From NCBI GenBank assembly GCA_016872725.1, contig VGZC01000016.1, positions 1-64,000 on the forward strand: a DNA stretch of 64,000 nt, given 5' to 3'. The first letter of the stretch is position 1. Every line of letters starts with the position of its first letter. This document shows positions 1 to 64,000 of this stretch, one piece after another. Origin of the DNA: Planctomycetota bacterium (GTDB lineage: Bacteria > Planctomycetota > Planctomycetia > Pirellulales > Pirellulaceae). The translations under genes and the position numbers were made by a program. The notes under the pieces were generated by a model. That model ran no database searches and was not told the origin of the DNA. It saw nothing but the letters and a program-made list of their open reading frames with translations.

Positions 1-599
1 CAACCTCGCCGACACGCCCGATTGCGGCTTGCCGACTTCTGGAAACCATGCTCAGCGGGGCCAAAACACCGGGGGCACCTCAATCGCCAGCCGCTCCGCG
101 AAGATCCGCTCCTTCCTGGACTGCCAAAACCGCGCATTTCCTCGGCCTTCCCGCCGCAAGTGACCTGGCCAAAGTCTCTTCTTATCAGGATTCGCGAAGC
201 CGCGCATGTCGCCCGTCTTGCCTCGACGAGTGACCTGGTCAAAGTTCGAGTTGGGAGTTGGAGTCCAGGTTGGGGGGGGGGCGAAACCGACGTGCGCGGC
301 TAAACTTTTTGTGGTGGTGTGGTCGAAGAGAGGAACGAATGGCTTGAATGCGCCGGACGTGACGCCTAGGATGCCGCGTGGACGCGGTTGGGCGCCGCCG
401 TGCGGAGTGCGGCTTCGCCCGCCGACGCGATAGGGTGTTGTCGATGTTCCGTTTGCTCTGCGGTTATCGCTTGACTCGCTGCGCCTGTCGATGTCCGGGA
501 AACCGGACATCCTCTCTCGCAGACTAACCCCGCGTCGCCATCTCAAGACTGGCCCTTTTTTGTGAACCGCGCCAGACGCGGTCGCCCAGGAGCGCCACC
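1..599. other. Left-edge region without a recognisable gene
   Basis: No frame in the first 600 bases gives a protein I recognise. The open frames here have irregular composition and no convincing ribosome binding site. The only structure seen is an approximate direct repeat: 130-177 and 200-247 are about three-quarters identical at a 70-base offset, and both end in a block reading GTGACCTGGYCAAAGT. A G-run lies near 273-281. It could be the decayed tail of a gene lying left of the window. Confidence 0.5.
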
Positions 600-1565
600 A
601 TGGTCTCGGACGTTCGTCTCAAGGAACAACTTCCGCGTCTGACGGACCGCATCGTTGAGACCTATCGAACGGTCGGTTCCATCAACCATCTCGGCCATTG
701 TCCGTTGCCGCGCTACGAGGAGGTGACGAGCGCACTTTCGGACCTCAAGGAGATCCTGTATCCGGGATACCGTCGGCGCGAGGGGCTCCATCTCGGGAAT
801 ATCACATACTACATCGGTGAGTTGATCGACGGTTTGCACGACAAACTGACGGTGCAGATCGCTCGAGCTCTTCAACATGAGGACCGAGTGACGACCGAGG
901 CGAATTGCGGCGAGACGAAGGTCGACTATGAAGCGAAAGGCCAGGCGATGGCCATCGACTTTCTCGAGCGGATCCCCGACCTCCGGGCGCTGCTCGCGAC
1001 CGACGTGCGAGCCGCGTACGACGGGGATCCGGCCTGCCGAACGGTCGATGAGGTCATATTCTGCTATCCGGGACTCGACGCAGTCACCGTCTACCGAATC
1101 GCGCATGAACTGCTCGACATCGGAGTCCCATTCATCCCTCGCATGATGACGGAATGGGCGCACCGCGAGACGGGGATCGATATCCACCCAGGAGCGCGCA
1201 TCGGAACACACTTCTTCATCGACCACGGTACGGGTGTCGTGGTCGGCGAGACGTGCGTCATCGGCGACCACGCCAAATTGTACCAAGGCGTAACGCTCGG
1301 CGCGCTCAGCTTTCCGCGCGATGACGCCGGGAATCTGATCCGGAACAAGAAACGCCATCCGACGCTCGAGGATCGTGTCGTGATATACGCGAACGCGACG
1401 GTGCTTGGCGGCGACACGGTGATCGGACACGACTCGGTCATCGGGTCGAATGCGTGGATCACGTCGAGTGTCGAGCCCCACACGTCGGTCGTCCTCGAAC
1501 AGCCTCGATTGCGGGTGAAGTCGAAACAAGAGCGCCGCGTGGGCGAGCCGAACTACCAGATCTGA
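600..1565 (+). CDS. cysE: Serine O-acetyltransferase (EpsC/CysE type)
   Basis: This enzyme acetylates L-serine with acetyl-CoA to give O-acetylserine, the first committed step of cysteine synthesis in the cytoplasm. The 321-residue protein has an all-helical N-terminal half. Its C-terminal left-handed beta-helix carries hexapeptide repeats, beginning near residue 195 ([17 protein letters not shown], then [22 protein letters not shown]), the hallmark of serine acetyltransferases. The length suits the longer EpsC-like bacterial and plant type rather than the 270-residue enterobacterial form. The ATG at 600 follows AGGAG at 588-592 with a 7-base gap, which fixes the start. It converges with the EF-G paralogue downstream. 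No cysK is seen nearby. Confidence 0.93.
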
Positions 1566-1569
1566 CCCG

Positions 1570-1596
1570 CGAGCCTCACCGCGCCCGACAGGCTCG
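1570..1596. terminator. Candidate hairpin between convergent cysE and EF-G-like gene
   Basis: CGAGCCT at 1570-1576 is the inverse complement of AGGCTCG at 1590-1596, giving a 7-bp stem with a 13-base loop in the 34-base gap between two convergent stop codons. There is no T-run on either side, so it is only a weak, possibly bidirectional terminator candidate. Confidence 0.3.
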
Positions 1597-1599
1597 ACG

Positions 1600-3696
1600 C
1601 TATTCCTCTTCGTCCTCCTGCACCTTCGCCTTCGCCATGATCTCCTGCTGCACGTTGCCGGGCATCACTTCGTAGTGATCGAACTCCATCGTGTAGCTTC
1701 CCTGACCACCGGTGATGCTCGACAGGGTCCTCGCGTACGTCGTGACCTCGCGCAGCGGCACGACGCATCGCACCGTCTGAAGATTGCCGCCGGCGGAATC
1801 ACTTCCAACGACTCGCCCTCCGCGGCTCGACATGTCGCTATAGACATCGCCGACATTATTCTCGGGCACGGTGATTTCCATATTGACTACCGGTTCGAGC
1901 AAACAAGGCTTGGCTTCCAGAAACACGTTCTTGAAGGCCATCGATCCGGCCGTCTTGAACGCGGCTTCCGAACTGTCGACGGGGTGGTGTTTTCCGAAAT
2001 GGACTTCGACGCACAGGTCTTGAACCTGGTAACCCGCGATGACGCCTCGGGTCAGCCGATCCTTGAATCCCTTCTCGATCGCGGGCAGGAAGTTGCCCGG
2101 AATGACGCCGCCGACGACCGAATCGACCCATAGGAAGTTGTTGACCGCGTCATAATGGTGGGACTTATGGGAAGGAAACCGTTCCTTCGTGATGTACGCC
2201 TCGATTTCGGTTCCGCGCGGCAGCGGGAACATACGGATATGGACCTCGCCGAACTGCCCGCGTCCGCCCGTTTGCTTCTTGTGCCGGTACATGCCCTCGG
2301 CGTTCTGCTGAATCGTCTCGCGGAACGGGATCTTGGGTTCCTTGGTCTCCACTTCGAGCCGATCGCGGCGCAGAAGGCGTTCGCGGATGATCGTCAAGTG
2401 CAATTCACTCATTCCGGTCATCACGAGTTCCTTGGTCTGAGAATCGCGGTCGAGTCGGAACGTGGGATCCTCTTCGACGATCTTGTGGAGCGCGCCGGAC
2501 AGTTTCGTCTCGTCGCCTCGGCTCTTGGGCATAACGGCGAGTCCGACCATGGGCGTCGGAAACTCGACGGGTGGGAGCTCGACATCGCCGATCGTGGACC
2601 CCGTGTGCAGATCGTCCATTTTCGCGATCGCGATGATGTCGCCCGGCCCGGCCTCATCGACCGCATGGGTTTCGGAGGCCTGCACTTCCAGCAGGGGGCC
2701 CAGCTTGACGGGTTTGCGGGCCGTCGAGACGTTGACCGACATGTCTTTCCTCAGCACGCCCGAGAAGACACGGATGAAACTCAGCTTCTGCACGAACGGA
2801 TCGACGCGTGTCCGGAAGACCTGTGCGACGAGCGGTCCGTCGGCGACGGGCGCGATGTCGACCTCGTTGCCGTCCTTCGTCCCCGCGCGGCGCACGTCGG
2901 CGGGAGAAGGGCTGAACTGCTCAAGGCCTTCGAGCAGTTCATCGAGCCCCACTCCGGATTTCGCGGAGCAGCAGAGGATCGGGACGACGGTCCCCGCGAC
3001 CACGGCGCGCCGGGTCAATCGCGCGAGCTGTTCGTCATCGGGCATTTCTCCCTCGAAATACCGCTCCATCACCTGCTCGTCGACCTCGATGATCGACTCG
3101 ATCAGCGGGTCACGGATCACATTCGGGTCGATCAGCGCGCCCGTCGTGTCGGCCGGCGGCTTGAGCGTGCCCATCACGCCGTGAAACGAAGCGCCCTGCC
3201 CGACCGGCACATTGAACAGCGCGCAGCGGTTCCCCCAAAGTTCGCGAATCGAATCGACGAGAGCCGGGAAGTCGAGGTTATCCGAGTCCATCTTGTTGAT
3301 CAGTATCGCGCGGGGGATTCCCGCCTTGCCCGCCTCGTCGAACACGCGCCGCGTATTGACCTCGATTCCCGAATGCGCGTTGATCACGACCAGCGTCAGT
3401 TCGACCGCCCTCAGCGAGGCGATCGTCTGTCCGATGAAGTCGGGATAGCCAGGCGTATCGAGCAGATGGAACCGGTATCCCGAATGTCCGAAATGAACAA
3501 CTTTCGCCTCGATCGTGTATTTGTGGTGTTTCTCCTCGGGATCGAAATCGCAGACGCTCGATCCGTCGTCCACGCCGGGATTCCCCGAAACGGCTCCCGT
3601 CTTGACCAACAGCTTGTCGACGAGCGTGGTCTTTCCCGACGAGCCGTGTCCGCAGACCGCGATATTCCGGATGTTCTCGACATTACCTTTCGACAT
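1600..3696 (-). CDS. Elongation factor G paralogue (EF-G2/FusA2-like translational GTPase)
   Basis: This is a full-length 698-residue EF-G family GTPase. The P-loop is GHGSSGKTT (residues 16-24), G3 is DTPGYPDF near 80 and G4 is NKMD near 135. It differs from canonical EF-G: the P-loop lacks the AHxDAGKTT form, and the switch I region reads KHHKYTI (56-62) instead of the RGITI block. These are features of the second EF-G-like lineage, whose members need not be the main translocase. The C-terminus is acidic (EDEEE). It stands alone rather than in a str operon with rpsL, rpsG or tuf, again suggesting a paralogue. A GAGGG sequence precedes the ATG. Family assignment is firm; the cellular role is not. 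Confidence 0.9.
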   Translation of the reverse strand: MSKGNVENIRNIAVCGHGSSGKTTLVDKLLVKTGAVSGNPGVDDGSSVCDFDPEEKHHKYTIEAKVVHFGHSGYRFHLLDTPGYPDFIGQTIASLRAVELTLVVINAHSGIEVNTRRVFDEAGKAGIPRAILINKMDSDNLDFPALVDSIRELWGNRCALFNVPVGQGASFHGVMGTLKPPADTTGALIDPNVIRDPLIESIIEVDEQVMERYFEGEMPDDEQLARLTRRAVVAGTVVPILCCSAKSGVGLDELLEGLEQFSPSPADVRRAGTKDGNEVDIAPVADGPLVAQVFRTRVDPFVQKLSFIRVFSGVLRKDMSVNVSTARKPVKLGPLLEVQASETHAVDEAGPGDIIAIAKMDDLHTGSTIGDVELPPVEFPTPMVGLAVMPKSRGDETKLSGALHKIVEEDPTFRLDRDSQTKELVMTGMSELHLTIIRERLLRRDRLEVETKEPKIPFRETIQQNAEGMYRHKKQTGGRGQFGEVHIRMFPLPRGTEIEAYITKERFPSHKSHHYDAVNNFLWVDSVVGGVIPGNFLPAIEKGFKDRLTRGVIAGYQVQDLCVEVHFGKHHPVDSSEAAFKTAGSMAFKNVFLEAKPCLLEPVVNMEITVPENNVGDVYSDMSSRGGRVVGSDSAGGNLQTVRCVVPLREVTTYARTLSSITGGQGSYTMEFDHYEVMPGNVQQEIMAKAKVQEDEEE

Positions 3697-3786
3697 TCCT
3701 GAATCCCTCGTTTGCCTAAGCGTGTCGTCTTGATCGAGTCGATCACGAGCGGGACCGCGTCGAATGACGCCGGACCGCTCATCGAA

Positions 3787-4539
3787 TCAACGGATAGTCG
3801 TTGACTCCGTCTTGGATACGGCCGCCGCCGCGCCCCAACGGAGGGCATCGGCGAGCGGGATGGCGTTCTCGTACAAAGCGCGGCCGATGATGCAACCGGC
3901 GATCCGCAATTCGGCGAGCCGCCGGACATCGTCGATCGTGGTCACTCCGCCGGAAGCGACCAAGGGCAGAGCGGTCCGATCGCGCATGACGCGGATGGCC
4001 TCGATGTTGGCGCCCTCCATCATGCCGTCCCGCGCGATGTCGGTGTACACGACGGCGGCGATCGGCTCCTCGGCGAACTGAACCGCCAAATCGGCGGCCG
4101 TCACGCGGCCCATCTCGCGCCACCCGTCGGTCGCGACGATGCCGTCCCGCGCATCGAGTCCCAACACGAGCCGCCCGGGATGACAACGGCACATCGCCCG
4201 AAACCAATCGGGGTCACGCACGGCGCGTGTTCCGACGACGAGCCGGTCAATGCCGAGATCGAGCCATTCGCCGATTGCATGGGCATCGCGAATTCCGCCG
4301 CCGAGTTGGCAAGTGAGGCCCGTTTCGACAACGATCCGCCGAACGACTTCGCCGTTCGCCGCGCGGCCGTCGCGGGCGCCGTCGAGGTCCACGAGATGGA
4401 CGTGCGTGGCTCCCTCCCCGCGCCAACGTCGAGCCACCGCGACGGGATCGTCCCCAAAAACGGTCTCCCGGCCGTAGTCGCCTTGCCGCAAGCGGACGCA
4501 CTTGCCTCCTCGAAGATCGATTGCCGGCCAAATCTGCAT
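3787..4539 (-). CDS. hisA: Phosphoribosylformimino-5-aminoimidazole carboxamide ribotide isomerase HisA
   Basis: HisA performs the Amadori isomerisation of ProFAR to PRFAR in histidine biosynthesis. The 250-residue TIM barrel begins MQIWPAIDLRGGK, with catalytic Asp8, and carries the second catalytic Asp at 129 (VLGLDARDG). Phosphate-binding loops are seen at QLGGGIRD and VASGGV, so the active site looks intact. The frame stays open upstream of this ATG, but the extra residues are arginine-rich and unlike the family, so the start at 4539 is preferred. The gene lies 107 bases downstream of hisH on the same strand, and the two are probably co-transcribed. HisF, the partner of HisH, is not in the window. 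Confidence 0.95.
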   Translation of the reverse strand: MQIWPAIDLRGGKCVRLRQGDYGRETVFGDDPVAVARRWRGEGATHVHLVDLDGARDGRAANGEVVRRIVVETGLTCQLGGGIRDAHAIGEWLDLGIDRLVVGTRAVRDPDWFRAMCRCHPGRLVLGLDARDGIVATDGWREMGRVTAADLAVQFAEEPIAAVVYTDIARDGMMEGANIEAIRVMRDRTALPLVASGGVTTIDDVRRLAELRIAGCIIGRALYENAIPLADALRWGAAAAVSKTESTTIR

Positions 4540-4646
4540 GGGAATCGCCGCACGTTCGCGAGCCGCCGAGTGATCGGCCGCCCCAAGAAAAACGAAACCG
4601 GCAATATGCCACACGGGGCCCACGGTGGCAAGTCTGCGCGGGCGTT

Positions 4647-5264
4647 CTAGACCGGACGCGCGACACGCACGAACCGTTCCAGGAGTTTCAGCCCGGACGC
4701 TTGGCTTTTTTCGGGATGGAACTGGGTCGCGAAGAGGTTCTTGCGGCCGATCATCGAGCAGAACGGGCCGTCGTAGTCCGTTTCGAGCGCCACCAGCGAC
4801 GGGTCCGCGGGCCGCACGTAATAGGAATGGACGAAATAGCAATAGGCGCCGTCGTCCTCGGGTTCCATCAGCGGCGTGCGCGATCGGATTCGGACTTGGT
4901 TCCAACCCATGTGGGGAACCTTCAGGCCGGGCCGCGGAGCGAAACGAGCGACGTCCCCGCGCACAATGCCGAGCCCTTCGTGTTCGCCATCCTCGTGGCT
5001 GACGTCGAAGAGCAGTTGAAGGCCGAGGCAGATCCCAAGAAAGGGTTTGTCTCCTTCGATCGCGGCCCGCAGGGGTTCCGTCAATCCCCTCCGCCGCAAT
5101 TCGGCGATCGCATCGCGGAACGCGCCGACTCCCGGCAGGATCACGCCATCGGCGCGCTCCATCTCACGCCAATCCGATGTGACGACCGCCTCCGATCCCA
5201 CGCGTTCCACGGCCTTCTGGACGCTCCGGAGGTTTCCCATTTGATAGTCGACAATGGCGATCAT
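4647..5264 (-). CDS. hisH: Imidazole glycerol phosphate synthase, glutaminase subunit HisH
   Basis: HisH hydrolyses glutamine and channels ammonia to HisF for imidazole glycerol phosphate formation. The 205-residue protein is a class I glutamine amidotransferase. The nucleophile is Cys79 in GICLGLQLLF, and His183 and Glu185 (FHPEKS) complete the triad. The opening MIAIVDYQMGNLRS is typical of the family and starts directly at the ATG. It is the first gene of a hisH-hisA pair, behind the promoter-like sequence at 5325-5354. The hisF product that completes the enzyme must be encoded elsewhere. Confidence 0.96.
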   Translation of the reverse strand: MIAIVDYQMGNLRSVQKAVERVGSEAVVTSDWREMERADGVILPGVGAFRDAIAELRRRGLTEPLRAAIEGDKPFLGICLGLQLLFDVSHEDGEHEGLGIVRGDVARFAPRPGLKVPHMGWNQVRIRSRTPLMEPEDDGAYCYFVHSYYVRPADPSLVALETDYDGPFCSMIGRKNLFATQFHPEKSQASGLKLLERFVRVARPV

Positions 5265-5324
5265 GCGTGCTCCGGCGCGTCTTGGGGTCGGCTCGCGCGG
5301 CGCGTGCCGCGGGCCAAGCCGTCT

Positions 5325-5354
5325 ATCCTAGAACGGAGGCCCCGCTGTTCTCAA
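5325..5354 (-). promoter_or_regulatory. Predicted sigma70-type promoter for hisH-hisA
   Basis: Read on the minus strand, TTGAGA (5349-5354) and TAGGAT (5325-5330) are separated by 18 bases. The -10 element is about 60 bases upstream of the hisH ATG, inside the divergent gap to purB. Prediction by eye only. Confidence 0.4.
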
Positions 5355-5459
5355 CAGGCCTCACCGATCAGAATGAGCCCTGAAGTCAGGCCGGGGTTCG
5401 CGGCCGCCGCGCGATGAAGAACCGGCGCGAGAGGGCCTTCCATCTTCCTGGATCGTCGC

Positions 5460-6887
5460 ATGGATCACAACGAATACGCAAGTCCGCTCAATACGCGGTA
5501 CGCATCCGCCGAAATGAGGCGGCTTTGGGGCGAACAACGCAAGTTCGGCACATGGCGCCGCCTCTGGGTGGCGCTCGCCGAGGCCGAACGGGAACTCGGG
5601 CTCGACATCACCGACGAACAAATCGCCGAAATGCGGGCGCAGGTCGACGCGATCGATTTCGAATCGGCTCGGCAATACGAGCGGAAGTTGCGTCACGACG
5701 TCATGGCTCACGTGCACACGTTCGGCGACGCCTGCCCCTCCGCTCGCAAGATCATCCACTGGGGAGCGACGAGTTGTTTCGTGACGGACAACACGGACCT
5801 GCTCCTCATGCGCGACGCGCTCGTCATCGTCCGGCAGCGGATCGCCGACGCGCTCGCGCAGCTCGCCCAATTCGCTCGGCGGCACCGCGAAACGGCCTGC
5901 CTCGCGTTCACCCATTTCCAGCCCGCTCAGCCGACCACCGTCGGCAAACGCGCGTGCCTCTGGGCCCAAGACCTCGTGCTCGACGTGACCGAAATCGAGC
6001 ATCGCCTCGCGCGGCTCCAAGCGCGGGGCGTCAAAGGAACGACGGGCACCCAGGCGAGTTTCCTCCAATTGTTCGATGGCGATCACGAAAAGGTGAGGGA
6101 ACTCGAACGGCGTGTCGCCGCCAAGATCGGTTTTGAATCGACCTTTGCCGTAACCGGCCAGACCTACCCCCGCAAAGTGGATTCCCAAGTCCTCGACGCG
6201 CTCGCCGGCATCGGCCAAAGCGCCCATAAGGCGGCGACCGACCTCCGATTGCTCGCCGGCCGGAAGGAGATCGAAGAACCGTTCGAGACCGACCAGATCG
6301 GATCATCGGCCATGGCGTACAAGCGGAACCCGATGCGATGCGAGCGTATCTGTGGACTTGCCCGCTACCTCATGGCCCTTCCGCCGGTCGCCTCGCAAAC
6401 CGCCGCGACACAGTGGATGGAACGCACACTCGACGACAGCGCCGCGCGCCGGATCGTCCTTCCCGAAGCGTTTCTCGCCGTCGACGCGATCCTCATCCTG
6501 TACGTCAACGTGATGTCGGGCGCGGTCGTCTATCCCGCCGTCATCGCGCGGCACTTGGCCGAGGAGCTTCCGTTCATGGCGACCGAGGGCCTTTTGATGG
6601 AGGCTGTAAGGGCGGGCGGGGATCGCCAGGACTTGCACGAGAGGATCCGAAAACACAGCCTCGCGGCGGGTGAGGAAGTCAAAGTCCACGGGCGTCCCAA
6701 CGATCTCGTCGCCCGGCTTCAAGCCGACCCCGCGTTCCAGTCGCTCGATCTCGATGCGATGCTCGATCCAAGCCGCTATGTGGGTCGAGCGCCGCGGCAG
6801 GTCGACGAGTTCCTTGATGAGATCGTCGCGCCCATCCTCGCTCGCCTTCCCACGGGCTTCGCGCCGACCGCCGAGGTTCGCGTCTGA
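5460..6887 (+). CDS. purB: Adenylosuccinate lyase
   Basis: PurB removes fumarate from SAICAR and from adenylosuccinate, so it acts twice in purine synthesis. The 475-residue protein belongs to the fumarase/aspartase superfamily. The family signature [11 protein letters not shown] lies at about residues 281-291 and holds the flexible catalytic serine loop. An upstream [10 protein letters not shown] segment and the substrate-binding TQASFLQLF region are also present. The start [16 protein letters not shown] matches family N-termini and has no long extension. It is divergent from hisH-hisA and ends 13 bases before the convergent lipoprotein gene. Confidence 0.96.
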
Positions 6888-6900
6888 TCGAGTGGTCCGG

Positions 6901-8445
6901 TCATTTTCGGATCTGGAAGGAGACGGCCGTCGATTGCCCGAATTTCTTTCCCTTTTTGTCCTCGAGCATGACTCGGATCTTGTACGAACCCGGTTCGAGG
7001 TCCTTGGGAAGGAACACGCGATAGGGAATGAAATAGTCGGTCCGCAGGTTTCGGGAGACCTGCTTGTCGTCCGGCAAGTCGTAGTCCGCGATCGGATGGC
7101 CGTCGCTCGTCAGGATCTGATACGCGCCGTGCAATTCCGTCTCAAATCCCTCGGCCGATGATTCGAATGCGAAATTGAGGACTTCGACATAGAGGATCAC
7201 CTCCTGCTCGGGCGCGAATGCGTACGGTTCAAACTCCTCGAATTGGCCGAAGCTGTCGACCCTCCTGCAGATCGCCGGATTGCGCACTTCGAGCGGGCTC
7301 GTGGCGGCGAGGTGTTGAACGGCCTCGCGGAAGTGGTGGATGGCGAGTTTTGATCGGCGGGACGGAATCGGAGGCCCGTTCGGATCGGTCAGCTCGTACA
7401 AGCCGGCAAGGGCCATCTTCCAAAAGTCCTGCCCTCGCGCATCCAGTCCCTCGATGGGACGCGCCGCATCGTCGCGACGCCCATCCGTCACGTACAGCAT
7501 GCGAAGGGCCGCTTCGAGCCGATTGCGCTCGTCGGATTCCACCGCGGCATCGGCGAGTTCCTTTTCGAGCGACGCGATCGCCTGTCGCAGATCCCGACGC
7601 CATTGCCCAGGCTCGACGCCCCCGGCGTCGGCCTCGGTCGCCGCCGCGCCGTTCGACGAACCGGTTTCGTTCGAACTCGGTTTTCGTTCGGAATCGGCCC
7701 CCTGCGCGATCGCCGTGCTCGACTCCGCGGACTCGGACCCCGATGGCGGTCGCCGCGTTTCCGGTTGACTTGATGAAACCGAGTCCGTTCCGCCCGATGC
7801 GGTACTCGTTTGAGGTGCGTTCGGCGAAGCGTTCGGCGGAGTGGATTCCCGGCTCGGTTCTCGCGTCGCGGCCGGAGCCGTCGATCGAGGCGAAACGCCC
7901 GGCGGCGGAGGCGTCGGGGAAGGCGCGGCAATCGATCGAGACTCAACCGGCGGAGTCGGCGTCGACGATGACGAAGCGGGGTGAGTCGCGGGCGTCTGGG
8001 AATCCGGTCGCGGACTCGCCGACTCGGGCGTGTCGGAAACCGTCCCTCGGGCCGTATTCGCCGAGAACTGATCGGCGAGCAGTTGCCGCTGTTCGGCGGT
8101 CAACCTGTCATCCGCCACGATCGCCGATCCTCCGTCCGTCGATAGTCTGTCCGGGACCGCGCGAGCCGCCGCCGATGTCCCCGCGGCTGGTTCCGAGTCC
8201 GTCGGTTCCACCGGCGCCTTGCGCGCCGCGTGCGATCGCGATGACTCGGACGACGCCGTATTCGCGTGCGGCGTCGACGATGCGGACGCGCCGTGTTCAG
8301 ACTCGACGGGAGGCCAGATCTGCTCCCACGGCCCGTCCATCACGAGCTTGGGCGCGCAGCCCGCGACCCAAAGCAGCGCAAACCACACGCTCCATACCGG
8401 GGCGTTGGCGAAGGCCGACGCGATCGCGACGGGTGAACGCGGCAT
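6901..8445 (-). CDS. Putative lipoprotein with long Ser/Thr/Pro-rich region
   Basis: I do not recognise a named family. Starting at the ATG at 8445 gives a 514-residue protein with a hydrophobic segment ending in a lipobox-like VAGC at about residues 26-29, so it is probably a secreted, lipid-anchored protein. A long low-complexity Ser/Thr/Pro/Ala-rich stretch follows (about residues 40-270), then a folded C-terminal half. Its end resembles a beta-sandwich of the kind that describes drug-like or effector-like additives (DLEPGSYKIRVMLEDKKGKK near the C-terminus). The frame is open upstream to 8583, but those residues are arginine-rich and would mask the signal peptide. It is convergent with purB. 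The function is unknown. Confidence 0.75.
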   Translation of the reverse strand: MPRSPVAIASAFANAPVWSVWFALLWVAGCAPKLVMDGPWEQIWPPVESEHGASASSTPHANTASSESSRSHAARKAPVEPTDSEPAAGTSAAARAVPDRLSTDGGSAIVADDRLTAEQRQLLADQFSANTARGTVSDTPESASPRPDSQTPATHPASSSSTPTPPVESRSIAAPSPTPPPPGVSPRSTAPAATREPSRESTPPNASPNAPQTSTASGGTDSVSSSQPETRRPPSGSESAESSTAIAQGADSERKPSSNETGSSNGAAATEADAGGVEPGQWRRDLRQAIASLEKELADAAVESDERNRLEAALRMLYVTDGRRDDAARPIEGLDARGQDFWKMALAGLYELTDPNGPPIPSRRSKLAIHHFREAVQHLAATSPLEVRNPAICRRVDSFGQFEEFEPYAFAPEQEVILYVEVLNFAFESSAEGFETELHGAYQILTSDGHPIADYDLPDDKQVSRNLRTDYFIPYRVFLPKDLEPGSYKIRVMLEDKKGKKFGQSTAVSFQIRK

Positions 8446-8645
8446 GCGAACGATCTCGACAAGGAAACAACCCGAACCGGCCAAGCTCGACGCGAACAGA
8501 CGCCTCGCCCCGCGCGCGACGCGTCGAAACCGTCCGCATGGCGCGCGGGGACGGATCGTAGGCGAACGGTCCCTTCTCCGCAAGCGAAACGGGGCAATTA
8601 GGGAGAAATAGGCTTGAATGAACCGCCGGCCTCGGCATCACGCCG

Positions 8646-11600
8646 TCAATCCAGGAAGAACACCTTCCTCGCCGTACGCGGTGCCGGCCACGCCGCGGAT
8701 TCCCCATCGCCCTTTCGCTCGCCTTCCTCATCCTCATCCTCGTCGGCCGCGTTCCACACGGTGGACCGCGCGTGGGCCGAGTCGATCGCCGCGTTCCGCG
8801 ACATGTCGATCGCGGGGATCGCGAACGATACCGCACGCGACTCGGGCGCCGTACGCGTCGATTCTCCTTCGCCTCCGGGCAGCCTGCGGAGACGGCGGAG
8901 GATGAGCGTTACGTCGGATACGGTCAATCGTCCATCGAAGGTAGGATCGAGATAGGGTGGCGGCCTCCGATTGGCCGGAGGCGGAACGGCCAACAGGCCT
9001 CCTTCTCCCTGGGCCAACCGCCGCAAGAGATGGAAGAGATCCCCCACGACGATACGGCCATCGTCATCGATATCGAGCGGTTCGCGCGGATTGAAGTAGG
9101 GATAGAGATCGGCATTCAAGAACGAGATTTCGATCGGTTCGGTTTCCGTCACATGGCCGCTCACATCGATGGCCCGCGCCTGAATTCGGGTCGTCCTGGC
9201 GGTATACGGAAACTGCGCCTCGCCGTAGTAAATCGCGCCGGCGCCGAAATCCCGCGAACCAAAGTCGTCGACGTGAACAACGGCCCCATCCGCGAGAAAT
9301 TCGACTCGCGCGATCGCGACGTCATCGGTCGCGAAGGCCTCCACGAGGATTTTCTCGCCTTCGATGAATGCGTCGCCATGAATGGGCGCGACGATCTCCA
9401 CGCGCGGCGGCTCATCCGACACGACGTCGAACGACTTGGGGGCGGATGAGCCGACGTTTCCGGCGAGGTCCGTGACTTGGCCGGTCAGCGTGAAGGTGCC
9501 GAGCGGCAGAGGGCGAGGGAACTTGAACACGTCGAAAAACCGCTTGATTGGCAAGAGCTCGGGTTCGAACCGTAGCGTCTCGTCATAGCCCGGTCCGACC
9601 AGCCGCACATCGACCGATCGGATCCCGAGGTTATCTTCCACTTCGAACGCGCCGTCGGGAAAACGCGTATCGCGGTTGATCGCGGCCTGAGTCATCGGAT
9701 CGATGAACCGAGGCGCTTCGAGTGCGTGCAGAATGCCTCCCCCCAGAAAGAACGGCGAACTCGGATCAGACGCTAGCCCTTGCCGTAGGGTGAACTCGAA
9801 CGGATCCCATTCGTCCAATCGGCGGATCCCGACGGTTGTTTCAAACGGGCCTCCCTCAGAGAGCGGATTGGTCTCAATGATCCAAACGTCGGTCGCGCCC
9901 GGCGGAAGGACGGTCGGCGATGGAGGCGGAACGATGGTGAACTCGCTGCCGTTGCCGTTGTCCCACGTGTCGAACGTCACGTACAGGCCGCCCGAGTTAC
10001 GGACGTCGATTTGATAGAGGCCTTCGGGATCGGCGTTGGAGGGAGAGTAGACCGTATCGGGCAAGACGATCGTGGATCCGTTGAGAATCGCGACCGGCGG
10101 CGCGCCGTCGTGCCCCCTGAGCCGGACGCTCAGGTCACCCGCGCGATGAAGACGAATCGCATCGGCCAAGACGGCGAAGTCCGTTAAGATATCGACGAAC
10201 GAATCGACCATCGCGCGGCCATCGAGACCGACCTCGAGACGCCCGACCCGTTCCCATGCGACGCCTCCGGTTACCACGTCATCCGGTGCGACGCGCTGGT
10301 CGACTCGAATGTCGAATGCCGATTCGGACGTCTCGCCATGGAACGGCGCGCTCGACGCGTTCGCGGGGTTCGGCGGCCACGTCGCGTACACCATGTACGA
10401 ACCAGGTTCGAGCCCCAGGAATTCGTAGCTCGCCGAAGAACCGACGGTTCCGCCGACCCACGCGTCGCCGAACGCGCCTCGGCCCGACGCGTTGTTCGCG
10501 AGCGCCCGGGGCGCGAACCCGGTCGCCGAAAAGCCGGGATCGCCGTCGTCGATCACCCACGACCGTCGAACCGGTTCGATCCGAATCGCGTCCGCCGCAA
10601 CATACTGGTCGGCGCCGATGTCGGTCAATTGAACGGTCACGGTATGTCCCGTGACGGAAACGATTGCCAAGTTGCGGAACAGGATGGACTGTCCGTCATC
10701 GGTCGGATCGAACTCGCCGGGATTCTGTTCTTGATTCACGAGTACCGAAGCGACGATGGGACCTCCCGGTCCGCCGTCGCGGATGACGAACGGCGAGTTC
10801 TTCGCGCGATCACCGGCGAATGTCCAGGTCGCCGACACCATGTACTCGCCCGGCGGCACCTGATCGAACGTCCAAGTCGCCGTGTGGCCGGAACCCGACG
10901 CGCTGAATCGCACGTCGCTGTTGTAACCCTGGGTCGTTTGGATGAGTCCAAACCCGTTATCGGAGTATCCCGCGCCGCCGTCGTCGACATACCGGGGCGC
11001 CGCGTTGAATACCTTGACTTCCTCGAAACCATCGACCGTCACGTCGCCGACACCGGGGGATCGTAAGCGCGTGCCGTCGAATTCGACGGGACGGCCTTTC
11101 GCGTCGAAATGCAGCATGTCGGAGCCGGGGCCGCCTTGGACATGTCGCGGAACGGGCGCGAACACCATGTAGAGCGTGTCGTCAAGAGGACCGCCCACGA
11201 AATTCTCCCATTGTCCGAGCAATCGAACGGTATTGCCCGGCGGATCGACGCGTTGGACGGCCGAACTGTCCAAGTCGAGCGAGATGGGCTGGTCGTCCTT
11301 GGCGAAACTGATCGTGTCGTTGCCGTCGGTGTCGGAAAACAGATCGTCGCTGCCCGGTGTCGAGAAGATCGTGTCGTCGCCCGCGCCGCCTTCGACGACA
11401 TCGTCACCCGGGCCATCGTAGATGATGTCGTCGCCGTCACCCGCATCGATCGTGTCGTCGCCGGCGCCGCCGTGAATGAAGTCACCGAGCGGGCTACCGA
11501 CGATGTAGTCGTCGCCGCCGTGGGCGCGGATCCGCGTCGTGGGAACCGCTGCGAGATCGAGGGCGCGCGACCGATCGTTGAAGTCCAAGGAAAGGGTGGT

Positions 11601-12224
11601 CGGGGACGGAGTCGAAAAGACGATCGAATCGACATCGCCCGAACCGTGCACCATCCAAGGCATGTCCGCGAGGTGATAGTCGGCCGTGAAGGCGGCGACA
11701 TTGTCCTCGTTGAACGGGTCGACGTCGTCCTCCGAAACGGTATCGAGGTGGTCGACGACGGCAAGCAGCGAGTAATCCTCGTCGTCCTCGGCAGCCCCCG
11801 CGCCGGGAAGCGGCGAGGCCGCGCCGAGGCTATACACAAGACCGGCAATGGTCATCGCGAGGCCGCTGCCCGAGCGTGTGAAGTACGGGCTGCCGTCGCC
11901 CGCGTCGAATGCCGTATCGGTCGATCGATACACGCCGATTTCAAAGGGACCGATCAGCGCGGGAAAAACGCGGCTGTGGATGAAGCTGATCCGCGACGCG
12001 TCGGAAAGCGACGACGACGACGCGACGGCGACGAGATCCGGATCGCCCTCGTAGACGAAGACGTCGTGCTCGCCATTGGTGTCGACCGCCACGAGATCGC
12101 CGGCACGGCCACGGAACGCGATGATCGAACCGTCCGGCGTCATCGTCTGCTGGAAGCCGACGGACGTTTCATTGGGGCCGTCGTCTCCCGCGTCACCTCC
12201 GCCGATATCGGCCGAGACGAGCGC
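8646..12224 (-). CDS. Giant exported protein, C-terminal part: propeller end, RTX-like repeats, golvesin-like domains, dockerin
   Basis: This frame continues the protein encoded at 12140-13756 after an apparent one-base frameshift near 12224. An internal ATG lies at 12143, but propeller-like sequence (ALVSADIGGGDAGDD, then SIIAFRGRAGDLV) extends upstream of it. Domains in order are: a remaining propeller blade; Gly-Asp-rich RTX/hemolysin-type calcium repeats (about 11490-11300, GGAGDDTIDAGDGDD); two golvesin-C-like beta domains (about 10990-10760 and 10550-10265, opening DDGGAGYSDNGF and DDGDPGFSATGF); Ig-like segments; and a dockerin-type tail with two calcium loops (DIDDDGRIVVGDLFHLLRRL near 9080 and DPTFDGRLTVSDVTLILRRL near 8930). 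It is probably cell-surface or secreted. Confidence 0.85.
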   Translation of the reverse strand, partial: ALVSADIGGGDAGDDGPNETSVGFQQTMTPDGSIIAFRGRAGDLVAVDTNGEHDVFVYEGDPDLVAVASSSSLSDASRISFIHSRVFPALIGPFEIGVYRSTDTAFDAGDGSPYFTRSGSGLAMTIAGLVYSLGAASPLPGAGAAEDDEDYSLLAVVDHLDTVSEDDVDPFNEDNVAAFTADYHLADMPWMVHGSGDVDSIVFSTPSPTTLSLDFNDRSRALDLAAVPTTRIRAHGGDDYIVGSPLGDFIHGGAGDDTIDAGDGDDIIYDGPGDDVVEGGAGDDTIFSTPGSDDLFSDTDGNDTISFAKDDQPISLDLDSSAVQRVDPPGNTVRLLGQWENFVGGPLDDTLYMVFAPVPRHVQGGPGSDMLHFDAKGRPVEFDGTRLRSPGVGDVTVDGFEEVKVFNAAPRYVDDGGAGYSDNGFGLIQTTQGYNSDVRFSASGSGHTATWTFDQVPPGEYMVSATWTFAGDRAKNSPFVIRDGGPGGPIVASVLVNQEQNPGEFDPTDDGQSILFRNLAIVSVTGHTVTVQLTDIGADQYVAADAIRIEPVRRSWVIDDGDPGFSATGFAPRALANNASGRGAFGDAWVGGTVGSSASYEFLGLEPGSYMVYATWPPNPANASSAPFHGETSESAFDIRVDQRVAPDDVVTGGVAWERVGRLEVGLDGRAMVDSFVDILTDFAVLADAIRLHRAGDLSVRLRGHDGAPPVAILNGSTIVLPDTVYSPSNADPEGLYQIDVRNSGGLYVTFDTWDNGNGSEFTIVPPPSPTVLPPGATDVWIIETNPLSEGGPFETTVGIRRLDEWDPFEFTLRQGLASDPSSPFFLGGGILHALEAPRFIDPMTQAAINRDTRFPDGAFEVEDNLGIRSVDVRLVGPGYDETLRFEPELLPIKRFFDVFKFPRPLPLGTFTLTGQVTDLAGNVGSSAPKSFDVVSDEPPRVEIVAPIHGDAFIEGEKILVEAFATDDVAIARVEFLADGAVVHVDDFGSRDFGAGAIYYGEAQFPYTARTTRIQARAIDVSGHVTETEPIEISFLNADLYPYFNPREPLDIDDDGRIVVGDLFHLLRRLAQGEGGLLAVPPPANRRPPPYLDPTFDGRLTVSDVTLILRRLRRLPGGEGESTRTAPESRAVSFAIPAIDMSRNAAIDSAHARSTVWNAADEDEDEEGERKGDGESAAWPAPRTARKVFFLD

Positions 12225-13756
12225 GTGACCCCGGCGGTCAAATCACGGACGTACAGATTCCGTCCGGCGACGGTAAGCCCTGCCGCGAGATCCTCGGCGA
12301 AACTCTCGAACACCACATACCGCCCGTTGCCGCTGATGACCGGATTGATCGATGCGCCGAAAATGCCCGGCGTCGAGCCGATCCCGGACGCCGTGCCGAT
12401 TGCATTGATGCTGACCAGCGCCGTCGTGCCGAAAAGCGTGTCGCGGGCATAGATGTCGGCCACGCCGTTCCCATCGACGACACCGGCGGCGAGCTGGTCC
12501 GGATCGGTGATCAGGTCCGACGCCAGACTTTCGAACGCCACAAAGCGCCCCGTATCGCTGATCGATGGATCCTCCGACGCGCCGCTCCCCGTCTTGCCCA
12601 GCCCGTTCACGCTGATGAGTTCGACCATTCCGCCCGACGCGCTCGCGCGAAAGACATCGAAGGCGAACCCGTTCGTATTCACTCCGGGCGCGGTCAGGTC
12701 GGTCGACGCGCTTTCCCAAACGACATAGCGGCCGTCGGCCGAGAGATCGGGATCGTCCGAATCGGCGTCGCCACCGTCCGTAGCCGCGAAATTGCGGCTC
12801 ACGAGCGTTGTCGTGCCGGTGGTGAAGTTGTGGACGTAGATGTCCTCCTCGGTGCCGACTTCGGCGTCCTTGACGAGATTGTTGGCTTCGCTCACAAACG
12901 CAACAACCGATCCGCTGAGGCTGATATCGGGGGAATGGGAAGCGGGAAGGGGCGAGCCGTTGCCGCCCGAAAGGGTCCCCGTGAAGTCGTCGCTGATCAT
13001 CACGGGGGACGCTCCGCCTCGTGTACCGACCCGGAAGACGTCGGTCGTGAAATTCGCATCGGTGATACCCGCCGCGAAATTGTCGGCGAAACTCGCGAAG
13101 GCGGCCTGCTTGCCGTTCCCCGCGATGCGGGGCCGTGACGTCGCGACACCGTATCCAAAAGGGTCGCCGCCCGATGGCCCGCCAAAAATACCGTCGCCGT
13201 CCCCCAAGCCCGACGCGCCAAGGCTCAGCAATCGCGTCTCCGTCGCGCCCGGTTCGTCGAATACGCCGTCCGAGTCGGTATCCCGGTCGTGCACGTAGAC
13301 ATTGATCGGCGCGTCGATGATGAGCGGAGCGGAGATCAGATCGTCGGCGGAACTGCTGAACGCGACATAGCGCCCGCTTTCGCTGATCGACGGGTCCATC
13401 GACCGGCCGCTCGCCGTCCTGAGCCCAAGCCCGGCCGCGAGGCTGATCGGGATCGTGACGTCGAGGAGGCGGTCCCGCACGAAAACGTCGTTTTCCCCGT
13501 TCGTGTCGACCAGCCCCGCGACCAGGTCGGTCGCCGCGCTTTGGAAGGCCACATGCCGGCCGGTCGCACTGATCGCAGGATTCTCCGCAAGAACGGGAAA
13601 CCCGCTCCCCGCGCTGTCACCGGTCGTATCGATGCTAATGAGTTCGATCCCGGCGAGCAGGCGCCGCGTCTCGAGCATTTCGATTCCATGACCGCAGCGC
13701 CTCCCGCGCTTGGCCGCGCGCCGACGAGCTCGGATTCGGTTCGCGATGAGACGCAT
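12140..13756 (-). CDS. Giant exported protein, N-terminal part: LEPR-like export motif and beta-propeller repeats (frameshifted)
   Basis: The ATG at 13756 follows GGAGG and opens a basic N-terminus leading to MLETRRLLAG, a variant of the LEPR-type motif found at the start of many very large planctomycete exported proteins. At least eight TolB/WD40-like propeller repeats follow, each with a core like DPSISDTGRFVAFESLASDL and a VYVHDR strand. The frame then runs into about 30 unrelated residues (from VTRSSRPIS) and stops at 12140, while the other frame continues the repeat as ALVSADIG. One missing G in the ACGCG run near 12222-12226 would restore a protein of about 1,730 residues. An in-frame GTG or ATG extension beyond 13756 looks non-coding. 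Confidence 0.85.
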   Translation of the reverse strand: MRLIANRIRARRRAAKRGRRCGHGIEMLETRRLLAGIELISIDTTGDSAGSGFPVLAENPAISATGRHVAFQSAATDLVAGLVDTNGENDVFVRDRLLDVTIPISLAAGLGLRTASGRSMDPSISESGRYVAFSSSADDLISAPLIIDAPINVYVHDRDTDSDGVFDEPGATETRLLSLGASGLGDGDGIFGGPSGGDPFGYGVATSRPRIAGNGKQAAFASFADNFAAGITDANFTTDVFRVGTRGGASPVMISDDFTGTLSGGNGSPLPASHSPDISLSGSVVAFVSEANNLVKDAEVGTEEDIYVHNFTTGTTTLVSRNFAATDGGDADSDDPDLSADGRYVVWESASTDLTAPGVNTNGFAFDVFRASASGGMVELISVNGLGKTGSGASEDPSISDTGRFVAFESLASDLITDPDQLAAGVVDGNGVADIYARDTLFGTTALVSINAIGTASGIGSTPGIFGASINPVISGNGRYVVFESFAEDLAAGLTVAGRNLYVRDLTAGVTRSSRPISAEVTRETTAPMKRPSASSRR

Positions 13757-14102
13757 GGCCGACACCTCCGGCGCGCAAGAACCGCGCGAACTCAAAGAGA
13801 CTGACAGGTTTACGACATCCGCGCAGGACGTCCATCGTAGTTGAACGCGGCAAGGGCCGCAAGAAAAAGGCGTGCATTCAGGGCGAGTCCGGCGCGATCG
13901 TTCGCCGTTGCGCCCGCGTCGGCGCTCGAACGTCCCCACTCCCCGCGCTGACACATCGGAGCTCGATGTGGGAACCGCCGACCGAAACCCGACGCGTAGG
14001 CGAGGGGAAACCCGACACCCACGCGGGGCGGCGGAACAACCGGAAAATCCCCTCCAGTTTACCGAACTTCGTGCCGATGATTAGGGACGAAGGAGGCGAA
14101 CC
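13757..14102. other. Divergent intergenic region
   Basis: This stretch of about 350 bases separates the giant exported protein gene from the divergent membrane protein gene. Apart from the two ribosome binding sites at its edges (GGAGG before each start) I see no gene, repeat or clear promoter. Open frames here are arginine-rich shadows. Confidence 0.5.
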
Positions 14103-15026
14103 ATGACGGGCCGGCGACGCGCATCGATCGATCGGACCGCCGACTCGGTGCCGGCCACCGGCGACGCGGGGCCGTCCCCGTGCGCGGACCTTCGGGCCAA
14201 CGATTGCCCCGCATCGCCGCCGCCGCACGCGGCGGAGCGGCAATCCGAGCCGAAGGCCGACGCGCGCGATGTCGACCGGTTCGAAGCCGAATGGCTCGCG
14301 GCGTTCTCCGAGGCCTCTCCCGCATCAGGTGACGAGCCGTCCCACGAGACGCCTTCCCTGCACGACGATGTCGCATGGGAACGCGAGTCGGCGCGGATTG
14401 AACAGCTTCTTGCCGAACTGGAGTTGACGGCGATCGACACCTCGGGCGAGCCGATCGGCGGCGGACTGCGTATCGATTCTCCGCATCGGGACACGCGGTC
14501 GACGTCGCGGGCCGCCCGCCGTCATCCGATCATGGCGACCGATTCCCATTCCGAATCCAAGGACCGGCACGTGTCCGCGTCCTGGACCCGGGATCTTGCG
14601 CCTCGGATCAGTTGGCCGTGCTGGATCACGATTTCCTTTGGGCTCATGTTGTTCGTCTGCGGCGGCGTGCTGGTCGGCTGGTCGTACATATCGGCGCGGG
14701 CCGAATTGATGCGGATCGGCTTGCCGCTCACGCTGAGCGGCCAAGTCCTGCTCGTGCTCGGCCTGATCCTCCAGCTCGAATTCCATTGGAAGCACACCCG
14801 GCGCACGAACGCGGCCCTCGCGCGGCTGCACGGCGACTTGCATCGGCTCGAACACGCGACGACGCTGCTCGCCGCGACGCATTCGATGCCGGCCCAATCG
14901 TTCTACGCGCATTTGGCGGAGGGCGCCGGCCCGCGCCTCCTGTTGGCCGATCTAAAGGGCCAGTTGGATCTGCTCGCCGCGCGTCTCGCGCCGGCACACG
15001 CCGAACCGGGCGAATTCGACGCGTAG
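14103..15026 (+). CDS. Hypothetical two-helix membrane protein
   Basis: I do not recognise a family. The 307-residue protein has a polar, low-complexity N-terminal half (residues 1-165). Two hydrophobic helices follow, ITISFGLMLFVCGGVLVGWSYI (about 178-199) and LTLSGQVLLVLGLILQLEF (about 209-227). A C-terminal helical region rich in Leu, Ala, Arg and His could form a coiled coil (about 228-300). The likely topology has both termini in the cytoplasm. The ATG follows GAAGGAGG at 6 bases, so expression is likely. The next gene, glyQS, converges on it. In other planctomycetes similar single-pass or two-pass proteins have no assigned role. Confidence 0.75.
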   Translation: MTGRRRASIDRTADSVPATGDAGPSPCADLRANDCPASPPPHAAERQSEPKADARDVDRFEAEWLAAFSEASPASGDEPSHETPSLHDDVAWERESARIEQLLAELELTAIDTSGEPIGGGLRIDSPHRDTRSTSRAARRHPIMATDSHSESKDRHVSASWTRDLAPRISWPCWITISFGLMLFVCGGVLVGWSYISARAELMRIGLPLTLSGQVLLVLGLILQLEFHWKHTRRTNAALARLHGDLHRLEHATTLLAATHSMPAQSFYAHLAEGAGPRLLLADLKGQLDLLAARLAPAHAEPGEFDA

Positions 15027-15095
15027 ACTGCGGCACGGGTCGATGCCCCGCGCGACTCGACGCGACTCGGCATGCCTCGCAATCCGCGACCGGAC

Positions 15096-16733
15096 TCACG
15101 CGCCCCCGATGCGGGTCTCGATTTCCGAGACGCAGTCGTCGATCCGGATGCGGCATTGTTCCAGCGAGTCGCGGTCGCGCAAGGTGACCGTGCGGTCAAC
15201 GAGCGTCTGGCCGTCGACCGTGATGCAATACGGCGTCCCGGCCTCGTCTTGTCTTCGATAGCGCCGGCCGACGGCTCCTTTCTCGTCGTAGAAGACGGAA
15301 AGCCGGCGTTTGAGGGTCGAATAGACTTCCTTGGCGATCTCGGGCATGCCGTCCTTCTTGACGAGCGGGAAGACGGCGGCCTTGATCGGCGCGAGGCGAG
15401 GATGGAACCGGAGCACGGCCCGCTTCCGCATGACGCCGTCCTCGTCGGGTGCCTCATCCTCGTGGTAGGCCTCGCAGAGGAAGGCGAGCGCGGCGCGGTC
15501 GGCGCCCGCCGACGGCTCGATCACGTGCGGGACGAACCGGTCGTTTGTGAGATCGTCGCGATAGCTCAGATCCTTCCCGCTTCCGCGCCAGCGCGGTTTG
15601 CCGTCGGAGTCGACTTCGAGCCGCAGGGGGTTGGTCGCCGGATCGAGCTTGCCTTCCATGTGGCTGCGCAGATCGAAGTCGCCCCGGTGCGCGATGCCCT
15701 CGAGCTCGCCGAATTCGCCGGGCGGCAGGAAGGGGAACGCGTATTCGATGTCGGCCGTTCCCGTCGAATAGTGGCTCAGTTCGTCGCGATCGTGCTCGCG
15801 GAGCCGCAGGCGATCGCCGCCGAGCCCGAGTTCGAGATACCAGCGCATGCGCCGATCGCGCCAGTAGCGATACCATTCGGCGGACGTCGTGGGCCGGCAG
15901 AAAAACTCGATCTCCATCTGCTCGAACTCGCGCGAGCGGAACGTGAAATTGCGCGGCGTGATTTCGTTCCGAAAGCTCTTGCCGATCTGGGCGATTCCGA
16001 ACGGGACTCGGACCCGCGTACTGTCGACGACGTTCTTGAAGTTCACGAAGATGCCTTGCGCCGTCTCGGGGCGAAGGAACGCCGCGCCTTCCTCGCCCGA
16101 CAGGGCTCCGACAAACGTCTTGAACATCAGATTGAATTCGCGCGGCGGGGTGAGCGTACCGAGCGACTTGGCGTCCGGCCCGAGCACGCGCGTCATGTCG
16201 TCGACCCTGTCGAGTGACGTGAACGTGTCACTCAGCGCGAGCCGCTCGGCGTCCTTCGGGCGCAGCTTGAAGTGTTTCATCGCGCGGCGCCGCGTGTCCT
16301 CGTCCTCCTCGGCCGCCTCGACCGTCGTCGCGACGAAGATCCGCTCCCCCTCGAACTCGGCCCATCGGCCCCGCACCTGGTCGTGGCGGTACCGCTTCTT
16401 CGATTCGCGGCAGTCGACCATGAAGTCGTGGAACAGGTCGTAATGGCCCGAACATTTCCAGATCTGGGGATGCATGATGATCGTGGCGTCGAGGCCCGTC
16501 ATCTCGTAGGCGGACGGCGCGCCGGCGGGCGCGTCGAGCTCGTTGTGGCCGAGCACCATGTCGCGCCACCAGGCGTCCTTGATGTTGCGTTTGAGTTCGA
16601 CGCCGAGCGGACCGTAGTCCCAGAATCCGTTCAGCCCTCCGTAGATCTCGCTCGACTGGAAAAGGAAGCCGCGCCGTTTGCACAGCGCGACGATGTCGGC
16701 CATCCGTTTGGCCATGGGGGGGGTGCCGCTCAT
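15096..16733 (-). CDS. glyQS: Glycine--tRNA ligase, homodimeric type
   Basis: This class II synthetase charges tRNA-Gly. The 545-residue length and single-chain layout fit the alpha2 (GlyQS, archaeal/eukaryotic-like) form rather than the alpha2beta2 GlyQ+GlyS form. Motifs seen are: N-terminal LCKRRGFLFQSSEIYGGLNGFWDYGPLG; the substrate-binding insertion with IMHPQIWKCSGHYDLF; RPETAQGIFVNF; RNEITPRNFTFRSREFEQMEIEFF (motif 2); and a C-terminal anticodon-binding domain ending with GTPYCITVDGQTL. The insertion near residue 130 is acidic (AAEEDED). The start MSGTPPMAKRMADIV gives a normal N-terminus. The gene stands alone, convergent with the membrane protein gene. Confidence 0.95.
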   Translation of the reverse strand: MSGTPPMAKRMADIVALCKRRGFLFQSSEIYGGLNGFWDYGPLGVELKRNIKDAWWRDMVLGHNELDAPAGAPSAYEMTGLDATIIMHPQIWKCSGHYDLFHDFMVDCRESKKRYRHDQVRGRWAEFEGERIFVATTVEAAEEDEDTRRRAMKHFKLRPKDAERLALSDTFTSLDRVDDMTRVLGPDAKSLGTLTPPREFNLMFKTFVGALSGEEGAAFLRPETAQGIFVNFKNVVDSTRVRVPFGIAQIGKSFRNEITPRNFTFRSREFEQMEIEFFCRPTTSAEWYRYWRDRRMRWYLELGLGGDRLRLREHDRDELSHYSTGTADIEYAFPFLPPGEFGELEGIAHRGDFDLRSHMEGKLDPATNPLRLEVDSDGKPRWRGSGKDLSYRDDLTNDRFVPHVIEPSAGADRAALAFLCEAYHEDEAPDEDGVMRKRAVLRFHPRLAPIKAAVFPLVKKDGMPEIAKEVYSTLKRRLSVFYDEKGAVGRRYRRQDEAGTPYCITVDGQTLVDRTVTLRDRDSLEQCRIRIDDCVSEIETRIGGA

Positions 16734-16855
16734 GTCGGGTCCGTGGCTCCTGCGGGAATTCGTGGGAAACGCGTTCCGCGCGCCTCCCGGATGCCGACAA
16801 TGTAACGATTCGGCCCGATTCGCCCAACACGAGTAGCGCCGCGCGATTCGGAGGA

Positions 16856-16884
16856 TTGGGAACCGGACGGAATCGGTCTACAAT
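16856..16884 (+). promoter_or_regulatory. Predicted promoter of the sigma/kinase operon
   Basis: TTGGGA (16856-16861) and TACAAT (16879-16884) are separated by 17 bases, upstream of the sigma factor ATG at 16907. It is one of the clearest sigma70-like pairs in the window. If real, transcription would begin near 16891, which supports the start at 16907 and excludes the in-frame codon at 16856. Confidence 0.5.
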
Positions 16885-16906
16885 GGTCCTTCGGCGAGAT
16901 GCCGAT

Positions 16907-17524
16907 ATGACTTCGACCCTGCGTGAACTCGAATTCCGGCAAAAACTGGCCGACGCGCGGCGAGGCGACACCGACGCGCTCGACTGGCTCTTCCGGGAGA
17001 TCGCGGGCGCGGCGGAGGTCTGGTCGCGGCGCGTTCTCGGAGCCAAACTCCGCGCGCGGGTCGATCCGCGCGACATCGCGCAGCAGGCGATGTTCGAAGC
17101 CCATCGCGACTTCGCGGCGTTCCGCGGCGCCTCGCGAGCCGAATGGCGTCATTGGATCCGGTCGATCGTACGGCATTCGGCGCTTACCGCCGGGGAATTC
17201 CACTGCGCCGCCGGGAAACGCGCGCTCGACCGCGAACGATCGCTCGACGCGGCCGTCGAACACCAGGGGCCAAGCCCGTTCCTCGCCGCCGATCAGACAT
17301 CGCCGAGCGGCCGGGCGATGCGGGGCGAAGCGACCGAGCGTCTCGAGCGGGCGATCGACCACCTTCCCGCCGATCAACGCGAGGCGGTCCGGTTGCGGCA
17401 TATCGACGGACGATCCCTGCACGAACTGGCGGCCATCATGGGCCGTTCCGAAACGGCCGTCGCCGGACTGCTCAAACGGGGCCTTCGCAAACTGCGCGAG
17501 GCCTTCCGCGCGGTGGAGCCATGA
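16907..17524 (+). CDS. ECF-type RNA polymerase sigma factor (planctomycete type)
   Basis: The 205-residue protein has sigma region 2 (about residues 12-85: LDWLFREIAG, then RVDPRDIAQQAMFEAHRDFAAFRG) and region 4 (about 140-200: HLPADQREAVRLRHIDGRSLHELAAIMGRSETAVAGLLKRGLRKLRE), without regions 1 or 3. This is the ECF layout. The region 2 sequence, with DPRDIAQQ and FRG, is typical of sigma factors that sit beside Ser/Thr kinases in planctomycetes. Its TGA overlaps the ATG of the kinase gene in ATGA (17521-17524), so the two are translationally coupled. No anti-sigma factor is seen; the kinase probably regulates it. An in-frame ATG also exists at 16883, inside the predicted promoter. Confidence 0.9.
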   Translation: MTSTLRELEFRQKLADARRGDTDALDWLFREIAGAAEVWSRRVLGAKLRARVDPRDIAQQAMFEAHRDFAAFRGASRAEWRHWIRSIVRHSALTAGEFHCAAGKRALDRERSLDAAVEHQGPSPFLAADQTSPSGRAMRGEATERLERAIDHLPADQREAVRLRHIDGRSLHELAAIMGRSETAVAGLLKRGLRKLREAFRAVEP

Positions 17525-19668
17525 ATGCCTCAACCGGGTCGCATTCCTCGTCCGATGACCTGATCGATGCGGCGTTCGCCGAGTTCCTTCGGAGGTCCGA
17601 CGGTCCGGTACCCCCGGACATCGAGTCGTTCCTGCTCGAGTACCCCGTCGAACTGCGGCCGGCATTGCGCGCGGCGATCGACGGCGACGAATCGGTCGGC
17701 CGCGCGATGCGCGCACAGGCGCGCGCGAGCGTGTGCGAGGAGGGAGGCGCCCAAGAACGAGCGGTTCTGGACGAGGGCGCCACGCGATCCTGGCCCGATC
17801 GCGGAGCCGCCGCGCGGCCGCCCGCGCCGGGCGTCGGCCAGTGCATCGCGGGCGAATACGAGCTGCTCGAACTGATCGGCCGAGGCGGCATGGGGGTCGT
17901 CTATCGGGCTCGGCAACGGAGTCTGGACCGGATCGTCGCGGTCAAGATGATCGCGACCGGAAGGCTCGCCGACGACGAGGACATCGCGCGATTCCGCGCC
18001 GAAGCGCAGGCGGCGGCGCGGGTCGATCACCCGAACATCGTGGCCGTTTATCAGGTCGGCGAGTTCGAGGGGCACCATTTCTATGCGATGGATTTCGTCG
18101 AGGGCACGGACCTCGCGCGGCGCCGCGCGCAAGGGGCGATGCCCGCGCGCCGCGTCGCGACGTATCTCCGGGCGATCGCCGACGCGATCGATGCCGCGCA
18201 TGAACGGGGGATCCTCCACCGCGACCTGAAACCGGCCAACATCCTGATCGACGCGGATGACCGGCCGCTCGTCGGCGACTTCGGGCTCGCCAAGCTCGCC
18301 GCTTCGGCGCGGAACCTCACGACGAGCGGCCGAGCGATGGGCACCCCCGCGTACATGCCGCCCGAGCAGGCCGCCGGCAAATGGGCTGAAGTGGCTCGGA
18401 CGAGCGACGTCTATTCGCTCGGCGCCGTCCTCTATGTCATGCTCACCGGGCAGCCTCCGTTCCGCGGTTCGTCCGATCTCGACACGTTGCTCGCCGTCCT
18501 GCATCAGGAGCCGGCGCCGCCGCGCGACGTCGATCCATCGGTGGACGCCGATTTGGCGACGATTTGCATGAAATGCCTGCGGAAGCAGGCGTCCGAACGG
18601 TATCCGACGGCCCGGGCGCTGGTCGAGGACATCGACCGTTACCTGCGCGGGGAGCCGATCCACGCTCGGCCCCGGTCCGCATGGAGTCGAGCCGCGCGAT
18701 GGGTCCGCGACATCCCCATCGTCGCGGCGATCGAAGGCCGGTACTCCGTCGCTCCAACGCGGGGCCATCGGCGAGCGCAGGCGGGGATCATGCTGGCCGT
18801 GATCGGACTGATTGTCGCGATCGTTCTTGTGGCGCGGCAACCGGGGCGAGGCGCGTCCGCGCCGATGCCTCGCCGCATCGTCGTCGCCGCCGGGCGATCG
18901 GACGGAGTGTACCACGCGCTCAGCCGCGCGATCGAATCGCGGATCGCCGCCGAAACCGGACGCGACGTCGATGTCGTCGCGACGGGCGGGTCCATGGACA
19001 ATCTGACCGAGCTGCTCGCCGGCCGCGCGCATCTCGGCTGGCTTCAGGCGGCCGCCCTGCACGGCGACGAATTGTGCGTCGTCGCGCCCGCCTATTACGA
19101 ATATGTCCACGTGATCGCGCGGCGCGATGCGGGGATCGCGCGAATCAACGATCTCGCGGGAAAAACCGTGCGACTCGGCGACGCGCACTCCGGCAGCCGG
19201 CTGACGGCCGAGGCGGTTCTCGCCCAGTACGCGCTTGGCGGCGCGGTGACGATCCGCGACGGGGACTGGGTCGCGTTCGCCGCCGATCCGTCCTCGCACG
19301 CGGCGATTTGGACGGTCGGCCTCCAGCCCCAAGGCCTCCGCGCGATGCTCGATTCGGGCGCGTTCGTCCTTGTTCCCGTCGTATCGGACGGAGACGCCGC
19401 GAATCGCACGCTCGAACCGGCCGTCATTCCCCGATCAGCCTATCCGCGAGCGATCGATGGTGCGGCGGGATGCCCAACGCTCCGCACGCCCGCGTTCCTC
19501 GTCACGGCCCGCTCGACCTCCGAACGGCTCGTCACGGCCGCGCTCGCCGCGCTGTACGACTCGGCGCGGGAGCCGGGCATGCCGGAACTGATCCCGCGCG
19601 AGGTCGCCGCGACCTGGACGTTCCTGCCGTGGCATGCGGCGAGCCGCGCGTTCCACGAGCATCCGTGA
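17521..19668 (+). CDS. Membrane Ser/Thr protein kinase with extracytoplasmic TAXI-type solute-binding domain
   Basis: The 715-residue protein has three parts. Residues 1-110 are an acidic, variable N-terminus. Residues 113-380 are a complete Hanks-type kinase: glycine loop GRGGMGVVYRA (120-130), ATP lysine 142, catalytic HRDLKPAN with Asp235, DFG at 253-255 and GTPAYMPPEQ as the APE region. A transmembrane helix (about 423-438, IMLAVIGLIVAIVLVA) leads to a periplasm-facing domain (452-700). That domain resembles TAXI-family TRAP-transporter solute receptors: IVVAAGRSDGVYHALSRAI, VATGGSMDNLTELLAGRAHLG, LAGKTVRLGDAHSGSRLTAEAVL. The kinase is probably controlled by a small ligand and acts on the coupled ECF sigma factor. 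The fusion is stronger than the ligand prediction. Confidence 0.9.
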   Translation: MNASTGSHSSSDDLIDAAFAEFLRRSDGPVPPDIESFLLEYPVELRPALRAAIDGDESVGRAMRAQARASVCEEGGAQERAVLDEGATRSWPDRGAAARPPAPGVGQCIAGEYELLELIGRGGMGVVYRARQRSLDRIVAVKMIATGRLADDEDIARFRAEAQAAARVDHPNIVAVYQVGEFEGHHFYAMDFVEGTDLARRRAQGAMPARRVATYLRAIADAIDAAHERGILHRDLKPANILIDADDRPLVGDFGLAKLAASARNLTTSGRAMGTPAYMPPEQAAGKWAEVARTSDVYSLGAVLYVMLTGQPPFRGSSDLDTLLAVLHQEPAPPRDVDPSVDADLATICMKCLRKQASERYPTARALVEDIDRYLRGEPIHARPRSAWSRAARWVRDIPIVAAIEGRYSVAPTRGHRRAQAGIMLAVIGLIVAIVLVARQPGRGASAPMPRRIVVAAGRSDGVYHALSRAIESRIAAETGRDVDVVATGGSMDNLTELLAGRAHLGWLQAAALHGDELCVVAPAYYEYVHVIARRDAGIARINDLAGKTVRLGDAHSGSRLTAEAVLAQYALGGAVTIRDGDWVAFAADPSSHAAIWTVGLQPQGLRAMLDSGAFVLVPVVSDGDAANRTLEPAVIPRSAYPRAIDGAAGCPTLRTPAFLVTARSTSERLVTAALAALYDSAREPGMPELIPREVAATWTFLPWHAASRAFHEHP

Positions 19669-19699
19669 TCGAGGCGGCGGCCGGTCCGCGTATCGGGCG

Positions 19700-21028
19700 T
19701 CAACCGCGAACGGCCCATCGGATCAGTTGCGCGAACGTCGGCGTGTTTCCCTGCGACAGCATGGCGATCCGGAAGACGCGCGCCGCCGCGACGACGCAAA
19801 GGTAGGTCGCCGCCAAAACGATCGCGATCGAAAGGGCCACCTCCCAAACGGGAACCTCTCCCATCGCCGCGAGCCGCAACGCCATGATCATCGGGGCCGA
19901 AGGAGGAAAGAACGACAGCCCCATCGCGAGACTTCCGGTCGGCTCCCGCACGACGTTCATCCAGGTGAAGAACGGGACCATGATCAGTAGCCAGACCGGC
20001 ATCAAGAGGCCCTGCGCCTCCTTCAGACTGTTCGACGACGCGCCAATCGCCATGAATATCGAGCTCACGAACATCACGGCCAGTATCTGGAAGACCAGGA
20101 ACATCGGGAGGATATGGAACGGAATCCGATCGACCACGTCGAAATGCCGGGCCGCCAGGAACCCCACGCACAGGTATACCACCAGGATCGTGATCGAACC
20201 GGCCACTCCGCCGAGCAGCTTGCCGAGCATGATCTCGAAGGCGTTCGCCGTGCCGAGCAGGACGTCCGCGATCCGGAACTGTTTTTCCTCGAGTGCCGTT
20301 TCGAGCGCGGGTTGAGCCGACATGAAGACCGTCATGAACATCAGCATCATCACGCCCATGGGTAGAAAGATGGCCGTGAGTCGATCCACCGGTTCCGCAG
20401 CCTGGATCGATCCGTCGGGAGTCCGCGTCAGCAGGCTGACCGGCACGACGGGCGGCGCGGCGTTCGCCCATTGGACCACGCGCGGCGCGACGCCGGCCTC
20501 TTGAAAACGGCGTCCTGTCACGAGCGTTCCGATCGTCCTTTCGAACCAATCCCGCACGTCCGACAAGGCCGCGTTCTCCGCATAGTACGATATGGAAACC
20601 CGTGGGGCCGAGGAGGGATCGCCCGTCGGCGGCTGGAGACCAGAGGCGATCGCGGGCGGGATTTCGAGGAACGCGTGGTATTTCTTCGCGCGCACCTCGT
20701 CGGATAGCGCCAGGCGGGCCGCGTCGTCGGGCGCCGGTCCGGAGATCCGGGTAAGCGCGTAGCTCGCCGCGCTCGGCTTTCCCGTTTCGGGATCGACCAG
20801 CGCGGCGTTGCGCGCCTCCGCACTCGACTTCAACGCGTCGAACAGCCAATCGGTGCCGTCGACCACCGCGATGGTCCGCGTCCCCACGTCCGTTTGCTTT
20901 TCCACGAATCGGGCGATGACGATGCCGCCCATCATCATGACGGGCATGATCACCAATCCGATCAGGAAACCTTTGGTGGCGACGAGCGAGAAATACTCGC
21001 GTCGCGCGATGATGAGCGGTTTGATCAC
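19700..21028 (-). CDS. ABC-2 family transporter permease (NatB-like)
   Basis: This 442-residue membrane protein opens with MIKPLIIARREYFSLVATKGFLIGLVIMPV, the first helix after a short cytoplasmic tail, as in ABC-2 permeases. A large extracytoplasmic loop follows (about residues 40-240), then a cluster of five to six hydrophobic segments (about 245-435). That is the NatB/YhaP layout used for export or for extrusion of ions, antibiotics or cell-envelope material. It overlaps the upstream ATP-binding gene by 4 bases (ATGA), so the two form one transporter operon. The substrate cannot be told from sequence. It converges with the kinase gene, with a 31-base gap. Confidence 0.9.
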   Translation of the reverse strand: MIKPLIIARREYFSLVATKGFLIGLVIMPVMMMGGIVIARFVEKQTDVGTRTIAVVDGTDWLFDALKSSAEARNAALVDPETGKPSAASYALTRISGPAPDDAARLALSDEVRAKKYHAFLEIPPAIASGLQPPTGDPSSAPRVSISYYAENAALSDVRDWFERTIGTLVTGRRFQEAGVAPRVVQWANAAPPVVPVSLLTRTPDGSIQAAEPVDRLTAIFLPMGVMMLMFMTVFMSAQPALETALEEKQFRIADVLLGTANAFEIMLGKLLGGVAGSITILVVYLCVGFLAARHFDVVDRIPFHILPMFLVFQILAVMFVSSIFMAIGASSNSLKEAQGLLMPVWLLIMVPFFTWMNVVREPTGSLAMGLSFFPPSAPMIMALRLAAMGEVPVWEVALSIAIVLAATYLCVVAAARVFRIAMLSQGNTPTFAQLIRWAVRG

Positions 21029-21975
21029 GAGTCGTGAACTCCCCGAGCCGCGGAAGGTTGACCATCCGAACCCGTGTCAGGGACTGGCCCCGCGATGCGC
21101 ACGAAAATGTCGTGCAACGACGGATGGGTGATTTCAAACTGATGGACCGTTCCATGATCGGCGAGCGCCCGCAGGATGCGGCGCGGATCGGCGGAGGCGG
21201 CGAGCCGCAACTCGGCGTACGGCCCATAGGCGTTCACTTCGTTCACGCCCGGCAAACTCCGATAGAAGGCGATGTCGCCGTCCGCGCGCAGGCGGATCGT
21301 ATCCTCCGCGAACCGGCCTTGGATTTCGGCCAAGGATCCGTCAAGCACCTTCTTGCCGCGGTGGATCATGCAGATCGTATCGCACATCATTTCCGCGACC
21401 GGCATGTCATGCGTCGAAAAAATCACCGTCACACCGGCGGACCGCAGGTCGACCACGATCTTGCGCAGCGCGTCGCGATTGACGGGGTCCAAGCCGCTGA
21501 ACGGTTCGTCCAGGATCAACAGCTCGGGGTTCCCGATCACCGCCGCGATGAATTGGACTTTTTGGGACATCCCCTTGGACAGGGCCTCGACCTTGCGTCG
21601 CGCCCACGCGGTGAGATCGAGCCTTTGGAGCCACTCGTCGATGACCGCGCGGGGCCGCGCGACGCCCTTCAGGTCGGCGAAGAACCGCAGCACGTCCGCG
21701 ACGCGCATCTTGCGGTAGAGCCCCCGTTCCTCAGGCAGATAACCGACCTTCGACAAGACCGTCGATCGAGCCCGCGACCCGAGCAATTCGATCGTTCCCG
21801 CGTCCGGCCGGATGATGTTGAGCACCATGCGGAGCGTCGTCGTCTTGCCGGATCCGTTCGGGCCGATGAAGCCGCAAATCGTGCCCGGCGCGAGCTGGAA
21901 ATCCAGGTCATCGACGGCGACATGGGCGCCGAAACACTTGCGAACCCGCTCGATGCGGAGGACCGGATCAGCCAT
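21025..21975 (-). CDS. ABC transporter ATP-binding protein (NatA-like)
   Basis: The 316-residue protein couples ATP hydrolysis to the permease encoded directly downstream. Walker A is GPNGSGKTTT (about residues 39-48), the Q-loop lies near YLPEERGLYRKMRV, the signature-like LSKGMSQKVQ precedes Walker B LLILDEPFSGLDP, and the switch histidine is in STHD. The YLPEERGLY sequence and the C-terminal extension after about residue 220, of the DUF4162 type, are typical of NatA-like exporters. The start is the first ATG, and the TGA overlaps the permease start by 4 bases. The pair is divergent from the yqiJ-like gene. Confidence 0.93.
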   Translation of the reverse strand: MADPVLRIERVRKCFGAHVAVDDLDFQLAPGTICGFIGPNGSGKTTTLRMVLNIIRPDAGTIELLGSRARSTVLSKVGYLPEERGLYRKMRVADVLRFFADLKGVARPRAVIDEWLQRLDLTAWARRKVEALSKGMSQKVQFIAAVIGNPELLILDEPFSGLDPVNRDALRKIVVDLRSAGVTVIFSTHDMPVAEMMCDTICMIHRGKKVLDGSLAEIQGRFAEDTIRLRADGDIAFYRSLPGVNEVNAYGPYAELRLAASADPRRILRALADHGTVHQFEITHPSLHDIFVRIAGPVPDTGSDGQPSAARGVHDS

Positions 21976-22300
21976 GGATGCTCCTCGAAGACGCGATTTC
22001 CGCAGTCATTCGACCATTCGGCCCAAATCTTGGCAACCTGCCGCGCGCCCCAAGAACGGCGGAATCCGGCCTAGGGAGGAGGCACGGGATTGGTCGACCC
22101 GCCGGGACGGAACGCCGATCTCCCGGCCCAGACCGCGCGATCGGCGAGGACGGCGCTGCCGCGTTCTTCGGCATAACGGCTACGCCTTGCCTGGTCTCGG
22201 CACTTTTCCCAACCCGAACCGTTGATCGGCTGTGGATCGCCGCGGATTCCCGCCGAATGTTTCCTCGAAGGCCATGAGTCCCTGGAGGGGGCCGTTCACC
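21976..22300. other. Divergent intergenic region
   Basis: About 325 bases lie between the ABC ATPase gene and the yqiJ-like gene. I see no gene, strong promoter pair or repeat. The only start-related signal is GGAGGGG at 22284-22290, before the ATG at 22301. Confidence 0.45.
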
Positions 22301-22966
22301 ATGCGAGAGATCCTCGAATCGTGCTTCCGCGGACCGGCGTTCCCCGCTTCCGTCCTGTTGATCCTCGTCGCCCTCTATTGGGTGAGCGTGATCATCGGCG
22401 TATTCGATCTCGACCTCTTCGATATCGACGTGGACGGCGGTGGCGAACCGGACTTCGAGGGGATGCCCGGCATCGGCCTGACGGTGCTCCGCGCGCTCAA
22501 CATCGGGCGGATTCCGATCATGCTCTGGCTGAGCGTCTTCGCCGTCACGTTTTGGTTCGTTTCGTACGTATGGAATCGGCCGGTCTATGTGGAGAGTTCA
22601 TGGCTGGCCTTTCAGATCCTTCTGAGGAACGGAGCGATCGCCCTGGTGGCCACGAAGATCCTGACGCAACCGATGCTGCGCTGGGTGGACCGGACGCGCA
22701 TGACCAGCGCGGTGGATCTCGTCGGTCGGATTTGCGAGATCACGACAAGTGAGGTCAACGCGTCGCGCGGCCAGGCCCGGATCCACACCGACGCGGCGCC
22801 CCTCCTGCTCGACGCGCGCGCGCACGGCGCGCCGCTCGCCAAGGGAGACACGGCACGGATCGTCGAATACGACTCGGTGAAGAACGTCTACTACGTTGAA
22901 AAGACAAAACCGGAGGTGGAGGTATCCCGGTTCTGCACCGCGTCGAGGAAATGGACCTGTCGGTGA
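22301..22966 (+). CDS. YqiJ-like (NfeD-type) membrane protein with abnormal C-terminus
   Basis: The reading frame encodes a membrane protein with helices near residues 16-35 and 65-90. The stretch LNIGRIPIMLWLSVFAVTFW matches the LNIGRLP region of YqiJ, and an OB-fold-like C-terminal part (GRICEITTSEVNASRGQARIHT to KGDTARIVEYDSVKN) follows. YqiJ/NfeD proteins partner with flotillins in membrane microdomain proteins. After about residue 205 (KTKPEVE) the frame runs into the flotillin-like segment in a different frame and ends in a short foreign tail (VSRFCTASRKWTCR). The chosen ATG at 22301 follows GGAGGGG; ATG 22274 and GTG 22232 are alternatives. The end is therefore probably not native. Confidence 0.7.
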   Translation: MREILESCFRGPAFPASVLLILVALYWVSVIIGVFDLDLFDIDVDGGGEPDFEGMPGIGLTVLRALNIGRIPIMLWLSVFAVTFWFVSYVWNRPVYVESSWLAFQILLRNGAIALVATKILTQPMLRWVDRTRMTSAVDLVGRICEITTSEVNASRGQARIHTDAAPLLLDARAHGAPLAKGDTARIVEYDSVKNVYYVEKTKPEVEVSRFCTASRKWTCR

Positions 22967-23292
22967 AACGGATCGAGATCACGCGGCGAGGCGAGGCCGG
23001 GCTGATCTGCAAGGACAACATCCGGGCGGACATCGAGGTCGCCTTTTTTGTGCGAGTGAACAGCACAACCGAGGATATCCAGCAGGTCGCCCAGTCGCTC
23101 GGTTGCCGCCGCGCGTCCGACCGCGAGGCGCTCGTCGAACTCTTCGACGCGAAGTTCTCGGAAGCGCTCAAGACGGTCGGCAAACGGTTTGATTTCGTCG
23201 AACTGTACAACGAGCGGGACCGGTTCAAAGAGGAGATCCTGAGCGTGCTCGGGACCGATCTGAACGGTTACAAGATGGACGACTGCGCGATC
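22903..23292 (+). pseudogene. Internal fragment of a flotillin/YqiK-like SPFH protein
   Basis: Reading in the frame of 22951, the segment gives GGIPVLHRVEEMDLSVKRIEITRRG and then GLICKDNIRADIEVAFFVRVN, ELFDAKFSEALKTVGKRFDFVELYN and GTDLNGYKMDDCAI. These are successive SPFH-domain motifs of YqiK-type flotillins. Both ends are missing: there is no N-terminal membrane anchor before GGIPVLH, and after DDCAI the expected DYLEQT segment and whole coiled-coil C-terminus are replaced by sequence of another protein in another frame. The family call is good. What remains is about 120 of the expected 500 or more residues, so it is a remnant or an assembly join. Confidence 0.75.
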
Positions 23293-23293
23293 C

Positions 23294-24671
23294 GGCCGAG
23301 GCGACCAACGCGGCGGCCCGCGAGGAACTGGAAAAGCTCAATTTGGCGCTCGAGATGGGCGACAACGTCATGCTGTATGTCGACGACATCCAACATTGCC
23401 ACACCGAGTTCCTCCAGAAGTTCATCTCGCTGTGCGACGCGCAGCGCCGGATCGAAGGCGTCTACCGGGGCCGAACGCGAACCTATGACCTGCGCGGCCG
23501 CAAGGTCGCCGTCGTCATGGCGGGCAACCCCTACACCGAATCGGGCGAAATGTTCCAAATCCCCGACATGCTCGCCAACCGGGCCGATGTCTATAACCTC
23601 GGCGAGATCATCGGCGATACGCGCGAGGCGTTCGAGCTGAGCTATCTCGAAAACGCGCTCACCAGCAATGCGACCTTGAACCGCGTGGCGAGCCGGGGAG
23701 CCAACGACATCCACGCGATGATCAAGGCCGCCGAATCCGACACGCGCGACGGGATCGAGGTCGAGGCGAACTACACGGCGGATGAACTGTCCGAGTGCCT
23801 CTCGGTCATCAGGAAGCTCCTTCGGGTGCGCGACGTCGTGCTGCGCGTCAACCGCGAGTATATCCGGTCCGCCGCGCAGTCCGACGATTATCGAACCGAA
23901 CCGCCGTTCAAGTTGCAGGGATCGTATCGCAACATGAACCGCATCGCGGAAAAGGTCGTGCCCGTGATGAACGACGAGGAACTCGACACGCTCATCCTGA
24001 GCAGCTACGAAAACGACGCGCAGACGCTGACCTCGGACACCGAGTCCAACCTGCTCAAGTTCAAGGAGCTCTTCGGCAAGCTGAACGCCGACGAGACGCG
24101 GCGCTGGGAGGAAATCCAAAAAGCGTACCGGCGCAACGTCCGCCTCCGCGGTGTCGGAGGCGACGACTCGGCCGGAATGCTGATCGCCGAATTGGGATCG
24201 CTCGGCGATGCCCTCGAATCGATCGGCGGCGCCGTGGCCGACGGCGTCGCGAGGTCATCGCATCGAGACGCTTCGAGCGATCGAATCGAGCGCGAGGTAG
24301 GTTCGCTTCGCGTGATCGTCGACGAAATGCGAGCGCGGTGGACCGCGCCGGCGCCGCCGGCCGATCCGAACGTCGCCCCCGCGCCGCTTGCCGCCGATCG
24401 CGATGTGGAAATGCAGCGGATCCTCGTGCAACACAAGGTCCCCAAATCGATCTTGGACGTCGTACGTTCGCAGTTCGAACTGATGCGGGGCTGGCTCGAA
24501 CCGCTGCTCGCCGCCGCCGACCGCCAGTCGAGCGAGACCGATCGATTGCGGGCGACGGTCGAGTCGTGCGTCGGAGCGTACGAGCGGCTCGTGCGCGAAC
24601 TCGACGAGGCGAACCGGACCACACGCGCGAGCCCGAAGGCCAAGAAGCAAGACAAGCCGTCGGATCGGTGA
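23294..24671 (+). pseudogene. C-terminal part of a large AAA-type DNA-repair-like ATPase
   Basis: From about 23298 the frame encodes a segment of some 455 residues. It opens EATNAAAREELEKL and then gives the AAA-type core GDNVMLYVDDIQHCHTEFLQKF, RTRTYDLRGRKVAVVMAGNPYTESGE, IPDMLANRADVYNLGE and LSYLENALTSN. These are the Walker B, sensor and arginine-finger regions of the large ATPases annotated as DNA repair ATPases. The N-terminal two-thirds, including Walker A, is absent. The only initiators are internal (TTG 23343). The C-terminal part is helical and ends KAKKQDKPSDR. It joins the flotillin fragment out of frame with no spacer, so it probably cannot be made as a normal protein. Confidence 0.7.
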
Positions 24672-24726
24672 ATCCCGCCGGATGGATCGACCGTTCCAGC
24701 GAGTATTCTTCGATCGTCGCGCGGCA

Positions 24727-25599
24727 TCATCCGATGGGGCGCTGGTTCCAGGGGATCGGCATCGTCGGCGGTCGGCGGTGGCGATCGGTCCGGACGTCCT
24801 TGGGCCGGTCCTTGAACCAAGTGACATACCGGCTGAGTTGTTCGACGGCCTCTTCGTAGACGCGGCGCCCTTTCTCCTTCGTCGCCAGCTCCGGCTCGCC
24901 GAGTACGCCCGATTCGCTGTAGCTGCTCGTCCACGACACAACGGTCGCGGGACCTTGGCCGTAGAGATCGATGAACGAGAACGGGCTTCCCTCCTCGTTG
25001 AAGCGGATCGTTCCGTTCTTGATCTTGTCCTTGCGCACGTTGTCCTCGTCGAGGAACAGGTACAAGGACGTTTCGAGCTCGCACGCGTGCGCGCAGCCGC
25101 CGGGAAACGCGCTTTCCCTCCAGTTCGGCATGAAATCCTTGTCGACGGTGAGCAGATTCCACCAGCCGCAGCAGACGCATTCCGCGTCCGTTTCGAGGTT
25201 GGTGCGCCGCGCGACGAGGTCGAGGTTCGGCATGTTCGAACCATGGCCGTTGAGCAGGACGATTTTCTTGAATCCGTGGTAGGCGAGCGACTTGGTGATA
25301 TCGAGCACATGGTGCATGAAGTGCTCGAAATCGTTGTTGATCGTTCCCGGAAAATCCATCACATGTCCTGTGTAACCGTACGCGACGATCGGCAAGACGA
25401 GCAGTTTGTCGGGGATGCGTTCGCCGGTCCCCCGCGCGATGCCGAGCGGGCACACGAGATCGACGTCGAGCGGCAAATGATGTCCGTGTTGTTCGACGGC
25501 GCCGCACGGAACGACGCAGACTTTTCCCATGTCGATCGCGTCGTTGATCTCGGGCCAGGTGAGCTTCTCGTAGCGGTATTCGGTCGCCGCGCGCGACAT
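24727..25599 (-). CDS. Creatininase family protein (creatinine amidohydrolase-like)
   Basis: This is a 290-residue metalloamidase-like protein of the creatininase/FAPy-deformylase fold. Metal and active-site motifs are: CGAVEQHGHHLPLDVDLV (about residues 33-50); a GYTGHVMDFPGTINNDFEHFM segment; LNGHGSNMPNLDLVARRT (about 118-135); and a downstream CAHACELETSLYL with the conserved His and Glu. Members act on creatinine, on F420 or purine-like amides, or in riboflavin-related steps, so the substrate is not assigned. The ATG at 25599 follows GGAG at 8 bases; the frame runs on upstream but with arginine-rich, non-family sequence. It stands alone and is convergent with the ATPase fragment. Confidence 0.88.
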   Translation of the reverse strand: MSRAATEYRYEKLTWPEINDAIDMGKVCVVPCGAVEQHGHHLPLDVDLVCPLGIARGTGERIPDKLLVLPIVAYGYTGHVMDFPGTINNDFEHFMHHVLDITKSLAYHGFKKIVLLNGHGSNMPNLDLVARRTNLETDAECVCCGWWNLLTVDKDFMPNWRESAFPGGCAHACELETSLYLFLDEDNVRKDKIKNGTIRFNEEGSPFSFIDLYGQGPATVVSWTSSYSESGVLGEPELATKEKGRRVYEEAVEQLSRYVTWFKDRPKDVRTDRHRRPPTMPIPWNQRPIG

Positions 25600-25755
25600 G
25601 GTGGCATCTCCAATGGACGGAAAGGGCCGCGGATGGCCAAGCGTACGGGAAACGCGGGCCACCCGCAAGCGCGGCAAGACCCCGCGCGCCAGGCCGTGGG
25701 ACGTTTGGACTTGTCGCGCGTCGCGAACGGGAAGTCAAGCGACAGGTACGACGAC

Positions 25756-25830
25756 CGTCCAGGCGGCCACCGTCCAGGCGGCCACCGTCCAGGCGGCCAC
25801 CGTTCGGGCGGCCACCGTTCGGGCGGCCTT
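25756..25830. repeat. Five-copy 15-bp tandem repeat
   Basis: Three copies of CGTCCAGGCGGCCAC (25756-25800) are followed by two of the variant CGTTCGGGCGGCC plus AC or TT (25801-25830). The array lies in the gap of about 410 bases between the creatininase and Uma2 genes, which otherwise holds nothing I can name. Because 15 is divisible by 3, it keeps frames open on both strands and creates artificial Gly-His-Arg-rich or Val-Ala-Trp-rich reading frames. I do not treat these as genes. Confidence 0.85.
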
Positions 25831-26011
25831 GATCGGCCTCCACTTCGCCTTGACTTCGCCGCCGAAGGCGTGCGAAAATCCAGCCGATTGTCCGGATAAG
25901 GGTGTTGCACCCGACGGCTCTTCACCCTGCCGCACCGCCCGCCAAGGCCGCTGAGCGACGGGGAACGAACCGCCACTCCAATGGCCGATGGTGTCGTGAA
26001 CGAGGTGAACG

Positions 26012-26659
26012 ATGTCCGAAGTGGCGCAGTCCGACACAACGTCGTGGACGGCGGCCGATCTGGTGCACCGGTTCGGAGCGATTCCCATTGCGCGGGTACG
26101 CAGCGACCCGGCTCCCGGCACCGCGACGGAAGACGATGTGGTTCGGATACACGATCGCGAAAACCGCTTGTACGAATTGGTGGATGGCGCGTTGCTGGAA
26201 AAGACCGTGGGCACGTACGAATCGTATTTGGCGATGGCGATCGCGCGGCTGTTGGCGAACTTCATCGTTGAGCACGATTTGGGAATGGTCCTGGGAGCCG
26301 ATGGCATGGTCCGCCTCGCGCCTGGTCTGGTGCGAATCCCGGATATCTCGTTCATCTCCTGGGCTCGCCTGCCTGATCGACGCATCCCCAACCAGGCGAT
26401 TGCCGACCTTGTTCCGGACCTCGCGGTCGAAATCATCAGCCGTGGGAACACGCGGGAGGAGATGGAGCGAAAGTTGCGCGAGTACTTCCAGGCGGGCGTT
26501 CGGCTGGTATGGTACGTTTATCCCGAGCCGCGCGAGGTTCATGTCTATACGGCCGTCGAACGGGTTCTGGTGATCACCGTCGAGCAATCCCTGGACGGTC
26601 GGGACGTCCTGCCTGGCCTGGTCATTGCGTTATCCGAGTTGTTCGAGCCCGGTCGGTAG
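26012..26659 (+). CDS. Uma2 family putative restriction endonuclease-fold protein
   Basis: The 215-residue protein is a Uma2 (formerly DUF820) family member, whose PD-(D/E)XK-like fold has nuclease-like residues but no proved role in most hosts. Family motifs seen are YELVDGALLEKTVGTYES (about residues 54-71), LGADGMVRLAPGLVRIPDISFI with the conserved Asp, and PDLAVEIISRGNTREEMERKLREYFQAGVRLVWYVYPE, with the core Glu and Lys. Many copies occur in planctomycete and cyanobacterial genomes, often next to unrelated genes. The ATG lies 18 bases past an AACGAGG-like site. It is convergent with the kinase-like/PP2C gene, which begins 29 bases before its end. Confidence 0.9.
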   Translation: MSEVAQSDTTSWTAADLVHRFGAIPIARVRSDPAPGTATEDDVVRIHDRENRLYELVDGALLEKTVGTYESYLAMAIARLLANFIVEHDLGMVLGADGMVRLAPGLVRIPDISFISWARLPDRRIPNQAIADLVPDLAVEIISRGNTREEMERKLREYFQAGVRLVWYVYPEPREVHVYTAVERVLVITVEQSLDGRDVLPGLVIALSELFEPGR

Positions 26660-27943
26660 CGCCTCCGAAATGGCCGCCGATCCGAGGACTTCGACGACAA
26701 CGGCGGTCGCGTTGTCGCGACCTGACTCGGCGACCGCGGACTCGACGATCCGACACGCGGGCGGAGTCGCGACCGACGCGCCGGGCGGCTCGCGCAGCAG
26801 TTCTTCGAGCGCGCGGTCCCAAAGGCCCTCGACGACGCCGTCCGAGCAGAGCAGGAACCGATCGCCCGCTTCGCACGGCACATCGCCGAACTGGGGCCTC
26901 ACGAATCGGTTCCCGGCTCCGAGCGCCTGCGACAGGACGTTCTTGCGCGGGTGGTTCCGCGCCTCGCGTTCGTTGAGCTCACCGCGGCGGCGCAGCCATC
27001 CGACATGCGTGTGGTCCTCGGTGAGCTGCCGCATGCCGCCGGCACGGGGCAGGTGGTAGATCCGCGTGTCGCCGATGTGGCCGAAATGGGCCCGAGCCCC
27101 GACGCACCAGAGCACGCTGAGCGTCGCGCCCATGTTCCGACCTTCGGCATCGCTGCGGCTCAGGTTCGTCAATTGCCGATGCGTCGCCTGAAACAGATTC
27201 CGCAGGCAATCCTGGATCGCCGCGCGCTGATGCTCGGGTGGGACCTGGAACCGCCGCGGCAAGAGCTTCACGATGTTGTCGGCCGTGAACCGGCTGGCGA
27301 ACTCGCCCGATCGCTCGCCGCCCATGCCGTCGCTCACCGCGAAGACGAAATCCAGACCGTCGGCCGAGCGTTCGCCCGTTTTCCCGAGATGGTGGAAGTC
27401 GCGCGTGTTGAACGCGATCGCAAGGAAGATGTCCTCGTTGTTCGCGCGGAATCGGCCGCGATCGGTGATGCCCGACCATCGGATCGACGCGGGCGGAATG
27501 CCGATGGGCCATGCGGCGTCGGCGTTCCGGCCCGCTACGGCCGCCAGCTTCGACTCGACCTCGCGGGGGTCGTCGAGGATCGTCGCGAATTCAAAGTCGA
27601 TGACGCAGAATCGGCCGTCGGAAGGGCGATACGTCACGTTGCGCAGGAACGGATCGTCGTGCCGGACGCCGAATCGTTCGAGCTCGCCGAACAGCTCGGC
27701 CATCCGCTCCTCGCCCAATTGCTGCACCCGCGCGCCGCAATTGGTGGTGACCAGTTCGAGCTTGTCGCGGTCGAAGCCGATCACGCGAGGAACGAAGTCG
27801 CAACCCCGCTCTTCGAGGTAGAGCAGGACCCGCATCTCGTTCTCAAAACGGTCCCGCGCGTTGGCGGCGCGGAAGAACTTGTGGACGCTTCCGTCGTATC
27901 CGATCCTCACGAGAGCGCGTCCCGTGTTCTTCTCTTCGCGCAT
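26630..27943 (-). CDS. Fusion protein: small kinase-like domain and PP2C Ser/Thr phosphatase
   Basis: The 437-residue protein joins two signalling folds. Residues 10-125 resemble a stripped-down protein kinase-like (Bud32/lipopolysaccharide-kinase-like) domain: VRIGYDGSVHKFFR, RFENEMRVLLYLEERGCDFVPRVIG, a catalytic-like HDDPFLRN (95-102), and DFE in place of DFG (116-118). Residues 157-415 are a PP2C phosphatase: TDRGRFRANNEDIF, FAVSDGMGGERSGEFASR, GDTRIYHL, and SDGVVEGL near the end, with metal-binding aspartates in place. It could act on its own or a partner's phosphorylated residue. The ATG at 27943 follows GGGAG at 7 bases. It overlaps the end of the convergent Uma2 gene by 30 bases. Confidence 0.88.
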   Translation of the reverse strand: MREEKNTGRALVRIGYDGSVHKFFRAANARDRFENEMRVLLYLEERGCDFVPRVIGFDRDKLELVTTNCGARVQQLGEERMAELFGELERFGVRHDDPFLRNVTYRPSDGRFCVIDFEFATILDDPREVESKLAAVAGRNADAAWPIGIPPASIRWSGITDRGRFRANNEDIFLAIAFNTRDFHHLGKTGERSADGLDFVFAVSDGMGGERSGEFASRFTADNIVKLLPRRFQVPPEHQRAAIQDCLRNLFQATHRQLTNLSRSDAEGRNMGATLSVLWCVGARAHFGHIGDTRIYHLPRAGGMRQLTEDHTHVGWLRRRGELNEREARNHPRKNVLSQALGAGNRFVRPQFGDVPCEAGDRFLLCSDGVVEGLWDRALEELLREPPGASVATPPACRIVESAVAESGRDNATAVVVEVLGSAAISEALPTGLEQLG

Positions 27944-28070
27944 GGCATTCTCCCGCGGCATCGGCGTCGAGGCGTCCGGACCGGCGGGATCCGGCCGCTG
28001 TCGACGACGACGGCGCGGAACGAATGTAACATGCACGCCGCGATCGGCAATCGGGGCGGAAATGGGCCCG

Positions 28071-29087
28071 TCAGGCGATCGAGCGGATCGTCTTGAGGAG
28101 TCGCGCGACGATCTTGTAGGGATCGGCCTGCGAATTCGGCCGGCGATCCTCGAGGTATCCCCGATACGCGTTGTTCGCCACGAACGAATGCGGAATGCGG
28201 ACCGAAGCGCCGCGATTCGCGACTCCGTAGTTGAACTTGTCGATCGACTGCGTCTCGTGAAGGCCCGTCAAACGCAGGTGGTTGTCCGGGCCGTACGCGG
28301 CGATGTGCTCGTCCTTGTACTTGTCCATCGCCGCCATCAGTTTCTCAAAATAGTCCTTGCCTCCCTGCTCGCGCAGGAACTTCGTCGAAAAATTGGAGTG
28401 CATGCCCGAGCCGTTCCAATCGCCCCGGATCGGCTTGCAATGCCATTCGATGTCGACCGCGTGCTTCTCGCAGAGCCGCATCATCAGGTAGCGGGCCATC
28501 CACATGTCGTCGCAGGCTTTCTTCGCGCCTCGGCCGAAGATCTGGAATTCCCACTGGCCCTTCGCGACCTCGGCGTTGATCCCCTCGAGGTTGATGCCGG
28601 CGTCGAGCGTGATATCGATGTGTTCCTCGGTCAGGCTCCGCGCGATGCACCCCACGTTCTTGTAGCCGACGCCCGTGTAGTAGGGCCCCTGCGGTCCGGG
28701 ATACCCGGTTTCGGGGAATCCGAGCGGCCGGCCGTCCCGGAAGAAGAAATACTCTTGCTCGAACCCGAGCCACAGGTCGGCGTCGTCCTCGAACATCGCG
28801 CGGAAATTGGAAGGATGCGGCGAGCCGTTCGGAAGCATCACCTCGTTCAGGACGAGGAACGCGTTCTTGCGCGTGCTGTCGGGATAGAGGGCGACCGGCT
28901 TCAGGATGCAGTCCGAATCGTGGCCCTCGGCCTGCTGCGTCGAACTGCCGTCGAAACCCCACACCGGGCATTCGGCGGGCGACGCGGGAGCCCGATCGAC
29001 GACCTTCGTCTTGCTGCGCAGATTGGGCTCGGGTGTGTACCCATCCAGCCACACATATTCCAACTTGACCTTCGTTGCTGACGACAC
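28071..29087 (-). CDS. glnII: Glutamine synthetase, type II (GSII, eukaryotic-like)
   Basis: GSII makes glutamine from glutamate, ammonia and ATP in the cytoplasm. The 338-residue length is that of the shorter type II enzyme rather than the 450 to 470-residue GSI. Motifs are WGFDGSSTQQAEGHDSDC, LGFEQEYFF, YKNVGCIARSLTEEHIDITL, KGQWEFQIFGRGAKKACDDMW (glutamate side), the ATP-side WNGSGMHSNFSTKF, and NRGASVRIPHSF. These include the metal-binding Glu and the GxGxH-type segment. The start is GTG at 29087 (CAC on the plus strand at 29085-29087), after AAGGAA at 8 bases; the upstream open frame has no family similarity. No GSI or GlnB-like regulator is seen in the window. Confidence 0.95.
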   Translation of the reverse strand: MSSATKVKLEYVWLDGYTPEPNLRSKTKVVDRAPASPAECPVWGFDGSSTQQAEGHDSDCILKPVALYPDSTRKNAFLVLNEVMLPNGSPHPSNFRAMFEDDADLWLGFEQEYFFFRDGRPLGFPETGYPGPQGPYYTGVGYKNVGCIARSLTEEHIDITLDAGINLEGINAEVAKGQWEFQIFGRGAKKACDDMWMARYLMMRLCEKHAVDIEWHCKPIRGDWNGSGMHSNFSTKFLREQGGKDYFEKLMAAMDKYKDEHIAAYGPDNHLRLTGLHETQSIDKFNYGVANRGASVRIPHSFVANNAYRGYLEDRRPNSQADPYKIVARLLKTIRSIA

Positions 29088-29562
29088 TGGGCGATTTCCT
29101 TCTTCTACGGGAGAAACGACGTCAAACCCGGACCCGTGGATGGCCGCCCCGTCGGATCGAGGCGGCACGCCGCGCGGAGCCAACGGCCGCGACCGACCGG
29201 CAACAACATCCTCGCGCGGGAAATGCGATCGACCGTTCGACTCAATCCAACGCTTCGACTCGCGCGGGCACGAGTCCGTGAGTCTAGGGAGTCTTGCCGC
29301 ATTTTCAAGCGACCTCGAACGTACGCCTCGTCAAAACCCCGTTCCCCGCGTCCCGGCCGATTCGGTTATCGCACGCGAGACGTCGAACCCGCGACCTGCC
29401 CGATGATTGGGCAGGAACGCCGAGGAATCGGGCGAAACCGGGCGTGCGCGACTCCTCGACCGGCCCGTGCGACATGGAACAAATCTCGTGCCAATTGAAT
29501 GGCGCTGATCGCTCGGCCATCAGCCCGCCCCGGAATCCACGCGATGCGGCGATTCCCGTGGT
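29088..29562. other. Gap between GSII and NHL genes
   Basis: 475 bases upstream of the glutamine synthetase start hold no convincing gene. The segment 29375-29415 superficially resembles a minus-strand tRNA T-arm and anticodon arm but does not fold properly. One possible promoter lies at 29281-29308. Confidence 0.4.
29281..29308 (-). promoter_or_regulatory. Possible promoter for glutamine synthetase
   Basis: On the minus strand TTGAAA (29303-29308) and TAGACT (29281-29286) are separated by 16 bases. The start would be near 29274, giving a leader of about 187 bases before the GTG at 29087. Weak prediction; the long leader is unexplained. Confidence 0.3.
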
Positions 29563-30675
29563 TCATGGCGTATCGACCAGTCCATCGATCCGCAGGATCC
29601 GGTCGTTCCCCGAGTCGACGACGTACAACGCGCCCCGCTCGACGCACACGCCGTGCGGTTGTTTCAGACGCACGGCGGGCCGAGTGGTGCCGTCGCCGAG
29701 CACGGTCGTGACGGCGCCGGATCGCGGATCGTAGCGGCGAATCAGGTTGTTGGCCTCGTCGGCGATGTAGACCCGCTGGAGCGGGTCGAGCGCCAGGTGT
29801 TTGGGTCCGTTCAGTTGGGCCGATGACCCGGGCCCGTCCTGCCTACCGGGTTTCCCCGTGCCCGCCACCGTACGGATCACGCCGTCCGAGTCCACGACGC
29901 GGAGCGCGTGGCCCGTTCGTTCGAGGATATACACGCGTCCCTCGGCGTCCGGCGCGCAGGCTCTCGGATCGACGAGCGGATGTTCCGCCGCTTTCGCGCC
30001 GTCGGTCGGAACTCCCTTTTCTCCATTGCCCGCGACAAGCCGCACGATTCCGCTCGACAGATCGAGCGCGCGGATGCGCCGGTTGTTCAGATCGGCGATG
30101 AACAGCGTCCGTTCATCGGCGCTGAGCGTCACGCACATGACGTAATTGAATTCGGCCTCGCGCCCGGGTCCGCCATCGCCGCGGTATCCGGCCCTACCCG
30201 TTCCCGCGAGCGTCGTGATACGGTCCGCCTCGATGCGCCGCACGCGGTGGTTCCACGTGTCGGCGACATACACGACTCCCTCCTTCGAGACGGCGACATT
30301 GTGCATGCCGTTGAAGCGAGCCGACTCGGCCGGACCGCCATCCCCCGCGTAGGCGGCGACACCCAGCGCTCCGGCGACCGTTCTCGCGACGCCGTCCGAA
30401 CCGAGCCGGTGGACGCGCCCACCCGCCAGCTCCACGATCCACATCGATCCGTCCGGGCCGAAATCGACGCCGAACGGGTTTTTGAGCGCGAGCGCGAGCG
30501 CGAGCGCGAGCGCGGACGAATCCGGGGCCGTTGCCTTGAGCCCGCCTTCGCCTTCCAACCAGGCTCCCGCGACGAGCGTCACGCGCACCGGATCGTCGGC
30601 CCATACGGTTGAACTCGCGCGGAGAACCCACAAGACGGCGATCGACCCGACCAGCAAGGCCATCGGTCGGAACAT
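29563..30675 (-). CDS. Exported NHL-repeat beta-propeller protein
   Basis: The 370-residue protein has a signal peptide (MFRPMALLVGSIAVLWVLRASSTVWA, cleavage about residue 26). Six or so NHL-type propeller blades follow, each with a GxxGxxxxArFnxPxxvAvdpdGxvYVADxxNhrIRr pattern, for example YVADTWNHRVRRIEADRITTLAGTG and YIADEANNLIRRYDPRSGAVTTVLG. Such exported propellers bind partners or ligands; the role here is unknown. A 5-copy GAGCGC repeat at 30484-30513 encodes an Ala-Leu stretch near residues 54-63, in an early blade loop. The ATG at 30675 is preferred because it gives the signal peptide. It follows the sugar isomerase on the same strand after about 37 bases. Confidence 0.82.
   Translation of the reverse strand: MFRPMALLVGSIAVLWVLRASSTVWADDPVRVTLVAGAWLEGEGGLKATAPDSSALALALALALKNPFGVDFGPDGSMWIVELAGGRVHRLGSDGVARTVAGALGVAAYAGDGGPAESARFNGMHNVAVSKEGVVYVADTWNHRVRRIEADRITTLAGTGRAGYRGDGGPGREAEFNYVMCVTLSADERTLFIADLNNRRIRALDLSSGIVRLVAGNGEKGVPTDGAKAAEHPLVDPRACAPDAEGRVYILERTGHALRVVDSDGVIRTVAGTGKPGRQDGPGSSAQLNGPKHLALDPLQRVYIADEANNLIRRYDPRSGAVTTVLGDGTTRPAVRLKQPHGVCVERGALYVVDSGNDRILRIDGLVDTP
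30484..30513. repeat. 5-copy hexanucleotide repeat (GAGCGC)
   Basis: Five perfect copies of GAGCGC lie inside the NHL-protein gene, read as alternating Ala-Leu codons on the minus strand (ALALALALAL). Copy-number change by slippage would add or remove two residues without breaking the frame. Confidence 0.85.
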
Positions 30676-30711
30676 GGGCGGCCCTTTCCAAGGAGAGTGA
30701 GAAAGCACGAT

Positions 30712-31623
30712 CTAAGGCGACTCGGATTCCGCGCGAGGGCCGACGTGGCCCCGCATCCAATCGACGTAGTGCCGCGCGTGCGCGTCCAGATTCCCGATGG
30801 AACCGCCGCCACGCAAGGGGGAACACATTTCGTAATTGGCGAGCCCATTGAATCCGCCGTCGCGCAGGCCTCGAAAGAAGGCGGGATAGTCGATGAAGCC
30901 GTCACCGAATCGAACGGCCCGCACAAGGTCCGGCGCCGCCCGTTCGTAATTCACCATCGCCGGCTGATACCGATACCGGGCGAATCGAACATAGTCCGCG
31001 TTCGTCGTCATGACCGTATGCGGCGCCATGCGGACGGCCGTTTCATAAAGCGGTTCTCCGCGAAGGGCAGGGGACCAGGCGTCGAAGGCGAGCCGGCAAT
31101 TCGGGCGATCGACGTCGTGGAGCAATTCGAGCGCGGCGTTTGCGTCGAGCGCGATGTCGTGGTGGTTCTGCACGGCGAGCACGATCCCACGCTCGGCGAC
31201 CCGATCGCTCATCTCCCGCAAGACATCGACGACCAATCGCCACTGCGCGTGCGGCGCATGGCCCTCCGATTCGTACGCCGTGAAGACGCGCACGATCGAC
31301 GCGCCGAGCGTTTGGGCGATCCGCGCGAGCGCGTCGACATAGGCGATTTGCATCTCGAGCGTCGGCACCTCCGCCGCCGAACTCGGCGATAGGTCGGTAT
31401 ACGCCGCGATCGCGGCGCACGCCACACCCGATTCGCCAAGCACGCCGCGAACCCGATCCAACGCGCGGTCGTCGGCGTCGAGCGGCGAAAGGTGGGGCCG
31501 CTTCCCGGCCAGCATCACCGATTCATATCCCAGCAAAGCGGCACGCGCGATGAACGCCTCGACCGGAAGCCGCTCCTGCCCCCAATAGCCCGCGTAACTC
31601 ACCGAAAAAAGCCCGAGACGCAT
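30712..31623 (-). CDS. Sugar phosphate isomerase/epimerase family TIM-barrel protein
   Basis: The 303-residue protein is of the xylose-isomerase-like TIM-barrel family (AP endonuclease 2 superfamily). It opens MRLGLFSVSYAGYWGQERLPVEAFIARAALLGYESVMLAG, and later strands carry IVRVFTAYESEGHAP, GIVLAVQNHHDIALDANAALELLHDVDRPNCRLAFDAWSP, and FGDGFIDYPAFFRGLRDGGFNGLANYEM. The conserved metal-site Glu, Asp and His positions are visible as expected (QNHHD, FDAW). Members epimerise or isomerise phosphosugars and inositol derivatives; the substrate is unknown. The ATG at 31623 follows GGAGGG at a good distance; another in-frame ATG lies at 31644. The NHL-repeat gene follows on the same strand. Confidence 0.87.
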   Translation of the reverse strand: MRLGLFSVSYAGYWGQERLPVEAFIARAALLGYESVMLAGKRPHLSPLDADDRALDRVRGVLGESGVACAAIAAYTDLSPSSAAEVPTLEMQIAYVDALARIAQTLGASIVRVFTAYESEGHAPHAQWRLVVDVLREMSDRVAERGIVLAVQNHHDIALDANAALELLHDVDRPNCRLAFDAWSPALRGEPLYETAVRMAPHTVMTTNADYVRFARYRYQPAMVNYERAAPDLVRAVRFGDGFIDYPAFFRGLRDGGFNGLANYEMCSPLRGGGSIGNLDAHARHYVDWMRGHVGPRAESESP

Positions 31624-32051
31624 CCCCCGGTCCCTCCCATTCATTCGTTCGCTCGTGGCGTGGACGTTCGTAGCCACGCTCGCCAGAGCGTGGAGGAACC
31701 CGCGCGCGGCACGGCCGTCACACCGGTCCGCTTCCGACACGGCCTGACCCGGCGCGCTCGACAACCTATCCACGCCCACCCGGCTCGGCAATCCACCTCA
31801 TCCGGCGACCCCACTCCAATGGCCTAGCGGCCATCCCCCGGATGGGACGATTCCCAAGGGCCCGCTATCGTGGGATAACTGATGCACTCCGTGGCAGGGC
31901 ATGTCCGGAGGCGTGTTTGGGTCGCGGGATGGACCGGCGATGGGCGTTTTCGGGGAATTCGGGGAAGCGCGCGACGGAGCGGACGTGAGGCGAGGGGGCC
32001 CGCGATTCGGATGCGTTGAGCGTGAGTGGAGCAGCGGGAGCCGGTGGGAGC
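31624..32051. other. Divergent intergenic region
   Basis: This gap of about 430 bases between the sugar isomerase and response regulator genes has no gene I can support. Its main structure is the palindrome at 31674-31693, described separately. Open frames here are poor-quality shadows. Confidence 0.45.
31674..31693. repeat. REP-like palindromic element
   Basis: CCACGCTC (31674-31681), a GCCA loop, then GAGCGTGG (31686-31693) make a perfect 8-bp stem with a 4-base loop. It sits in CGTAGCCACGCTCGCCAGAG context (31669-31688). Its form resembles the small dispersed palindromes seen in intergenic regions of planctomycete genomes. Whether it recurs cannot be judged from this window, where I saw only one clear copy. 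Confidence 0.5.
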
Positions 32052-32693
32052 ATGACAATCAAAGAAGTGCGGGTGTTGGTCGCGGACGATCATGAAGTGG
32101 TCCGGTGCGGGTTGAATGCCTTGTTCACCGGCACGGAATTCCGCGTGATGGGCGAGGCATCGACGGGTGAGGAGGCGATGGGCAGGATCAAGCAGCTCCG
32201 GCCCGATCTGGTGCTGCTCGATATCCGTCTACCCGACGGGGACGGGCTGAAGACGCTCGGCCACATGAAGCTGGACTATCCCGAAATCCCCGTGGTGATC
32301 TACTCCGCCTACGACAATCCGACATACGTGGCGCGGGCCGTGGCGCTCGGCGCGGCGGGTTACCTGCTGAAAGACATGCCGCGCGACGTGCTGCTCACCG
32401 TCCTGCGGCGGGCCCTCGCGGGCGAGGACGTGTGGACGCGGGACGAACTGCGGCGTGTGACCGGCGCGCTGGCGACGCCTCGGTTGGCGAGCGACGTCGA
32501 GGTTCCGTTGACGCAGCGCGAGAGCGAGGTGCTTAAGCAGCTCGCGAACGGTCTGACCAACAAGGAGATCGCCATCGCGCTCCATATCAGTTACGAGACG
32601 GTGAAGGAGCACGTCCAGCACATCCTGCGGAAGGTCGGCGTTTCCGATCGTACGCAGGCGGCCGTCTGGTCGGTCCGAAAGGGCCTGGTCTGA
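32052..32693 (+). CDS. Orphan NarL/FixJ-family response regulator
   Basis: The 213-residue protein has an N-terminal receiver domain with the acidic pocket at ADD (11-13), phosphoacceptor Asp57 (LVLLDIRLP) and the switch Thr/Ser and Lys region (VVIYSAYD, YLLKDMPRD). A C-terminal LuxR-type helix-turn-helix follows, about residues 150-210: PLTQRESEVLKQLANGLTNKEIAIALHISYETVKEHVQHILRKVGV. It is a complete DNA-binding regulator with no histidine kinase nearby, so its partner is elsewhere or it receives phosphate otherwise. ATG 32052 is chosen; a GTG at 32016 also opens the frame. The next gene, an enolase-superfamily enzyme, is in the same orientation and might be one of its targets. Confidence 0.92.
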   Translation: MTIKEVRVLVADDHEVVRCGLNALFTGTEFRVMGEASTGEEAMGRIKQLRPDLVLLDIRLPDGDGLKTLGHMKLDYPEIPVVIYSAYDNPTYVARAVALGAAGYLLKDMPRDVLLTVLRRALAGEDVWTRDELRRVTGALATPRLASDVEVPLTQRESEVLKQLANGLTNKEIAIALHISYETVKEHVQHILRKVGVSDRTQAAVWSVRKGLV

Positions 32694-32778
32694 ACGGCGC
32701 CAGTCGTTCGTCCATTCGCGGACGGCCTCGCGAGGGCCTTGTTCGGCGAATCGACGTTTGTTCCCTTGAGTGGCGACC

Positions 32779-34125
32779 ATGCGCGATTCCGATATTCGTG
32801 TTCGTTCGATATCGACCCGAACGGAGAGGATCGGCTACCGGACGCCGATCAAGTTCGGCGGACGGGTCGTGACCGACGCGGTCATCGTCGAGGCGTGTGC
32901 GGAAGTCGAGACCCGCGACGGGCGGCGCGGCTCGGGACTCGGGTCGATGCCGATGGGCAATGCGTGGGCATGGCCGAGCGCGCGGTGCACGGGCGAGCAG
33001 ACGCTGCGAGCCATGCTGGCGATGGCCGACGCGGTCGCGACCGGAGTGTCCGAACGCGCCGAGTTCGACCATCCGATCGAGATCACGCACGCGATGGCCT
33101 CATCCTACGATGCGCTGGCCGAACGCGCCGTCACCGAGGCGCAAGCGCCGGAATCGATGCCCAAGCTGGCTCAACTGGTCGCGGCGAGTCCGATCGAGGC
33201 GGCGATCCACGACGCGCATGGCAAGACGCTCGGCGTCAACAGCTACCGGCTGCTCGGCCCCGATCATTGGAGCGCCGATCTGGGCCGTTACCTTGACGAC
33301 TCGTTCCGCGGCGAACACCTTGATCGCTACACGCTCGTCGACCCCAAACCGTCGATGCCTCTCTACCATCTGGTCGGAGCCCTCGATCCGCTCGACGTGT
33401 GCGACGCGGAACGGCCGGTCGGCGACGGACTGCCCGAGACGCTTGCCGAGTGGATCGTGTTCAACGGTCTCACGCATCTCAAGATCAAGCTCGCCGGCGA
33501 CGATCTGGAATGGGATCTCGCGCGGGTTTCGCGTGTCGAGCGTGTGGCGAGCGAGACGCATGCGCGGCACGGCACGGCGCCGTGGTGTTACTCGTTGGAT
33601 TTCAACGAGCGGTGCGCGAATGTCGACTATGTCCTGGAGTTCCTCGTTCGGCTCGAATCCGAATCGCCGGACGCGTACCGGCGCACGCAGTACCTCGAAC
33701 AGCCGACGCACCGGGATTTGCGGGCCCATCGCGAAAATCGCATGCACCGGGCCGCGAAGCTCAAGCCGGTCGTGATCGATGAATCGCTTGTCGATTACGA
33801 ATCCCTGCTGCTGGCCCGCGAGCAAGGCTACTCGGGTGTGGCGCTCAAGGCGTGCAAGGGCCACGCCGAGGCCCTTCTCATGGGCGCCGCGGCCCAGAAG
33901 TTCGGCATGTTTCTTTGTGTTCAGGACCTGACGTGCGTCGGCCCATCGTTCCTGCATTCCGCGAGCCTCGCGGCGAGGCTCCCCACGATCAGGGCGATCG
34001 AGGGCAATGGAAGGCAATATTGCCCGGCGGGCAATCGCGGCTGGGAGGAGAGGTATCCGAGCATGTTTCGGATCGGGGATGGGCGGGTCGGCACCCACTG
34101 CCTGACCGGGCCGGGCCTGTATTGA
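32779..34125 (+). CDS. Enolase superfamily enzyme (mandelate racemase-like)
   Basis: The 448-residue protein has the enolase-superfamily layout: an N-terminal capping domain (RTERIGYRTPIKFGGRVVTDAVIVE), then a barrel with LKIKL (catalytic Lys region, about residues 238-242), SLDFNE (metal Asp), YLEQPTHRD (metal Glu), VIDESL (third acid) and ALKACKGH (catalytic Lys region). The metal triad looks intact, so it is probably active. It is longer than most members, and the substrate cannot be called; dehydration or racemisation of an acid sugar is a guess from the family. The ATG at 32779 is preferred over the GTG at 32770. It lies 85 bases after the response regulator. Confidence 0.85.
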   Translation: MRDSDIRVRSISTRTERIGYRTPIKFGGRVVTDAVIVEACAEVETRDGRRGSGLGSMPMGNAWAWPSARCTGEQTLRAMLAMADAVATGVSERAEFDHPIEITHAMASSYDALAERAVTEAQAPESMPKLAQLVAASPIEAAIHDAHGKTLGVNSYRLLGPDHWSADLGRYLDDSFRGEHLDRYTLVDPKPSMPLYHLVGALDPLDVCDAERPVGDGLPETLAEWIVFNGLTHLKIKLAGDDLEWDLARVSRVERVASETHARHGTAPWCYSLDFNERCANVDYVLEFLVRLESESPDAYRRTQYLEQPTHRDLRAHRENRMHRAAKLKPVVIDESLVDYESLLLAREQGYSGVALKACKGHAEALLMGAAAQKFGMFLCVQDLTCVGPSFLHSASLAARLPTIRAIEGNGRQYCPAGNRGWEERYPSMFRIGDGRVGTHCLTGPGLY

Positions 34126-34206
34126 CTCACCGCGATCCGGCATCGCGTGGACGCGCGCGGCGACGCGTCACCCGCCAAGCCGCTTGCCGCCCGGCTATTT
34201 GCCGAC

Positions 34207-34476
34207 CTATTTGCCTTTGAGCGCCTTGATCTTCTTTTGAAGGCGGGATTTGAGCCGAGCCGCCTTGTTGGCGTGCAACACGCCGCGCGCGGCGGACCGG
34301 TCGAGCTTGATGCCGGCCGTCTTGAATTCGGCTTCCGAAGCGCCGACATCCTTCGACTCGACGGCGGCCAGCACCCGCTTGACCTGCGTCTTCAGGAGAG
34401 ACCGAACGGCCCGATTCCGGGTTCGGCGAACGCGGTTTTGGCGATGCCGCTTCTTGGCACTGGTCGTCGTTGGCAT
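34207..34476 (-). CDS. rpsT: 30S ribosomal protein S20
   Basis: The 89-residue, strongly basic protein opens MPTTTSAKKRHRQNRVRRTRNRAVRSLLKTQVKRVL, the usual S20 N-terminus, and ends in the helix AARLKSRLQKKIKALKGK. S20 binds 16S rRNA early in 30S assembly. Length and charge match the family. It is convergent with the enolase-superfamily gene on the left, and the TPR-protein gene ends 107 bases upstream of it on the same strand. Confidence 0.96.
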   Translation of the reverse strand: MPTTTSAKKRHRQNRVRRTRNRAVRSLLKTQVKRVLAAVESKDVGASEAEFKTAGIKLDRSAARGVLHANKAARLKSRLQKKIKALKGK

Positions 34477-34583
34477 GGAATCTCGCTAGTCCCGTATTCG
34501 GATCACTTGGTTCCAGGGCGGCCCGTTCCGGTGAAGGGAGGCTCGCGGCGCGACACGGGCACCGGATGCGGACCCTTTTCGAA

Positions 34584-36134
34584 TCACCCTTTATCGTCGA
34601 TGGACGCGAGCTTGTCCAGCCGGGTCTTGGCGTCCTTGTAGGCGGGATCGATGGCGACCAACTGCTTGAAAACCCGTTCGGCGGTGGCCCACTCCCGCAT
34701 GGCGGCGGCGAGCGAACCGGCGCGGTAGAGGGCGAGTTTGTGGAGTGCGGTACCGTCAGCCGAGGCGTCTTGTGCCGCTTTTTCGGCCGATCGCTGGTAG
34801 CAGTGCAGGGCTTTGACGAACTGTTTCAGGTGTTGCAGGCACGCGCCCAGTTCGAGTGTCGCTTCGGCCGCGTACCGCCCGTCGCTCCGCGCTTGCTGGA
34901 ACCGCTCGGCCGCCTCCCGGTGGTTTCCGAGTCGTTTGAGGCTCTGGCCGACGCGGAATTTCCATTCGGCTTCGTTCGGAAACCGGCGGCTGCGCGCGTC
35001 GTAGACTTCCAGTTCGACGCGCGCCATCTGTTCGCGGAACCGGTCGACCAATTCGCGGGAATCGGCCGTCGGCTCGCGCTCGGCGCGCTGCGAGGCGACC
35101 TCAAGCTGATGCCGAGCTCGGAGCAGGACGAGTTCCTCGCCCTTCCGCAAGACATCGAGGTCGCCGGGCGCGGCGGATCTCGCTCGATGCAGGACCCGTT
35201 CGGCCTCGGCCAGCCGTCGGTCGGCGGCGTAGACATCGATGAGTTCCAGGTAGTTCTCGACGATCGTCGCATCCTCGGCGATTGCCTGTTCGAGCCGCTG
35301 GATCGGGGTCAGCGTGATTTCGCGCGGCGCGGCGCCGCGCGGCGACGTGGCCGTTCGGTGATGCGCCGGTTCGTTCGGCGCCCCGTGCGACTTGGGAACG
35401 GATGCGGCGGTCTTCGTCTTTTCCGAGTCGTCCGTCTTCTTCGTGCTCGGCGCCGCGCCGCGCCGGGAGCTCGTCGGAGGTCCATAGCCGGCCCGAGCGC
35501 GGGTCCTCTCAATCGTCAAGTCGGCGATCTGTTTCGAGGGTTCCGGATCGTTCGGCTTCAATTCCTCGATGCGATGCCAGCAGGCGATCGCTTGATCGAA
35601 TTGCCCCATGCGCGACAGGGACCGCGCGCAGTGCCGGTTCACGTCGACGTCGCGGGGATTCGCGTCGAGCGCGTTCTTCAAGTAGCGCAGTTCGACTTCG
35701 TTGTACCGAAACGCCTCGCATGCCTGGGCCATCGCTCGGAGTGTGGAGACATCCCACGGATTCGTTCGCAGGAGTTCCGGGCCGCGGCGGAGGACGTCCA
35801 CCCAGTCCTTGCGCGCGACGGCTTTCCTGAAATCGCCGCGCCCGCCGGAACCTCCGAGCAACGACCGCGCGCCCCGCTTGTTCTGTTGGTATTTGTGCTG
35901 CAGATTGTCGAGGAACGCCTCGACATAGACCAGGTTGTTTGGATCCTTGACGACGCATTCGGCGAACATCGTGTTGGCGTAGTCGTGGTCCCGCTTTTCC
36001 TGGGTGATCAGTTTCCGGCCGTGTTCAAAACACTGCTGGAGGCGTTTGCGGAGCGCGGGCGATACGACATGTTCGGGGGGAATCTCCTCCGAAACCGATC
36101 CGCCTGATTCGACGGGTTGAGGTTCGTTCGACAT
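34584..36134 (-). CDS. TPR-repeat protein
   Basis: The 516-residue protein is built of helical repeats. TPR-like units are clear at about residues 50-180 (WDVSTLRAMAQACEAFRYNEVELRYLKNALDANPRDVDVNRHCARSLSRMGQFDQAIACWHRIEELKPNDPEPSKQ) and at 360-510 (RVGQSLKRLGNHREAAERFQQA, KQFVKALHCYQRSAEKA, REWATAERVFKQLVAIDP). A low-complexity linker (about 205-280) separates the two blocks. No signal peptide or enzyme domain is visible, so it is a scaffold of unknown partner. The ATG at 36134 gives MSNEPQPVESGG; an earlier start is in frame at 36167. A promoter-like pair lies at 36258-36286 on its strand, inside the divergent gap to the tetrapyrrole gene. Confidence 0.82.
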   Translation of the reverse strand: MSNEPQPVESGGSVSEEIPPEHVVSPALRKRLQQCFEHGRKLITQEKRDHDYANTMFAECVVKDPNNLVYVEAFLDNLQHKYQQNKRGARSLLGGSGGRGDFRKAVARKDWVDVLRRGPELLRTNPWDVSTLRAMAQACEAFRYNEVELRYLKNALDANPRDVDVNRHCARSLSRMGQFDQAIACWHRIEELKPNDPEPSKQIADLTIERTRARAGYGPPTSSRRGAAPSTKKTDDSEKTKTAASVPKSHGAPNEPAHHRTATSPRGAAPREITLTPIQRLEQAIAEDATIVENYLELIDVYAADRRLAEAERVLHRARSAAPGDLDVLRKGEELVLLRARHQLEVASQRAEREPTADSRELVDRFREQMARVELEVYDARSRRFPNEAEWKFRVGQSLKRLGNHREAAERFQQARSDGRYAAEATLELGACLQHLKQFVKALHCYQRSAEKAAQDASADGTALHKLALYRAGSLAAAMREWATAERVFKQLVAIDPAYKDAKTRLDKLASIDDKG

Positions 36135-36257
36135 GCCCTGCGATTCCCCGGCACCCGCACTCGACACCCGGTCACGGCCTTACCGAAGCCGCTCGACCGG
36201 TACACGGCGATTCCGCGCGCGTCGACGTCCGCGGCGGCCGCGCGGCCCTACCTCAGC

Positions 36258-36286
36258 TTTATACTCCTCCGCGCCGCGATCGGCAA
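36258..36286 (-). promoter_or_regulatory. Predicted promoter for the TPR-protein gene
   Basis: On the minus strand TTGCCG (36281-36286) and TATAAA (36258-36263) are separated by exactly 17 bases, about 125 bases upstream of the ATG at 36134. A short palindrome GGTATCATACC at 36305-36315 lies just outside it, nearer the divergent cobA-hemD gene, and could be an operator. Confidence 0.45.
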
Positions 36287-36377
36287 ATCAACCCGCGCGG
36301 CTATGGTATCATACCGATGCGCGGGGCCGTTTCGTGCATCACGGCGTACCGCGTTCCAACACGAATCCACGCGCATC

Positions 36378-37985
36378 ATGGCCACGCACGCCCCCAATCC
36401 CCGACCGCCTCGATCGTCCGTTCCGTGCGGCAAGGTTTCGATCGTGGGAGGCGGGCCGGGCGCGCCCGGGCTCTTGACGATGCGCGGCGCGGAACTCCTG
36501 GCTCGCGCCGACGTCGTCTTCTACGACTACCTTGTCAACCCCGACCTGCTCGGCCTCGCGCGCCCCGGCGCCGAACGGGTTTGCCTCGGCAAGCACGGCG
36601 CGACCCGAGTGTGGACACAGGATGAAATCCACGGAGCGATGGTCGAGTCCGCGCGGCGGGGTTTGCACGTCGTGCGACTCAAGGGTGGTGATCCCGGCGT
36701 GTTCGGGCGGTGCGCCGAGGAAACCGCGTGGCTTTTCGAGCAGGGCATTCCTTTCGAAGTTGTTCCCGGAGTCACGGCCGCATCGGCCGTCGCCGCGTAC
36801 ACGGGCGTTCCGCTCACCCACCGCCGGTCGGCGTCCGCCGCCGCGCTCGTCACCGGACAATCCGGCACCGATCCGGAAGCCACCCCGCTCGACTTCCGAC
36901 AACTCGCCGTATTCCCGGGAACCCTGGTCGTATACATGGGAGTGACCACGGCCGACCGATGGGTCGGCGCCCTTCTGCAAGGCGGGCTCGCGGCCGAAAC
37001 GCCATGCGTCCTGGTGCGCCACTGTTCGCTGCCCGATCAAACCGTCGTTGCGTGCGCGTTGGCGGAAATCCCCGAGGCGATCCGGGCGAGGGCCCTGCGT
37101 CCTCCGGTCTTGGCCTGCATCGGCGGGGCCGTATCGAACCGAAGCGTCTCCTGGTTCGAGACTCTCCCCCTTTTCGGAAAACGCGTACTCGTCACGCGAC
37201 CGGCCCATCAAGCGGCCGACCTGTCCGATCCGCTCCGCGAGCTCGGCGCCCACGTCGTCCTTCAACCGGCCATCCGCATCGACGCCCCGGCGGACTGGTC
37301 GGCCGTCGACCGCGCGCTGCTTTGCGGTCCGCATTGGGATTGGATCGTCTTTTCGAGCGCGAACGGCGTGCGGTTCTTTCTCGAACGCCTGCGGTCGATC
37401 GGCAAGGACTGGCGCGCCTTGGGACCGGCGCGGTTCGCCGTCATCGGGCCGGGAACGCGCCGCGAACTCGAACGGTTCGGGTTCCTCGCCGACGAACAGC
37501 CCGAGGCGTTCGACGCCGACGCGCTGGCGCGGGGTTTGGAATCGGCCGCGGCCGGACGCCGTGTGCTCCTCGTGCGCGCGAGTCGGGGGCGCGATGTACT
37601 GGCTGAACGTCTCGCGCCCCGCGCCCGGGAACTCGAACAGGTCGTGGCCTATCGCAGCGAGGATATCGACAGCGCGGAACCCGAGGTGGTCGAGGCGATG
37701 CGCGAGGGGACGCTGGATTGGTGCACGGTGACCAGTTCGGCGATCGCCGCGTCGCTTGTTCGGCTATTCGGCGACGCGCTTTGCCGCGTGAGACTCGCGA
37801 GCATCAGTCCGATCACGAGCGCCGCGCTGCGGGAACACGGGTTCGAGCCGTCGGTCGAGGCGGACGAACAGACGATGGCGGGCATCGTGCGGGCGATCGT
37901 CGCATGGGAATGCTCGGATTCCCAAAGCGGCCTGACCGCTTCGACTCGGGACACGGCTCGTTATCCGGATGCCTTGGGACCTTGA
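36378..37985 (+). CDS. cobA-hemD: Uroporphyrinogen-III C-methyltransferase / uroporphyrinogen-III synthase fusion
   Basis: The 535-residue protein joins two steps of tetrapyrrole synthesis. Residues 18-260 are SUMT: GKVSIVGGGPGAPGLLTMRG, DVVFYDYLVNPDLL, RLKGGDPGVFGRCAEE, VVPGVTAASAVAAYTGVPLTHR, with the GxGxG SAM loop and typical substrate loops. Residues 265-520 are uroporphyrinogen-III synthase: KRVLVTRPAHQAADLSDPLRELGAHVVLQPAI, then DWIVFSSANGVRFF and a second lobe with TVTSSAIAASLVRLF. SUMT makes precorrin-2, so the fusion feeds siroheme or cobalamin synthesis while supplying uroporphyrinogen III. ATG 36378 gives MATHAPNP; the frame opens to 36117 but with unrelated sequence. Its 3' end overlaps the convergent lipoprotein gene by 25 bases. 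Confidence 0.93.
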   Translation: MATHAPNPRPPRSSVPCGKVSIVGGGPGAPGLLTMRGAELLARADVVFYDYLVNPDLLGLARPGAERVCLGKHGATRVWTQDEIHGAMVESARRGLHVVRLKGGDPGVFGRCAEETAWLFEQGIPFEVVPGVTAASAVAAYTGVPLTHRRSASAAALVTGQSGTDPEATPLDFRQLAVFPGTLVVYMGVTTADRWVGALLQGGLAAETPCVLVRHCSLPDQTVVACALAEIPEAIRARALRPPVLACIGGAVSNRSVSWFETLPLFGKRVLVTRPAHQAADLSDPLRELGAHVVLQPAIRIDAPADWSAVDRALLCGPHWDWIVFSSANGVRFFLERLRSIGKDWRALGPARFAVIGPGTRRELERFGFLADEQPEAFDADALARGLESAAAGRRVLLVRASRGRDVLAERLAPRARELEQVVAYRSEDIDSAEPEVVEAMREGTLDWCTVTSSAIAASLVRLFGDALCRVRLASISPITSAALREHGFEPSVEADEQTMAGIVRAIVAWECSDSQSGLTASTRDTARYPDALGP

Positions 37986-38416
37986 TCCGTCGGCTCGCTC
38001 CGACGACGTTGAGCCTCTTCGCGCAGTCGCTCCAAGATGCCGGCTCCATACACGCGTTCGATCTCGGCCTCCATCACCGCATTCCATTCGCGGACGTGGC
38101 GAATCAAGGCGGCCTCATCAACATCCGGCAGCCGCTCGCACACTTCATATTCGACCCCGCACCGCTCGCGGAGCAAGGCGACATACTCTTGGTAGCCCGG
38201 CGGGTACGGCAGCGGCGGGTACTCTTTCAGCTTGAGCGCGCCTGCGGCGATCGCATCCGTCGCTTCCTGGGCTCCCTTACCGCGCACCGCCTGGGTGGTC
38301 GAAGCCGATGAGGTCGCTTCTCGTTCGAGTCGGCCCGGATCACAGCCTGCCAACGCGGCCGCAAACACCAAACCGGCACCGGCCGTCGTCCACCATGTCC
38401 CCATCCCCGTGTTCAT
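37961..38416 (-). CDS. Small putative lipoprotein
   Basis: I do not recognise the family. The 151-residue protein has an N-terminal signal peptide ending in a lipobox LAGC (MNTGMGTWWTTAGAGLVFAAALAGC, Cys at residue 25), so it is likely lipid-anchored. The mature part is charged, with a conserved-looking central stretch (PPLPYPPGYQEYVALLRERCGVEYEVCERLPDVDEAALIRHVREWNAVMEAEIERVYGA) that may form helices. Its 3' end runs 25 bases into the cobA-hemD coding region on the opposite strand. Confidence 0.65.
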   Translation of the reverse strand: MNTGMGTWWTTAGAGLVFAAALAGCDPGRLEREATSSASTTQAVRGKGAQEATDAIAAGALKLKEYPPLPYPPGYQEYVALLRERCGVEYEVCERLPDVDEAALIRHVREWNAVMEAEIERVYGAGILERLREEAQRRRSEPTDQGPKASG

Positions 38417-38544
38417 GACGCCTTCCTCCGATTCTCAAGCGTCGCGTTCGTTTGGTGTTCGGCTTGGCATGACGGCGTCTGTCGACGAGGCGCGATGTCC
38501 GGTCGCCCACCACGCGGAACGGCGGGCCGACGGCAAGGCGCGGG

Positions 38545-39326
38545 TCACGGCTGTCGCCGTCCCGCGTAGATCGGGACTTTGGGCTCGCAGTCGACGACCT
38601 CGTCCCCCCGCCACGTCAGTCGGTACGCGCGGCGGCTCACCGGCATCTCCTCGACGGCCCGTGTCTCGGCCAAGTCGTGCCGCACAACGATCGTCGCGCC
38701 GGGCCGGACTTCGTCCTTGGGAATGACGAGGAACAGGCCGTCCCAACGCGGGGTGGCATCCCGTTCCATGATGGAAAGCCGCACGGAATCGCGCGGAGCC
38801 CAACCCGGTATCCGGATGCGAACCGGCGCGGCGTCCCGCAACACGACGCGCAGTTCGGCGTCGGCCGTCCGCGTGGAACGCACTTGGGCCGCCGTCGTAT
38901 CGATGTCGAGCCCGTTGGATCGATCACGTGCCGCAGATGGGGTTCGGCAATCCGCTTCGCGAGTGTCAAGGCCGACGGGTCGCCCGCGGCCTGATGGAAC
39001 TCCAGGAGCGCCTCGACCGCGCGACCGGTCGACGCCACCGCGCTGAACCACCGACCCGACGGATAACGGGCGATCATCACCGGATCGGCCGTCAAAGGTT
39101 TGCCGGTGCGGACCGCCAGCGCGGCATAGTCCATCTGGCCGTCGGCCTCAAGCGTCTGTTCGATCGTCTCGATGAGCCGGTGTCCTTGGTTTCGAGCCAT
39201 GCCGAGCAGGCAGAGGCAGACCAAGGCTCCTTGGCAAGCCATGGGACGCGGGACAACGACGGTGCGCTGCCGAATCGCCCACCATGCGAACCAACGACGG
39301 ACGATCACGGATGGGAAATCAGCCAT
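38545..39326 (-). pseudogene. Broken glycoside-hydrolase-like gene (GH127/DUF1680-type), internally deleted
   Basis: Two frames on the minus strand hold the two ends of one protein type. From the ATG at 39326 the first gives GHRLIETIEQTLEADGQMDYAALAVRTGKPLTADPVMIARYPSGRWFSAVASTGRAVEALLEFHQ and AKRIAEPHLRHVIDPTG, the N-terminal side of an (alpha/alpha)6 catalytic domain like that of beta-L-arabinofuranosidases. Near 38900-38925 it loses frame. The other frame continues with NGLDIDTTAAQVRSTRTADAEL, RIRIPGWAPRD, a beta-sandwich and a terminal VVDCEPKVPIYAG, then stops at 38545. The central catalytic part, roughly 300 residues, is missing. The family call is tentative. An export signal-like hydrophobic stretch (CQGALVCLCLLGMA) precedes GHRLIE. 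Confidence 0.55.
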
Positions 39327-39351
39327 CAGGGGGACTCGCTTTGTGCAACGG

Positions 39352-39846
39352 TCAACGGCCGCGGATGGGCTCGGCCTTGACGTACAGAGCCTTCGGCGCC
39401 TTCGAGTAGTATTTGAACATGGCCGGACAGATCCAGCCCTCCATGGGAGGATCCTCGAGCGCGTAGTAGTTTCCCCCCGAGTCGCCGCGAAGCCAAGTGA
39501 GTTCCTTCTGGTATCCGGGAAATGGCCTCGCGCTGAACAGCAGACGGAATCCCTGGTCCGCGTTCGGAATCTCCTTGACGAGGACGTCGATCATCTCCGG
39601 GACTCCCGCCACGAACGGTTCCTTGACAAGGCCGGCGGCGCTGTCGTCAAAGACCCACGTGCCGTGATCGCGATACGGGACAATCATCATGATCGCGTTG
39701 TCGCGCGGATTCGGAACGAATCCCGGCAAGAGCCCCCAATACCACGCAACGGCTCCCGCGATCAGTACAAGACCGACGGCGATCGCGGAGAGGCGTCCGA
39801 CGCGCACGACGGGAGGACGCGCGGCGACGACCGATTCCTGGACCAT
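39352..39846 (-). CDS. Small membrane-anchored protein resembling DUF6717
   Basis: The 164-residue protein has a hydrophobic anchor near residues 18-39 (LSAIAVGLVLIAGAVAWYWGLLPGF) and a C-terminal globular part with IMMIVPYRDHGTWVFDDSAAGLVKEPFVAGVPEMIDVLV. That stretch resembles a small family of planctomycete proteins of unknown function that I associate with DUF6717, from memory and without a search. It lies between the squalene-cyclase-like gene and the broken hydrolase gene, all on one strand. The start at 39846 has no clear ribosome binding site, but the downstream sequence is convincingly coding. Confidence 0.72.
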   Translation of the reverse strand: MVQESVVAARPPVVRVGRLSAIAVGLVLIAGAVAWYWGLLPGFVPNPRDNAIMMIVPYRDHGTWVFDDSAAGLVKEPFVAGVPEMIDVLVKEIPNADQGFRLLFSARPFPGYQKELTWLRGDSGGNYYALEDPPMEGWICPAMFKYYSKAPKALYVKAEPIRGR

Positions 39847-39932
39847 GGTTTACCCCTTGAAATACTAAGAAATCCCGAAAAATCCCAAGAAATCCAAGCC
39901 CTCGCCGGATCAACCGGTTGGGTGATTGGGAA

Positions 39933-41012
39933 CTATCGCTGGAAGATCGGCAGGAAGGCCCTATCGAGCTGCAACATGATCAGGTTGCACGCGGTCACGT
40001 AGATGTCCCCGATATTGCCGGTCCAATTTCCGGCGGGGGTTTGGTCCTTGACGATCCGTTCGTACAGGGCGTCGCGGAACGGCGTCCACTCGTCCTGGCC
40101 CTGCCGGTACACGACTTGAGCGTAGTACAGGTACGTGTAATGCCAATGGCCGAACGCTTCCTGGCCGCCCGTGATGCGGTGGAGGTGCTGCTTGCAGTAC
40201 TTCAGCATGTCGGGCACGTGCGTGCTGTCGTAGTCGCCGGCGTTGTAGAGGGCGGCGAGCGCGGCCGCCGTGATCGCGGGCCGCGAATTTCCTCGGTTCC
40301 GCGAACTATAGGAAATGCCTCCGTCCGCGTTCTTGCACTGATAGATGTACTGCTTCGCGTTCTCGATCACTTCCGTCGGAACGGGGATTCCCGCGTTCCG
40401 GCATCCCCGCAGTCCTTGGACCTGCGTGATCGTCGTCGAGCCTTCATCGAAGTTGTTGCCGTCGGCCGCGCTCACATACCCCCAGCCTCCCGATTGGGTT
40501 TGCGCCTTGCCGCTGAAATCGGTCGCCTTCTTGAGGACGCTGATCAGTTCCTCACGACGCTCCGAGTCCTCCTCCTCGCCGAGCACCTGCGACAGGAAGA
40601 GCATCGAAAACCCGTGTCCGTAGGTGTACCGGTTGTCGGTGAGCGGGTCGCCGATCAGGCCGTTCCCGCGGGACTTGCCGATGAGGTAGTTGACGGCGCG
40701 TTGGATCTGCTTGGAATAGGGGCCTTGGGTGGCCGTCGATCCGGACGCGACCAATGCCGTACCGGCGAGGGCCGTCATGGCGGTCGGATAGTTCGACGCC
40801 GTCCAGTGGCCGAGCGACGATTGGCTTTTGGCGACCCAATCCAAGCCGGCTCGGATCGGCGCGTCCCATTTGGATTCGCGGGGGGCGAACGAACGGCCGA
40901 GCGCCCTTTGACCCCGCGGGGCGCCGGCGGCGCACCAACCGCCCAGGCACGCGCCCGCCATCGCCTGAAGCGCCCGGCGCCTCGCCAACCGCGCTTCGAT
41001 CGCCGAATTCAT
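39933..41012 (-). CDS. Exported squalene-cyclase/prenyltransferase-like repeat protein
   Basis: The 359-residue protein has an RR-containing export signal (ARRRALQAMAGACLGGWCAAG, residues about 10-31). A series of alpha-alpha hairpin repeats of the squalene-hopene cyclase/prenyltransferase type follows, for example IRAGLDWVAKSQSSLGHWTASNYPTAMTALAGTALV, INYLIGKSRGNGLIGDP, LKKATDFSGKAQTQSGGWGYV and AKQYIYQCKNADGGISYSS. The catalytic acidic DDTA motif of true cyclases is not seen, so this is more likely a planctomycete exported alpha-toroid of unknown function than a terpene cyclase. ATG 41012 is chosen; 41024 and 41096 are in frame. Downstream on the same strand lies the 164-residue membrane protein. 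Confidence 0.8.
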   Translation of the reverse strand: MNSAIEARLARRRALQAMAGACLGGWCAAGAPRGQRALGRSFAPRESKWDAPIRAGLDWVAKSQSSLGHWTASNYPTAMTALAGTALVASGSTATQGPYSKQIQRAVNYLIGKSRGNGLIGDPLTDNRYTYGHGFSMLFLSQVLGEEEDSERREELISVLKKATDFSGKAQTQSGGWGYVSAADGNNFDEGSTTITQVQGLRGCRNAGIPVPTEVIENAKQYIYQCKNADGGISYSSRNRGNSRPAITAAALAALYNAGDYDSTHVPDMLKYCKQHLHRITGGQEAFGHWHYTYLYYAQVVYRQGQDEWTPFRDALYERIVKDQTPAGNWTGNIGDIYVTACNLIMLQLDRAFLPIFQR

Positions 41013-41139
41013 GGTCTCGCACATCCCGTTTCGTGTCCCAACTCGCCCCGCACCGTTCCGTGTCCATTCCGCGTTCCGATCCGCGGCGCCCGCCATTGTC
41101 GCCGGGGGACGGGTCGCTTGTCCATCTCGGATTCGCGAT

Positions 41140-41643
41140 TCACGGGGTTCGCCGAGGGATCTTGGCGCGCAGATCGGGCACGATCTCGATCGGAACGAAG
41201 CCAGCCAGCATGGCGTCCGTCGCGAGCGGCGCGATCTGCTTGATCAGCGAACTCGATACGTGCGCGAATTGCTCATCCGCCATCAGGAAGGCCGTCTCGA
41301 TGTCGGGGGCGAGCTGACGGTTCGCCATCATCATGGTGAACTCGCCGGCGAAGTCGGTGAGCGGACGGACTCCGCGGATCATCAGCCTCGCTCCGCATTC
41401 CCGCACGAAGTCGACGGCGAGACCGGAGAACGTCGCGACCTCGACGTTGTCGAACCGGGTGGTGAGCCGGCGCAGCATGCCGACGCGTTCGTCGAGCGTG
41501 AACAAGGAGGCCTTTTCGACGTTCACGCCGATACCGACGATGAGCCGGTCGACAAACCGCCGACTCCGCTCGATCACACTCATGTGCCCCAAGGACACCG
41601 GATCGAATGAACCGGTGTAGACGGCAACACGCGGATCGGCCAT
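41140..41643 (-). CDS. coaD: Phosphopantetheine adenylyltransferase
   Basis: CoaD adenylates 4'-phosphopantetheine with ATP in coenzyme A synthesis. The 167-residue protein carries the nucleotidyltransferase TGSFDPVSLGHMSVIERS motif (residues 10-27, HxGH-like), the ATP-binding RGVRPLTDFAGEFTMMMANRQLAP segment and SSSLIKQIA near the C-terminus. Length and motifs match the bacterial hexameric enzyme. The small membrane-protein gene ends 12 bases upstream on the same strand, so the two are probably co-transcribed, and the strong promoter-like pair at 41908-41935 would serve both. Confidence 0.95.
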   Translation of the reverse strand: MADPRVAVYTGSFDPVSLGHMSVIERSRRFVDRLIVGIGVNVEKASLFTLDERVGMLRRLTTRFDNVEVATFSGLAVDFVRECGARLMIRGVRPLTDFAGEFTMMMANRQLAPDIETAFLMADEQFAHVSSSLIKQIAPLATDAMLAGFVPIEIVPDLRAKIPRRTP

Positions 41644-41655
41644 GGAATCGCCGGG

Positions 41656-41847
41656 TCAATCCTGTTCGCGAAACGTCGTCCAGCTCAGGAACCCCAGTCC
41701 GAGCGAGCAGATGATGAAGACGATGTCCATCATCAGACTCGATGTGGTGCTTGGGGCGAAGGAAAACTGGACCACCAAGTGCAGTACGAAGATAATGAAG
41801 ACGAGGATCGACACCACTATCCCCGCCAGGCACAACACTCTCGGCAT
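41656..41847 (-). CDS. Small two-helix membrane protein
   Basis: The 63-residue protein is almost all membrane: MPRVLCLAGIVVSILVFIIFVLHLVVQF (helix 1) and TTSSLMMDIVFIICSLGLGFLSWTTF (helix 2), with a short tail FREQD. Its base composition is less GC-rich than most of the window. It lies 12 bases upstream of coaD on the same strand and 60 bases downstream of a strong promoter-like pair. The sequence is too short for a family call, but its position and hydrophobicity support a real gene rather than noise. Confidence 0.7.
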   Translation of the reverse strand: MPRVLCLAGIVVSILVFIIFVLHLVVQFSFAPSTTSSLMMDIVFIICSLGLGFLSWTTFREQD

Positions 41848-41907
41848 GCGCTGCGTACCTCACGGTGCTCTATCAAGTCGTCCCTCGCCTCGTCCCCACG
41901 GTTCCCC

Positions 41908-41935
41908 ATTATAATTGGCGCGGTTCGCCTGTCAC
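41908..41935 (-). promoter_or_regulatory. Predicted strong promoter for the small membrane protein and coaD
   Basis: On the minus strand GTGACA (41930-41935) and a perfect TATAAT (41908-41913) are separated by 16 bases, with AT-rich sequence around the -10 in an otherwise GC-rich region. The predicted transcript starts near 41901, about 55 bases before the ATG at 41847. It is the best sigma70-like promoter I found in the window. Confidence 0.6.
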
Positions 41936-41992
41936 CCCGCCAAAATGCGAACTTTGGGTGGTGTGTCGAGCGTCGGATCGGGCCCGACGTCG

Positions 41993-43141
41993 TCAGGTTC
42001 CCTCGCGGTTCCCGAGCGCTCCCGCGAATCGCGCCAGATCGTCGTCGTCGCAGTACGCATGGGGGCTGATGCGCAGCCTTCCCCCCCGGCAACTCGACAC
42101 GACTCCGGCCTCGAGAAGCATCTTGCGGACCGCCTCGGGTCGCTCCCCCGGCCACTGGAACGACACGATGCCCGACCGATGCGCGGGCCGGCGGTCGCTG
42201 AGCACGACCCCGCCCCGCTCCCCGATCCAGGCGGACGCGCGGTCGGTCCATGCGAGGACGGTGTCGGCGAGCGGCGACCGATCCGGGGAAAGGCCGAACG
42301 ACGCGAGCAAATCGAGGCTGGCGCCGAGCCCCAGGATGCCGACCATGTTCCAGGTGCCGCCCTCGTACCGGGCGGCGTCGGGTCGAATGTTCAGCTCGAT
42401 CCGCGAGAAGTCGTGGGAATGGACCACGCTGTGCCAGCCCAGGCCCAGCGGCCGCAGTTCGTCGAGCCGTTCGCGACGCACATAGAGCAGGCCGGCGCCC
42501 TCGGGGCCGAGCATCCATTTGTGTCCGTCGGCGGCGAGGTAATCGATCGGCGTGCGCGAGACATCGATCGGAAAGAGGCCGAGCCCCTGGATGGCGTCGA
42601 CGAACAACCGCGCGCCGCGCTCGTGGGCGAACGCGGCCATCCGATCGAGGTCGATCCGAAAGCCCGTCGCGTAACCGACCCAACTGACGGCGATCAGCCG
42701 CGTCCGCCCATCGCACAACTCGGATACCTTGCCGAGATCCACGCCCGTTTCGTCCACGGGCACCCGCCGCGTCTCGACCCCTCGATCGGCGAGATGCATC
42801 CACGGATAGGCGTTCGATGGGAATTCGTTGGCGAGCGTCACGACGTTGTCGCCCGCGCGGAACGGGAACCCTTCCGCGACGAACGAGATTCCCATCGTCG
42901 TGTTCGGCACGAACGCCAGTTCCTCGGGCGTCGAGCCGATCAGCGCGGCGGCCGACCTGCGAACGGCCTCGACGCGTTCGGCCCATCCGGACCAACCGAC
43001 ATCGCCCTGTTCGGAGAAATCGGCGAGCATCGCGTCCATGGCCGCTCGAGTCGGAGCGGGGAGGGGGGAGACGGCCGCGTGGTCCAGATAGGTCCAGCGG
43101 CGGGTGACCGGCATCTGACGCCGGAATCCGGCCATATCCAT
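41993..43141 (-). CDS. Aminotransferase class V-fold PLP enzyme (cysteine desulfurase-like)
   Basis: The 382-residue PLP enzyme has TYLDHAAVSPLP at its N-terminus, the PLP-phosphate side FVPNTTMGISFVAEGFPFRAGDNVV, the aspartate that binds the pyridine N in GARLFVDAIQGLG, and the Schiff-base lysine in LAADGHKWMLGPEGAGLLYV (about residues 205-225). The C-terminus holds RISPHAYCDDDDL, where SufS/IscS-type proteins bear their active-site loop; I do not see a clear mobile cysteine loop, so it may be a kynureninase-, isopenicillin-N-epimerase- or selenocysteine lyase-like member instead. It is the last gene on its strand before coaD and follows mcsB. Gene symbol not assigned. Confidence 0.88.
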   Translation of the reverse strand: MDMAGFRRQMPVTRRWTYLDHAAVSPLPAPTRAAMDAMLADFSEQGDVGWSGWAERVEAVRRSAAALIGSTPEELAFVPNTTMGISFVAEGFPFRAGDNVVTLANEFPSNAYPWMHLADRGVETRRVPVDETGVDLGKVSELCDGRTRLIAVSWVGYATGFRIDLDRMAAFAHERGARLFVDAIQGLGLFPIDVSRTPIDYLAADGHKWMLGPEGAGLLYVRRERLDELRPLGLGWHSVVHSHDFSRIELNIRPDAARYEGGTWNMVGILGLGASLDLLASFGLSPDRSPLADTVLAWTDRASAWIGERGGVVLSDRRPAHRSGIVSFQWPGERPEAVRKMLLEAGVVSSCRGGRLRISPHAYCDDDDLARFAGALGNREGT

Positions 43142-43207
43142 GAATCGAAGTTCCTCGCGAGTTCCGAAACGGACGGCGCGCGGGCGTCCGCCGTCGAAAG
43201 GGCGGCG

Positions 43208-44293
43208 TCAGTTCTTCTGCTGAGCGCCGCCGCGATTGCCCTTGCGCAAATGGCGCTGCAGGTACTGCGCCCGCTCGATGTTGCGGTCGGCCGTGTCGAG
43301 CTCGCCGCCACGCAGCTTCTGCAGATGGGCCGGCTGTGTATGGATGAACAGCCTGTTGATCGTCGGAATTTCGATGTCCTCGATCAACCCGAGATTCACG
43401 CCCATCCGCACGCTCGACAACAGGTCCATCGTCTCCGCGCTGCTGATCGTCTGCGCCGTGCAGAGGATGCCGTAGGCCCGGCTGACCTTGTCGTGCAGGT
43501 CCTTCTGGTTGTCCCGGACGAGGAATTCCCGCGCGCGGCGTTCGTATTCGATGAGCATCGGAACGACCTTGCCGACCTGTTCGATCAACTGCGACTCGCT
43601 GCGTCCCAGCGTGATCTGATTGCTGATCTGATAAAAGTCGCCTCGCGGTTGCGATCCTTCGCCGTAGAGGCCCCGGACCGCGAGGTTGATTTTTTGGAGA
43701 CTGCGAAAAACCCGCTCGATCTGCTGGGTCATGACGAGCGCGGGAAGGTGCAACATGACGCTCACGCGGAGCCCCGTGCCCACGTTCGTGGGACAGGCCG
43801 TCAGGTAGCCGAGCCGTTCGTGGAACGCGTAGGTCACGCGTTCATCGATCATGTCGTCGATCCGGTTGATCTGGTCCCAGGCGTTTTGCAGGTCGAGCCC
43901 GCTGTGCATGACCTGGATCCGCAGGTGGTCCTCCTCGTTGATCATCACGCTGAACTTCTCTTGCGGATCGATGGCCACGCCGCGCGGCCCCTCGCCCTCC
44001 GACAGCTCGCGACTGATCAACTGACGCTCGACGAGGAACTGCCGGTCGACTGGAGGCAGCCGCGCGACGTCGACGTACGCCAGCTTGCTCCATTCCTCGA
44101 CGGCCCCCACACGGTCGCAGATGGTCCGCTCGATCGCCGACCGATCCTGTTCACCACATCGACGGATGAACGGAAACTGGGCGAGGTTCCTGGCGAGTCG
44201 GAACCGGCTGCTGATCACGATGTCGGACTCGGGGCCCGTCCCCCGCAGCCACTCGCCGCATTGACCCGCCAGCTCTTCAAGCTTCACAACCAC
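43208..44293 (-). CDS. mcsB: Protein arginine kinase McsB
   Basis: McsB phosphorylates arginine residues of misfolded or regulatory proteins, marking them for the ClpCP protease. The 361-residue protein is a phosphagen-kinase-like ATP:guanido kinase: SDIVISSRFRLARNLAQFPFIRR opens the substrate-binding side, and RLGYLTACPTNVGTGLRVSVMLHLPAL carries the conserved Cys-Pro-Thr-Asn-x-Gly-Thr loop. EEDHLRIQVMH and the NQITLGRSE segment are also present, with the usual catalytic arginines. It follows mcsA after 60 bases on the same strand, so this is an mcsA-mcsB operon. ClpC and CtsR are not in the window. Confidence 0.95.
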   Translation of the reverse strand: MVVKLEELAGQCGEWLRGTGPESDIVISSRFRLARNLAQFPFIRRCGEQDRSAIERTICDRVGAVEEWSKLAYVDVARLPPVDRQFLVERQLISRELSEGEGPRGVAIDPQEKFSVMINEEDHLRIQVMHSGLDLQNAWDQINRIDDMIDERVTYAFHERLGYLTACPTNVGTGLRVSVMLHLPALVMTQQIERVFRSLQKINLAVRGLYGEGSQPRGDFYQISNQITLGRSESQLIEQVGKVVPMLIEYERRAREFLVRDNQKDLHDKVSRAYGILCTAQTISSAETMDLLSSVRMGVNLGLIEDIEIPTINRLFIHTQPAHLQKLRGGELDTADRNIERAQYLQRHLRKGNRGGAQQKN

Positions 44294-44333
44294 GATTCCC
44301 CGAAGAGGGTGTTCCGTCCGAATGCCGTTCAGA

Positions 44334-44365
44334 ATTCTCAGTATTCCGTATTCTCAGTATTCCGT
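44334..44365. repeat. Perfect 16-bp tandem duplication
   Basis: ATTCTCAGTATTCCGT occurs twice in a row (44334-44349 and 44350-44365). It covers the last codons and stop of mcsA and the start of the gap to mcsB. The second copy supplies the codons and stop of mcsA; the first is untranslated, so the duplication lengthens the intercistronic gap. Confidence 0.9.
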
Positions 44366-44860
44366 TTCGATGTTGCGAATCTGATCGCGCAGTTGGCTCG
44401 CCTTCTCGTACTCCTCGCGTTCCACGGCTTCCTTCATTTCACGGCGCAGGCGGATCAGGTCGGTTTGTCGGTCGGTCCGCGCGGCTCCGCGTCGAGGCAC
44501 CTTGCCCGAATGCTTCGATTGCCCGTGGATGCTGACGATGAGCGGTTCGAGTTCCGGTTCGAAGCAGATATAGTCGTGCGGGCAGCCGAGCCGACCGGCT
44601 TGGCGGAATTCGTAGTATGAAATCCCGCAGACGGGGCAGACCTTTTGGTCGAGCCGGGCGAGTTCCTCGGCGGTCTGTCCCACCTGCACCTGTTTGCCGA
44701 GCGCGCCGCCGATCATGGCCGGACCGGGTTCCTCGACCGCGCCTTGCGTCAGGTAGGTTTTGGCGCAGTCCTCGCAAAGGTGCAGTTCGAGCGGGCCGGC
44801 CGGATCGGTCAGTTCGGTGATGTGGAACGTCGCGGGCTTTTCGCATTTCTGGCACTTCAT
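44354..44860 (-). CDS. mcsA: McsA, activator of arginine kinase McsB
   Basis: The 168-residue protein activates McsB and may sense metals or redox. It has the expected zinc-binding CxxC pairs: MKCQKC at residues 1-6, LCEDC near residue 30, CPVCGISYYEF near 75-80 and a further Cys in LGCPHDY. A C-terminal UvrB/UvrC-type helix pair follows (LRREMKEAVEREEYEKASQLRDQIRNIE). The ATG at 44860 gives MKCQKCEKPATF, the normal family start, with GAGGA at 10 bases; the open frame before it is unrelated. It leads an operon with mcsB and is divergent from trpE. Confidence 0.94.
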   Translation of the reverse strand: MKCQKCEKPATFHITELTDPAGPLELHLCEDCAKTYLTQGAVEEPGPAMIGGALGKQVQVGQTAEELARLDQKVCPVCGISYYEFRQAGRLGCPHDYICFEPELEPLIVSIHGQSKHSGKVPRRGAARTDRQTDLIRLRREMKEAVEREEYEKASQLRDQIRNIETEY

Positions 44861-44906
44861 CGCGAGCCGTTCCTCCGGGACGCGCTGAACGGGCGGCGGG
44901 CCGTCC

Positions 44907-44937
44907 ATATAACATGTTGCAATCAAAACACTTACAA
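44907..44937 (-). promoter_or_regulatory. Possible promoter for mcsA-mcsB
   Basis: An AT-rich patch contains, on the minus strand, TTGTAA (44932-44937) and TTATAT (44907-44912) separated by 19 bases, 47 bases upstream of the mcsA ATG. The spacing is longer than ideal. No CIRCE-like heat-shock operator could be confirmed next to it. Confidence 0.35.
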
Positions 44938-45021
44938 GACACTCGCCGATTCGCAGTGGATTCTAACAAGGGGGAGAAACCTGTCAAGAACGGCGGCGCC
45001 GCCGCGCGATAAGACTGGGCC

Positions 45022-45061
45022 GGCCGACCATCGCCCGCCGACCATTGTCGGGCGATCGGCC
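45022..45061 (+). promoter_or_regulatory. Strong stem-loop upstream of trpE
   Basis: GGCCGACCATCGCCCG (45022-45037) pairs with CGGGCGATCGGCC (45049-45061): 13 base pairs with a 3-base bulge and an 11-base loop. It lies about 90 bases before the trpE ATG. No T-run follows and I could not find a leader peptide with tandem Trp codons, so a regulatory role (attenuator, protein site or terminator from upstream) is only possible. Confidence 0.35.
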
Positions 45062-45149
45062 TGCTGCTAAGCTTCCGCGAACGGCGCTCCGGAACGCGCC
45101 GCGGCGATTCCCCCTTGGCGAACGGTCCCACGTCCAGCGCGGCACCCGC

Positions 45150-46664
45150 ATGGCCCACTACCCCGATTTCGATGCGTTCGCGCGGCTCGCCCAAACGCAT
45201 TCGGCGGTCCCCGTGTACCGCCGCCTGGTCAGCGACGCACTGACGCCGGTTTCCGCGTTCCACAATCTGGATACGGGCGGACCGGCGTGCCTGTTTGAAA
45301 GCGTGATCGGCGGCGAGAAGGTCGGGCGCTACAGCATCGTGGCGACCGATCCCCACCTGCAATTGTCGGCGTCCGGCGAGTCGCTCACGATCCGGGACGC
45401 GAGCGGAACGCGTACGGAGTCTTGCGCGGATCCGCTGCGTGAGCTGCAGGACCGCGTGGAACGCGTGCGCGCCGCGTCGATCGCCGATTTGCCGCCGTTC
45501 ACGGGGGGGGCCATCGGGTACGCGGGGTACGACGTCGCGCGCTACAGCGAACGGCTCCCCCACCCCCCGCTCGATGATCGCCGCCTACCCGACCTGTCGT
45601 TTGGGTTCTTCGATCAGCTTGTCGTCTTCGACAACGTCCAGAAGACCATGTTCGTGATCGCGTTGGCCCACGTCGGCGACGCCGACTCGGCCCGGTCGGC
45701 CTACGACGCGGCATGCGGGCGCGTCGATCGGATCGCGGAACGGCTCGCCGCGCGCCACGACGGGCTCGCGCCCGCCGATATCGCCGTCGAGGGACCGCCC
45801 CGCATCGCCTACACGTCGAATTTCGAGCGGACCGATTTCGAGAAAGCGGTGGAACGCTGCGTCGAGTACATCCGGGCGGGCGATATTTTCCAAGTCGTGT
45901 TGAGCCAGCGGTTGGCCGTCGACCTGACGGCCGATCCGTTCGAGTTGTACCGCACGCTTCGCGTTGTGAACCCCAGCCCGTTCATGTTCTTCCTGCGCAC
46001 CCGCGACTGTACGCTTGTGGGAAGCTCTCCCGAGATCCTGTGCCGCGTGGTCGACGGCCGAGTTACCGTTCGGCCTCTCGCGGGAACCCGACCGCGCGGC
46101 GCGACGCCGGACGACGACCAACGGCTCGCCGATGAACTGCTCGCCGACCCCAAGGAGCGGGCCGAACACGTCATGCTCGTCGATCTCGGGCGCAACGACG
46201 TGGGCCGCGTCGCCGAATACGGCTCGGTCGAGCTGAGCGACATCATGGTGATCGAGCGCTACAGCCACGTCATGCACATCACGTCGAACGTGACGGGCCG
46301 GCTCGCCCAATCGCGAACTCCGTTCGACGCGCTCCGCGCGTGCCTTCCCGCCGGCACGGTTTCCGGCGCGCCCAAGGTCCGCGCGATGCAGATCATCGAC
46401 GAGCTCGAGCCGCACCGACGCGGTCCGTACGCCGGTGCCGTGGGCTATATCGACTACCGCGGCAACATGGACACGTGCATCGCGCTGCGCACGGTCGTCG
46501 TCGCGGGCGGAACCGCGTATATCCAGGCGGGGGCCGGCATCGTCGCCGACAGCCGACCCTCGAGCGAGTACCAGGAAACGCTCAATAAGGCCCGCGGCCT
46601 GCTCAAGGCGATGGAGATCACCGAGTCGCGTTCGGGCCATGCGTCGGGCCGTCATTCGGACTGA
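45150..46664 (+). CDS. trpE: Anthranilate synthase component I
   Basis: TrpE makes anthranilate from chorismate with ammonia from the glutaminase TrpG. The 504-residue protein has an N-terminal domain with the tryptophan-sensing SVIGGEKVGRYSIVATDP (LLES-like feedback site absent in this exact form but region conserved) and the chorismate-binding core: RAGDIFQVVLSQRL, NPSPFMFFLR, LVGSSPEILCRVVDG, RPLAGTRPRGATPDDD, HVMLVDLGRNDVGR, and AGTVSGAPKVRAMQIIDELEPHRRGPYAGAVGY. The catalytic residues appear in place. ATG 45150 gives MAHYPDFDAF; the longer frame from 45045 is not family-like. TrpG is not adjacent. Its end overlaps the convergent xdhC gene by 13 bases. Confidence 0.95.
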   Translation: MAHYPDFDAFARLAQTHSAVPVYRRLVSDALTPVSAFHNLDTGGPACLFESVIGGEKVGRYSIVATDPHLQLSASGESLTIRDASGTRTESCADPLRELQDRVERVRAASIADLPPFTGGAIGYAGYDVARYSERLPHPPLDDRRLPDLSFGFFDQLVVFDNVQKTMFVIALAHVGDADSARSAYDAACGRVDRIAERLAARHDGLAPADIAVEGPPRIAYTSNFERTDFEKAVERCVEYIRAGDIFQVVLSQRLAVDLTADPFELYRTLRVVNPSPFMFFLRTRDCTLVGSSPEILCRVVDGRVTVRPLAGTRPRGATPDDDQRLADELLADPKERAEHVMLVDLGRNDVGRVAEYGSVELSDIMVIERYSHVMHITSNVTGRLAQSRTPFDALRACLPAGTVSGAPKVRAMQIIDELEPHRRGPYAGAVGYIDYRGNMDTCIALRTVVVAGGTAYIQAGAGIVADSRPSSEYQETLNKARGLLKAMEITESRSGHASGRHSD

Positions 46665-47746
46665 CGCCGAGCGTCGGTTTCCGTGCGTTCCGGACGTCCC
46701 GGAACCACGCCGTCGCGGTTCCGATACGAGACCAGCTCGGCGCAGATACTGACGGCGATTTCCGGCACGGTCTGCGACCCGATGTCGATTCCGAGCGGCG
46801 CGTGGACCCGATCAAGGTCGGCGCGGGCGATGCCCGCGTCGAGCAGTTCCCGGAAGATGAGTCGGATCTTGCGGCGGCTGCCGATCATGCCGACATAGCG
46901 CGCGCCCCGATCGACCAGGTGGTAGAGGGCTTCGGTATCGTGCTGGTGCCCCCGCGTCACGATGACGCAATAGGTCTGGGCGTTGACGTCGAGTTCGGCG
47001 AGCACGTCGGCCATCGGCCCGACGACGCGGCGCGACGCGTCCGGAAACCGGGCCTCAGTCACCATGTCCGCCCGGTCCTCCACGACCCACACGTCGAAAT
47101 CGAGCCGTGCGGCGAGCTCACCGACGGCCTGCCCGACGTGCCCTCCGCCGACGATGACGAGCCGGGACCGGGGTTGGTGGGGAATCAAGGCCACGCCGCG
47201 CACGGCGCGCGGCCGGCGACTCGAGTCGACCGAGGGTAATTCGAGCTCGAGCCAATCGGGCGCCGCTCGACCCTCCGCCAGCATGCTCGCGATCGGTCGC
47301 CGCGCGGCGTCGAACAAATAGGTACCGGCGACGGGAAGCCGATCGGCCGACGCATCCATGACGACGCCCTCGGTGAACGTCGCATCGGATTCGGCCACCG
47401 CGATCAGTGCGCGGAAGTACGCCGCGACTTCGTCCGATCCGAGCGGCACGATGAGGACGCGCATGCGTCCGCCGCAGATCAGGCCATCGTCCCAACCGCT
47501 GTCGTGATCCAGGTCGAACCGCGCGACCTCGGCGCTCCGCGACTCGATCGCGGCCAGCGCGCGGCGCTTCACGTCCGCCTCGACGCACCCTCCACCCAGC
47601 GTGCCGGCCTGCGAACCGTCGGCGAACACGAGCATCGCCGCGCCGGCCTTCTGCGGCGTGGACCCGCGTGTTTCGACCAGCCGGCAAAAAGCCGCGCGGA
47701 ACCCGCCGTCGAGCGCCTTCCGCAGATCACTCAATAAGGCGCGCAT
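46652..47746 (-). CDS. XdhC/CoxI family molybdo-enzyme maturation protein
   Basis: The 364-residue protein belongs to the XdhC/CoxI family, which binds molybdenum cofactor and helps sulfurate and insert it into xanthine dehydrogenase or CO dehydrogenase type enzymes. Its N-terminal half has RGSTPQKAGAAMLVFADGSQAGTLGGGCVEADV, with the conserved cysteine, and LICGGRMRVLIVP. The C-terminal half is a Rossmann domain, RLVIVGGGHVGQAVGELAARLDFDVWVVEDR, with TRGHQHDTEAL and GMIGSRRKIRLIF typical of the family. No xanthine or CO dehydrogenase is in the window. A MocA-like gene lies about 1.2 kb away on the other strand, which supports a molybdo-enzyme role. Confidence 0.9.
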   Translation of the reverse strand: MRALLSDLRKALDGGFRAAFCRLVETRGSTPQKAGAAMLVFADGSQAGTLGGGCVEADVKRRALAAIESRSAEVARFDLDHDSGWDDGLICGGRMRVLIVPLGSDEVAAYFRALIAVAESDATFTEGVVMDASADRLPVAGTYLFDAARRPIASMLAEGRAAPDWLELELPSVDSSRRPRAVRGVALIPHQPRSRLVIVGGGHVGQAVGELAARLDFDVWVVEDRADMVTEARFPDASRRVVGPMADVLAELDVNAQTYCVIVTRGHQHDTEALYHLVDRGARYVGMIGSRRKIRLIFRELLDAGIARADLDRVHAPLGIDIGSQTVPEIAVSICAELVSYRNRDGVVPGRPERTETDARRQSE

Positions 47747-47755
47747 GGGGCTCGA

Positions 47756-48076
47756 TCAAGGCGACGCGGGTTCGAGAATCTCCAACGCGACCGACTCGAC
47801 ATGGTCCAGCTCCTTCATCCGCTCTCGATAGGCGAGCATGTGCGGAGCGTTCAGGTGATCGCGGAGCGCCGCCAGATCGCGCCATTTCTCGATGACGAGA
47901 ACCACGTCGTCACGGTTCGGAATCTGACCGGAAATGCCCGTCGCGACGTCGATCGCCGGACCATACTCGATGCAGCCCGACTCGGCGCGGACTTCCGGAA
48001 CCAATTCCCGGAACACGTCCAGGAACGCCGATCGGCGTCCGGCCCGCAATTGCACTTTGGCGATCACATGAATCAT
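47756..48076 (-). CDS. Antibiotic biosynthesis monooxygenase (ABM) domain protein
   Basis: This 106-residue protein has the dimeric ferredoxin-like ABM fold: MIHVIAKVQLRAGRRSAFLDVFRELVPEVRAESGCIEYGPAID, then DDVVLVIEKWRDLAALRDHLNAPHMLAYRERM. The family includes quinol monooxygenases such as YgiN and polyketide-tailoring enzymes, as well as heme-degrading proteins; the substrate is not predictable here. ATG 48076 follows GCGAGG at 6 bases and is the normal family start. It lies 9 bases from xdhC, upstream on the same strand, so the two are likely co-transcribed. Confidence 0.9.
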   Translation of the reverse strand: MIHVIAKVQLRAGRRSAFLDVFRELVPEVRAESGCIEYGPAIDVATGISGQIPNRDDVVLVIEKWRDLAALRDHLNAPHMLAYRERMKELDHVESVALEILEPASP

Positions 48077-48324
48077 GGCGGCCTCGCGGTACGTCATCGT
48101 CGGCCATTCGGCCTTGGGAACGGGACGCATTGTAGGGCCAGGCCAACCGGCCCGCAACGGACCGCCGACGCAAGCGGCCCTGCGCGGGCAAAGCATCGTG
48201 CGCGCCGCCTCGGGGCGCGAACGGAGTCGGACCGTCGAACGCGAACGCGACCCAATCGAAGCGCGTGGTTCCGCTCGCCGTGCCCTTCATGCGCCCGAGG
48301 CTCCCCCTTCGGCCGCTATTCGAC

Positions 48325-48354
48325 TTGACGGTTTCTCGCCGCGCGAACTACAGT
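48325..48354 (+). promoter_or_regulatory. Predicted promoter of the 179-residue unknown protein gene
   Basis: TTGACG (48325-48330) and TACAGT (48349-48354) are separated by 18 bases. Transcription would begin near 48361, about 30 bases before the ATG at 48390 and upstream of its GGAGG ribosome site. The rest of the gap of about 310 bases between this gene and the divergent ABM gene holds nothing else I can name. Confidence 0.5.
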
Positions 48355-48389
48355 TGATAGTACGCGTGTCATTGCCGGAGGATTGGAGC

Positions 48390-48929
48390 ATGTATTCCAA
48401 AGATCCCAGCAGTACGCTGAGGCGGCTATTGAGCGGAGTCGCGGAGAACACGTTCCACGCCCAGCTCGGCGTCGTCGATCCGCCGCTTATCGATTACCTG
48501 AGCAATCTCCTGCTTCGTTTCGTGCGTCAGGACGCGCTCGAGCGGATCCGCACGCTCACCGGGCGCCGCGTCACCGACGTCCGCACGATGCTCGACGAAG
48601 CCCGCGAGCGGGTCGGCGAGGCGCGGCGCGAGGTCCACCGCCATATCGGCGACTACACGCTGTTCTGGGCCGGCCTCTATCCCGAGGCCCTGCGCCAGCA
48701 GCGCGGAACGGTCGGCGGCGACCAGTTCGCGGACTACCTCGTCCACGGCAAGCGAGCCTACCTGGTCGCGAGCTCGATCGACGTTCCCGAGGAACAGGAC
48801 CCGCCTAGCGACCTGCTGCATCGACTGAGCGACCATTTCGAGATGTGCGCGTACGGCCTGCGCGAGGTGCGGCGCGAGCTGGAACGGACGGGTGGCGAGG
48901 GACCGGCGCCTCCCATCCTCTTCAACTGA
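48390..48929 (+). CDS. Hypothetical helical protein
   Basis: I do not recognise a family. The 179-residue protein is predicted mostly helical and soluble: LRRLLSGVAENTFHAQLGVVDPPLIDYLSNLLLRFVRQDALERI, then a heptad-rich TLTGRRVTDVRTMLDEARERVGEARREVHRHIGDYTLFWAGLYPEAL, and a C-terminal LLHRLSDHFEMCAYGLREVRRELERT. The regular pattern suggests a coiled coil. The ATG at 48390 follows GGAGG (48377-48381) at 8 bases and a promoter-like pair, so it is well supported as a gene. Such proteins recur in planctomycete genomes without a known role, in my recollection. The MocA-like gene follows on the same strand after 49 bases. Confidence 0.72.
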   Translation: MYSKDPSSTLRRLLSGVAENTFHAQLGVVDPPLIDYLSNLLLRFVRQDALERIRTLTGRRVTDVRTMLDEARERVGEARREVHRHIGDYTLFWAGLYPEALRQQRGTVGGDQFADYLVHGKRAYLVASSIDVPEEQDPPSDLLHRLSDHFEMCAYGLREVRRELERTGGEGPAPPILFN

Positions 48930-48978
48930 CGGACCGTTTCGCGTGGCGTTCGGATTCTCGCCGATCAAGGACGGAACG

Positions 48979-49644
48979 ATGCGGGCCTTCGCGATCATCC
49001 CCGCCGCCGGCGGAAGTCGACGCATGGGGCGATCCAAACTGCGGTTGGCATGGCCCGGTCCGACCGTTTCGGATGGTCCGAGCGAAGGCGAGACGATCCT
49101 GGAATCGTTGCTGCGCGCGTGGAGCCGAAGCCGGGTCGAGCGGATTGTGGTGGTCGGCCGAGCGGACGATGGCTGGATGCGCGGCACAGCGCGGCGCATG
49201 GGCGCGGCGTTCGTGGCGCCCGACGCGCCGCCTCCGGAAATGAAGGACTCGATCCTGGCGGGCGTGCGGTTTCTCGAGTCGGCCGAACGGCCCGAGGAAC
49301 GCGACGCGTGGCTCGTCGCGCCCGCCGACATGCCCCGATTGCCGTCATCCGTGATCGATCGGTTGATCGCCGCCTACGCCGCCCGCGGCGCGTCGGTCGT
49401 TCAGCCGTCGATCGAAGGAAGGCGCGGACACCCGGTGCTCCTCGCGTGGCGCCTCGCCGCCGATCTCGATCAACTCCCGCCCGGCGAAGGGTTGAGCTCG
49501 CTCATCCGCCGCCACGCCGTCCACGAGCTTCCCTGCGACGATCCGGCGATCCTCGACGACGTCGACACCCCCGAGGACTATGAGCGCATTCAACGACATT
49601 GTCGTGGTTCGCTCCGCGAACCACCCGAAGCGCGCTCGATGTGA
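48979..49644 (+). CDS. MobA/MocA-like nucleotidyltransferase
   Basis: The 221-residue protein is a NTP transferase of the MobA/MocA type, which transfers CMP or GMP to molybdopterin. Its opening FAIIPAAGGSRRMGRSKLRLAW carries the G-rich nucleotide loop and RxMGxxK, with SRVERIVVVGRAD, the Asp-containing DAWLVAPADMPRLPSSVIDRLIAAY and PSIEGRRGHPVLLAWRL. These match CTP:molybdopterin cytidylyltransferase-like proteins, in keeping with the XdhC gene nearby. The start at 48979 follows AAGGACGG. Its last part holds the first copy of a 20-bp repeat (49595-49614) whose second copy is at the end of trpA. Confidence 0.85.
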   Translation: MRAFAIIPAAGGSRRMGRSKLRLAWPGPTVSDGPSEGETILESLLRAWSRSRVERIVVVGRADDGWMRGTARRMGAAFVAPDAPPPEMKDSILAGVRFLESAERPEERDAWLVAPADMPRLPSSVIDRLIAAYAARGASVVQPSIEGRRGHPVLLAWRLAADLDQLPPGEGLSSLIRRHAVHELPCDDPAILDDVDTPEDYERIQRHCRGSLREPPEARSM

Positions 49645-49697
49645 ATGCAAGAGCAAGTTGATCGCGGAGCGATCAATGACATTGTCGTGGTTCGCTC
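49595..49697. repeat. 20-bp direct repeat flanking a convergent gene gap
   Basis: GACATTGTCGTGGTTCGCTC is perfect at 49595-49614 and 49678-49697. The first copy is in the MocA-like coding region; the second is in the end of trpA (antisense). The same frame gives similar C-terminal tails. It suggests a local duplication or a short dispersed element at this junction. Confidence 0.85.
49658..49676. terminator. Candidate bidirectional hairpin between mocA-like gene and trpA
   Basis: TTGATCGC (49658-49665), loop GGA, GCGATCAA (49669-49676) form a perfect 8-bp stem just past the mocA-like stop, overlapping the trpA stop codon at 49673-49675. There is no T-run. It could stop both convergent transcripts or be part of the duplicated element. 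Confidence 0.45.
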
Positions 49698-50503
49698 GGC
49701 CGTTCGTCGAGGGCGGCGCGGAGCCGATCGACGAATCGGCCGACCTCGTCGAGCACTTCCGTGCGCGGACGAACGGACGCGTCGGCGATTCGGCGAACGA
49801 GGGCCGATCCGACGATCAGTCCGTCGGCGACCGGAGCGAGCGTCCGAACATGGTCCTCGGTCGCGATGCCGAATCCGACGCAAATCGGCAAGCCCGTCCG
49901 CTCACGCATCCACCGCACATTGTCCGCCAACTCGGGCGGAAGCGACGATCGCTCGCCCGTAATGCCCGTGACCGAAACATAGTAGAGGAACCCGCGGGAT
50001 ACCTCGGCGATGCGCAAGGCCCGGTCGCGGGGCGTCGTGGGCGTGACGAGCTGGATCAGATCGAAATCCCGCTCTCGGCCGGCGGCGGCGAGCGGTCCCG
50101 CCTCGTCGGCCATCAGATCGGGCACGATCGCGCCCGAAAAACCGGCCGACTTCGCCCGCTCGATGAACCGCTCGGGCCCCACGCGGTGGACGATCGCGTA
50201 ACTGCACATGGCGACGAGCGGTACGGGGATCCGCGGCGCGACGCGGCCTACCGCTTCGAAGATGTCGTCCAGACGGATGCCTCGATCGAGCGCGCGGGTG
50301 TAGGACGCCTGGATGACCGGGCCGTCCGCGATCGGATCGCTGTACGGGATGCCGACCTCGATCAGGTCGCAACCGTGTTCGGCGAGCGTGGCGAGCAGAT
50401 CGCCGGTGAAAGCCGCGTCTGGATCGCCGGCCGTGATGAACGGCATCAACGCCTTGCGGCCCGATTCACGCAGAGTGGAGAATAGCTGATCGATCCGCGT
50501 CAT
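49673..50503 (-). CDS. trpA: Tryptophan synthase alpha chain
   Basis: TrpA splits indole-3-glycerol phosphate and passes indole to TrpB. The 276-residue TIM barrel has the catalytic Glu49 and Asp60 exactly in place (IEVGIPYSDPIADGPVIQ), PLVAMCSYAIVHRVG, LVTPTTPRDR, FLYYVSVTGITGERSSLP and the phosphate site VGFGIATEDHVR and GLIVGSALV. ATG 50503 gives MTRIDQLFSTLRE; earlier in-frame residues are not family-like. Unusually, trpB is not directly upstream but 823 bases away, beyond an insert with low GC. The C-terminal tail DERPSEPRQCH lies in the 20-bp repeat. Confidence 0.95.
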   Translation of the reverse strand: MTRIDQLFSTLRESGRKALMPFITAGDPDAAFTGDLLATLAEHGCDLIEVGIPYSDPIADGPVIQASYTRALDRGIRLDDIFEAVGRVAPRIPVPLVAMCSYAIVHRVGPERFIERAKSAGFSGAIVPDLMADEAGPLAAAGRERDFDLIQLVTPTTPRDRALRIAEVSRGFLYYVSVTGITGERSSLPPELADNVRWMRERTGLPICVGFGIATEDHVRTLAPVADGLIVGSALVRRIADASVRPRTEVLDEVGRFVDRLRAALDERPSEPRQCH

Positions 50504-50651
50504 TCGGCCGAATCCGCCTTTCTGGGCGCATGGGACGTTCCGAGGGTCTTGGGTTGGGACAGGTTGGGTCGCCGTGTGGCGAGTGAAGATGCCGTTCACG
50601 CAGGAACGGGGAAAGCCGCATTATGCCCCAAAACGCGGAAGCGAAACGACA

Positions 50652-50852
50652 TCAATCTTCGCCGTCGCGCGGCCAACACACCAACCATTTGTCGATACAT
50701 GGGCAATTGGAACCGCAAAGAACGGGGCAGGGCGAATCAGGCAACCAATCTTCCCACTGCTCCAGTCCACATTGCGGACAAACCCAATGCAACTTAATGC
50801 GTGGGCGCCTCAGCTCCCCGGCGTTCCAATCAACGCGTTCGCCTGTGACCAC
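50652..50852 (-). CDS. Small hypothetical zinc-ribbon-like protein
   Basis: A 66-residue frame beginning at GTG 50852 contains WVCPQCGLEQWEDWLPDSPCPVLCGSNCPCID, a series of CxxC-like pairs expected of a metal-binding ribbon. It lies in the low-GC insert between the tryptophan genes and overlaps the 45-residue frame at 50810-50947 in another phase. The cysteine spacing supports a real, perhaps laterally acquired, gene; lack of a strong ribosome site and small size keep confidence low. Confidence 0.4.
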   Translation of the reverse strand: MVTGERVDWNAGELRRPRIKLHWVCPQCGLEQWEDWLPDSPCPVLCGSNCPCIDKWLVCWPRDGED

Positions 50853-50947
50853 ACCAGCAATTCCTCGTCAGTCAAATCAATCGCCTCCAGATCAATATCT
50901 TGACGAATAGGACGTGGGATTTCGGCGGCTCGGCAAGTGTTTTCCAT
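50810..50947 (-). CDS. Very small hypothetical acidic protein
   Basis: A 45-residue frame opening MENTCRAAEIPRP contains an acidic IDLEAIDLTDEELLVWSQAN and ends IGTPGS. It lies in the low-GC insert and overlaps the zinc-ribbon-like frame by 43 bases. It could be a short companion protein or the start of a longer gene broken by a frameshift; nothing else supports it. Confidence 0.3.
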   Translation of the reverse strand: MENTCRAAEIPRPIRQDIDLEAIDLTDEELLVWSQANALIGTPGS

Positions 50948-51326
50948 TGAGAAGAAGAAAACAGCACCGAAAAAGGTGCCAAGACCAAGCTTTCCGGTGT
51001 TAGCCCCAGCCCGTCCAAGCCCAGGCCGCCTGAGGCGACATTCTAGCGGGCCGAAACCAACAAGACAATCAGCTCTGAACGACGGGCAACGAGGATCTTC
51101 TGGAAAGGAATTGCGGGCCTTGGCGCTGGAACAATGCGCCCGCCTCGACGAACTGGCGACGCGAACGGACGTTGACCGGAAGGACCGCCAGATGGTCGAG
51201 TCGTTCGTCGAGCGCATCGGGATAAACCCGAGACCAAGGCGGGCGTCGTCTACGTCGCAGTCGACCTCGAAGGGGCACTGCTCGCCGTTCCACTCGCCTA
51301 CCGATTGGGGACCGGTCCGGTTGGGA

Positions 51327-52568
51327 TCAACGCGCGCCGTCCCGCGCGGCGCGGAGGCGAGCGATTTCGGACGCGTCCTTGTCGCCTCGACCGGAGAGGC
51401 AAACGAGGACGATGTCGCGCGGTCCGCGCGACGCGGCGAGTTCCAGCGCCTTGGCGATCGCGTGGGACGATTCGAGCGCGGGCAGGATGCCCTCGCCGCG
51501 CGCCGTGCGGTCGAACGCGTCGAGCGCGGGTCGGTCCCCGCAGTGCGTGTATTCGACGCGCCCTGTCGATTTCCAATAGGCGTGTTCCGGCCCGACTCCC
51601 GGATAATCGAGGCCGGCGGAGATCGAGTGCACATCGCACGTCTGCCCGTCGGCGTCCTGCATCACGTAGCTGTAGCTGCCGTGCAGGACACCCTCGACGC
51701 CGAAGCTCAGCGGAGCGGCGTGGTCGCCGGGAGCGGAGCCCCTGCCTCCCGCTTCGACGCCGACCAATCGCACGGTCGGATCATTGATGAACGCGTGGAA
51801 CATGCCCGCCGCGTTGCTGCCGCCTCCGACGCACGCGACCACGAGATCGGGAAGCCGCCCGAATTGTTCGAGCGACTGGGCGCGCGCCTCGCGGCCGATC
51901 ACCGATTGGAAGTCGCGGACGATGCGGGGGAACGGATGGGGGCCGACCACCGATCCGAGGATATAGTGCGTATGGTCGACGCTCGCCATCCAATCGCGCA
52001 TCGCCTCGTTGATGGCGTCGCGCAGCGTCCTCGATCCGCTCGTGACCGGCCGGACCTCGGCGCCCAGCAGGTTCATGCTGAAGACGTTCGGCGCCTGCCT
52101 GCGGACGTCCTCTTCACCCATGTACACGACACAGGGCAGGCCGAAATGCGCGCACGCCGTGGCGGTCGCCACGCCGTGTTGACCGGCTCCCGTTTCCGCG
52201 ATGACGCGGGTTTTTCCCATGCGAAGGGTCAACAGGGCCTGGCCGATCGTATTGTTGATCTTGTGGGCGCCCGTATGGTTGAGGTCCTCTCGTTTGAACC
52301 AGATCTGCGCGCCGCCCGCAAGCCCGGTCAGCCGGCGCGCGAAGTAGATCGGAGAGGGTCGGCCCACGAACGAATGCAGGAGCGCGTCGAGTTCGGCCTG
52401 AAAGACGGGATCCCGCGTGGCGTCGTCATAGGCCGATTCGAGTTCGGCGAGCGCGCGGTGCAGCGTTTCGGGCACGTAACGGCCCCCGAAGGGGCCGAAT
52501 CGGCCGGCCGCGTCGGGACCTTGCGCCAGAGATCGCGCCAAGAGACCTTCAGGCGTTGGGTTGCTCAT
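51327..52568 (-). CDS. trpB: Tryptophan synthase beta chain
   Basis: TrpB condenses indole with serine to make tryptophan, using PLP. The 413-residue protein has [23 protein letters not shown] near the start, the PLP lysine 103 in [47 protein letters not shown] (PLP phosphate loop) and CLSGRGDKD near the end. All catalytic features are present. ATG 52568 gives [10 protein letters not shown]; an earlier in-frame ATG at 52613 is less family-like. TrpB normally abuts trpA; here an insert of 823 bases separates them, though both are on the same strand. It is divergent from the PilZ gene. Confidence 0.95.
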
Positions 52569-52861
52569 GCGATCGATCCACGATCCCGGCGGAAATCGAC
52601 CCCCATGGTCCACGCCCGCGCGCCGGCCGCGCTCGACCGATTCTCAGGCGAAGGGTCCCGCCGGTCAAGCGGCCGACGGGCGGCCCGACCAACCGGCACA
52701 TCGCGCGCGACCCGAACCCGCTCCGTCCGCTCGGCGAGCCCCCGCGCGGCGCCTTCGTTGCCGAACGGACCTCGGTGACCTACCTACTTACGGGAAGACC
52801 GGCCGACCCTGGGAGGGCCGCGCGGACGGCCCGATCCCACGTTTCATGCGTCACGCATTCC

Positions 52862-53257
52862 ATGATTTCGCAAAAAGCCCAGGACGCCGCGTTCTTCGAC
52901 ATGGTGCATGAGCTGATCCGCACGAATCAGCTCCTGCAAGATCCTCAATCGGTTTCCAAGGGCGCCGAGCGCCGGATGGAAAAGCGGATCTCCTATCCGT
53001 ATGTCCAGCTCATGGCCCCGTTCGACGGCAAGACGCTCCCCTCCCAGTCCGATTTCCGGCACGTCTATTGCAATGACATTTCGACGCGGGGCTTTTCGTA
53101 TTTCGAGTCGCCCCTTCCGACGTACCGGCAGGTCGTCATGCTCTTCGGGAAGCTGCCGTTCCGCGTCTTCACGGCGGAAGTCCGCCATGTTCAAAAGACG
53201 GCGAACCCGGAGATCTTCCTGATCGGATGCCGCATTCTGTCGCGAATCAAATCGTAG
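52862..53257 (+). CDS. PilZ-domain protein
   Basis: The 131-residue protein has a PilZ domain, which binds cyclic di-GMP: the RxxxR part is in RRMEKRISYPYVQLMAP (about residues 42-58) and the DxSxxG part in CNDISTRGFSYFESPLPTYRQVVMLFGKLPFRVFTAEVRHVQ. PilZ proteins often tune flagellar motors, and it lies 282 bases upstream of the flagellar block flhA-flhF-flhG-fliA on the same strand. The start at 52862 is the first family-like ATG but has no clear ribosome site; the frame is open to 52556. The 282 bases to flhA hold no other gene I can support. Confidence 0.85.
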   Translation: MISQKAQDAAFFDMVHELIRTNQLLQDPQSVSKGAERRMEKRISYPYVQLMAPFDGKTLPSQSDFRHVYCNDISTRGFSYFESPLPTYRQVVMLFGKLPFRVFTAEVRHVQKTANPEIFLIGCRILSRIKS

Positions 53258-53539
53258 CGACGCCCGCCGCCTCCATCGCCGGACGGCGTCCGCCCCGCGC
53301 GCCGATTCCGCCGCGGTCCCGCGCGTCGCCGATCGATGTCCCCCCTCTCCGTCTTCCCCATCCCCCCATCGTCGACGCCCCAAAACGAACTGGACAGACG
53401 GGCGTCGTTCGATTACCTTCCCGCCCTCTTCGGGCGAACGCCAGGGGCACGCCGCGGGACATGGCCCGCGACGGAGCGCCGAGCGTGTCGCGTCGAGACG
53501 TTCGGGATACGCAACGTTCGGGACACGCGGGCGCTCCCC

Positions 53540-55609
53540 ATGCCACGATTCGCGCACGGCAAAGATCTGATCCTGCCGATCGGCATCATCATGAGCATCC
53601 TCGTGATCCTCATGCCGATGCCCGCGTTCCTGATGGACGTGCTGCTCGCCGGCAATGTCGCGATCGCGGTCATTGTCCTGTTGACGACGATCTACGTGCG
53701 AACGCCGCTCGAATTCAGCATCTTTCCGTCGCTCCTGCTCGCCACGACGCTCGGCAGGCTCGTCCTGAACGTCGCGTCGACCCGGTTGATCCTGACGCGC
53801 GCTCCGATCGACGAGCTCTACGCGGCTGGAGGCGTGATCAAGGCGTTCGGCGAATTCGTCGCGGGCGACCGCATTGTCGTCGGCATCATCATTTTCGCGA
53901 TCATCATCGCAATCCAGTTCCTCGTGATCACGAAAGGCGCGACGCGCATCAGCGAGGTCGCCGCGCGGTTCGCGTTGGACGGCATGCCGGGCCGCCAGAT
54001 GGCGATCGACGCCGATCTGAACGCCGGCGTGATCGACGAGAAGGAGGCGCAGCGCCGCCGCGAGGAAATCACGCAGCAGGCCGACTTCTTCGGCGCGATG
54101 GACGGTGCGAGCAAATTCGTCCGGGGTGACGCGATCGCGGGGATCATCATCACGCTGATCAATATCGTCGGCGGACTGGTGATCGGCGTGTTCGAATCGG
54201 GCATGTCGCTCGGCGAAGCCGCGCGGATCTTCACCAAACTCACGATCGGCGACGGGCTGGTCAGCCAGGTCCCCGCGCTGCTCATCTCGCTCGCCGCCGG
54301 GTTGCTCGTCACGCGCAGCACCAAGGCGTCCGATCTGCCGGCCGACTTCGTCGCGCAGCTTTTCTCGCGCCCGCTCGCCTTGATCGTCGCCGCCGGGTTC
54401 CTCTTCGTCCTGATCGCCACCGACCTGCCGTCCATGCCCCTGCTCGGACTCGGAACCGGATGCATCGGTCTGGCCTTTGTGCTGCAAGGCCAGGAGCGGG
54501 ACCGCGCGAGGCGGCAGGCGGCCGTGCACGCGAAGGCCGAGACCGAAAAGGCGAAGCCCGAGGAGCGCATCGAGGACTTCCTGGTCGTCGATCCGATGGA
54601 GATGGAGATCGGCGTCGGCCTCATCCGATTGGCCGACCCGGGTCGCGGCGGAGATCTCCTTCCGCGCGTCACGGGCGTCCGGCAGGCGGTGGCCGCCGAC
54701 ATCGGCATCATCCTGCCCAAGGTCCGCATCCGCGACAACATGGGGCTCGCCGAAAACGCCTATCGGATCAAGATCGCGAACAACCCGGTCGCGGAAGGCG
54801 TGTTGTACGCCGATCGGCTCCTCGCCATCGACTCGGGCCAAACCACCGGGCGCATGCCGGGCGAGGAAACCCGCGATCCGGCGTTCCAGCAGCCGGCCGT
54901 CTGGATCGAGGCGGGGCTGAGGGACCGCGCCGCGATGCTCGGTTACGCGCCCTTCGAGCCGCCCGCCGTTCTGGCAACCCATCTCCAGGAAGTCGTGCGG
55001 AGCCACGCCGACGAGCTGTTGACGCGCGACGCGACGAAACATCTGATCGACGAGCTCAAGAAGACGTCGCCGGCCGTCGTGGACGAGCTGATTCCCGGAC
55101 TCATGAAGTTGGGCGACGTGCAACAAGTGCTGCACCTGTTGTTGCGCGAGGAAGTCTCCATCCGCCAGCTCGGCGTGATCCTCGAAACGCTCGGCGATTA
55201 CGCCGCGCGCACCAAGGACCCCGTCCTGTTGGCCGAATACGTGCGGAATCGGCTCGCGCGATCCATCTGCACGCGGTATCGCGACGCCGAAGGCGCGCTG
55301 CGCGTCGTGACCCTCGATCCGGCCCTCGAAGACCGCGTCGCCGCGGGCGTCGAGCATACCGAACGGGGTCTGTTCGTGCGGATGTCGCCGCAGGCGATCG
55401 AGCACACGTGCGAGCGGATCGCCTTGGAAGTGCGGAAGCTCACCCAGGCGCATCATCCGCCCGTGGTGCTCGTGAGTCCGAGAATCCGCGCGGGGCTCCG
55501 GCAACTCACCGCCGGAAATCTGCCCCGGCTCCGGATCCTGAGCTACAACGAGGTGACGCGCGACACGCGGATCGAATCGGTGGGAATCGTGCACGATCAG
55601 GCGACGTGA
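53540..55609 (+). CDS. flhA: Flagellar biosynthesis protein FlhA
   Basis: FlhA is the large membrane component of the flagellar type III export gate. The 689-residue protein has an N-terminal membrane domain with about eight helices (opening LILPIGIIMSILVILMPMPAFLMDVLLAGNVAIAVIVLLTTIY), the family-typical RPLEFSIFPSLLL-like block (RTPLEFSIFPSLLLATTLGRLVLNVASTRLIL), the FVRGDAIAGIIITLINI and DGLVSQVPALLISLAAGLLVTR segments, and a C-terminal cytoplasmic domain (about 345-689). Length matches the family. ATG 53540 is preferred over earlier in-frame codons because it starts at MPRFAHGKDLILP. It is followed by flhF after 81 bases. Confidence 0.95.
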   Translation: MPRFAHGKDLILPIGIIMSILVILMPMPAFLMDVLLAGNVAIAVIVLLTTIYVRTPLEFSIFPSLLLATTLGRLVLNVASTRLILTRAPIDELYAAGGVIKAFGEFVAGDRIVVGIIIFAIIIAIQFLVITKGATRISEVAARFALDGMPGRQMAIDADLNAGVIDEKEAQRRREEITQQADFFGAMDGASKFVRGDAIAGIIITLINIVGGLVIGVFESGMSLGEAARIFTKLTIGDGLVSQVPALLISLAAGLLVTRSTKASDLPADFVAQLFSRPLALIVAAGFLFVLIATDLPSMPLLGLGTGCIGLAFVLQGQERDRARRQAAVHAKAETEKAKPEERIEDFLVVDPMEMEIGVGLIRLADPGRGGDLLPRVTGVRQAVAADIGIILPKVRIRDNMGLAENAYRIKIANNPVAEGVLYADRLLAIDSGQTTGRMPGEETRDPAFQQPAVWIEAGLRDRAAMLGYAPFEPPAVLATHLQEVVRSHADELLTRDATKHLIDELKKTSPAVVDELIPGLMKLGDVQQVLHLLLREEVSIRQLGVILETLGDYAARTKDPVLLAEYVRNRLARSICTRYRDAEGALRVVTLDPALEDRVAAGVEHTERGLFVRMSPQAIEHTCERIALEVRKLTQAHHPPVVLVSPRIRAGLRQLTAGNLPRLRILSYNEVTRDTRIESVGIVHDQAT

Positions 55610-55690
55610 CCGGAATGCGACACCGGGACCGGCCCGCCGATCGCCCGCGGCGGGCGCGATGAAGAATCCAATCCAGGCAGGTGACCGACC

Positions 55691-56941
55691 ATGAACGAAG
55701 ACCGGCCGATGACCGATATCCGGACGTACCGCGCGGGCTCGCTTCAGGAAGCGCTGGCCCTCGTGCGCCGCGACCTCGGCCCGACGGCGGCCGTCCTGCA
55801 CACGCGCGAGGTGCGGGGCGGCCTGTTGCGATGGCTGACGGGACGCCGCGACGTCGAGATCGTCGCATCCTCGGGAATTCGCGTTCCGAGCCGATGGTCC
55901 GGCTCGGCATCGCCCACCCGCGCGCCGCACTCGACGGGAACCGCCGATCGGCAGGGGACCGCGCCGACGCGCAACCGGGGCGAAACCCTCCCCCGCGCAG
56001 CGCCGTCGGCCGAGCCTGCCCGTGTCCGGGAACCGGAGCGCGAGGCGGTCCGGGACGGCGGGGACCTTCGGCGCCAGGTGGATCAACTCCGCACGCTCGT
56101 CGATTCGCTGTGCCGGCAGTCCTCCCGCTCGTCGCAACCGGACATGCCCGAGACGCTGTTCCGCCTGTTCACCGATTTGCTCGACGCCGACGTGAGCGAG
56201 GAGCTGGCGCGCGAACTGGTGGAGCGGATGCGAAGCGGAGCGTCGCCCGACGACTTGCGCGACGGACTCCTGTTGAAGGCCCGATTGACGCGCATGGTCG
56301 AGGAGGAGATCGGGACGCGGGAGCCGATCCTCGTGACGCCCGGCCGTCGCCGCGTCGTCGCGCTGGTCGGACCGACCGGCGTCGGAAAGACGACGACGAT
56401 CGCGAAGCTCGCCGCCAACTTCCATCTTCGCGAACATCGCCGAGTCGGCCTGATCACCGTCGATACGTACCGGATCGCGGCGGTCGAGCAATTGCGGACG
56501 TACGCGGAGATCATCGACCTGCCGATGGAGGTGGTCGCGACGCCTCGCGAAATGCGCATCGCCCTCGATCGACTCGCCGACCTCGACCTCGTCCTCATGG
56601 ATACGGCGGGCCGAAGCCCTCGCGACGACGTCAAGATCCAGGAACTCAAGTCGATGCTCGCCGAATCCCGCGCCGACGAGGTGCACCTCGTGCTGAGCGC
56701 CGTGTCGAGCGTATCGAGCCTCAAGACGACGGCCGGGAAATTCGTCGAGGTCGGCGCCAACGCGCTCGTCCTCACGAAGCTCGATGAAGCCGCCGGACTC
56801 GGCAACCTGTTGCCGCTCCTCCGAACGTGCCGGCTTCCCCTGAGCTACCTGACACACGGTCAGAACGTACCGGACGACATCCAAGGCGCCGATCGGCGCG
56901 CGCTCGCCCGCGCGGTGTTGGGGATGGAGGCGATCGGTTGA
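55691..56941 (+). CDS. flhF: Flagellar biosynthesis GTPase FlhF
   Basis: FlhF is the SRP-family GTPase that places flagella. The 416-residue protein has a short N-terminal B-like region (TYRAGSLQEALALVRRDLGPTAAVLHTREV), a variable proline/arginine-rich linker (about residues 65-130), an N-domain-like helical bundle and the GTPase G domain: GPTGVGKTTTIAKLAA, DTYRIAAVEQLRTYAEIIDLPM, DLVLMDTAGRSPRDD and LVLTKLDEAAGLGNLLPLL. The ATG at 55691 (MNEDRPM) follows AGGTGACC-like sequence. It sits between flhA and the flhG-like gene, the standard order. Confidence 0.95.
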   Translation: MNEDRPMTDIRTYRAGSLQEALALVRRDLGPTAAVLHTREVRGGLLRWLTGRRDVEIVASSGIRVPSRWSGSASPTRAPHSTGTADRQGTAPTRNRGETLPRAAPSAEPARVREPEREAVRDGGDLRRQVDQLRTLVDSLCRQSSRSSQPDMPETLFRLFTDLLDADVSEELARELVERMRSGASPDDLRDGLLLKARLTRMVEEEIGTREPILVTPGRRRVVALVGPTGVGKTTTIAKLAANFHLREHRRVGLITVDTYRIAAVEQLRTYAEIIDLPMEVVATPREMRIALDRLADLDLVLMDTAGRSPRDDVKIQELKSMLAESRADEVHLVLSAVSSVSSLKTTAGKFVEVGANALVLTKLDEAAGLGNLLPLLRTCRLPLSYLTHGQNVPDDIQGADRRALARAVLGMEAIG

Positions 56942-56984
56942 TGCGAACCCACCGTCCGTTCCGCTCCATCGAGGAGTCACCCGC

Positions 56985-57908
56985 ATGATTCGCGACCAGG
57001 CGTCCGAGCTCAGAAACCTGGCGCGCCGCGCCCATCACGGTTCGCCTGTCGTCGCGATCGGCGCGCCGCTCGTGGGTGTCGCGGGGTGCCGTCGGGGCGT
57101 CGGCGCGACGTCGGTCGCCGTCGGACTGGCCGCCGGACTCGCCGAATCCGGACTACGCATCGTGCTCGCCGACGCCGATCCAATATGTCCCGCCGTCGCC
57201 GCGCGGTGCGGACTGGCGCGATGCGATGCGTCCCGCCTCGACCTGCGCGACGCGGTCGAATTCGACCGCGACTTCCGTGGGATGCTCGTCACCGGTCCCC
57301 AGGGCCTCCAGATTCTTCCGACGCGCGTCGACCGGTCGACCGCGCGGATGGTTCCATCCGAAGCCGCGTGCGACCGGTTCGCGGACCGGTTCCGCGCGCT
57401 GGGCCGCCATGCCGACGGACTGCTCGTCGATCTCGGATCGAGTGCGGCACCCCTCGCGACCCGCCTATGGCGGGCCGCCGATCATCTCATCGTCGTGCTC
57501 CGCGCCGACGACCAATCGCTCATGGATGCGTACGCGCGTCTCAAAACCAACGGGCTCGCCGAACGAACCACCTTGCACATTCTCGTGAACGGGGCGGCCG
57601 ACGAGCCGCGGGCCACGGACCTCGTCGCGAGACTTGCCCATGCGTCCGAGCGGTTCCTGGGGATCGCCGTCCTTTTCACGGGTTGGCTGCCCGAATCGCC
57701 GGCCCAACCCGGCTCGCCGTCGAACGCGCTCGACCGGCCCGGGCCGCCGACGGAAACGGGTCGGAGGGAACGGGAAGACGCCGCGATGGAACCAATCGTG
57801 ACCCGATGGCGGGCCCTATTGGAGCCGGGCCGCGTCGAACGGCCGGCGTGCGCTCCATTCGAACCGGCCGTTTCGCAACAACGAGGAGGAACTCCGGAAA
57901 GAACCTGA
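56985..57908 (+). CDS. FlhG/MinD-like ParA-family protein with degenerate P-loop
   Basis: FlhG-type ATPases partner FlhF to limit flagellar number. The 307-residue protein opens MIRDQASELRNLA, the DQAxxLR motif with which FlhG contacts FlhF. A ParA-type core follows: VGVAGCRRGVGATSVAVGLAAGLAESGLRIVLADADPI and DGLLVDLGSSAAPL (Walker B-like Asp). The P-loop reads RRGVGATS, so the signature Lys, second Gly and canonical P-loop Lys of KGGVGKT are all replaced; ATP binding may be weakened or altered. The C-terminal 80 residues are low complexity. Position between flhF and the flagellar sigma factor supports the call. Confidence 0.85.
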   Translation: MIRDQASELRNLARRAHHGSPVVAIGAPLVGVAGCRRGVGATSVAVGLAAGLAESGLRIVLADADPICPAVAARCGLARCDASRLDLRDAVEFDRDFRGMLVTGPQGLQILPTRVDRSTARMVPSEAACDRFADRFRALGRHADGLLVDLGSSAAPLATRLWRAADHLIVVLRADDQSLMDAYARLKTNGLAERTTLHILVNGAADEPRATDLVARLAHASERFLGIAVLFTGWLPESPAQPGSPSNALDRPGPPTETGRREREDAAMEPIVTRWRALLEPGRVERPACAPFEPAVSQQRGGTPERT

Positions 57909-58017
57909 ACCGCGGCCGGTCCGCCTGCCGATAATCGAAGGGCGCCGCGGCGCGCGACGGCGCGTCAATCTGCGGCGACTGGGACGAGTTTGACGGGCCG
58001 CTCGGGGATTGGGACCG

Positions 58018-58230
58018 ATGGCGCGAACCTATGCCGGAGTGCTCGGTGCCTTGGCGTTCACGACGGCCCTCATCCGCGGTCTGATTCAAGGAGGTGGAAC
58101 GGAGTCGACATTGGGGATCAGCCTGGTCTGTCTCGCGGCGTTCGGCCTGATTGGACTCGTGGCCGGCGCCGTCGCGGAAGCGACCGTCGAGAACGACCTG
58201 CGCATGCGGATCCGAAACGAACAACGCTGA
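58018..58230 (+). CDS. Small two-helix membrane protein in flagellar cluster
   Basis: This 70-residue protein has two hydrophobic segments: TYAGVLGALAFTTALIRGLIQGG and GISLVCLAAFGLIGLVAGAVAEATVEN, with a charged C-terminal end (DLRMRIRNEQR). It is encoded between flhG and fliA on the same strand. No family is recognised. The position within a conserved flagellar regulatory block suggests a link to motility, but this is inference from context only. Start ATG at 58018 is preceded by no strong ribosome binding site. Confidence 0.6.
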   Translation: MARTYAGVLGALAFTTALIRGLIQGGGTESTLGISLVCLAAFGLIGLVAGAVAEATVENDLRMRIRNEQR

Positions 58231-58325
58231 CGACATACGCCCGAACCCGGCGCGGCTCACAACGCACCAGGATGGATCGCACGAGGCACGAGCCGCCTTG
58301 ACGCTGCACAATCACGGAGGATTGG

Positions 58326-59111
58326 ATGGCAACCACCACGGTCCCGGTCGAGGATATCCAGGAAGTCTGGAAAGCATACCGGTTGGATCCCTCGCGCGTC
58401 GAGCTTCGCAACCGGCTCGTCGAGCAGTACCTTCCGTTGGTGAAATACAACGGCGAGCGGATCTGGTCACGCCTTCCGGAAGGCGTTGATCTGGACGATC
58501 TGATTTCCGCGGGTGTGTTCGGACTCATGGACGCGATCGACGCGTTCGACATGGGGCGCGGCGTCAAGTTCGAGACATACTGCGTGCCTCGCATCCGCGG
58601 CGCGATGCTCGACGAACTCCGCACCATGGACTGGGTACCCCGCCTAGTCCGGTCGAAGGCGAGCAAGTTGTCCGAAAGCACGAAGGCTCTTGAAGCCCGG
58701 CTCGGACGGCATCCCACCGAAGCCGAATTGGCCGAACAGATGGGGATGAGCGTCGCCGAACTCGAAAAGATGATTCTCGAAGCCAACGCCGTGAACCTGA
58801 TCAGCCTGAACAAGAAGTGGTACGAGACCGACAGCTATAAGGACGTCCGCGAAATCGACATCCTCGAGGACAAGCGGGGCGAGGATCCGACGCGGCGGGT
58901 CCAGAAGAACGACTTGATGCGGCTCGTCACCAAGGGGCTCAACCGCAACGAACGGCTCATCATCATTCTCTATTACTACGAAGAGCTGACGATGAAGGAA
59001 ATCGGCGCGACGCTCGACCTGAGCGAAAGCCGGGTCAGCCAGATGCACAGCAGCATCGTGCAGCGCCTTCAGGAACAGCTCGGCCGCCGGCGTCCCGAGT
59101 TCGGAAGTTAG
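58326..59111 (+). CDS. fliA: Flagellar-type RNA polymerase sigma factor (FliA/WhiG, sigma-28 type)
   Basis: The 261-residue protein has regions 2, 3 and 4 of a sigma-28 factor: EQYLPLVKYNGERIWSRLPEGVDLDDLISAGVFGLMDAIDAFD and KFETYCVPRIRGAMLDELRTMDWVPR (region 2), LGRHPTEAELAEQMGMSVAELEKM (region 3) and GLNRNERLIIILYYYEELTMKEIGATLDLSESRVSQMHSSIVQRLQ (region 4). The WVPR motif and location after flhG identify the FliA/WhiG group that reads late flagellar promoters. The ATG follows GGAGGATTG at a normal gap. No FlgM anti-sigma gene is visible beside it. Confidence 0.95.
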   Translation: MATTTVPVEDIQEVWKAYRLDPSRVELRNRLVEQYLPLVKYNGERIWSRLPEGVDLDDLISAGVFGLMDAIDAFDMGRGVKFETYCVPRIRGAMLDELRTMDWVPRLVRSKASKLSESTKALEARLGRHPTEAELAEQMGMSVAELEKMILEANAVNLISLNKKWYETDSYKDVREIDILEDKRGEDPTRRVQKNDLMRLVTKGLNRNERLIIILYYYEELTMKEIGATLDLSESRVSQMHSSIVQRLQEQLGRRRPEFGS

Positions 59112-59200
59112 CGGTCGTACCGCGCGATCCGCGAGGCCGGACGAACCGGCGTATCGGACCGACCGCCCCCGTCTTCGCGCGGTGATGGGCTCCGATTACG

Positions 59201-59497
59201 ATGGAGCCCATGCGGATTCGACTGATTCGAAGCGCGGTCGCGCGTCGCGGGCTCGGTGTTCCTTGTTCGACCCGTTCCCCGTGGTGGGCCTGGGGGCCGT
59301 CCCTCGTGTTGTTGCTCGCCGTGTTCGCGACATGGGACGAGGCGGCCGTCAGCCTGTTCTTGGGTGTCATTGTGCCGATGCACGTGGTGACGGCCGCCGT
59401 GCTGTTGGCGCAGTGCCCGTCGCACCGCCTGTCGGTTGCGGCGGCGGCCGCGCGCGTGTCGATGCTCGTCCCCGCCGTCCTGAGCGCCGCGTCGTGA
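59201..59497 (+). CDS. Small hypothetical membrane protein
   Basis: A 98-residue frame has a basic N-terminus and two likely membrane segments (about residues 28-50, WWAWGPSLVLLLAVFATWDEA, and 52-78, VSLFLGVIVPMHVVTAAVLLAQC). It lies between fliA and the ROK kinase gene, 29 bases before the latter. No ribosome site is evident; start could be 59201 or 59210. No family recognised. Confidence 0.45.
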   Translation: MEPMRIRLIRSAVARRGLGVPCSTRSPWWAWGPSLVLLLAVFATWDEAAVSLFLGVIVPMHVVTAAVLLAQCPSHRLSVAAAAARVSMLVPAVLSAAS

Positions 59498-59526
59498 CGG
59501 CGGATACCAGCGGGGGAGGTCGGCAC

Positions 59527-60528
59527 ATGACCGTTCACGATCGCCCGTTTTGGCTCGGATTCGATCTGGGCGGCACGAAGATGCTCGCCGTGGTGTTCGA
59601 TCACCGGTTCCGTCCGATCGCGCGCAAACGGCGCCGGACCAAAGGCCGCGAAGGCGAAAAACAGGGCGTCGCGCGGATCATCCAGACGATTCAGCTCGCC
59701 CTCGACGAGGCGCGTCTCGAACGCGGCCGGCTCGCCGGAATCGGCGTGGGCTGCCCCGGACCCGTGGATCGGCGCGGAGGCGTCATCCGCGAGGCGGTGA
59801 ACCTCGGATGGACCGACGTTTCCCTCCGGCAGATCCTCCACAAGGAGTTCGCTTGTCCGGTCGAGATCGTCAATGACGTCGATGCGGGCGTCTATGGCGA
59901 GAATCGGTTCGGCGCGGCGATCGGCGCGCGGACGGCCGTCGGCGTATTCCCGGGAACGGGGATCGGCGGCGGTTGCGTCTACGAGGGGGACATCCTGACC
60001 GGCGCGCGGATCTCGTGTATGGAGATCGGCCACGTACGGGTTCGGGCCGAGGGCAAACGGTGCGGATGCGGCGGACGCGGCTGTCTCGAGACAGAGGCGA
60101 GCCGTCTCGCCATTTCGGCGGAAGCGGCGAAGGCCGCGTTTCGTGGCGACGCGCCGCACCTCGCGCGGCTCGTCGGCACGAACCTCTCCGACATCCGCAG
60201 CAGCACGCTGGCCCAAGCGATCGCGGCGGGAGATGGGGTGATCGAATCGATTGTCCGCGACGCCGCCGAGGCGATCGGCGACGCGGTCGCCGCGCTCGTG
60301 CATCTCGTCGCCCCCGATATCGTCGTGCTCGGCGGCGGGCTCGTCGAGGCGATGCCCGATCTGTACGTCCGCACGGTCAAGGAACGCGCGAAGGCGGGCG
60401 TGATGCGGGCCTACGTCAATGCCTTTCGGGTGGTCGCGGCCAAACTGGGTGACGACGCCACGGCGATGGGGGCCGCCGCGTGGGTCGAAAAACGCAACGC
60501 CCCGGCGCCGGAGCCCGCGCCCCGTTAA
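59527..60528 (+). CDS. ROK family sugar kinase/glucokinase-like protein
   Basis: The 333-residue ROK protein has the nucleotide loop FDLGGTKMLAVVFD (about residues 12-25), IGVGCPGPVDRRGGVIREAVNLGWTDV, the catalytic-type NDVDAGVYGENRFGAAIGARTAVGVFPGTGIGGG (Asp in NDVDA) and the zinc site CGCGGRGCLETEAS with its three Cys and upstream EIGH histidine. It is probably a glucokinase or other hexose kinase rather than a repressor, since no DNA-binding domain precedes it. ATG 59527 follows GGGAGG at 8 bases. The Ppx/GppA gene follows after 20 bases on the same strand. Confidence 0.93.
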   Translation: MTVHDRPFWLGFDLGGTKMLAVVFDHRFRPIARKRRRTKGREGEKQGVARIIQTIQLALDEARLERGRLAGIGVGCPGPVDRRGGVIREAVNLGWTDVSLRQILHKEFACPVEIVNDVDAGVYGENRFGAAIGARTAVGVFPGTGIGGGCVYEGDILTGARISCMEIGHVRVRAEGKRCGCGGRGCLETEASRLAISAEAAKAAFRGDAPHLARLVGTNLSDIRSSTLAQAIAAGDGVIESIVRDAAEAIGDAVAALVHLVAPDIVVLGGGLVEAMPDLYVRTVKERAKAGVMRAYVNAFRVVAAKLGDDATAMGAAAWVEKRNAPAPEPAPR

Positions 60529-60548
60529 CGCCCGCGGAACCCCCGCCC

Positions 60549-62174
60549 ATGTCCTCGACGCCCAGCTCCGATTCGAACGCCGATCCGAGCCCCACTGGGA
60601 AAGGCCTGGTCCGGCAGGCCCGCGCGGCGGCGGTCATCGATATCGGAACGACGTCGATCCGGATGGCGATCGCCGAGATCGACAATCTGGGCGGAGTCCG
60701 CAAGCTCGAATCGCTCTCGCAGGCGGTCAGTCTCGGCAAGGACACGTTCACCCAAGGCGCGATCACGAAGGCGACGATCGAGGATTGCGTGCGCGTGCTG
60801 CGGAGCTATCGCCGCATCCTCGAGGAATACCGGGTCGTATCGTCCGATCAAATCCGGGTCGTCGCGACGAGCGCCGTGCGGGAGGCCCGCAATCGTCTCG
60901 CGTTCCTTGACCGCGTCCACATCGCGACCGGCATGGACGTCCAGCCGCTCGACGAGGCCGAGGTCAATCGGATCACCTACCTGGGCATCCAGCCGTTCCT
61001 GCAATCCGAACCGTCGCTCGTGGCGTCCCGCGTGATGGTGGTCGAGGTCGGAGGAGGCAGCACGGAGATGCTGCTGGTGCGCGACGCCCACGTGACATTC
61101 GCGCACACGTATCGGCTCGGCTCGCTCCGCTTGCGCAAGATGCTCGAGAATTTCCGCACGCCCCAACGGAAGGTCCGGGAGATCATGGAAACGCACGTGC
61201 GGCGCACGGTCGAGCAGGTGCGGGAGCAGCTCGCGCCCCTGGCGCAGGGGCTCGATATCGAACTGATCGCGTTGGGGGGCGACATGCGGTTCGCCGCGGC
61301 GCGCATCCTTCCCGAATGGACGCCCGGCACGTTGGCGCGAGTGCCCGTTCCACTGCTCGAACGGTTCACCGACGGCATCCTGCGGCTCTCCGACGACGAC
61401 ATCGTGCGGCAATACCACACGACGTTTCCCGAGGCGGAAACGGCAGGGCCGGCGCTGCTCGCCTACGTACTCCTCGCGCAGGTGTTCGAGCGTCCCCACG
61501 TGCTGGTGACGAATACGAATCTGCGGGACGGCCTTCTGAAGGAAATGGCGGTCGGCCACCGCTGGAACCGCGAATTCAGCAACCAGATCATCCGCTCGGC
61601 CCTCGATCTCGGCCGCGTCTTCAACTGCGACGAAGCGCACGCGCGGCACGTTGCCGAGATGGCCAAATCGCTTTTCCACGATCTGCGCGGCGAACACAAG
61701 CTCGAACCGCGCCACGAGGTGATTCTCTACGTCGCCGCGCTGCTCCACGAGATCGGCCTGTTCATCAACGTCCGGAGCCATCACAAGCACGCGATGTATA
61801 TCATTAAGAACAGCGAGCTGTTCGGGCTCAGCCGAAAGGACCTGCTGCTCGTCGCGCTCACCGCGCGCTACCACCGGAGGGCCTCGCCGCAACCGCTGCA
61901 CGAAGGCTACGCGCTGCTCGACCGCGAGGACCGCGTCGCGGTCGCCAAGATGGCCGCCATGCTCCGCGTCGCCGTCGCGCTCGACGAGTCGCGAAGCCAG
62001 CGGGTAAAGGGATTCCGATGCCACGCCGAGAACGGCAGCCTCGTGCTGCACGTGCCGGGCGTCGAGGATCTCTCGCTCGAACAGCTCGCCATCCGCCAAT
62101 CGGGTACGCTGTTCGAGGAGGTTTTTGGAATGCCCGCGCAGCTCCGCGCCGTGCGGGACACGCCGAAGGGGTGA
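60549..62174 (+). CDS. Ppx/GppA phosphatase family protein with HD domain
   Basis: The 541-residue protein combines an N-terminal ASKHA-fold exopolyphosphatase/guanosine pentaphosphatase domain (AAVIDIGTTSIRMAIAEID near 28-46, RVVATSAVREARNR, VVEVGGGSTEMLLVRD and IALGGDMRF) with a C-terminal HD-type hydrolase domain (about 370-520): HVAEMAKSLFHDLRGEHKLEPRHEVILYVAALLHEIGLF and HKHAMYIIKNS. It hydrolyses polyphosphate or (p)ppGpp-type phosphates, depending on the member. It is directly upstream of ppk1, which makes polyphosphate, so a role in polyphosphate turnover is likely. ATG 60549 (MSSTPSSDSN) is chosen; the N-terminal 25 residues are low complexity. Confidence 0.92.
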   Translation: MSSTPSSDSNADPSPTGKGLVRQARAAAVIDIGTTSIRMAIAEIDNLGGVRKLESLSQAVSLGKDTFTQGAITKATIEDCVRVLRSYRRILEEYRVVSSDQIRVVATSAVREARNRLAFLDRVHIATGMDVQPLDEAEVNRITYLGIQPFLQSEPSLVASRVMVVEVGGGSTEMLLVRDAHVTFAHTYRLGSLRLRKMLENFRTPQRKVREIMETHVRRTVEQVREQLAPLAQGLDIELIALGGDMRFAAARILPEWTPGTLARVPVPLLERFTDGILRLSDDDIVRQYHTTFPEAETAGPALLAYVLLAQVFERPHVLVTNTNLRDGLLKEMAVGHRWNREFSNQIIRSALDLGRVFNCDEAHARHVAEMAKSLFHDLRGEHKLEPRHEVILYVAALLHEIGLFINVRSHHKHAMYIIKNSELFGLSRKDLLLVALTARYHRRASPQPLHEGYALLDREDRVAVAKMAAMLRVAVALDESRSQRVKGFRCHAENGSLVLHVPGVEDLSLEQLAIRQSGTLFEEVFGMPAQLRAVRDTPKG

Positions 62175-62229
62175 CGGGCATCGGGCCGGCGCGCGCCCGG
62201 GATGTTGATTCGATCGGAACGTGACGACG

Positions 62230-64000
62230 ATGAACGAACCGCAGACGCCGTTCTTCAACCGTGAACTGAGCTGGCTGGAGTTCAACCAGCGGGTCCTCGA
62301 CGAAGCGCGGGATCCCGACCTGCCGTTGCTCGAACGGCTCAAGTTCCTCGCCATCTCCGCGTCGAACCTCGATGAGTTCTTCATGGTCCGGGTCGGCGGC
62401 CTGCGGATCCTGAAAGGGCAGGGGAGCCAGAAACCCGACCCGGCCGGCTTGACGCCCGAACAACAGCTCGATGCGATCGCCGCGCGGACGGGCCGCATGG
62501 TCGCCGACCAGTACGCCTGTTTCCGCGACGATTTGGAACCGAAACTCGCGTCCGAGGGAATCCGCCGCGCCGCGCCGGGGACGCTCACCGAACGCCAAAG
62601 CACGCTCATCACGAGGATCTTCGACGAGGAAATCTATCCGGTGTTCACGCCGATGGCGGTCGAGCCGGGCAACCACTTTCCGATCCTGGTCAACCAGACG
62701 CTCAACCTGTGCGTCCGGCTCGCGCCCGCCGCCGGAACGGCCGAGGCCCGCTTCGCCGTCATTCCGCTCGGCCGTTCCCCCAAACGGTTCCTGACGGTGC
62801 AGTCCGAGGGCGGCTACGCCTACATGCTGCTCGAGGACGCGGTCGCCATGTTGGCGAGCCGTTTCTTTTCGGGGGAGACGGTCGAGGAATGCGTGGCGTT
62901 CCGGATCACGCGCAACGCCGACCTGGCCATTCGCGAGGACCAGGCCTCCGACCTGCTCGCCGAAATGGAGGAAGTGCTCGACGCCCGCAAGGAAAGCGCG
63001 TGCGTGCGGTTGGAGATCGCGGAACCGGCGAGCGACGACCTTCGCGGGTTCCTACGCCGCTGCCTCGATATCGCGGACGATTCGGAAATCGTGCGGGTTC
63101 CGGGACCGATCGACCTCGCGGCCATGATGCGGGTCGCCGAGCTTCCCGGCTTCGATCGGCTCAAGTACGAACCGTGGCCGCCCAAGCCCTCGCCGCTCGT
63201 CGATTTGCGAGGCGGCGTGTTCGACGCGATCGCGCGCCGCGACGTCCTGCTGCACCATCCGTACGAGAGCTTCGAGCCGGTCGTGCGGCTCATCGAGGAA
63301 GCGGCCGACGACCCCGATGTGCTCGCCATCAAGCAGACGCTCTATCGCACCGGACGCGACAGCCCGATCGTCGCCGCCCTGTGCCGCGCGTCCGAGAAGG
63401 GAAAACACGTCACGGCGATCGTCGAGCTGAAGGCGCGGTTCGACGAGGAGCGGAACATCGAGGGCGCCCGGAACCTCGAACAGGCGTCGGTCCAGGTCAT
63501 CTACGGCGTCAAGGGCCTCAAGACCCACGCCAAGCTCTGCATCATCGTCCGCCGCGAGCCGCACGGCATCCAGCGTTACGTGCATTTCGGAACGGGAAAC
63601 TACAACGAAGTCACAGCGCGGATCTACAGCGACATCAGCTACATGACGACCGACGAGGAACTCGGCGCGGACGCGACGAGCTTCTTCAACGCGATCAGCG
63701 GATACTCGCAGCCCCAGCAATTCCGCAAGATCGAGGCCGCGCCGCTGGGCCTGAGGGACACGCTGCTCGAGATGATCGGGATCGAAACGCAGCGGCGCCG
63801 ACAGGGCCAGAGGGCCCGCATCGCCGCCAAACTCAATTCGCTCGTCGATCCGCCGATCATCGAGGCGCTGTACGCCGCCTCGCAAGCCGGCGTCACGGTC
63901 CAGCTCAACGTCCGAGGCATCTGCTGCCTTCGCCCCGGCGTCAAGGGGCTCAGCGACAACATCTCCGTCGTGAGCATCGTCGACCGGTTCCTCGAACACA
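62230..64000 (+). CDS. ppk1: Polyphosphate kinase 1 (runs off the window)
   Basis: Ppk1 polymerises phosphate from ATP into polyphosphate. The 590 or so residues seen begin MNEPQTPFFNRELSWLEFNQRVLDEA, continue with LKFLAISASNLDEFFMVRVGGL (N domain), the H domain, and the catalytic C1 domain: DPDVLAIKQTLYRTGRDSPIVAALCRASEKGKHVTAIVELKARFDEERN, then KGLKTHAKLCIIVRRE with the conserved histidine of the HAK motif, and HFGTGNYNEVTARIYSDISYMTTDEE. C2 has begun by LVDPPIIEALYAAS. About 100 residues of the usual 690 to 720 are missing beyond the right edge. ATG 62230 is the family start; a GTG at 62221 is also in frame. It follows the Ppx/GppA gene after 55 bases. Confidence 0.95.
   Translation, partial: MNEPQTPFFNRELSWLEFNQRVLDEARDPDLPLLERLKFLAISASNLDEFFMVRVGGLRILKGQGSQKPDPAGLTPEQQLDAIAARTGRMVADQYACFRDDLEPKLASEGIRRAAPGTLTERQSTLITRIFDEEIYPVFTPMAVEPGNHFPILVNQTLNLCVRLAPAAGTAEARFAVIPLGRSPKRFLTVQSEGGYAYMLLEDAVAMLASRFFSGETVEECVAFRITRNADLAIREDQASDLLAEMEEVLDARKESACVRLEIAEPASDDLRGFLRRCLDIADDSEIVRVPGPIDLAAMMRVAELPGFDRLKYEPWPPKPSPLVDLRGGVFDAIARRDVLLHHPYESFEPVVRLIEEAADDPDVLAIKQTLYRTGRDSPIVAALCRASEKGKHVTAIVELKARFDEERNIEGARNLEQASVQVIYGVKGLKTHAKLCIIVRREPHGIQRYVHFGTGNYNEVTARIYSDISYMTTDEELGADATSFFNAISGYSQPQQFRKIEAAPLGLRDTLLEMIGIETQRRRQGQRARIAAKLNSLVDPPIIEALYAASQAGVTVQLNVRGICCLRPGVKGLSDNISVVSIVDRFLEH

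Follow-up and report, generated by a model that had tools for sequence, protein, structure and literature searches.

In E. coli (YqiJ-YqiK) and B. subtilis (YuaF-FloT), a small membrane protein adjoins a flotillin, and neither pair is known to include an 1800-aa ATPase. YqiJ and YuaF are both named by Ravi et al. 2024 (PMC11237479), who describe an abbreviated PspA-linked operon composed of a Band-7/flotillin protein, a YqiJ/YuaF protein and a coiled-coil/beta-propeller AAA+ ATPase. The role proposed for such operons is in sub-membrane dynamics and the assembly of membrane complexes, sometimes together with PspA (PMC11237479). The intact operon type has thus already been described.

Seven relatives, all of the same family or order, were found to carry an intact trio of genes on one strand, in the order yqiJ, flotillin, DUF3686/AAA ATPase. 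The same three protein types occur in the window (the whole 64,000-nucleotide stretch of planctomycete DNA analysed here), where a preliminary description had considered it plausible that they form one locus; the trio in the relatives bears this out. The proteins of the relatives are ~240 aa (YqiJ), ~720 aa (flotillin) and ~1800 aa (ATPase) long. In the relative G008, the ATPase contains DUF3686, DUF7902 and an AAA domain, the YqiJ protein matches YqiJ_N, and the flotillin matches the FloT model weakly. We infer that the DUF3686 protein is the ATPase of the published operon, and no mention of DUF3686 by name was found in the literature searched. Among named genomes, the best matches were Pirellulaceae/Planctomycetaceae records (51–56% identity), which assigns the window to a planctomycete of this group. 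The family genomes listed for comparison included none from the same genus.

Structure of the remnant locus

The pieces of the operon in the window, and the joins between them, are as follows.

22301–22920, + strand: YqiJ-like membrane protein, nearly complete (tblastn, seven relatives, 30–43% identity over almost the full length)
22921–22924, + strand: join 1, from the end of YqiJ into the interior of flotillin, out of frame (placed by the start of the flotillin alignment)
22924–23292, + strand: SPFH piece of flotillin, residues ~81–202 of the 716-residue G008 frame (tblastn; PF01145 Band_7, E = 1.6e-6)
23289–23292, + strand: join 2, from flotillin into the ATPase, out of frame (abutting tblastn matches)
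23289–24671, + strand: C-terminal quarter of the DUF3686/AAA ATPase with its original stop codon (tblastn; residues 1373–1829 of 1836 in G008)

The YqiJ-like protein starts at the ATG at 22301, and its ORF matches PF21001 (YqiJ_N) with an E-value of 0.00036, just short of the curated cut-off. YqiJ matches end at ~22915 by tblastn, and the flotillin alignment to relatives opens at IPVLHRVEEMDLS, with codon 22924. This agrees with the earlier placement of a frame change near 22915–22925 with loss of the flotillin N-terminus. The YqiJ ORF acquires a short foreign tail and now stops at 22964–22966. Against the seven intact relatives, the flotillin piece shows 57–77% identity (tblastn, E down to 2e-64), and the ATPase match, 23289–24614, shows 54–62% identity (tblastn, seven relatives, E down to 8e-180). 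The end of the SPFH segment had been put at about 23290, with the ATPase following in another frame and without a spacer; the two matches do abut, overlapping by four bases (GATC, 23289–23292) that are common to both sides. An unsupervised coding-frame screen chose the same flotillin/ATPase switch, at 23282. A C-terminal part of the ATPase is present as claimed, although it is a quarter of the protein (457 of 1836 residues) and not a third. Each of the YqiJ, flotillin and ATPase pieces is in a frame of its own, and the reading frame is therefore lost at both joins. All three remnants are adjacent, lie on the same strand and keep the order of the operon, as a remnant of it should.

The amount of missing sequence was measured in four of the seven relatives with an intact trio. 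Compared to these, ~0.2 kb (194–222 bp) is missing at join 1 and ~5.7 kb (5.68–5.82 kb) at join 2, ~5.9 kb in total, which upholds the suggestion that several kilobases are absent. The missing flotillin and ATPase parts were searched for in the rest of the 5.24 Mb assembly, and no match was found. Contigs C10 and C30 of the genome encode two further band-7 proteins. The locus shows three properties expected of a pseudogene formed by deletion: recognisable homology, a destroyed frame, and lost parts that are absent from the assembly.

What is left lacks the parts that a working system would have. In the relatives, the ATPase carries a Walker A motif of the GPPGYGKTT type upstream of the position of join 2. 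The fragment in the window begins past this P-loop, and of the DUF3686, DUF7902 and AAA domain with Walker A of a complete ATPase it holds residues 1373–1829 only. Similarly, a complete flotillin has an N-terminal membrane segment, the SPFH domain and a long C-terminal part; residues ~81–202 of 716 are kept here, with neither membrane anchor nor coiled coil. Judging from the sequence, the operon is very probably dead, and these missing parts suggest that the remnant would be unable to serve in membrane dynamics or complex assembly. Of the three proteins, YqiJ alone could still be produced, and its tail would be altered. Annotation of such loci calls for caution, since a gene caller would report three normal-looking ORFs.

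Real deletions or an assembly fault

The preliminary description offered a deletion cascade or an assembly collapse as causes. Both proved worth weighing as a pair, and the sequence evidence leans to real deletions. We consider it probable that two recent deletions turned the operon of this Pirellulaceae-type planctomycete into pseudogenes. A deletion of ~0.2 kb would have taken the flotillin N-terminus at join 1. At join 2, one of ~5.7 kb would have taken the remainder of flotillin beyond residue 202 together with the spacer and, of the ATPase, the first three quarters. Both would lie in the cell's own DNA and may be products of illegitimate recombination, with 4–5 bp at join 2 as the likely microhomology; conserved residues in the relatives suggest that these 4–5 bp were common to both sides. 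The surviving islands are free of stop codons, and relative-rate counts against G008 did not reveal a consistent excess of substitutions in them. For the ATPase, the counts lean one way with two outgroups (G005, G002) and the opposite way with three others (G006, G013, G023); for flotillin there is no difference. Both deletions must then be recent, unless the damage exists in the assembly only. Two deletions within one locus, without point decay, are somewhat unusual and would equally fit an artefact.

That the operon is intact in the organism, and that the assembly skips two stretches of it owing to chimeric reads, chimeras formed in amplification or a mixture of strains, is an unlikely explanation, though one with several observations on its side. 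Besides the undecayed, stop-free islands and the two clean joins within one locus, the genome is a 100-contig assembly, and a nearby GH127-like gene (below) appears to be cut in a similar way. However, k-mer assemblers do not merge on 4–5 bp, so the short stretch apparently shared by the two sides of join 2 makes a merge of this kind improbable. No other contig carries the missing parts, the operon is often missing from genomes of the family, a second genome (G089) has it broken at different places, and no out-of-frame join was found in 83 ortholog-like genes when an unselected sample of genes from the relative G006 was compared with the genome. The last result indicates that the assembly is not generally collapsed or broken; the same comparison gave one in-frame difference in each direction. 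Far less probable still is a reduced system in which YqiJ with its new tail, a short SPFH protein and a C-terminal ATPase protein are still expressed and useful. Every piece is open and conserved in sequence, and the reduced ORFs begin at an ATG (22951) and a TTG (23343), yet the ATPase piece is without Walker A, the flotillin ORF runs on for more than 100 codons in the wrong frame, and this form was not seen in any relative examined. Two real deletions thus remain our preferred reading.

Religation at restriction sites or Hi-C ligation was also considered, as GATC is found at the joins at 23289 and 38917. This is a weak candidate, because the density of GATC here is 11.5 per kb and the motif is not found at join 1.

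Other joins in the same genome were sought by screens covering 0.85–1.23 Mb of the 5.24 Mb. The coding-frame screen, run on 853 kb at a loose setting, flagged 25 candidate switches, the majority of which proved false when read; it is noisy when used alone, with most matches being ordinary gene starts or intergenic sequence, and it undercounts because it detects out-of-frame joins only. Besides the operon, two joins in the 853 kb were well supported.

C3:159247–159967 (L097 19247–19967), − strand: SelO gene with an out-of-frame join near C3:159640 and ~255 residues missing
window 38563–39359, − strand: GH127-like gene with its middle missing relative to ~600-aa relatives and an out-of-frame join at ~38917

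In the SelO gene, profile positions 70–96 run into 350–465. In the second gene, residues ~209–288 meet ~503–591 of a 600-residue relative, and a large part of the first 200 residues also seems to be gone; it has no Pfam match, and the name GH127-like is our own reading. In prokaryotes, the background fraction of pseudogenes is 1–5% (Liu et al. 2004, PMC522871). A few joins per ~850 kb are in line with this, being at or below that background.

Three other features were observed. What appears to be a small frameshift near 12140–12240 divides a large planctomycete extracellular protein with PD40 repeats, golvesin and RTX-type domains (window 8646–13954, − strand) between two ORFs. At C5:123172–125467 (L104 3172–5467), a possible truncated glycoside-hydrolase-like ORF enters an FGGY kinase gene near C5:123773. 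A short tandem array of STPPA-type repeats lies at C1:172716–172871 (L043 12716–12871), on the 3' side of a predicted gene.

Loss of the operon in the family

A match to the ATPase was found in 155 of 241 family genomes, with the genome studied here counted in. Given that about a third of the family has no match, the locus is dispensable, and the remnant adds to the evidence that this flotillin-ATPase envelope operon is optional in the family. Decay of the locus would have been contradicted by the same junctions occurring intact in relatives, and the window's own junctions were not found in any relative examined.

In one relative from another genus, G089, this operon carries an independent break, with the cuts lying elsewhere.

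contig C484, L192 1856–5787: broken operon with an internal stop and part of flotillin inverted

Here, ATPase residue ~103 is joined to ~1194, so that ~1,090 residues are gone, and there is an internal TAA. No YqiJ match was found at this locus, which comes from an assembly that is fragmented and 8% contaminated. Other relatives with short ATPase frames were considered as carrying further breaks, but nearly all of these frames are cut by contig ends and only G089 is truly broken; the G199 ATPase can be aligned from end to end without a change of frame. It is doubtful, though conceivable, that the family loses this operon repeatedly through internal deletions that take out the greater part of the giant ATPase, as might happen if the ATPase turned costly or harmful once the system was unneeded. 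If this were true, the genome studied here (G000) and G089 would each have captured the process independently. Whether the deletions are real or an assembly fault, the case is ordinary; most likely it is one more dispensable operon caught during loss, and of small importance alone.

Comparison with described systems

Like the E. coli YqiJ-YqiK and B. subtilis YuaF-FloT pairs, the planctomycete trio places a small membrane protein beside a flotillin. It differs from them in the added ATPase and, in the window, in having a flotillin that is only a fragment. With the background pseudogenes of bacteria (Liu et al. 2004, PMC522871), the locus shares the character of a disabled remnant of recognisable, dispensable genes; unlike them, it is probably disabled by large deletions, and the remainder is stop-free. 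The operon of Ravi et al. (PMC11237479) has the same three protein types, which form an intact trio in seven relatives, whereas the copy in the window has probably lost most of its flotillin and ATPase to two deletions.
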